In this document: positions 1 through 20,220 of the stretch, one piece after another
Layout of the letters: each line of letters opens with the position of its first letter
How positions within the stretch are numbered: the stretch's first letter is position 1
Origin: a virus
Direction: 5' to 3' (one strand)
DNA: 20,220 nucleotides
IMG/VR virus record: IMGVR_UViG_3300018421_000298
Span: 1-20,220 of that record
Translations under genes and position numbers: made by a program
The notes under the pieces: generated by a model
Databases searched by the model: none
What the model saw: the letters and a program-made list of their open reading frames with translations, nothing else
Told to the model about the DNA's origin: nothing

Positions 1-135
1 AGCAATTTTAACCGCGTTGATTCGCTCGAAAACAGCGTAGCAGAAATCAAAAAAGACATTAAAGACCTGGCGCACGTTGCGTCGGTTCATCAATTAGAAA
101 TAGATAAGATTGAAGAACAGATAGGAGAAGAGTGA
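1..135 (+). CDS. C-terminal end of a coiled-coil protein (partial)
   Basis: An open frame enters from the left edge and ends at TGA 133-135, giving 44 residues. The visible peptide is highly charged, with hydrophobic residues at heptad-like spacing (VDSLENSVAEIKKDI, then HQLEIDKIEEQI), which suggests a coiled coil. No enzymatic motif, signal peptide or membrane segment is visible. Its stop overlaps the ATG of the next gene (TGATG), as at most junctions in this cluster, which supports it as a real gene of the same operon. The start lies outside the window, so neither length nor family can be judged; a small virion or scaffold-type phage protein is possible but unproven. Confidence 0.6.
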   Translation, partial: SNFNRVDSLENSVAEIKKDIKDLAHVASVHQLEIDKIEEQIGEE

Positions 136-566
136 TGGGACTGGCTGAACATATTGCCAACGACCCTGATGCTCGTGGGTACGCTGCCATGACAGCCAGG
201 GAAGTGTATGACGACCTGAACGTTAAACGGCGAACCGGAGAAAAACAGGTGACATACAAAAGCGTTTTGGGCGAACTTGGAGCAGATATTGGCAGGCGTC
301 TAATCGACAGCATGAAAGCTGCCAGCGCGACAGACAGTGTCATCGAAACATGGCACAACATGCTGGTTAGAGGCGAAAGCATAAATGTCAATAACGCTGA
401 GGTGCAGGGGATGCTTTCAACATTTGCCAATAACCCTGGACTGCCACTGACCACAGACGATAGAGACCAGATTGTCGCACTTAGTTTGAACCAATCCACA
501 GATGCTCAGTTTTATGGTCTGCTGCCGATGACAGTTCATCAAGTCATTCAAGCAAAGGGAAACTAA
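135..566 (+). CDS. Small phage protein of unknown function
   Basis: This encodes 143 residues. ATG 135 is chosen over the in-frame GTG at 132 because a purine-rich ribosome site (AGGAGAAGAG, about 123-132) leads into it and it overlaps the previous stop. The N-terminus has the pattern D-P-D-A-R-G-Y-x-x-M-x-A-x-E-V-x-x-D-L-N (about residues 10-28); a similar DPxxRGYxxM pattern recurs, from memory, in small uncharacterised proteins of phage structural modules. The rest looks alpha-helical and soluble, with no Cys cluster or membrane segment. It is followed after three bases by another small gene. A minor virion or assembly role is only an inference from position. Confidence 0.7.
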   Translation: MGLAEHIANDPDARGYAAMTAREVYDDLNVKRRTGEKQVTYKSVLGELGADIGRRLIDSMKAASATDSVIETWHNMLVRGESINVNNAEVQGMLSTFANNPGLPLTTDDRDQIVALSLNQSTDAQFYGLLPMTVHQVIQAKGN

Positions 567-569
567 AAC

Positions 570-977
570 ATGGCAGCTACAAAATCAGTCACCGCAGGCT
601 CAACAGCCACGAGTGACGCTTTGACAATGCAGACCGATACCGTTGCTGCCTATGTGGTATGCAAGGCTGACAATTCAACGACAGCAGCAGCGGACGACAT
701 CATCCATTTTAAGGTGCTTGAAGGTGGCTTCGACGTTGACACCGATAGCACCGAAGACTTCGCAACTGTCGATGCTGCACCTACGTTGTGTGTGCTAGAC
801 ACCAACGCAGCAGACCCACAAGTATCGGTGATGATTCCGATTGCACCTGCTAAGAAGATTAAAATCTACGCTGATGGCTCGACCGAGGGAACGACCAACG
901 CGATTACTGTTTCCGCATATGTGCGTGAGGTGGGCGTTGATGGGGCGTACACTGACACCGCTATTGCGTGGACGTAA
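570..977 (+). CDS. Small beta-rich, probably structural phage protein
   Basis: This encodes 135 residues. The ATG at 570 has an AAAGGGA site at about 554-560. The sequence is rich in Thr, Ala, Val and Asp, low in Lys and Arg, and made of alternating hydrophobic stretches (VAAYVVCKA, IIHFKVLEGGF, SVMIPIAPAKKIKIYAD, AITVSAYVREVGV). This suggests a compact beta-sandwich like those of head decoration or tail-associated proteins. No catalytic motif or signal peptide is seen. It sits between an unknown gene and a LamG protein in a run of probable virion genes, and its TAA at 975-977 lies just before the next ATG. Family not recognised; the structural role is inferred from composition and context. 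Confidence 0.7.
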   Translation: MAATKSVTAGSTATSDALTMQTDTVAAYVVCKADNSTTAAADDIIHFKVLEGGFDVDTDSTEDFATVDAAPTLCVLDTNAADPQVSVMIPIAPAKKIKIYADGSTEGTTNAITVSAYVREVGVDGAYTDTAIAWT

Positions 978-979
978 TC

Positions 980-1792
980 ATGGCAACGATAGCTAAAACG
1001 AAACAGCCGGTGCGTATGCCACGGTTCGGGCATCGGGTCGATAAGACTGATCCGATCCTGCGTGGGTGCGCGGGCTGGTGGCCTCTGAATGATGGGGCTG
1101 GGACGAAGGCTACAGACCTGTCCACGGGTGGTAATGATGGAACGCAAAGCGGTGGTGTATCGTGGGCGAGTACAGAGAAAGGCACTGCTGCAAGTTTTGA
1201 TGGGACGGATGATTATATTGACATTGTTGGTGCTCCAGCAGACACAATCACACAGCCGCTAACGTTAAGTGCGTGGGTTTATAACGACGCAGGCGGTTCA
1301 GGCACCAACGACCTTGTTGCACTTGGGGATACGACAAGCGTAAATCCCCTCGGGATTATTAGATTTACTTACAGTTCGGGGCAGGTTTCAGCGGTTTTTC
1401 GTGCTGGATCCACAGCCTCAATAATTAGCCACACACTGTCAAATCCAACAGGAAATTGGAATCACATATGCGTTGTGGCTACCTCTTCAACGTCGCTCGA
1501 ACTTTTTGTCGATGGCGTTTCAGTCGCTTCAGATACATCGACGAATTATGGAACGTTATCATATGACAACCTAACCATCGGGGCTTTGCAAAGGACAACT
1601 CTTTTGAATTACTCAGACGGTGGGGTTCAGAACGTTCGAGCCTACGACCGAGCCTTATCAGCCACCGAAGTCTCCCGCCTCTATAACGAACCATGGGCAG
1701 GCTTAGAACCGCTGTCACCGTTTTCGTTCTTTAGTGGGTTGTCCCAAATATACGCATATTACTCCGCTGCTTTTTTGCAGCGTCTAGGATAA
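980..1792 (+). CDS. LamG/concanavalin A-like lectin-domain protein, likely adhesin or fibre component
   Basis: This encodes 270 residues. ATG 980 is preferred over the in-frame GTG at 968, which lies inside the previous gene. After a basic N-terminal stretch comes a phrase typical of phage LamG proteins (L-R-G-C-A-G-W-W-P-L-N-D-G-A-G, about residues 27-41). The jelly-roll core covers about 70-250: ASFDGTDDYIDI, LTLSAWVY, the NWNHICVVATSSTSLELFVDGV region and NVRAYDRALSATEVSRLYNEP. These are the hallmarks of the LamG_3/concanavalin A-like fold, which binds carbohydrates or forms trimeric fibre parts. It is probably a surface-exposed virion protein for host recognition. Its stop (TAA 1790-1792) abuts the HNH gene. 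There is no signal peptide, consistent with a phage structural protein. The fold is confident; the ligand is unknown. Confidence 0.85.
   Translation: MATIAKTKQPVRMPRFGHRVDKTDPILRGCAGWWPLNDGAGTKATDLSTGGNDGTQSGGVSWASTEKGTAASFDGTDDYIDIVGAPADTITQPLTLSAWVYNDAGGSGTNDLVALGDTTSVNPLGIIRFTYSSGQVSAVFRAGSTASIISHTLSNPTGNWNHICVVATSSTSLELFVDGVSVASDTSTNYGTLSYDNLTIGALQRTTLLNYSDGGVQNVRAYDRALSATEVSRLYNEPWAGLEPLSPFSFFSGLSQIYAYYSAAFLQRLG
1765..1782 (+). promoter_or_regulatory. Stem-loop at the LamG/HNH junction
   Basis: The sequence shows a perfect six-base inverted repeat, CGCTGC and GCAGCG, around a loop of six T. It lies inside the last codons of the LamG gene and 15 bases before the likely HNH start at 1798. 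It could limit read-through or hide the HNH ribosome site (AGGA at 1786-1789). There is no T tract after the second arm, so it is not a standard terminator. The arms are short and coding, so chance is possible. Confidence 0.3.
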
Positions 1793-1797
1793 TGATT

Positions 1798-2394
1798 ATG
1801 GAACGCAAGCCGGTGTGGTGGGACGACGCCAGATATTTCGAACGATATCAGTACGAAAAGCGGGGTGCTGTTCCAACTCGATTCAAGGTTGTGAAATGCG
1901 AAGCCTGCCTGGCACCATTTAAGCCAAGTCCGCATGGGGGAGGGCAGATAACGTGCTCCGATGAATGTAGGAAAGCAATACGCCTCCATCGACGCGAATG
2001 CCCGAAACAAAAAAAGAAGAAGGCTGACAATCAAAGGCAAAGGCAAAAAGATCCAATCCGAAAGATTCGTAGTAGAATTGCGACCCGCCACTGGGTCGCG
2101 TTGAAGGGGCAAATGTCGGACGCCCGTTCCATGAGGAACCTCGGTATTGATCGCGAGGGATTAGTTAAACACCTTCTTGACACCGACTACGCAAGAGAGA
2201 ATGGACTGACGTTGGAGAACTACGGGAAAGAGTGGCACGTTGACCACATCAGGCCTCTGTCATCTTTTGACCTGACCGACGAAAAACAGGTTCGTGAGGC
2301 AACTAATTATAAAAACATGCAGGCACTTACCATAGAAGATAATCTGAAAAAGGGTTCTCTTTACGAAGGTGTCAGGCATACATTTAAAGGGTAA
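1798..2394 (+). CDS. HNH endonuclease with N-terminal Cys4 zinc finger
   Basis: This encodes 198 residues from ATG 1798; an in-frame ATG at 1792 is less likely because AGGA (1786-1789) sits only two bases from it but eight from 1798. An N-terminal finger uses C34, C37, C53 and C57 (CEAC, then CSDEC), followed by a very basic stretch (about 64-100). The C-terminal HNH core is W-H-V-D-H-I-R-P-L-S-S-F-D-L (146-159) with later Asn residues in N-Y-K-N-M-Q-A-L and E-D-N-L-K-K-G (170-186), the usual beta-beta-alpha-metal nickase/endonuclease signature. It could be a free-standing homing endonuclease inserted between fibre genes. Alternatively it could be the HNH protein that assists terminase in cos cleavage in HK97-like phages; one gene separates it from the small terminase. 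Confidence 0.9.
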   Translation: MERKPVWWDDARYFERYQYEKRGAVPTRFKVVKCEACLAPFKPSPHGGGQITCSDECRKAIRLHRRECPKQKKKKADNQRQRQKDPIRKIRSRIATRHWVALKGQMSDARSMRNLGIDREGLVKHLLDTDYARENGLTLENYGKEWHVDHIRPLSSFDLTDEKQVREATNYKNMQALTIEDNLKKGSLYEGVRHTFKG

Positions 2395-2399
2395 TAACA

Positions 2400-3710
2400 T
2401 TGGCTACAAGTGGAAGTTACTACGGAGTTGCCTACAACTTCACCTATGCGATTCCCAAGGGGACAGATCCGACATCATTTTACGTTGGGACGTTTGCGAC
2501 TGGCGAGGTAAAGGTATCCAAGAGAACCGGCTCAGGTGCAATCAGCACAGCCAATATCGCAAGCTCTCCAACTGCCGGTTCGACTGGGCTGATGAATATC
2601 AGCCTATCCGCGACTGAGATGCAGGCAGATGAGGTGACGGTTGAGTTTATCCCAGTATCGAATGACTTCGCTGCTCGGGCGGTTTCGATTGTCACCAGTA
2701 ACTTGCCAACTCCGGCTGATGTGTTAGAGGTAAACAGCTCCTCTGTCACCGGAGTCAGCGACTTTAAGGCGGATGTGTCGGGGCTGGCAACATCAGCATC
2801 AATCGCAGCACTCAACGATTTCGATCCAGCGACTGATACGGTTGCTAACGTTACAACGGTGGGGAGTGTCAGCGGTTCTGTTGGCAGTATCTCGGGTATC
2901 ACGTTCCCTACTGGCTTTTCGTCGCTCACTGTGTCCGCTGTGGCTGATGGTGTTTGGGATGAGGCTCAGTCGGGGCACACGACTGTTGGGACGTTTGGGT
3001 ACTACCTCGATGATCAGATCAGTGGTATCTCGGGCGGTGGTGGTGGTACTGACTGGACGGCCACAGAGAAGAATCAGATCCGCTACCGACTTGGTGTCGA
3101 CGGTACAACAGCGGCACCTTCGGTTAACTCGCCCGATCTGGCAACCCAGGCTTCGGTCGATACTGTCGATGCGAATGTTGATTCAATTCTCGTTGACACT
3201 GGAACAACGCTGCCTGCTCAGATCAGTGGCATTGAGACGAAGGTCGATACGGTCGATGCGAATGTTGATGCTGTACTGGTTGACACTGGCACCACGATCC
3301 CAGGAACGATCGCAACGGTCGACGCTAATGTGGATGCTATCCTAGTCGATACTGGTACTACGCTGCCGGCCACGTTGGCGACCATTGAAGGCAAGGTTGA
3401 TACGGTCGACACAGTGGCTGACGCCATCAAGGTTGACACTGCTGCGATCCTAGCTGACACCGGAACTGACGGTGTAGTTATTAGTACCGCACAAGCTCAG
3501 GCGATTGCTGATGAGGTTCTGAAGCGTTCCGTGGCCACTGGTGAGGCTACTGCGGCAGAGCATAGCCTGGCGACTATTGTGTTGGCTATTCTCGAAAGTT
3601 CCAGAAGTTCCACAACCTGGACGATTAAGCGGACGGACGGGTCCACGACACACGCAACAAAAACGTTATCACTGGACGCCAATGCTGATCCTGTCACCGG
3701 GGTGCAATAA
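2400..3710 (+). CDS. Repetitive fibre-like virion protein
   Basis: This encodes 436 residues. The start appears to be TTG 2400, eight bases after AAAGGG (2386-2391); no in-frame ATG gives the same N-terminus. Residues 1-100 look like a beta-rich head domain (YGVAYNFTYAIPKGTD). A central region is Ser/Thr/Val/Gly rich and ends in a run of glycines before TDWTATEKNQIRYRLGVDG, a motif I recall from other phage fibre-type proteins. Residues 253-356 are four degenerate repeats built on VDTVDANVDAILVDTGTTLP, with heptad-like hydrophobic spacing, so a trimeric coiled coil is likely. The C-terminal domain contains WTIKRTDGSTTHATKTLSLD. A tail fibre or baseplate-attached protein is most likely; its place upstream of terminase is uncommon. 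It overlaps terS by one base. Confidence 0.75.
   Translation: MATSGSYYGVAYNFTYAIPKGTDPTSFYVGTFATGEVKVSKRTGSGAISTANIASSPTAGSTGLMNISLSATEMQADEVTVEFIPVSNDFAARAVSIVTSNLPTPADVLEVNSSSVTGVSDFKADVSGLATSASIAALNDFDPATDTVANVTTVGSVSGSVGSISGITFPTGFSSLTVSAVADGVWDEAQSGHTTVGTFGYYLDDQISGISGGGGGTDWTATEKNQIRYRLGVDGTTAAPSVNSPDLATQASVDTVDANVDSILVDTGTTLPAQISGIETKVDTVDANVDAVLVDTGTTIPGTIATVDANVDAILVDTGTTLPATLATIEGKVDTVDTVADAIKVDTAAILADTGTDGVVISTAQAQAIADEVLKRSVATGEATAAEHSLATIVLAILESSRSSTTWTIKRTDGSTTHATKTLSLDANADPVTGVQ
3156..3467 (+). repeat. Four degenerate tandem repeats inside the fibre gene
   Basis: Units begin at about 3156, 3243, 3318 and 3396, each 72-87 bases long. Each codes for a version of V-D-x-V-D-A-N-V-D-x-x-x-V-D-T-G-T-T-x-P followed by a variable linker. 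The protein pattern is better conserved than the DNA: Val is written GTC or GTT, Asp GAT or GAC, and Thr varies in its third base. This indicates old duplication kept by selection on the protein. The fourth unit is the most divergent. Confidence 0.85.
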
Positions 3711-4183
3711 TGCCAGGTAGACCGCCTAAGCCCCTCAAGGTTCTACAGATGGAAGGATCGAAACGGGCTAAGTACAACCGAAAGGGTGAGCCATTGCCGT
3801 CACCAGGTAGACCAGAAGACCCCAAGAGACTTGAGGAACGAGAACTCGAAGTCTTCGAGGACATGATTCTCAAGCTGAAGGATCTTGGGGTGCTCTCGAT
3901 TGTCGACGGTACGGTGATTGAAAGATACGCACACATCACAGTGAGGTACTGGGATGTTGCTGAATTTTTAAAAGAACACGGTGAATTTGTGGAGGTGGAG
4001 TCCACTAAGAACAGTGCTACAAGTTCATTCACTGTGCGACCGCAAGTGGCTGTCCTAGATAAGCTGGCCAGTCAGTTGCTTGCGATTGAGAAAGAGTTTG
4101 GTTTGACACCTTGTTCAAGGCCTAAGATACAACTAGAGAAGACACAGGTGGAAAACAAACGGAAGGCTAAGTTCTTTGAATAA
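3710..4183 (+). CDS. terS: Terminase small subunit, P27 family
   Basis: This encodes 157 residues, starting at an ATG that overlaps the previous stop (TAATG). The N-terminus G-R-P-P-K-P, the E-G-S-K-R stretch, the proline-rich E-P-L-P-S-P-G-R-P segment and a helical core match the P27-type small terminase. The C-terminal block R-P-Q-V-A-V-L-D-K-L-A (110-120), then E-F-G-L-T-P-C-S-R (129-137), is diagnostic for this family. The protein binds the packaging initiation site on concatemeric DNA and hands it to the large subunit. The gene overlaps terL by one base, the usual arrangement. The length is typical. No cos or pac site can be identified from the sequence alone. Confidence 0.9.
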   Translation: MPGRPPKPLKVLQMEGSKRAKYNRKGEPLPSPGRPEDPKRLEERELEVFEDMILKLKDLGVLSIVDGTVIERYAHITVRYWDVAEFLKEHGEFVEVESTKNSATSSFTVRPQVAVLDKLASQLLAIEKEFGLTPCSRPKIQLEKTQVENKRKAKFFE

Positions 4184-5766
4184 TGGACTACACGTTACCC
4201 GTTGACCAATGGCCAGATGAACCGACTGTCATCGGTGATTGGTTGTACGATAAGAGTAAGCCTGAACTAGTATGTGAATTCTTTGAGGTATGTTTAAAAC
4301 ATGGGACTGGTTCACACGCAGGCAAACCGTTTTTTTTATTACCGTGGCAGAAACAAGTGATTTATGACTTATTTGGAACATTCCATCCGAAGACAGGCCT
4401 GCGACGGTTCACCACTAGCTATGTCGAAGTGCCTCGTAAGAACGGCAAGTCTCAATTTGCTGCTGGGATTGCGTTATGGCTCCTATGCGGGGATGGTGAG
4501 GCTGGAGCCCAGGTCTACTCGGCAGCGTTCACACTAAAACAGGCTAGTCTGGTTTTTGCTATGGCTAGTCAGATGGTGCTTGACGACGAAGCACTGTCTT
4601 CGGTATTGAAAGTCAGGAAGAATAGCAGAACGATTTACTACGAAGATAAAGGTAGTTTCTATCGGGCTATTCCACGAGATGACAAGGATGCTCACGGGCT
4701 TAATGCTCATGGGATCATCTTTGATGAGTTGCATAACCAACCTGACCGTAAACTTTGGGATACACTTCAAACGTCACGTGGTATGCGTGAACAGCCGCTG
4801 ACAATCGCAATCACGACGGCTGGTCACGACAGGTCTAGTATTTGTTATGAATTGCATAAACAGGCAAAGGGCATCATTAACGGTGAGTTCAAGGACGACT
4901 CGTTCTACCCCGTGATCTATGCCGCAAACCCTGGTGACGACTGGCATGATCCAGTGGTATGGGAAAAAGCGAACCCAAGCATCGGTCATACGGTTAGGAT
5001 TGACTTCCTCCAGCAAGAGTGCGATAGAGCGAAGCTGACGCCTAGTTATGAGAACACATTTCGTAACCTCTACTTAAATCAGTGGACTGAGCAGGCTGTC
5101 AGATGGCTTCCGATGCACGCTTGGGACGCATGTAAAGGCGAGATGCCTGTCACCGGCATTGAGTGGTATGCTGGGCTTGACTTGGCAGAGAGTCAAGATA
5201 TTTGTGCGTTCGTCCTGGCCGGGAAAAAGGGGGAGACTGTATACATTAAACCCTTCATGTTTACGCCGGAAGAGCCTAGCAGCAAACGAGCGGAGCAAGA
5301 TAAGAAACAGATCATGAACTGGGTGGCACAGGGATGTATCGAGACGCTGCCTGGTGACATCATGCTGAATAAGGATCTTGTTCCTCGTATCCTTGAAATT
5401 GTAGAACAGTACAATGTAAAACGAATAACGATTGACCCCTGGCGGTCGAAAGAGTTTATTTCATCCATTACCGAAAGCGGCTATCCTGAAGGACGGGTTT
5501 TAAAGTTTCCGCAAACAATGAACCATTTTGCCGAGCCAACAAGGAAGATGCTCGATATGGTTGTCACAGGCAAGCTGGTTCATGATGGTAATGAGGCGTT
5601 ACGTTGGATGGCCGCTAATACAGTGGTGCAACAAGACGCAAACGGCAACACTAGACCAGCAAAAGATAAAAGCCAAGATAAAATCGACGGTATCGTTGCT
5701 TCAATTATGGCAATTAGAGAAGCGATTGCACCTGAACCAGATGGGCCAATGCCAGTAATCTACTAA
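4183..5766 (+). CDS. terL: Terminase large subunit (packaging ATPase/nuclease)
   Basis: This encodes 527 residues, a normal length for an HK97-type large terminase. The ATPase half has an adenine-binding L-P-W-Q segment (53-56), a Walker A variant P-R-K-N-G-K-S (84-90), Walker B I-I-F-D-E (178-182) and a coupling motif T-T-A-G (211-214). The nuclease half shows the RNase H-like acidic residues D333 in Y-A-G-L-D-L-A, D418 in I-T-I-D-P-W and D502 in K-I-D-G-I-V-A. It powers DNA translocation through the portal and cuts the concatemer. It starts on the terS stop (TAATG) and is followed after ten bases by the portal gene. All key residues are present, so it should be active. Confidence 0.97.
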   Translation: MDYTLPVDQWPDEPTVIGDWLYDKSKPELVCEFFEVCLKHGTGSHAGKPFFLLPWQKQVIYDLFGTFHPKTGLRRFTTSYVEVPRKNGKSQFAAGIALWLLCGDGEAGAQVYSAAFTLKQASLVFAMASQMVLDDEALSSVLKVRKNSRTIYYEDKGSFYRAIPRDDKDAHGLNAHGIIFDELHNQPDRKLWDTLQTSRGMREQPLTIAITTAGHDRSSICYELHKQAKGIINGEFKDDSFYPVIYAANPGDDWHDPVVWEKANPSIGHTVRIDFLQQECDRAKLTPSYENTFRNLYLNQWTEQAVRWLPMHAWDACKGEMPVTGIEWYAGLDLAESQDICAFVLAGKKGETVYIKPFMFTPEEPSSKRAEQDKKQIMNWVAQGCIETLPGDIMLNKDLVPRILEIVEQYNVKRITIDPWRSKEFISSITESGYPEGRVLKFPQTMNHFAEPTRKMLDMVVTGKLVHDGNEALRWMAANTVVQQDANGNTRPAKDKSQDKIDGIVASIMAIREAIAPEPDGPMPVIY

Positions 5767-5775
5767 GGGAAAAAG

Positions 5776-7308
5776 ATGGACTATGTCTTAAACAATCACG
5801 GACTGCAAGCAGTGGACTTGTCGGTCAAGAACGTGATCACGAGCAATAGCTTTGATTCGTTCTTTGAAACCGTCGACAATCGCAATAACGCTGGTGTGTC
5901 TGTAACCCCAAACTCAGCCATGACGTACAGTAGCGTCTTTGAGGCCGTGCAGATCATTAGTGGTGACGTTGCCAGGATCGACCTGGATATCTTTGAGCCA
6001 GATGGTGAGGATAGACTTAAACGCCCTAGGCACCCTGCCTACAAGCTGATGAACCGCAAAGCAAGTTCCTATATGAGCGGTTACGCTTTTAGGGAGACAT
6101 TGCAAGCTCATGCCCTCCTGTGGGGGAACGGGTATGCTGAGATCGTGTTCGACAACGTTGGAAGACCCAAAGAATTGATCATTCTCGACCCATCGTCAGT
6201 AACTCCTGAGCTTGTCGACGGCGAGTTGATTTATAAAGTTCACTCGTCAACGGAACGAAACAAATACACTGTTCTTCCTGCATATCGAATCTTTCATGTT
6301 CGCGGTTTGGGATTCAACGGCATCCAGGGGTTTTCAGTTGTCTCTCTCGCTAGAGATAGTTGGGGACTGGGCATGGCAGCGGAACGGCATGGAGCCCGTC
6401 ACTTCAAGCAGGGAGCCCGCCCTAACGTCGTCCTGAAACATCCAGCATACTTAGATCCAGATCAAGCAGAAGAACTCGTAGAATCATTCCAGAGCAAACA
6501 CAGTGGCACTGATGGCGTTGGTCGTCCAGCCCTTGCTGCTGGTGGGCTGGAGATTGTCCCACTATCCATGTCAAACACTGACAGCCAATGGTTAGAGTCA
6601 AGGGAGTTCCAGAGAATTGAGGTTGCGAGTTGGTTCGCATTGCCCCCTCACAAGCTCGGAGATAGCTCCAGAATGGCTTATAACAGCATTGAGGCTGAAG
6701 AGAGGGCATATGCCTCACAGACGCTCATGCGATGGTTTGAGCGGTGGGAGAGCGAAGTAGACTGCAAGTTGCTGACTGACCGCCAATTCGGTGCGGATTG
6801 GTTCAGCGAACATGCGGTAGAGCGGTTGGTGCAGGGTGACTCCGAGACTCAGGTTGATACGATAGTTAAGCTGCGGAATGCCATGGTCATTACTCAAAAC
6901 GAGGCCAGGCACAAGCTCAATTATGCTAGTGTTACTGATGGCGATACATTCCTCAATCCGTCGACATACAGTGCTGACAACGAAGAGCCCGATGACAGCC
7001 CTGAAGAGCCGGAAGAGGAAGAAGAAGACAATGAAGTGGTGGAACAGGTCGAGAACCTCTTAGCTGCACGATTATTGCAGTTGGAGAACACCTATAAAAA
7101 GCAGATGGGGAACCTGAGCGGCAAGGAAGAAAAGATAGCTGCATTCCAAGAGACATTCGCAGGTAAAATCTTGGATGCCGTACTGCCAATCGTCGACCTA
7201 CTAGCTACCTGCAAGAAGACACAATCCCCAGGTGAGGAGGCTGTCCTCGAAAACGTTAAGGACTGGATGAATGGCAAAAATGATCTCCTACTTGAAGGAC
7301 TTGTTTAA
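5776..7308 (+). CDS. Portal protein, HK97 type
   Basis: This encodes 510 residues; the start is preceded by AAGGGA (5765-5770). Features of the phage portal family include S-S-V-F-E-A-V-Q-I-I-S-G-D-V-A (52-66), LLWGNGYAEI (114-123), the W-G-L-G-M-A-A-E-R-H region (196-205) and R-E-F-Q-R-I-E-V-A-S-W-F-A-L-P-P-H-K-L-G (276-295). The dodecameric ring at one capsid vertex conducts DNA and anchors the connector. The C-terminus has a strongly acidic run (401-420) followed by a predicted helical tail to residue 510, longer than in many HK97 portals; this might act in scaffolding or protease contact, but that is inference. The gene is followed without a gap by the protease gene. Confidence 0.95.
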   Translation: MDYVLNNHGLQAVDLSVKNVITSNSFDSFFETVDNRNNAGVSVTPNSAMTYSSVFEAVQIISGDVARIDLDIFEPDGEDRLKRPRHPAYKLMNRKASSYMSGYAFRETLQAHALLWGNGYAEIVFDNVGRPKELIILDPSSVTPELVDGELIYKVHSSTERNKYTVLPAYRIFHVRGLGFNGIQGFSVVSLARDSWGLGMAAERHGARHFKQGARPNVVLKHPAYLDPDQAEELVESFQSKHSGTDGVGRPALAAGGLEIVPLSMSNTDSQWLESREFQRIEVASWFALPPHKLGDSSRMAYNSIEAEERAYASQTLMRWFERWESEVDCKLLTDRQFGADWFSEHAVERLVQGDSETQVDTIVKLRNAMVITQNEARHKLNYASVTDGDTFLNPSTYSADNEEPDDSPEEPEEEEEDNEVVEQVENLLAARLLQLENTYKKQMGNLSGKEEKIAAFQETFAGKILDAVLPIVDLLATCKKTQSPGEEAVLENVKDWMNGKNDLLLEGLV

Positions 7309-8031
7309 ATGGACATTATTGCACGTGCTAACTTTCTTAATGACCTTGGTTATGACCCCTCTGTTGCTAGTAAATTGGATCATGCTGGTGCGGGTGATAT
7401 ACAAATTAAAAAAAGAGGAGATGACACAGAGATCCTCCTCTATGAACAGATCGGATTCGATTGGCAAACCTCTGAAGGCGTAACTGCAAAGCAATTCGAC
7501 GAGGCGTTGAAGGATGCTGGTTCTGGGAAGATTGTTGTCCGTATCAACTCACCTGGGGGTGATGTGTGGGACGGCGTTGCGATCTACAACATGTTGAAGT
7601 CCACACCTAATCATGTCGAAACGGTTGTTGAAGGTGTTGCTGCCAGTGCTGCGAGTATTGTGGCCATGGCGGGTGACGAAGTAAAGATTTACCCTTCAGC
7701 CCAGTTGATGATCCATTCGGCCTGGACGATTGCTATGGGCAACTCAAGCGAGTTCCGAGATGTAGCAGATGTCCTCGATAAGATTGACGGACAACTGGCC
7801 GAGATTTATGCAAGCAAGACTGGCACTGAGGCCAGCGAATTTTTGAAGGTGATGAGCAAGGACAACTACTACACCGCGAAAGAGTCTATCGAATTGGGCT
7901 TGGTGGATTCGGTGGTTGAACTTGATTCTGATAAAGAGAAACGTCCTGCTGCTGCGAGTGACAACAAGAGAATCACTGCCGACGCTCGTCGTCGAATGTT
8001 AGCTCTTCGCAAGGCAAGGTTGGGACTCTAG
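7309..8031 (+). CDS. Prohead maturation protease, ClpP-like (S14)
   Basis: This encodes 240 residues, starting at the base after the portal stop. It carries the phage ClpP-like signature: I-N-S-P-G-G-D-V (79-86), nucleophile S113 in G-V-A-A-S, catalytic H136 in M-I-H-S-A-W, and a likely third residue D185 in K-D-N-Y-Y-T-A, followed by E-L-G-L-V-D. The enzyme cleaves the N-terminal delta domain of the capsid protein and removes itself from the prohead during maturation. The basic tail (about 221-240) is probably for prohead targeting or self-cleavage. The order portal-protease-capsid is the canonical HK97 one. After it lie about 50 T-rich bases before the capsid gene. Confidence 0.95.
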   Translation: MDIIARANFLNDLGYDPSVASKLDHAGAGDIQIKKRGDDTEILLYEQIGFDWQTSEGVTAKQFDEALKDAGSGKIVVRINSPGGDVWDGVAIYNMLKSTPNHVETVVEGVAASAASIVAMAGDEVKIYPSAQLMIHSAWTIAMGNSSEFRDVADVLDKIDGQLAEIYASKTGTEASEFLKVMSKDNYYTAKESIELGLVDSVVELDSDKEKRPAAASDNKRITADARRRMLALRKARLGL

Positions 8032-8083
8032 TTCGCCAAGACGAACACTGTTACTGTTTTATTTTTCTTACTAAGGAATGAAG

Positions 8084-9406
8084 ATGAAAAACGCAAAGCA
8101 ACTGCGAGAAGACATTGGTGAGATTTTGGCGAAGTGCGAAGCTCTCAATGAAATCTGTGCCTCTGAAGGACGAGACCTGTCCTCGGAAGAACAAGCCCAG
8201 TTCGATGGGTGGTTGGCTGAGGTTGGCAACGATGGCGTCAACGGCGAAGCCAAGAGTGGCATCTACGCTCAAATTGAACGGGCTGAGAAATTCGAGAACC
8301 TAGTTTCTAAGAAAGCAGAAAAACAAGTGGAAGAGCCAAAAGCTAAAGCAGAGATTCGCTTTCCTAAAGCATTCGGTGGCCTGAAAGCATTTAAGAACGA
8401 GAAGGACGCCTATGAATGCGGTCTTTGGTTCCAGGCTAATATGCTAGGCAGTGTCCAAGCAAAGCAACGTCTTGCTGACATGGGGAGCATCTATGCGGCC
8501 CAAACTGAAGGCACCAACACGGCTGGTGGTCACACCGTTCCTGACATCTGGTCGTCTTCGATCATCAACGTCATGGAGACTGCTGGTGTAGCCCCTAAAC
8601 TGGTCCGTCGCATCCCGATGACTTCGGATGTACTTAATGTCCCCAAACGAACCAGTGGACAAACTGTCTACTATCCTGGCGAGGCTTCGGCAATCACCGC
8701 ATCTGACAAGGTATACGGAACGATTGCCTTGGCTGCTGTCAAACGTGCCGTCCTGACCCAAGTCTCGAATGAGTTGATCGCAGACAGTCTGATCAACGTG
8801 GTTGATGACGTTGCTGCTGAAGCTGGCCATCAGTTGGCCCTGAACCTTGATGATGAGTTCATCAACGGGGATGGTTCAGGCTCGTATGGTTCGATTACTG
8901 GTCTTGTTGATGATTGCGGTGCTGCTGGTACTCACGACCTTTCGTCGACGAATACGAGTTTCGCTGACATCACCCTGGCAGACATCCACACTGCCATGAG
9001 TCTTGTGGCCGAGAAATTCTGGGATGACAGCCGAATGGCATTCATCATGCGTCGTAGCACCTGGGCTTCTGTCATTCAGAAACTCGTCTACGCTGCTGGT
9101 GGTAACACGGTCGACAACCTCGAAGGCGGCAATCGTCTGAGCTTGTTCGGATATCCTGTCCACCTGACCGACAAGATGCCTGCCGATGCTGTCAGCACCT
9201 ACGGACTGTTCTTCGGTAACTTCTATGAAGCAGCCTTAATGGGGCAACGTAAGGAAGTGGAATTCGCTTCTAGCCAAGACTATGGATTCAACTTGGATGT
9301 TCTGACGATTCGTGCTTTGAATCGTTACGATCTCAATGTCCATGCCAATCCAGGTGCGGGAAGTGCATACGGTGCTTACGCTGGTGTGAAAACCGCAGCA
9401 TCTTAA
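8084..9406 (+). CDS. Major capsid protein, HK97 gp5-like
   Basis: This encodes 440 residues from ATG 8084, which stands six bases after AAGGA (8073-8077); an upstream in-frame ATG at 8078 directly abuts that site and is less likely. Residues 1 to about 105 form a charged helical delta domain that acts as internal scaffold. The mature part is marked by the conserved pattern E-G-T-N-T-A-G-G-H-T-V-P (142-153). Later blocks are K-R-A-V-L-T-Q-V-S-N-E-L and L-D-D-E-F-I-N-G-D-G-S-G, all typical of the HK97 fold. The protease probably cuts somewhere in residues 90-140; the exact bond is not visible. A strong terminator follows, in line with the need for many copies. Confidence 0.95.
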   Translation: MKNAKQLREDIGEILAKCEALNEICASEGRDLSSEEQAQFDGWLAEVGNDGVNGEAKSGIYAQIERAEKFENLVSKKAEKQVEEPKAKAEIRFPKAFGGLKAFKNEKDAYECGLWFQANMLGSVQAKQRLADMGSIYAAQTEGTNTAGGHTVPDIWSSSIINVMETAGVAPKLVRRIPMTSDVLNVPKRTSGQTVYYPGEASAITASDKVYGTIALAAVKRAVLTQVSNELIADSLINVVDDVAAEAGHQLALNLDDEFINGDGSGSYGSITGLVDDCGAAGTHDLSSTNTSFADITLADIHTAMSLVAEKFWDDSRMAFIMRRSTWASVIQKLVYAAGGNTVDNLEGGNRLSLFGYPVHLTDKMPADAVSTYGLFFGNFYEAALMGQRKEVEFASSQDYGFNLDVLTIRALNRYDLNVHANPGAGSAYGAYAGVKTAAS

Positions 9407-9420
9407 TGACTGATTGATTC

Positions 9421-9451
9421 GGTACGGGGCTACGGCCCCGTACCTTTCTCT
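9421..9451 (+). terminator. Intrinsic terminator after the capsid gene
   Basis: Ten-base arms GGTACGGGGC (9421-9430) and GCCCCGTACC (9435-9444) pair perfectly around the loop TACG. With its closing C-G pair the loop is a C(UACG)G tetraloop of the very stable UNCG class. A short T-rich tract (TTTCTCT) follows. It lies 15 bases after the capsid stop and 17 before the next ATG. It probably terminates most transcripts, or protects the 3' end of the capsid message, so later tail genes are made at lower levels. Confidence 0.9.
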
Positions 9452-9467
9452 GTAATGAAGGACCAAC

Positions 9468-9677
9468 ATGAAAGTAAAGTTTATTGAACAGTGGCGTGGC
9501 AATGAGGTAGGCCAAGTCGCTGAGTTGAATAAAGGTGTCGCAATTCTGTTGCTGGCGAGGAATATCGTCGAAGAGGTTAAAAATGGCAAACAAGTGGAAC
9601 GTAAGAAGAACAGTAAGTCCGCTGCTAGAGCCGGTGACAGTCGGGCAAATAAAAGACCATCTGAGAGTGTCGACTAG
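9468..9677 (+). CDS. Small phage protein between capsid and connector
   Basis: This encodes 69 residues. The ATG follows a good AAGGACC site (9458-9464). The N-terminal 40 residues (K-V-K-F-I-E-Q-W-R-G, then G-V-A-I-L-L-L-A-R-N-I-V-E-E-V) resemble, from memory, short proteins commonly encoded just after phage capsid genes, with a small beta-barrel-like pattern. The lysine- and arginine-rich tail (about 39-69) is read from DNA shared with the next gene in another frame. It could be a head-tail interface or stabilising protein, but no function is established. The overlap of about 95 bases is much longer than other junctions here; the strong ribosome site and the family resemblance still favour translation. 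Confidence 0.75.
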   Translation: MKVKFIEQWRGNEVGQVAELNKGVAILLLARNIVEEVKNGKQVERKKNSKSAARAGDSRANKRPSESVD

Positions 9678-10149
9678 TGTCGATGATACTGTCCTCGGAA
9701 ATATTATTACAGCCGCCAGGCAGCAGGTCGAGAGAGACACAGGGAAGTCACTGATTACGCAGACTTGGCAGATGACGCTAGACTGCTTCCCAGATGTTGG
9801 TGAACCAATCAAGCTACTCAACGGGCCTGTACAGTCCGTGTCATCAATAACGTACAATAATGCTTCTGGTGTGCAGACAGCATGGGCTGATTTCCAACTC
9901 AAGACCAACGATATCCCAGCTTTGATTGTCCCCGATTTTAACGGATCGTGGCCGACTGGGTATAGCTATGATAAGCGTGGGATCATAATCACCTACGTGG
10001 CCGGTTATGGTGACACCCATCTTGACGTACCTTTCGAACTGCGGCAAGCCGTCATCCTGAGAGCAGAGATGATCTATGACGGTGAGAGTCGTATGCTTAA
10101 TTCGGCGTATGAGCGTCTCACAGCCTCTCTAAGGGTAGGGTTGTACTAA
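9583..10149 (+). CDS. Head-tail connector, gp6-like
   Basis: This encodes 188 residues from ATG 9583, preceded by GAGG (9573-9576). The frame is open further upstream, but residues before M-A-N-K-W-N-V do not look like the family. The start of the fold, W-N-V-R-R-T-V-S-P-L-L-E-P-V-T, followed by I-K-D-H-L-R-V, D-D-T-V-L-G-N-I-I-T-A-A-R and V-E-R-D-T-G, is typical of phage gp6-like connector proteins. The C-terminal Y-V-A-G-Y-G-D segment, followed by P-F-E-L-R-Q-A-V-I-L, also fits. It forms the ring below the portal. It overlaps the previous gene and ends on the next ATG (TAATG). Confidence 0.9.
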   Translation: MANKWNVRRTVSPLLEPVTVGQIKDHLRVSTSVDDTVLGNIITAARQQVERDTGKSLITQTWQMTLDCFPDVGEPIKLLNGPVQSVSSITYNNASGVQTAWADFQLKTNDIPALIVPDFNGSWPTGYSYDKRGIIITYVAGYGDTHLDVPFELRQAVILRAEMIYDGESRMLNSAYERLTASLRVGLY

Positions 10150-10487
10150 TGCGGTCTAGGACACTAACAGAGGTCTTCGTGCTTCAGAGGCGGTCTGAGA
10201 GTCTTGACGACCATGGTCAGCCTGTCGAGACGTGGACAGACCTTGAGACGTTCCGAGGGAGCATCGAGAACGGATACTCGCGTGAGTTCAACCGATACAA
10301 CTTGCAGGAATCGCGGACAGACGCAGTAATCCGAACTAGGCGACTGGACACAGTGCCGACTCCGATGGATCGAGTGAGGACAGAGAAGTCAGCCAGGATC
10401 TACAATATCATCTCAGTGCCACTCCAGGGTGGCAACTCAGACGAGACTGTCATCGGAGTGCAGGAGCAACCATACCATGCCCCGTAA
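10149..10487 (+). CDS. Head-tail adaptor / joining protein
   Basis: This encodes 112 residues, starting on the connector stop codon (TAATG). The pattern fits the small beta-barrel head-tail joining family (SPP1 gp16-like): Q-R-R-S-E-S-L-D-D-H-G-Q-P-V-E-T-W-T-D near the N-terminus, then F-R-G-S-I-E, T-D-A-V-I-R-T-R-R and the end region R-I-Y-N-I-I-S-V. It closes the connector and contacts the tail. The length is usual for the family. The last 11 bases overlap the start of the gp10-like gene. Confidence 0.85.
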   Translation: MRSRTLTEVFVLQRRSESLDDHGQPVETWTDLETFRGSIENGYSREFNRYNLQESRTDAVIRTRRLDTVPTPMDRVRTEKSARIYNIISVPLQGGNSDETVIGVQEQPYHAP

Positions 10488-11034
10488 GGTAATCCGTGAG
10501 TTCGCTCAGTTTAATGACGGTGTGAAGATATACATCACTGGTGAAGCTGCATTGAAGCGAGCATTTAAAGAATTCACACCTAAGCTGCAAAAGAAGGTCG
10601 AGCGTAGGGTTACTCGTAAAATCGCTTATCACATTCGCGAGCGTGTTAAGGGGATTACACCAGTCTTCACTGGCAAGATGCAAGCCACCTATATTGTTAG
10701 GGCTGCATCATTGAAATTGTCAGCCGAAGCAATGGCTAGTTCAAAAGGCAGGCGAAAGACACGGAAGAATGTTGTCGGACACGCAGTTAAAACTGGCACT
10801 AGGGCAAAGCTAGGGATCAGCCCGAAAGATAAATATTATTATCCTGCTATCGTGGAGTTCGGAGCCCCAAAAAGAAATATCAAGCCAAACCCTATTATGC
10901 GGCGAACACTAAGGAATGAGGCTAGGCAGGCAAGGCTAATGTTCCGCACTCTCATGGCAGCAGAGGTGAAGCAAACAATAAAGGAACTCAGAGCCGGTAC
11001 GATCAGGCCAGATGGGGTGAAAATTAAAAAATGA
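10477..11034 (+). CDS. HK97 gp10-like tail-connector protein
   Basis: This encodes 185 residues from ATG 10477; AGGAG at 10462-10466 supports it, while the frame open from 10429 lies deep in the previous gene. The protein is very basic and has the family pattern: a G-E-A-A-L-K-R-A-F-K-E-F helix, R-R-V-T-R-K-I-A-Y-H-I-R-E-R, T-P-V-F-T-G-K-M (51-68 region), and Y-Y-P-A-I-V-E-F-G-A near residue 120. This Y-x-x-x-V-E-F-G box is the hallmark of gp10-like phage proteins, which act at tail completion or joining. The lysine-rich middle is longer than in many members. It overlaps the next gene by ATGA. Confidence 0.85.
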   Translation: MPRKVIREFAQFNDGVKIYITGEAALKRAFKEFTPKLQKKVERRVTRKIAYHIRERVKGITPVFTGKMQATYIVRAASLKLSAEAMASSKGRRKTRKNVVGHAVKTGTRAKLGISPKDKYYYPAIVEFGAPKRNIKPNPIMRRTLRNEARQARLMFRTLMAAEVKQTIKELRAGTIRPDGVKIKK

Positions 11035-11456
11035 GCAGTCAAATAGGCAAGGTGATTCGTACTACTCTGCTGGCCGATGCTACTATTGCGTCGACAGTAT
11101 TGAACAGGGTGTATCCGCTGGTGATGCCAATGAATACGGCGTTCCCAGCGATTATGTATACAGTGCTAAATACTAGGAGTGATTCTCACCTGAAAGGAAC
11201 AACGGGCATAGCCGAGACTATGTTGCAGTTGGACGGGTACGGGCAGAACTATTCGAGCTTGTTGTCGCTTATGGAATTAGTTCGGCTGGAGATCCAATCT
11301 ATTCGGGGGACTTATGATAGCGTGTTCATTAACTCTATCGATCTCGATAGCTCTTATGACACGTTTGACCGGCCCGAAGACGGGTCAGATTTGGGTTTGT
11401 ACCGAGTTGTACACACCTATATTATTAACTACCAAGAGACGATTGTAACGAGGTAA
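11031..11456 (+). CDS. Tail completion protein, DUF3168-like
   Basis: This encodes 141 residues, overlapping the previous stop (ATGA). The pattern matches DUF3168-type tail terminator proteins: an N-terminal I-G-K-V-I-R-T-T-L-L-A-D-A-T-I helix, R-V-Y-P-L-V-M-P, F-P-A-I-M-Y-T-V, Q-L-D-G-Y-G and a late Y-R-V-V-H-T-Y-I-I-N-Y strand. These proteins cap the tail tube at the head-proximal end. Position just before the tube gene agrees. A nearly perfect inverted repeat at 11335-11350 lies in its coding sequence and probably reflects codon choice. Confidence 0.85.
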   Translation: MSSQIGKVIRTTLLADATIASTVLNRVYPLVMPMNTAFPAIMYTVLNTRSDSHLKGTTGIAETMLQLDGYGQNYSSLLSLMELVRLEIQSIRGTYDSVFINSIDLDSSYDTFDRPEDGSDLGLYRVVHTYIINYQETIVTR

Positions 11457-11460
11457 AATT

Positions 11461-11877
11461 ATGGCAGATACTGGAAATTCAGCCACGATTGCTTTCGGAA
11501 CGAGTTCATTCGTCGCCAATATTTACTCAATCGGTGGAACGTCACAATCCCGCGAGGCTCTCGAAGACAGCCACTTGGGAACCACGAACCAAAAGACGTA
11601 CATCCCAACCGACTTGTATGAGCCTGGCGAGTTTGAAATTGAGTTCGAATGGGATCAATCATTTTCCGTTTTCCCTCCGATTGATGGGGCTGCTGAGACG
11701 ATTACGGTGACTTTCCCATTGAAGTCTGGTGAGGGTACGGCAGCTACGTTGGCTGGGTCTGGATTCATCACTGAGGTTTCTGGCCCTGATGTTGAGAATG
11801 GAAGCATCATGCGGGGGACTGCTACCATCAAGTGGGATGGTAAAACTGAAGTGGCATATACGGCTGGGAGTGTATAA
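11461..11877 (+). CDS. Major tail tube protein
   Basis: This encodes 138 residues; the ATG follows GAGG at about 11450-11453. The beta-rich sequence, with R-E-A-L-E-D-S-H-L-G-T-T-N-Q-K-T-Y-I-P (31-49), L-Y-E-P-G-E-F-E-I-E-F-E-W (52-64) and a late S-I-M-R-G-T-A-T-I-K-W-D-G, is the usual pattern of siphovirus tail tube subunits that stack as hexamers. It is shorter than the lambda tube protein, lacking an added Ig-like domain. Its place after the tail completion gene and before the chaperone pair is canonical. It overlaps the next gene by TAATG. Confidence 0.85.
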   Translation: MADTGNSATIAFGTSSFVANIYSIGGTSQSREALEDSHLGTTNQKTYIPTDLYEPGEFEIEFEWDQSFSVFPPIDGAAETITVTFPLKSGEGTAATLAGSGFITEVSGPDVENGSIMRGTATIKWDGKTEVAYTAGSV

Positions 11878-12143
11878 TGTTTGAGTTTGTTTTGAAGGAC
11901 CACCCACACAAAGTGACTGTCCACGGCCAAAAGGTTCAGGCAATCACGGATGTAAAATTAATTGCTGTCCGCGAAGAGGGTAGTGATAAGTTTGTCCAGT
12001 GTGGCTACTGCGGGGCAAAACCGGGAATGCCAATCACGTTGATTAAGCATTACCCTCAAGTGTTTATGGATGCTGTCGAGAAATTTGTAGAAGAAGAGGT
12101 GGGTAGTGTCACGCGAGTGTCCTGCCCACCTAAAGGGAGGTAA
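11877..12143 (+). CDS. Small CxxC protein between tail tube and chaperone
   Basis: This encodes 88 residues, starting on the tube gene stop (TAATG). It has one C-G-Y-C-G knuckle at about residues 42-46 and a single further Cys near the C-terminus in V-S-C-P-P-K-G. That is too few for a classical Cys4 zinc site in one chain unless it dimerises or uses His (residues 9, 11, 16 and 58 are candidates). The rest alternates short strands and one helix (V-F-M-D-A-V-E-K-F-V-E-E-E). I do not recognise the family. The place in the operon suggests a tail assembly factor or minor virion part, by inference only. Confidence 0.75.
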   Translation: MFEFVLKDHPHKVTVHGQKVQAITDVKLIAVREEGSDKFVQCGYCGAKPGMPITLIKHYPQVFMDAVEKFVEEEVGSVTRVSCPPKGR

Positions 12144-12145
12144 AT

Positions 12146-12484
12146 ATGGACTATAAAGCAAAGTTACTTGAGTCGACGAAAAAGAAAATCTCGAAGGTGT
12201 ACGTCAAATCGCTCGACACGGAGTTCAATATAAAGCCACTGTCCGCGAAGCAGCTAAATGATTACATGCAAGCCGTAGAAAACGGAATCGGCAATGTGCA
12301 AGCGACAATCAGTCTGCTTGCATTATGTATTGTTGATGATAACGGCGACCGTGTTTTCAAGACAAGAGAAGACGTTGAGATGTTAGAGGAGATTGAACTC
12401 AGTGTACTTCTCGTCCTCACTGACGCCTGTCAAAGGATCTCTGGTCTTGCTGAAGACCTACAGGAAGATTTGAGAAAAAACTAA
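12146..12484 (+). CDS. Tail assembly chaperone, short product (gpG-like)
   Basis: This encodes 112 residues in the zero frame. An excellent ribosome site (AGGGAGG, about 12134-12140) precedes the ATG. The protein is small, acidic and helical (L-S-A-K-Q-L-N-D-Y-M-Q-A-V and V-E-M-L-E-E-I-E-L-S-V-L-L-V-L-T-D-A), as is usual for the lambda gpG-type chaperone that keeps the tape measure soluble before tube assembly. It lies directly between the tube and tape measure genes. Its last sense codons contain the slippery heptamer A AAA AAC, so a fraction of ribosomes should shift and make the longer form described separately. Confidence 0.9.
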   Translation: MDYKAKLLESTKKKISKVYVKSLDTEFNIKPLSAKQLNDYMQAVENGIGNVQATISLLALCIVDDNGDRVFKTREDVEMLEEIELSVLLVLTDACQRISGLAEDLQEDLRKN

Positions 12485-12687
12485 AACGCAGTCCATCTCG
12501 GAGAGCCGCTTTCATTTTGGCCAGGGAGTTGGGCTATGTCGATGTCAACGGCATGCTCGACTCCATTAGCGGGGAACTCTTTATGGAATGGGTCATGTTC
12601 CTTGGGATGGACGGCAAAGAATCGAATATGAAGTCCGTACAGGAATTTGAAGATCAAATAAGAGGGTCTTATGGCGGTAATCGGTGA
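12146..12687 (+). CDS. Tail assembly chaperone, frameshifted long product (gpGT-like)
   Basis: Read 12146-12481 in the zero frame, then from 12481 in the -1 frame to TGA at 12685-12687, giving about 180 residues. The added part begins L-K-R-S-P-S-R-R-A-A-F-I and continues with L-A-R-E-L-G-Y-V-D-V, M-L-D-S-I-S and L-F-M-E-W-V-M-F-L. This has the pattern of lambda T-like domains (a helix with R-E-L-G, then an E-W-x-x-[FY]-[FL] motif). It has no good start codon of its own, so it is best explained as the frameshift extension. It overlaps the tape measure start by 17 bases. The long form would bind both tape measure and tube subunits during tail assembly. The shift rate cannot be judged. Confidence 0.87.
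12475..12481 (+). promoter_or_regulatory. -1 ribosomal frameshift slippery site A AAA AAC
   Basis: In the zero frame the heptamer reads A|AAA|AAC, one codon before TAA 12482-12484. It has the X XXY YYZ form that lets the P- and A-site tRNAs re-pair after a one-base slip. In the -1 frame the sequence stays open for 68 codons to TGA 12685-12687. Its position at the end of the chaperone gene and before the tape measure is the conserved place for this event in long-tailed phages. No convincing downstream pseudoknot was found by eye. Confidence 0.88.
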
Positions 12688-14071
12688 ACTAGCAGTCAAT
12701 GTTGTGGCGAGGACATCCGGCTTAACTAGTGGGATGAATCGTGCAAGGAAAGAGATGGGGATTCTCTCCAGTGCTGCACTCGGAGTCAGAAGATCATTGC
12801 TTGCCTTGGGTGCTGCATTTACGGCATTCGAGGGCATTAAAACCATGGCTAGGTTAGCGGCTGAAGCGGAGCAGGTCATTACCCAATTCGAGGTAATGAC
12901 TGGCAGCATAGAGACGGCTAACAACCTATATAGTGAACTTCGGACCTTAGCGGCAGGCACCCCATTACAACTGGAAGGGTTGCTAGGCAATGCCAGAACC
13001 CTGATGCTGTTCGGTGAATCAGCAGACACTGCAACCAAGACACTACGCATGCTTGGTGATGTGTCTGGTGGTAACCAGACTAACCTGAAGTTCATGGTCC
13101 GGGCCTTCGGTCAGATCAGCAGTCTTGGACGGTTGCAAGCACAGGACTTAATGCAGTTGGTGAATGCTGGGTGGAACCCTCTTGAACAGATCATGAAAAA
13201 ATCTGGCGAGACGATGACAGAGGTTCGCGAGAGGATGAAGGATGGGAAGGTTAGTGCTGATGAGGTGCGAGAGGCACTAGAGTCCGCAACTGGCCCTGGT
13301 GGACGATTTAACGGCATGATGGAAAAGATGTCCAAGACGATGTCTGGGCGGTGGTCCACATTGATCGATAACATCAAGCAGCTTGCGGTCCAGTTTGGCG
13401 AGATCCTAATGCCTGTCTTCGAGAAGGCGGTATCATTCCTGTCGAAACTTGTCAACTGGTTCAAGGGGCTAAGTGCTGAAACCAAAAAACTTATAGCCAC
13501 AGGAATCTTCTCTCTATTCTCTAGTTGGCTTGCAGGGAAAGGGTTTGATGCTATCCTTGGGATGTCCGGCCTTGGGGGCGTAACTGACATGCTAGGCAAG
13601 GGGGCTGGTAAGGCTGGGTTGCTGGTCACAGCGATTACCAAAGTCGCTGGAATATTTGCCAGGCTTACTGGTGGACTTGTTGGTGCTAGTTTGTTTGCAA
13701 AGTTAATGAAAGAATCTGCGGACTCTTCCGCACAAATCATTGACAATACATTGCAGTATGAACAAGTGATAAGAAACATACAAAGACGACGTGAGAAAGA
13801 ACACGCAGTTCAAATACGTTCATTCTCAGCACCTCGACAATCTCGGTTTACGCCAACCCCCTGGAAGGATGCTGACAACTTAATGATGAGTGCGAACGTC
13901 AAAACAATAGAAGCAATCACAGCTCAGGAGGCACAAAAGCGCAGGATGGAAGAGACTAGGAACAAAGTTCTTGAAGCGATACATACGGAAAACAAAGATA
14001 TGAAACTGAGCTTGAGGTTTATTGCTAGTAAAACTAAACGGTCAGACATTAAGCAGGCGGCACCATTCTAA
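12671..14071 (+). CDS. Tape measure protein, short form
   Basis: This encodes 466 residues; AGAGGG (12661-12666) precedes the ATG. Residues about 60-240 match the tape measure N-terminal domain: F-E-V-M-T-G-S (73-79), L-R-T-L-A-A-G-T-P-L-Q-L-E-G-L (90-104), L-M-L-F-G, L-R-M-L-G-D-V-S, G-R-L-Q-A-Q-D-L-M-Q-L (153-163), G-K-V-S-A-D-E-V (192-199) and S-G-R-W-S-T-L-I-D-N-I (225-235). Residues about 275-345 are hydrophobic and glycine-rich, possible membrane-active segments for DNA entry. The C-terminal third is helical and charged. At the usual ratio of tape length to tail length (about 1.5 angstroms per residue) the tail would be roughly 70 nm, shorter than lambda. It ends on the next ATG. Confidence 0.92.
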   Translation: MAVIGELAVNVVARTSGLTSGMNRARKEMGILSSAALGVRRSLLALGAAFTAFEGIKTMARLAAEAEQVITQFEVMTGSIETANNLYSELRTLAAGTPLQLEGLLGNARTLMLFGESADTATKTLRMLGDVSGGNQTNLKFMVRAFGQISSLGRLQAQDLMQLVNAGWNPLEQIMKKSGETMTEVRERMKDGKVSADEVREALESATGPGGRFNGMMEKMSKTMSGRWSTLIDNIKQLAVQFGEILMPVFEKAVSFLSKLVNWFKGLSAETKKLIATGIFSLFSSWLAGKGFDAILGMSGLGGVTDMLGKGAGKAGLLVTAITKVAGIFARLTGGLVGASLFAKLMKESADSSAQIIDNTLQYEQVIRNIQRRREKEHAVQIRSFSAPRQSRFTPTPWKDADNLMMSANVKTIEAITAQEAQKRRMEETRNKVLEAIHTENKDMKLSLRFIASKTKRSDIKQAAPF

Positions 14072-15177
14072 TGGCAGTTACAAATATAGTAGAAAAAGAG
14101 TTTGTCAACGGCAGTTTTAATGGCGACGAGTATTCGTATGAAGTTATTTACCAATGCGAGACTGACAGCCAAGCAGGGCCAGACACTGTGCGTCGTGACC
14201 CAGCATTCCGCATTGGGAAAGAGTATTCTTTTGGTGGGGAAAGCAACCCAGAAGCCAAGTTGAGTAATGTTCAAGTGAGTCTCCTTGAGCGACTTAGAAG
14301 GACAACATGGTTGGTTTCATGTACATACTCAACCGCACAGAACAGCTCCTCAGGTAGCGGCGGTGGAGGTGGTGGTTCGCCCACATCAAAAGACAAGCCC
14401 GCAGACCCAGAAACGTCCAGCAAGTTTCAAACTCTCGAAGTAAGATTCTTCACTGAATCCGAGCTGGCGTATGGTGCAAAGTTTATCGATGTGGGAACTC
14501 TCGGTTCGTCGAAAGAAGGCGGCAGGGAATGCCCTTACGTTAAGTTCTTTGACACTTTAGGTCCAGATAAGTCTGCTGTTTCAGAGTACACGGGAGTTCC
14601 ACTTAATTCAGCCCTCTCGCCAGTAGACCCAATCCCGTCGAAGACAGCTCCAAGACTTGTGGTGCGGTGTTATCTTTACGATACTACAGACTTTCTTGAG
14701 GATGAGTTATGTTCCCCTGACGGTGCGTCACCACTTGGGAAAATAAATAAAGCGGATTATACGATCACAGGACCTGGTAATCAGTATTCACTGACGTTTC
14801 CAGCCAGGACACTGAAGCTAATGTCAGCTACTGTAGACGCACACGACTTTAGAGATGAATTGCTGTGGTACTCTTTTGAGTTTATGTATAATCCCTGTGG
14901 GCATTACTTGATAATCCCCGACATGGGCATGAAGGCTGTCAACGATTTTGAGCCAGAGACCGCAGGGACTGATGATGGAAGATACCCGTTTGAGCTGAAC
15001 ATTGACGGGAAAACAGAGAATATTAAAGACGAATCTGGTGACCCTATTATGGAGCCATGTCGACTCGACGGTCGAGGCTCACCGCTAACTGGTGCAAGTC
15101 GGGGGACTACTTTTGCAGTGCGATATCTAGAAGATTTAAATATCGAATATGATTTTGATAAAATCCCAACATTTTAG
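14071..15177 (+). CDS. Distal tail protein of unknown family with glycine linker
   Basis: This encodes 368 residues, starting on the tape measure stop (TAATG). An N-terminal domain (1-90) starts F-V-N-G-S-F-N-G-D-E-Y-S-Y-E-V-I-Y-Q-C. A Ser/Gly/Pro-rich flexible linker (91-116, with a run of seven Gly broken by one Ser in the GSGGGGGG stretch) follows. Then comes a larger beta-rich domain with L-E-V-R-F-F-T-E-S-E-L-A-Y-G and the Y-S-F-E-F-M-Y-N-P-C-G-H-Y region near residue 270-280. No enzymatic motif is visible. Position right after the tape measure is where distal tail or tail tip proteins are encoded, so a tip/hub role is likely but inferred. I do not recognise the family. Confidence 0.7.
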   Translation: MAVTNIVEKEFVNGSFNGDEYSYEVIYQCETDSQAGPDTVRRDPAFRIGKEYSFGGESNPEAKLSNVQVSLLERLRRTTWLVSCTYSTAQNSSSGSGGGGGGSPTSKDKPADPETSSKFQTLEVRFFTESELAYGAKFIDVGTLGSSKEGGRECPYVKFFDTLGPDKSAVSEYTGVPLNSALSPVDPIPSKTAPRLVVRCYLYDTTDFLEDELCSPDGASPLGKINKADYTITGPGNQYSLTFPARTLKLMSATVDAHDFRDELLWYSFEFMYNPCGHYLIIPDMGMKAVNDFEPETAGTDDGRYPFELNIDGKTENIKDESGDPIMEPCRLDGRGSPLTGASRGTTFAVRYLEDLNIEYDFDKIPTF

Positions 15178-15187
15178 GAACTAAAAT

Positions 15188-16021
15188 ATGGCTGTTAGGA
15201 CATGGGCTGGAGATGACGCAACTACACCTTACGACTGGAGTGTAGCCGGTAATTGGGAAGAAGGGTCTGTTCCAGTTAGCACAGATGAAGTGGTGATTCC
15301 AGCAGGATCTCAGAAGATCACAGCAGGATTAAATCAGTCAGCAGTAACCTTAGCTGGATTGGCAGTGGAGGCTGGGTATGACAAAGACATTGGCAGTTCA
15401 ACCGGTGAGCTACAAGTCGCCTTATCAGCGCCGGCCAGTATCCAGACAAGTGGTGGACAGCAATTCTTTGACTTTGGCTCCAGCAATGTTAATATCGAAG
15501 TGTTGGGATCAGGTGGTGCCAGCACTGGGCAACGGGCAGTTAATTTTATAGGTAGCAATCTAGCAACAGTTAGTGTTGTTGGTGGTAGTGTCGGGATAGC
15601 AACAGCCCCAGCCAATTCTGCGACTGTTGCAACACTAAGGGTCTTGGGTGGGAATGTTTGGGCTGGGGACAATGTCACGCTAACCACCGTCAATCTATAC
15701 AGTGGAACCCTCCTGCAGCAGTGTGCTACTACGACAACCACTGTCTACGGAGGGCGTCTCACGACCAAGGGTTCGGGGACAGTAGGAACAATCAACATCT
15801 ATTCAGGCTCAGCTACGCTGAACAGTACAGGAACAGTTACAACACTCAACGGTTACGGTGGCGAGATAGATTTTGCCGGTAGCGGATTGGCGAGGACAGT
15901 TACTACTCTAAATGCCAATGCAACTGATCCGTTGACTATCTCGTTTGATCCAAACGTCGTGACTATCTCTACACTCAATGACCCCACCACCCCACAGACT
16001 GTACGTTACGAGGCTTCGTAA
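15188..16021 (+). CDS. Predicted beta-solenoid virion protein (fibre or tip)
   Basis: This encodes 277 residues; TAGGAA (15175-15180) precedes the ATG, overlapping the previous stop. The N-terminus has a T-W-A-G-D-D...W-S-V-A-G-N-W-E-E-G-S-V-P pattern followed by D-E-V-V-I-P-A-G, which recalls the opening of G8-like or other beta-helix surface proteins. From residue 146 to 243, repeats of 16-21 residues on the pattern T-T-[VLI]-N-x-Y-x-G-x-L recur about six times, as expected for stacked rungs of a beta-solenoid. Charge is low and Thr, Gly, Val and Ser dominate. A receptor-binding or tip fibre is likely. No catalytic cluster typical of depolymerases is seen. Confidence 0.75.
   Translation: MAVRTWAGDDATTPYDWSVAGNWEEGSVPVSTDEVVIPAGSQKITAGLNQSAVTLAGLAVEAGYDKDIGSSTGELQVALSAPASIQTSGGQQFFDFGSSNVNIEVLGSGGASTGQRAVNFIGSNLATVSVVGGSVGIATAPANSATVATLRVLGGNVWAGDNVTLTTVNLYSGTLLQQCATTTTTVYGGRLTTKGSGTVGTINIYSGSATLNSTGTVTTLNGYGGEIDFAGSGLARTVTTLNANATDPLTISFDPNVVTISTLNDPTTPQTVRYEAS
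15623..15916 (+). repeat. Beta-solenoid rung repeats in protein at 15188-16021
   Basis: At the protein level about six rungs can be aligned on the residue before N-x-Y-x-G: positions 150, 168, 184, 202, 220 and 241. Spacings are 18, 16, 18, 18 and 21 residues. Typical units are T-T-V-N-L-Y-S-G-T-L, T-I-N-I-Y-S-G-S-A-T and T-T-L-N-G-Y-G-G-E-I. The DNA is not visibly repetitive, so the repeats are old. Confidence 0.65.
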
Positions 16022-16821
16022 TGACTGACATCTACGGATTTGACCAGACTACATCCAGAGAACTGGTGCGTATGCTTCACCAGTACAACAGGAAGGTCGA
16101 TACCCTCGCTCGGAGGATTAGTGCGAGCGGGGCTCTAGGTGCGTCGAGGCGTGTTAAGTTTGCAATACCCAAGACAACATTGGAGCCTGGTGGCACTTGC
16201 GAGGCTTACCTTACGAAGTATTCCCAGGGTGATGCTAAAAAACTCGTAGCCAATACTAATTCACTCGTGACTATCGAAGACCCTCTCAGTATTGCTTTTG
16301 CTGTCGGGACTGACGACTATAGTTCAACAACAGATTATATCCCTGTCGTTAAAGACCCAATGATAAGAGCTTGGATTCCAGCGTCACAGTACGGTTTAAT
16401 CCAACAGGCGAAGCCAGACTCCACTATAGCTACTGGAGGTGCTGGAACATTCAGTATCTATCAGGACCAAACAGACACTACCGTCAACGTGGACAGTGTC
16501 AGTGTCCTCTGGGGCGATAACGGGGAAGGCGTGTCCAGTGGAAAAGAATCTTGGATTCGTTGGAATGGCACCCGTTGGGAATGGATTGGAGGCGACGAGG
16601 ACGAGCCAACCATCGGTGTCGGCAGAGGGACTCTCAATTCAGCATTAGCCACAACCGACTCGACAATCAGCGTGACACTCGATGGAAGCTCGGCGGTAGG
16701 CAGTGGTACCATTACTGCCAACAATTTCTGTGCGTTCTCGGCTGACAGCGGTGCTAAATGTTACGTGTCAACATCGGACGGTACTACTTGGGAACTCATT
16801 CAAGTCGCATGTCCCGCGTAA
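16021..16821 (+). CDS. Putative virion protein, mixed helical N-terminus and beta C-terminus
   Basis: This encodes 266 residues, overlapping the previous stop (TAATG). The first 40 residues are helical (S-R-E-L-V-R-M-L-H-Q-Y-N-R-K-V-D-T-L-A-R-R) and may attach to the virion or form a short coiled coil. The rest is beta-rich, with E-P-G-G-T-C-E-A-Y-L, Y-S-S-T-T-D-Y-I-P-V-V, S-W-I-R-W-N-G-T-R-W-E-W-I-G-G (a Trp-rich stretch near residues 177-191) and a C-terminal A-K-C-Y-V-S-T-S-D-G-T-T-W-E-L-I. The arrangement of an anchoring helix and exposed beta domain fits an accessory tail-tip or carbohydrate-contact protein. The family is not named with confidence. Confidence 0.7.
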   Translation: MTDIYGFDQTTSRELVRMLHQYNRKVDTLARRISASGALGASRRVKFAIPKTTLEPGGTCEAYLTKYSQGDAKKLVANTNSLVTIEDPLSIAFAVGTDDYSSTTDYIPVVKDPMIRAWIPASQYGLIQQAKPDSTIATGGAGTFSIYQDQTDTTVNVDSVSVLWGDNGEGVSSGKESWIRWNGTRWEWIGGDEDEPTIGVGRGTLNSALATTDSTISVTLDGSSAVGSGTITANNFCAFSADSGAKCYVSTSDGTTWELIQVACPA

Positions 16822-16827
16822 GGAGGT
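16820..16827 (+). promoter_or_regulatory. Perfect Shine-Dalgarno site AAGGAGGT
   Basis: This full complement to the 16S rRNA 3' end overlaps the stop of the preceding gene. It stands too close to ATG 16829 but five bases from ATG 16832, which decides the start of the cysteine-rich protein. It is the strongest ribosome site in the window, suggesting high translation of that gene. Confidence 0.85.
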
Positions 16828-16831
16828 AATG

Positions 16832-17398
16832 ATGGCTGGAAATTACCCTTGTTGCTGTGGTGAAGCTAGTAGCGGCACAGACTGCGCACTTTGTACTAGT
16901 GGAAAAGCGCCTACTTATTTTATCGTGACTGTGTCAGGCTGGGCTGATTCCGGCAGCTATCCATCAAGCTGCAATGGCTGGTGTTCCACTATGAACGGCA
17001 CATATGTTGTTGATAAAAACGGGCGAGCAAATTGTAGATGGGGCGAATGTTACGACATAACAGATTCGCCATTTGTAGATAATGGCTTTGGTGCTAACAT
17101 CTGCGACCCTTTGTCTGGAGGCCTGCTTTCTGAACGTTTCCAATCGCTAAAAATGGAAATTGGATTTGACACCACATACAACGAAATATACTTGGAAATG
17201 TTTGGGTATACGATATCTGATGCGTGCCTTTCAAGTAGTTATTCTTCATCGTATTGGTATTACACTATTCCTGGCTCAAATCCTTACGACTGCGAGACTT
17301 ACTTAGGCACTACGTTTAACCTGACTCGTTATTCAGGAAGCACTTTTGCTGCGCTTTGCAATTCAGCCACAACAGTAACCATGCAGGGTGTTTACTAA
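16832..17398 (+). CDS. Cysteine-rich small virion-type protein
   Basis: This encodes 188 residues from ATG 16832, chosen by the perfect ribosome site at 16820-16827. It contains 13 cysteines: a P-C-C-C-G cluster near the N-terminus, D-C-A-L-C, S-S-C-N-G-W-C, A-N-C-R-W-G-E-C and five later single residues. The phrase S-G-W-A-D followed by N-G-T-Y-V-V-D and C-R-W-G-E-C resembles a recurring but uncharacterised beta-sandwich protein family of environmental phages (from memory). There is no signal peptide. The cysteines may form disulfides after lysis or bind metal; the many Tyr and Ser residues in the last third suggest surface exposure. Position at the end of the tail module suggests a tip decoration. 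Function unknown. Confidence 0.75.
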   Translation: MAGNYPCCCGEASSGTDCALCTSGKAPTYFIVTVSGWADSGSYPSSCNGWCSTMNGTYVVDKNGRANCRWGECYDITDSPFVDNGFGANICDPLSGGLLSERFQSLKMEIGFDTTYNEIYLEMFGYTISDACLSSSYSSSYWYYTIPGSNPYDCETYLGTTFNLTRYSGSTFAALCNSATTVTMQGVY

Positions 17399-17649
17399 TG
17401 CCAGACACTAGCGATTTCAAATGTGATATCTGCGGTCTTGAATTAAAAAATGCTGTCCATCCGGTCACACACAACTGCAAGTCTCGTGGCCTTGGTGACA
17501 CAGTCGCAAAAATCACTAAACGCTTCGGCGTCAAACCTTGTGGCAAATGCAACAAGCGTCGAAGGAAACTTAACCAGATTTTTCCCTACGGTAAACGAAA
17601 AGGGGCAGAGTCATCTTCCGATAACCCTACCCCTAGCGATGAAATGTAA
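17398..17649 (+). CDS. Small zinc-ribbon phage protein
   Basis: This encodes 83 residues, starting on the previous stop (TAATG). A first Cys pair, C-D-I-C (9-12), is followed by H21, H25 and C27. A second knuckle, C-G-K-C, lies at about residues 48-51, so two zinc sites or one composite site are possible. The block G-L-G-D-T-V-A-K-I-T-K-R-F-G-V-K-P-C-G-K (31-50), then C-N-K-R-R-R-K-L-N and F-P-Y-G, is a motif I recall from many small unannotated phage proteins. The strongly basic C-terminal half suggests nucleic acid contact. It is the last + strand gene before the convergent replication module. Molecular role unknown. Confidence 0.78.
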   Translation: MPDTSDFKCDICGLELKNAVHPVTHNCKSRGLGDTVAKITKRFGVKPCGKCNKRRRKLNQIFPYGKRKGAESSSDNPTPSDEM

Positions 17650-17656
17650 CAAAATG

Positions 17657-17685
17657 TTGCTTGAAGAAATGCCTATTTCAGGCAA
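17657..17685. terminator. Possible bidirectional terminator between converging modules
   Basis: Arms TTGCTTGA (17657-17664) and TCAGGCAA (17678-17685) pair over eight positions with one G-T pair, around a 13-base loop. A smaller stem (GAAAT/ATTTC, 17666-17670 and 17675-17679) competes with it. A + strand transcript has only a modest T-rich run afterwards (17691-17697), and a - strand transcript would meet TTTT at about 17654-17651 region complement only weakly. The location between convergent genes is right, but the structure is weak and overlaps the end of the primase gene. Confidence 0.3.
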
Positions 17686-19754
17686 TAAACCTCTTTTAAG
17701 CGTCCTCCTTGCTTAACTTTTACTTTCTGAACCATCCCTGCTACCTCCAGCATCTCCACTACCTCCCTAATCTTGCTGGTAGGTTTCATCAGGGATTTGA
17801 CCAGGGTTGTGACCGTTGCGTGTCCGTGGTCCTTCATTGTGGCGATCACTTCCCTGGTTATTTCTGCTGTCAGCGATCCATCGCTTAGGATCTCCCGCTT
17901 AGTTCCGTTGACAAACGTGTTTGTCGACCAGAGGACAAAGTCTATAGCCCATCTTGCAGCGTTGGCATCGATCAACGGATATTCTGGGTCAGCGGAGACA
18001 GCGTAAATCAGGGCGAGTTTCTTTACTTTCTCGATTGCCCTCCCCCATATGCTACCAAGCTCGACCTCGTCGACGAATTGATCGGTGTACGCGAGGAAAG
18101 ATTCGTATTCCCCTTTGGCGTCATCGTCAGTTGGGACGACATAGGGAACAGGGAATTCTTTGCCGTTGATTGTCTTCGTGTCATTGCGGTGAAACTCCAT
18201 AAGGGCGGAAACGTTACTTGCGATCCTGTCCATCTTCTCTTCATCGAAGACAGGCTCTTTTCTTTCGGCACGCTTGCCGGTATCGATGACCAGCAGACGG
18301 CCTGCGAAACCATCTCTCAAGTGCATCTTGGTTAGGCCTGACCAGAAGTGATCCGGAGTGGTCATCCCAAGGAACGAGAAGCAGGGCCTAACGACTTGAA
18401 TGTCAAAATCTAGGTCAGCATAAGACTTGGCTCTCCATAGGTTCTTTGTAGCTCCCCAGAGTTCCAGAAGGACTTCCTGCACTGAATTGGTGTGGGATGT
18501 CCCCTTGTTGGTTTTCTGTAGGAATAGCCCAAACTCATCCCAAATGGCCAGACTTGCTGGATCCTTGGCTAATCTCTTGGCAATGGCTGAGTCGCTAGTC
18601 ACCCTGCCGATGAGACTGTCCGCGTGATTGGTTCTATCGAAGTAGAATTTCAGCATTTCGAGGACAGCCTGCTTACCACCTGATGATGGTGCTAGACCAA
18701 CGATGTACAGGTTGGAGAAGACTCCAGACTCCTCAGTGTACCGTCGACCAATGGCATGGGACATCAGGGTGATAGCACCAACCAACGATAAGCCCTTAGA
18801 GTCTTTGCTGTTGGCATCCGTAATCGTGTCCATGATTGCTTTCATGAACCACGGCACCTCAAACAAGGACGCTGGGATGCCACTAGACCTGTCCTCGATA
18901 ACCGGGATCTCAGTGACGATAGGGACAGTGTTATTATACCCATCCCCAATACCCTCCGCACCAACCTTTTCTATCATGGCCCTTGATGCCTTATGCTCTA
19001 GTTCGTGAAAGTCCCATGGTGGATCGCAACGTGAGTTGTATTCCTCAAGGAACATTAAAGTCTCTGATTGGTTCAAGTCAAACTTCGCAGCCAGTCTGCA
19101 CGCCACCTTGAACGTCTGTAGATCCCCGCCAGAGCCCTCAGTTGCCGGTTTGCAGCCCTCCAGGTACGTCCGCACCTGACTTTCCCAATCGTAGGGCCGA
19201 GGCCCACAGGCGTCGTCTGAGGGGCTCTCAGGGGCAGTTTGGCGGTATTCCTGGTTGGCCTCGTGAAGAACAGCATCTACCACATCTTCTATGTCGTTGA
19301 CAAGCCTGTCTTCGGCGTAAACCTGTTCTGTGACCGTGAAGAACCTGGCATTCGAATAAAGCTCCATGTCGACGCCATGCCAATTAAACCTCCTCCCCTT
19401 CCCTATACACGAACCTTTCCCGAAGACCTTAACGCCATTCCCGCTGGGTGACACCTCGGCATAACTCTCAAGGTTTTCAATCAATTCATCGACGACAGCC
19501 TTCTTCTTTGGGCAGTCTAGGCAATCGTCAAAATCAACCCCAATGAACCCGTCGCCGGACTTAAACACAAACCCCAGTCCAGAGGCCCCAGAATCGCTTC
19601 TAAGGGCCTCCGATGCTTCAGTGTAGGTTGACCAGTGTTCCTCGTTTGTCGAGCTTGCAGGGGCATCCTGTGCGACCTGACGGGGTATCTTGGATCCGTT
19701 GACATCCTTCCAGAGAACCCATCTCTTTAACGCCTTCATTTCATCGCTAATCAT
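17673..19754 (-). CDS. Primase-polymerase/helicase fusion for phage replication
   Basis: This encodes 693 residues. The start is ATG at 19754-19752, six bases after AGGAG (complement of 19761-19765); an open extension to 19832 only overlaps dut. The N-terminal domain (1-165) resembles archaeo-eukaryotic primase-like PrimPols: G-F-V-F-K-S-G-D-G-F-I-G-V-D-F-D-D (61-77, metal ligands D74 and D76), S-P-S-G-N-G (102-107) and H126 with R137-F-F-T-V-T. A PriCT-like helical segment follows (about 205-260). Residues 290-620 look like the DUF3987 ATPase: P-loop G-L-A-P-S-S-G-G-K-Q (353-362), Walker B-like L-A-I-W-D-E (402-407) and R486 in G-F-A-G-R. A winged-helix-like end covers 625-690. It should prime and unwind phage DNA at the fork. 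The P-loop has Gln after Lys instead of Ser/Thr. Confidence 0.88.
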   Translation of the reverse strand: MISDEMKALKRWVLWKDVNGSKIPRQVAQDAPASSTNEEHWSTYTEASEALRSDSGASGLGFVFKSGDGFIGVDFDDCLDCPKKKAVVDELIENLESYAEVSPSGNGVKVFGKGSCIGKGRRFNWHGVDMELYSNARFFTVTEQVYAEDRLVNDIEDVVDAVLHEANQEYRQTAPESPSDDACGPRPYDWESQVRTYLEGCKPATEGSGGDLQTFKVACRLAAKFDLNQSETLMFLEEYNSRCDPPWDFHELEHKASRAMIEKVGAEGIGDGYNNTVPIVTEIPVIEDRSSGIPASLFEVPWFMKAIMDTITDANSKDSKGLSLVGAITLMSHAIGRRYTEESGVFSNLYIVGLAPSSGGKQAVLEMLKFYFDRTNHADSLIGRVTSDSAIAKRLAKDPASLAIWDEFGLFLQKTNKGTSHTNSVQEVLLELWGATKNLWRAKSYADLDFDIQVVRPCFSFLGMTTPDHFWSGLTKMHLRDGFAGRLLVIDTGKRAERKEPVFDEEKMDRIASNVSALMEFHRNDTKTINGKEFPVPYVVPTDDDAKGEYESFLAYTDQFVDEVELGSIWGRAIEKVKKLALIYAVSADPEYPLIDANAARWAIDFVLWSTNTFVNGTKREILSDGSLTAEITREVIATMKDHGHATVTTLVKSLMKPTSKIREVVEMLEVAGMVQKVKVKQGGRLKEVYCLK

Positions 19755-19755
19755 A

Positions 19756-20175
19756 TCAAACTCCTGTGCTGCCAAACCCGCCGTCACCGCGAGTGGTCTT
19801 ATGGTCGAATGCGTCAACCTCGAACATGCCACCTAGTAATATTGAATGAAACACGATCTGAGCAATCCGTGTTCCCGGTGCTGAAGTCCACGTCCCGTTG
19901 CCACCGTTGTATAGCACCACTTTCACCTCGCCTTGATACCCGCAGTCAACGACACCACCAAGTACGTCGATCCCGTATTTCGCGGACAACCCGGACCGTG
20001 GCCAGATCAACCCGGCGAATCCCTGCGGGATGTCGAACGCAACACCCGTCTTTACGATTTGTGATGTACCAGGCATGATCGCCACATGTTCGTCGGCATA
20101 GAGATCCCACCCAGCGTCGAACGTGTGTGCTTTGGTTGGTGCTATTGCCGTGTCAGTCATTTTAACGAATTTCAT
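19756..20175 (-). CDS. dut: dUTPase (dUTP diphosphatase), trimeric type
   Basis: This encodes 139 residues. All five trimeric dUTPase motifs are present in order: A-G-W-D-L-Y-A (21-27), P-R-S-G-L-S (59-64), G-V-V-D-C-G-Y-Q-G-E (74-83; D77 and Y80 in the uracil pocket), G-T-R-I-A-Q (101-106) and R-G-D-G-G-F-G-S-T-G (129-138), the closing arm over the phosphates. It converts dUTP to dUMP and diphosphate, limiting uracil in phage DNA and supplying dUMP for dTMP synthesis. GGAG at 20187-20184 on the minus strand lies before the start. One base separates its stop from the primase ATG, and the primase ribosome site lies within its last codons, so the two are co-translated. It should be active. Confidence 0.96.
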   Translation of the reverse strand: MKFVKMTDTAIAPTKAHTFDAGWDLYADEHVAIMPGTSQIVKTGVAFDIPQGFAGLIWPRSGLSAKYGIDVLGGVVDCGYQGEVKVVLYNGGNGTWTSAPGTRIAQIVFHSILLGGMFEVDAFDHKTTRGDGGFGSTGV

Positions 20176-20220
20176 CTACTTAGCTCCATAAAATTTCTGT
20201 GATTGAACTGATAGGTGCCA
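20176..20220 (-). other. Probable end of a further upstream minus-strand gene, frame unresolved
   Basis: On the minus strand two frames are open from the window edge to a stop touching the dut start. One ends in ...S-Q-K-F-Y-G-A-K at TAG 20178-20176. The other ends in ...N-F-M-E-L-S-R at a TGA overlapping the dut ATG (ATGA). Tight spacing elsewhere suggests one is real, but 45 bases cannot decide. Confidence 0.35.

Follow-up and report, generated by a model that had tools for sequence, protein, structure and literature searches.

A putative G/GT-type programmed -1 frameshift at an A AAA AAC site, with a predicted 3' RNA element, in the tail module of an uncultivated phage

A G/GT frameshift at the tail chaperone locus of long-tailed phages is textbook knowledge. 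In the stretch of viral DNA analyzed here (20,220 nt, referred to as the window), a 112-codon open reading frame (ORF) ends on A AAA AAC, and the -1 frame is open behind it. Does this locus encode a G/GT pair, and what would set the ratio of the two products? We assign a probability of about 0.94 to the reading that it represents a programmed -1 ribosomal frameshift of the G/GT type, within the tail module of a long-tailed phage.

The chaperone gene, its neighbors, and the slippery site

The 0-frame ORF (positions 12146 to 12484, plus strand) is preceded by the Shine-Dalgarno (SD) sequence AGGGAGG at about 12134 to 12140. Its 112-aa product matched the tail assembly chaperone family phrog_344 over the full length (E value of 1.7e-15), and phrog_344 was also matched by all 14 aligned G members. 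The Pfam match to Phage_TAC_13 (E value of 1.4e-4) was under the Pfam cut-off. When the G family profile was compared with PDB sequences, it matched the HK97 chaperone gp13 (2ob9; E value of 1.1e-5), and when the window protein was modeled with AlphaFold2 (mean pLDDT of 76), the same entry was the top structural match (E value of 6.5e-4; TM score of 0.57 to 0.60). We conclude that the ORF encodes a tail assembly chaperone, the G type proposed in a first-pass annotation of this DNA, with a predicted fold nearest to that of HK97 gp13.

The gene order expected for a tail chaperone locus (major tail protein, G, T, tape measure protein) was confirmed, with one additional 88-aa ORF between the major tail protein gene and G. 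The major tail protein, with which the T domain is expected to pair, is encoded at 11461 to 11877 (plus strand; phrog_158, E value of 7.4e-6). The tape measure gene (12671 to 14071, plus strand) was identified by PF20155 (TMP_3; E value of 7.2e-27) and phrog_9959 (E value of 7.5e-46), and its first 17 nt are shared with the end of T. At 466 aa, the tape measure protein is short, which would suggest a short tail; its gene adjoins an unusually short T domain. The 88-aa ORF (11877 to 12143, plus strand) contains a CxxC motif and has a subthreshold match to a zinc-binding family (PF24623; E value of 0.031). We take an antisense ORF of 204 aa (12481 to 13095) to be a shadow of the tape measure gene.

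Direct reading of the DNA located the heptamer A AAA AAC at 12475 to 12481 (plus strand) in the phase of G (A12475, AAA at 12476 to 12478, and AAC at 12479 to 12481). In the frame of the ORF starting at 12146, the surrounding stretch (12470 to 12487, TTGAGAAAAAACTAAAAC) is split as AGA AAA AAC TAA, which matches the X XXY YYZ pattern of a tandem -1 slip and leaves the stop (TAA, 12482 to 12484, plus strand) adjoining the heptamer. The stop is placed in the same way in L003 to L005 and L060 (TAA) and in L041 to L049 (TGA), and in most other relatives the 0-frame stop lies several codons past the heptamer. The T-like extension (12481 to 12687, plus strand) runs from CTA at 12481 for 68 codons in the -1 frame to TGA at 12685 to 12687, and this frame is open upstream as far as 12454. 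Phase, coordinates, and length of the extension thus agreed with the first-pass annotation. The same annotation described the interval between 12484 and 12671 as otherwise empty. A TTG-started ORF (12517 to 12687) is, however, on the mechanical ORF list.

How readily would such an arrangement arise by chance? Shuffling the codons of the 112-codon G gene produced any X XXY YYZ heptamer in phase within the last ten codons in 3.7% of the shuffles, and for AAAAAAC in particular the share fell to 0.28% within that region and to 0.025% as the final 7 nt. The bare AAAAAAC string showed no enrichment in the window (4 occurrences seen, 3.6 expected). Under a dinucleotide model, an open run of 68 codons has a chance probability of 3.8% and, taken alone, is weak evidence. 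The decisive evidence for the observation is its conservation among relatives.

Elsewhere in the window, T TTT TTG is found in phase at 1771 to 1777 (plus strand), four codons ahead of the stop of an ORF with a LamG domain (968 to 1792). The -1 frame behind it is open for 205 codons and corresponds to the next ORF (1792 to 2394), which has its own ATG and a weak NinG-like match. This site could be a second frameshift or a product of chance.

Conservation of the heptamer and selection on the -1 frame

Relatives of the extension were collected by scanning viral contigs with the T alignment, which yielded the 49 distinct contigs used for all junction counts. In 45 of them, A AAA AAC was present in the correct phase at the G/T junction. 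In two others (L044 and L055; junction near base 1501) it is replaced by C CCT TTC in phase, and the remaining two T-domain relatives, L038 and L039, have no X XXY YYZ heptamer near the junction, which again lies close to base 1501; we count these four against the frameshift reading. The heptamer was kept down to about 27% identity in the T domain and about 15% in the G domain, and the G alignment has just two invariant columns, K111 and N112, for which AAA AAC is the coding sequence. As positive controls, the same scan recovered the lambda heptamer G GGA AAG and, adjoining the stop, the heptamer G GGA AAC of Streptomyces phage Dubu, a phage annotated with a joined chaperone gene. The earlier remark that A AAA AAC is less common at this locus was not supported: within the T family of the window it is the rule rather than a rarity, and it was already known at the tail chaperones of other phages.

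The identity of the extension was established through its relatives, which are 91 to 27% identical to it. Of 16 aligned T domains, 10 matched Phage_tail_T (PF06223; best E value of 3.8e-10) and 12 matched the tail protein family phrog_337. Furthermore, the T alignment matched phage lambda T in an hhalign comparison (E value of 1.3e-5; probability of 81%), in line with the lambda T-like domain recognized in the first-pass annotation. The window copy alone passed no family threshold in Pfam or PHROG (phrog_39, E value of 0.029) because it is short and divergent, and its T identity therefore rests on the relatives. Its 68 aa compare with about 93 to 176 aa in most of them. A search of genome contigs found no relative of the extension, and tblastn searches of isolated phages with G and T gave weak matches only.

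To see whether the extension changes as a protein does, we compared the window with the relative L003. In the G gene, 56 synonymous and 7 nonsynonymous codon differences were counted. In the extension, the -1 frame showed 15 synonymous and 6 nonsynonymous differences (5, 2, and 19 differences at the first, second, and third codon positions), whereas the other two frames gave 3 and 19 and 1 and 21, respectively. This contrast indicates that the -1 frame encodes a protein under selection.

Such a protein could also be the product of a separate small gene, translated from an internal start such as TTG at 12517 or, by reinitiation after the G stop, from a weak start. This TTG is in frame and has GGAGAG 5' of it. 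However, the nearest distinct relative (L003/L031) has CTA in its place, and the conserved T residues L1, P5, and R7 lie upstream of the candidate starts in the window. Moreover, no start codon is common to the heads of the -1 frames among the family loci: candidate starts differ in place, and in six loci (L040, L043, L050, L053, L056, and L065) none was found within the first 20 codons of the extension, which argues against a separately started T gene. A separate gene would also leave the conserved in-phase heptamer unexplained, and we regard it as very improbable. The core T domains of the AAAAAAC loci contained no stops either, so that these loci share neither of the features, an intact -1 start or stops, that the first-pass annotation had named as speaking against a frameshift.

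Slippage of RNA polymerase on the A run, rather than of the ribosome, would shift some mRNAs to the -1 frame. The site does contain six consecutive A residues, and bacterial RNA polymerase can slip on homopolymers, with possible help from a nascent hairpin (PMC5009743). On the other hand, most relatives have A6 and the others A7, which is short compared with the A9/T9 runs for which efficient bacterial slippage was described (PMC5009743), and conservation extends to the C that follows the A residues and to the X XXY YYZ phase, neither of which slippage needs. We give transcriptional slippage an equally small chance. That the -1 frame is untranslated, with the heptamer and the open frame due to chance or to a decayed gene, is the least credible explanation: a 68-codon open run alone is expected at about 4% by chance, but both the protein-type selection and the family-wide conservation contradict this reading.

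Predicted RNA structure downstream of the heptamer

Folding predictions placed an outer stem of 11 bp, a putative stimulator of frameshifting, 6 nt past the heptamer, with its 5' arm at 12488 to 12499 and its 3' arm at 12604 to 12615 (both on the plus strand). This stem closes a branched domain of about 128 nt, which includes a predicted inner hairpin at 12525 to 12564 (plus strand). The 6-nt spacer fits the heptamer-to-structure distance of 5 to 9 nt expected for such elements. The outer stem was present in the window and in L003/L031, with pair probabilities near 1 for nearly all pairs in both; it is common to only these two distinct sequences, and other clades use different stems. Both arms are identical in the window and L003 despite synonymous divergence (18 of 140 aligned positions differ), which leaves no pair changes in which covariation could show. 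Of the inner hairpin, a lower stem of about 10 bp is kept in L003 (one C-G pair is changed to U-G), and the upper stem is re-paired.

Across the family, folding at this position was also in excess on average. Folds of 60 nt starting at +6 had a mean z of -1.95 over 18 representatives relative to dinucleotide shuffles, and folds at least 100 bases upstream or downstream of the site had a z of about 0 in the same set. With synonymous codon shuffles, which preserve the protein, the Stouffer z was -5.6 for 60 nt and -8.4 for 140 nt, values that presume independent representatives, an assumption that holds only approximately. For the window itself, a 60-nt fold at +6 was unremarkable (z of 0.1 relative to dinucleotide shuffles) and the signal appeared only at 90 to 140 nt; the 140-nt fold had a z of -3.3, and 0 of 300 synonymous codon shuffles folded as strongly. 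The corresponding 140-nt values were -5.5 for L003/L031 and -6.5 for L004/L032, and in L004 a compact hairpin (-39.6 kcal/mol) follows the heptamer at almost the spacing of the window stem. Excess folding was absent in several relatives (L034, L040, L051, and L056). These predictions suggest that an RNA fold past the heptamer probably raises the frameshift rate. We lean slightly toward the view that a dedicated 3' RNA element sets the chaperone frameshift in this family and that its position is conserved while its architecture is not: a branched 128-nt domain closed by a long-range 11-bp stem in the window clade versus a compact hairpin (about -40 kcal/mol) in a sister clade.

We also considered a 5' stimulator. 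An SD-like stretch of acidic codons (CAGGAAGA; 12456 to 12474, plus strand) is located about 10 nt ahead of the heptamer and is common in relatives. An SD-like affinity of -4 kcal/mol or lower was found upstream of the heptamer in 78% of cases, compared with 28% of control windows. This enrichment is due to conserved Glu and Asp codons; it did not exceed synonymous codon choice (z of -0.8), and a selected SD stimulator of the dnaX type was therefore rejected.

The predicted structure also bears on reporter design. An insert spanning 12440 to 12560, as proposed in the first-pass annotation, ends short of the 3' arm and would cut the predicted structure, and so it may underreport frameshifting. 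As for detection at the protein level, the junction of the putative GT protein would give the tripeptide NLK with trypsin and DLRKNLKRSPSRRAAFILARE with Glu-C, according to the sequence, and AAFILAR would be a T peptide.

Proposed mechanism and comparison with known systems

In the frameshift model, the majority of ribosomes would stop at the TAA at 12482 and release the 112-aa chaperone G. In a minority, tRNA-Lys and tRNA-Asn would re-pair from AAA-AAC to AAA-AAA, and translation would resume at CTA (12481) to yield a GT protein of 180 aa; the folded RNA element six bases past the heptamer probably lifts the rate of this event. The lambda model has G attached to the tape measure protein, while the less abundant GT uses its T domain to bring in the major tail protein (PMC5009743). 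By analogy, G and GT of the window phage would have these same two roles. The long product would be both made and needed for tails.

A possible objection is that the site is weak, since A_AAA_AAC is less shift-prone than A_AAA_AAG in Escherichia coli (PMC5009743). This is tempered by the expectation that the GT product is rare: a weaker heptamer suits a low GT:G ratio, and it may explain why a structural stimulator would be needed. For two HK97-like chaperone cases, a survey of prokaryotic frame transitions gave 6 to 7% frameshifting in a reporter (PMC3711429).

The locus resembles lambda G/GT in lying between the genes for the major tail protein and the tape measure protein, in having a -1 heptamer near the end of G, in its T domain of the same family (the hhalign match above), and in the overlap of T with the tape measure start. 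It differs in the heptamer (G GGA AAG in lambda), in the stop directly after it, in the length of T (68 aa versus 144 aa in lambda), and in the predicted long stem-loop domain downstream. Dubu gp13/gp14 is related to the wider T family (it was matched with the L010 T domain); its chaperone coding sequence is annotated as joined and, as in the window, has the heptamer directly ahead of the stop (G GGA AAC TGA); its heptamer is different, its T is longer, and the sequence similarity is remote only. AAAAAAC itself was reported for the chaperone gene that precedes the tape measure gene in phiCbK-like phages (PMC3556154), for the tail chaperones of Loki and IME_AB3 (PMC5313236), and for that of the archaeal virus HCTV-2 (PMC5009743). 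In Acinetobacter phage Loki it immediately adjoins the stop, as in the window (PMC5313236). The phiCbK-like phages and Loki are likened here from published descriptions, not by sequence comparison. Outside phage tails, E. coli dnaX and cassettes of the IS911/IS3411 type share an A-rich heptamer followed within a few bases by a 3' RNA structure, which is a three-way junction in IS911 and a distant pairing element in IS3411 (PMC5009743). These are different genes, however, and dnaX uses A AAA AAG together with a 5' SD sequence.

Apart from the RNA element, the locus is an ordinary case of an established mechanism, and the additions are modest: A AAA AAC as the rule of a family, an unusually short T, and a predicted stimulatory RNA domain. 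The G/GT ratio helps to set correct tail assembly. Annotation often overlooks T extensions, and a confirmed case therefore puts right the gene map of this group of uncultivated phages. A functional RNA element would show how a stimulator can be invented anew among related phages that retain the slip site, and simple reporters could then test what controls the G:GT ratio.
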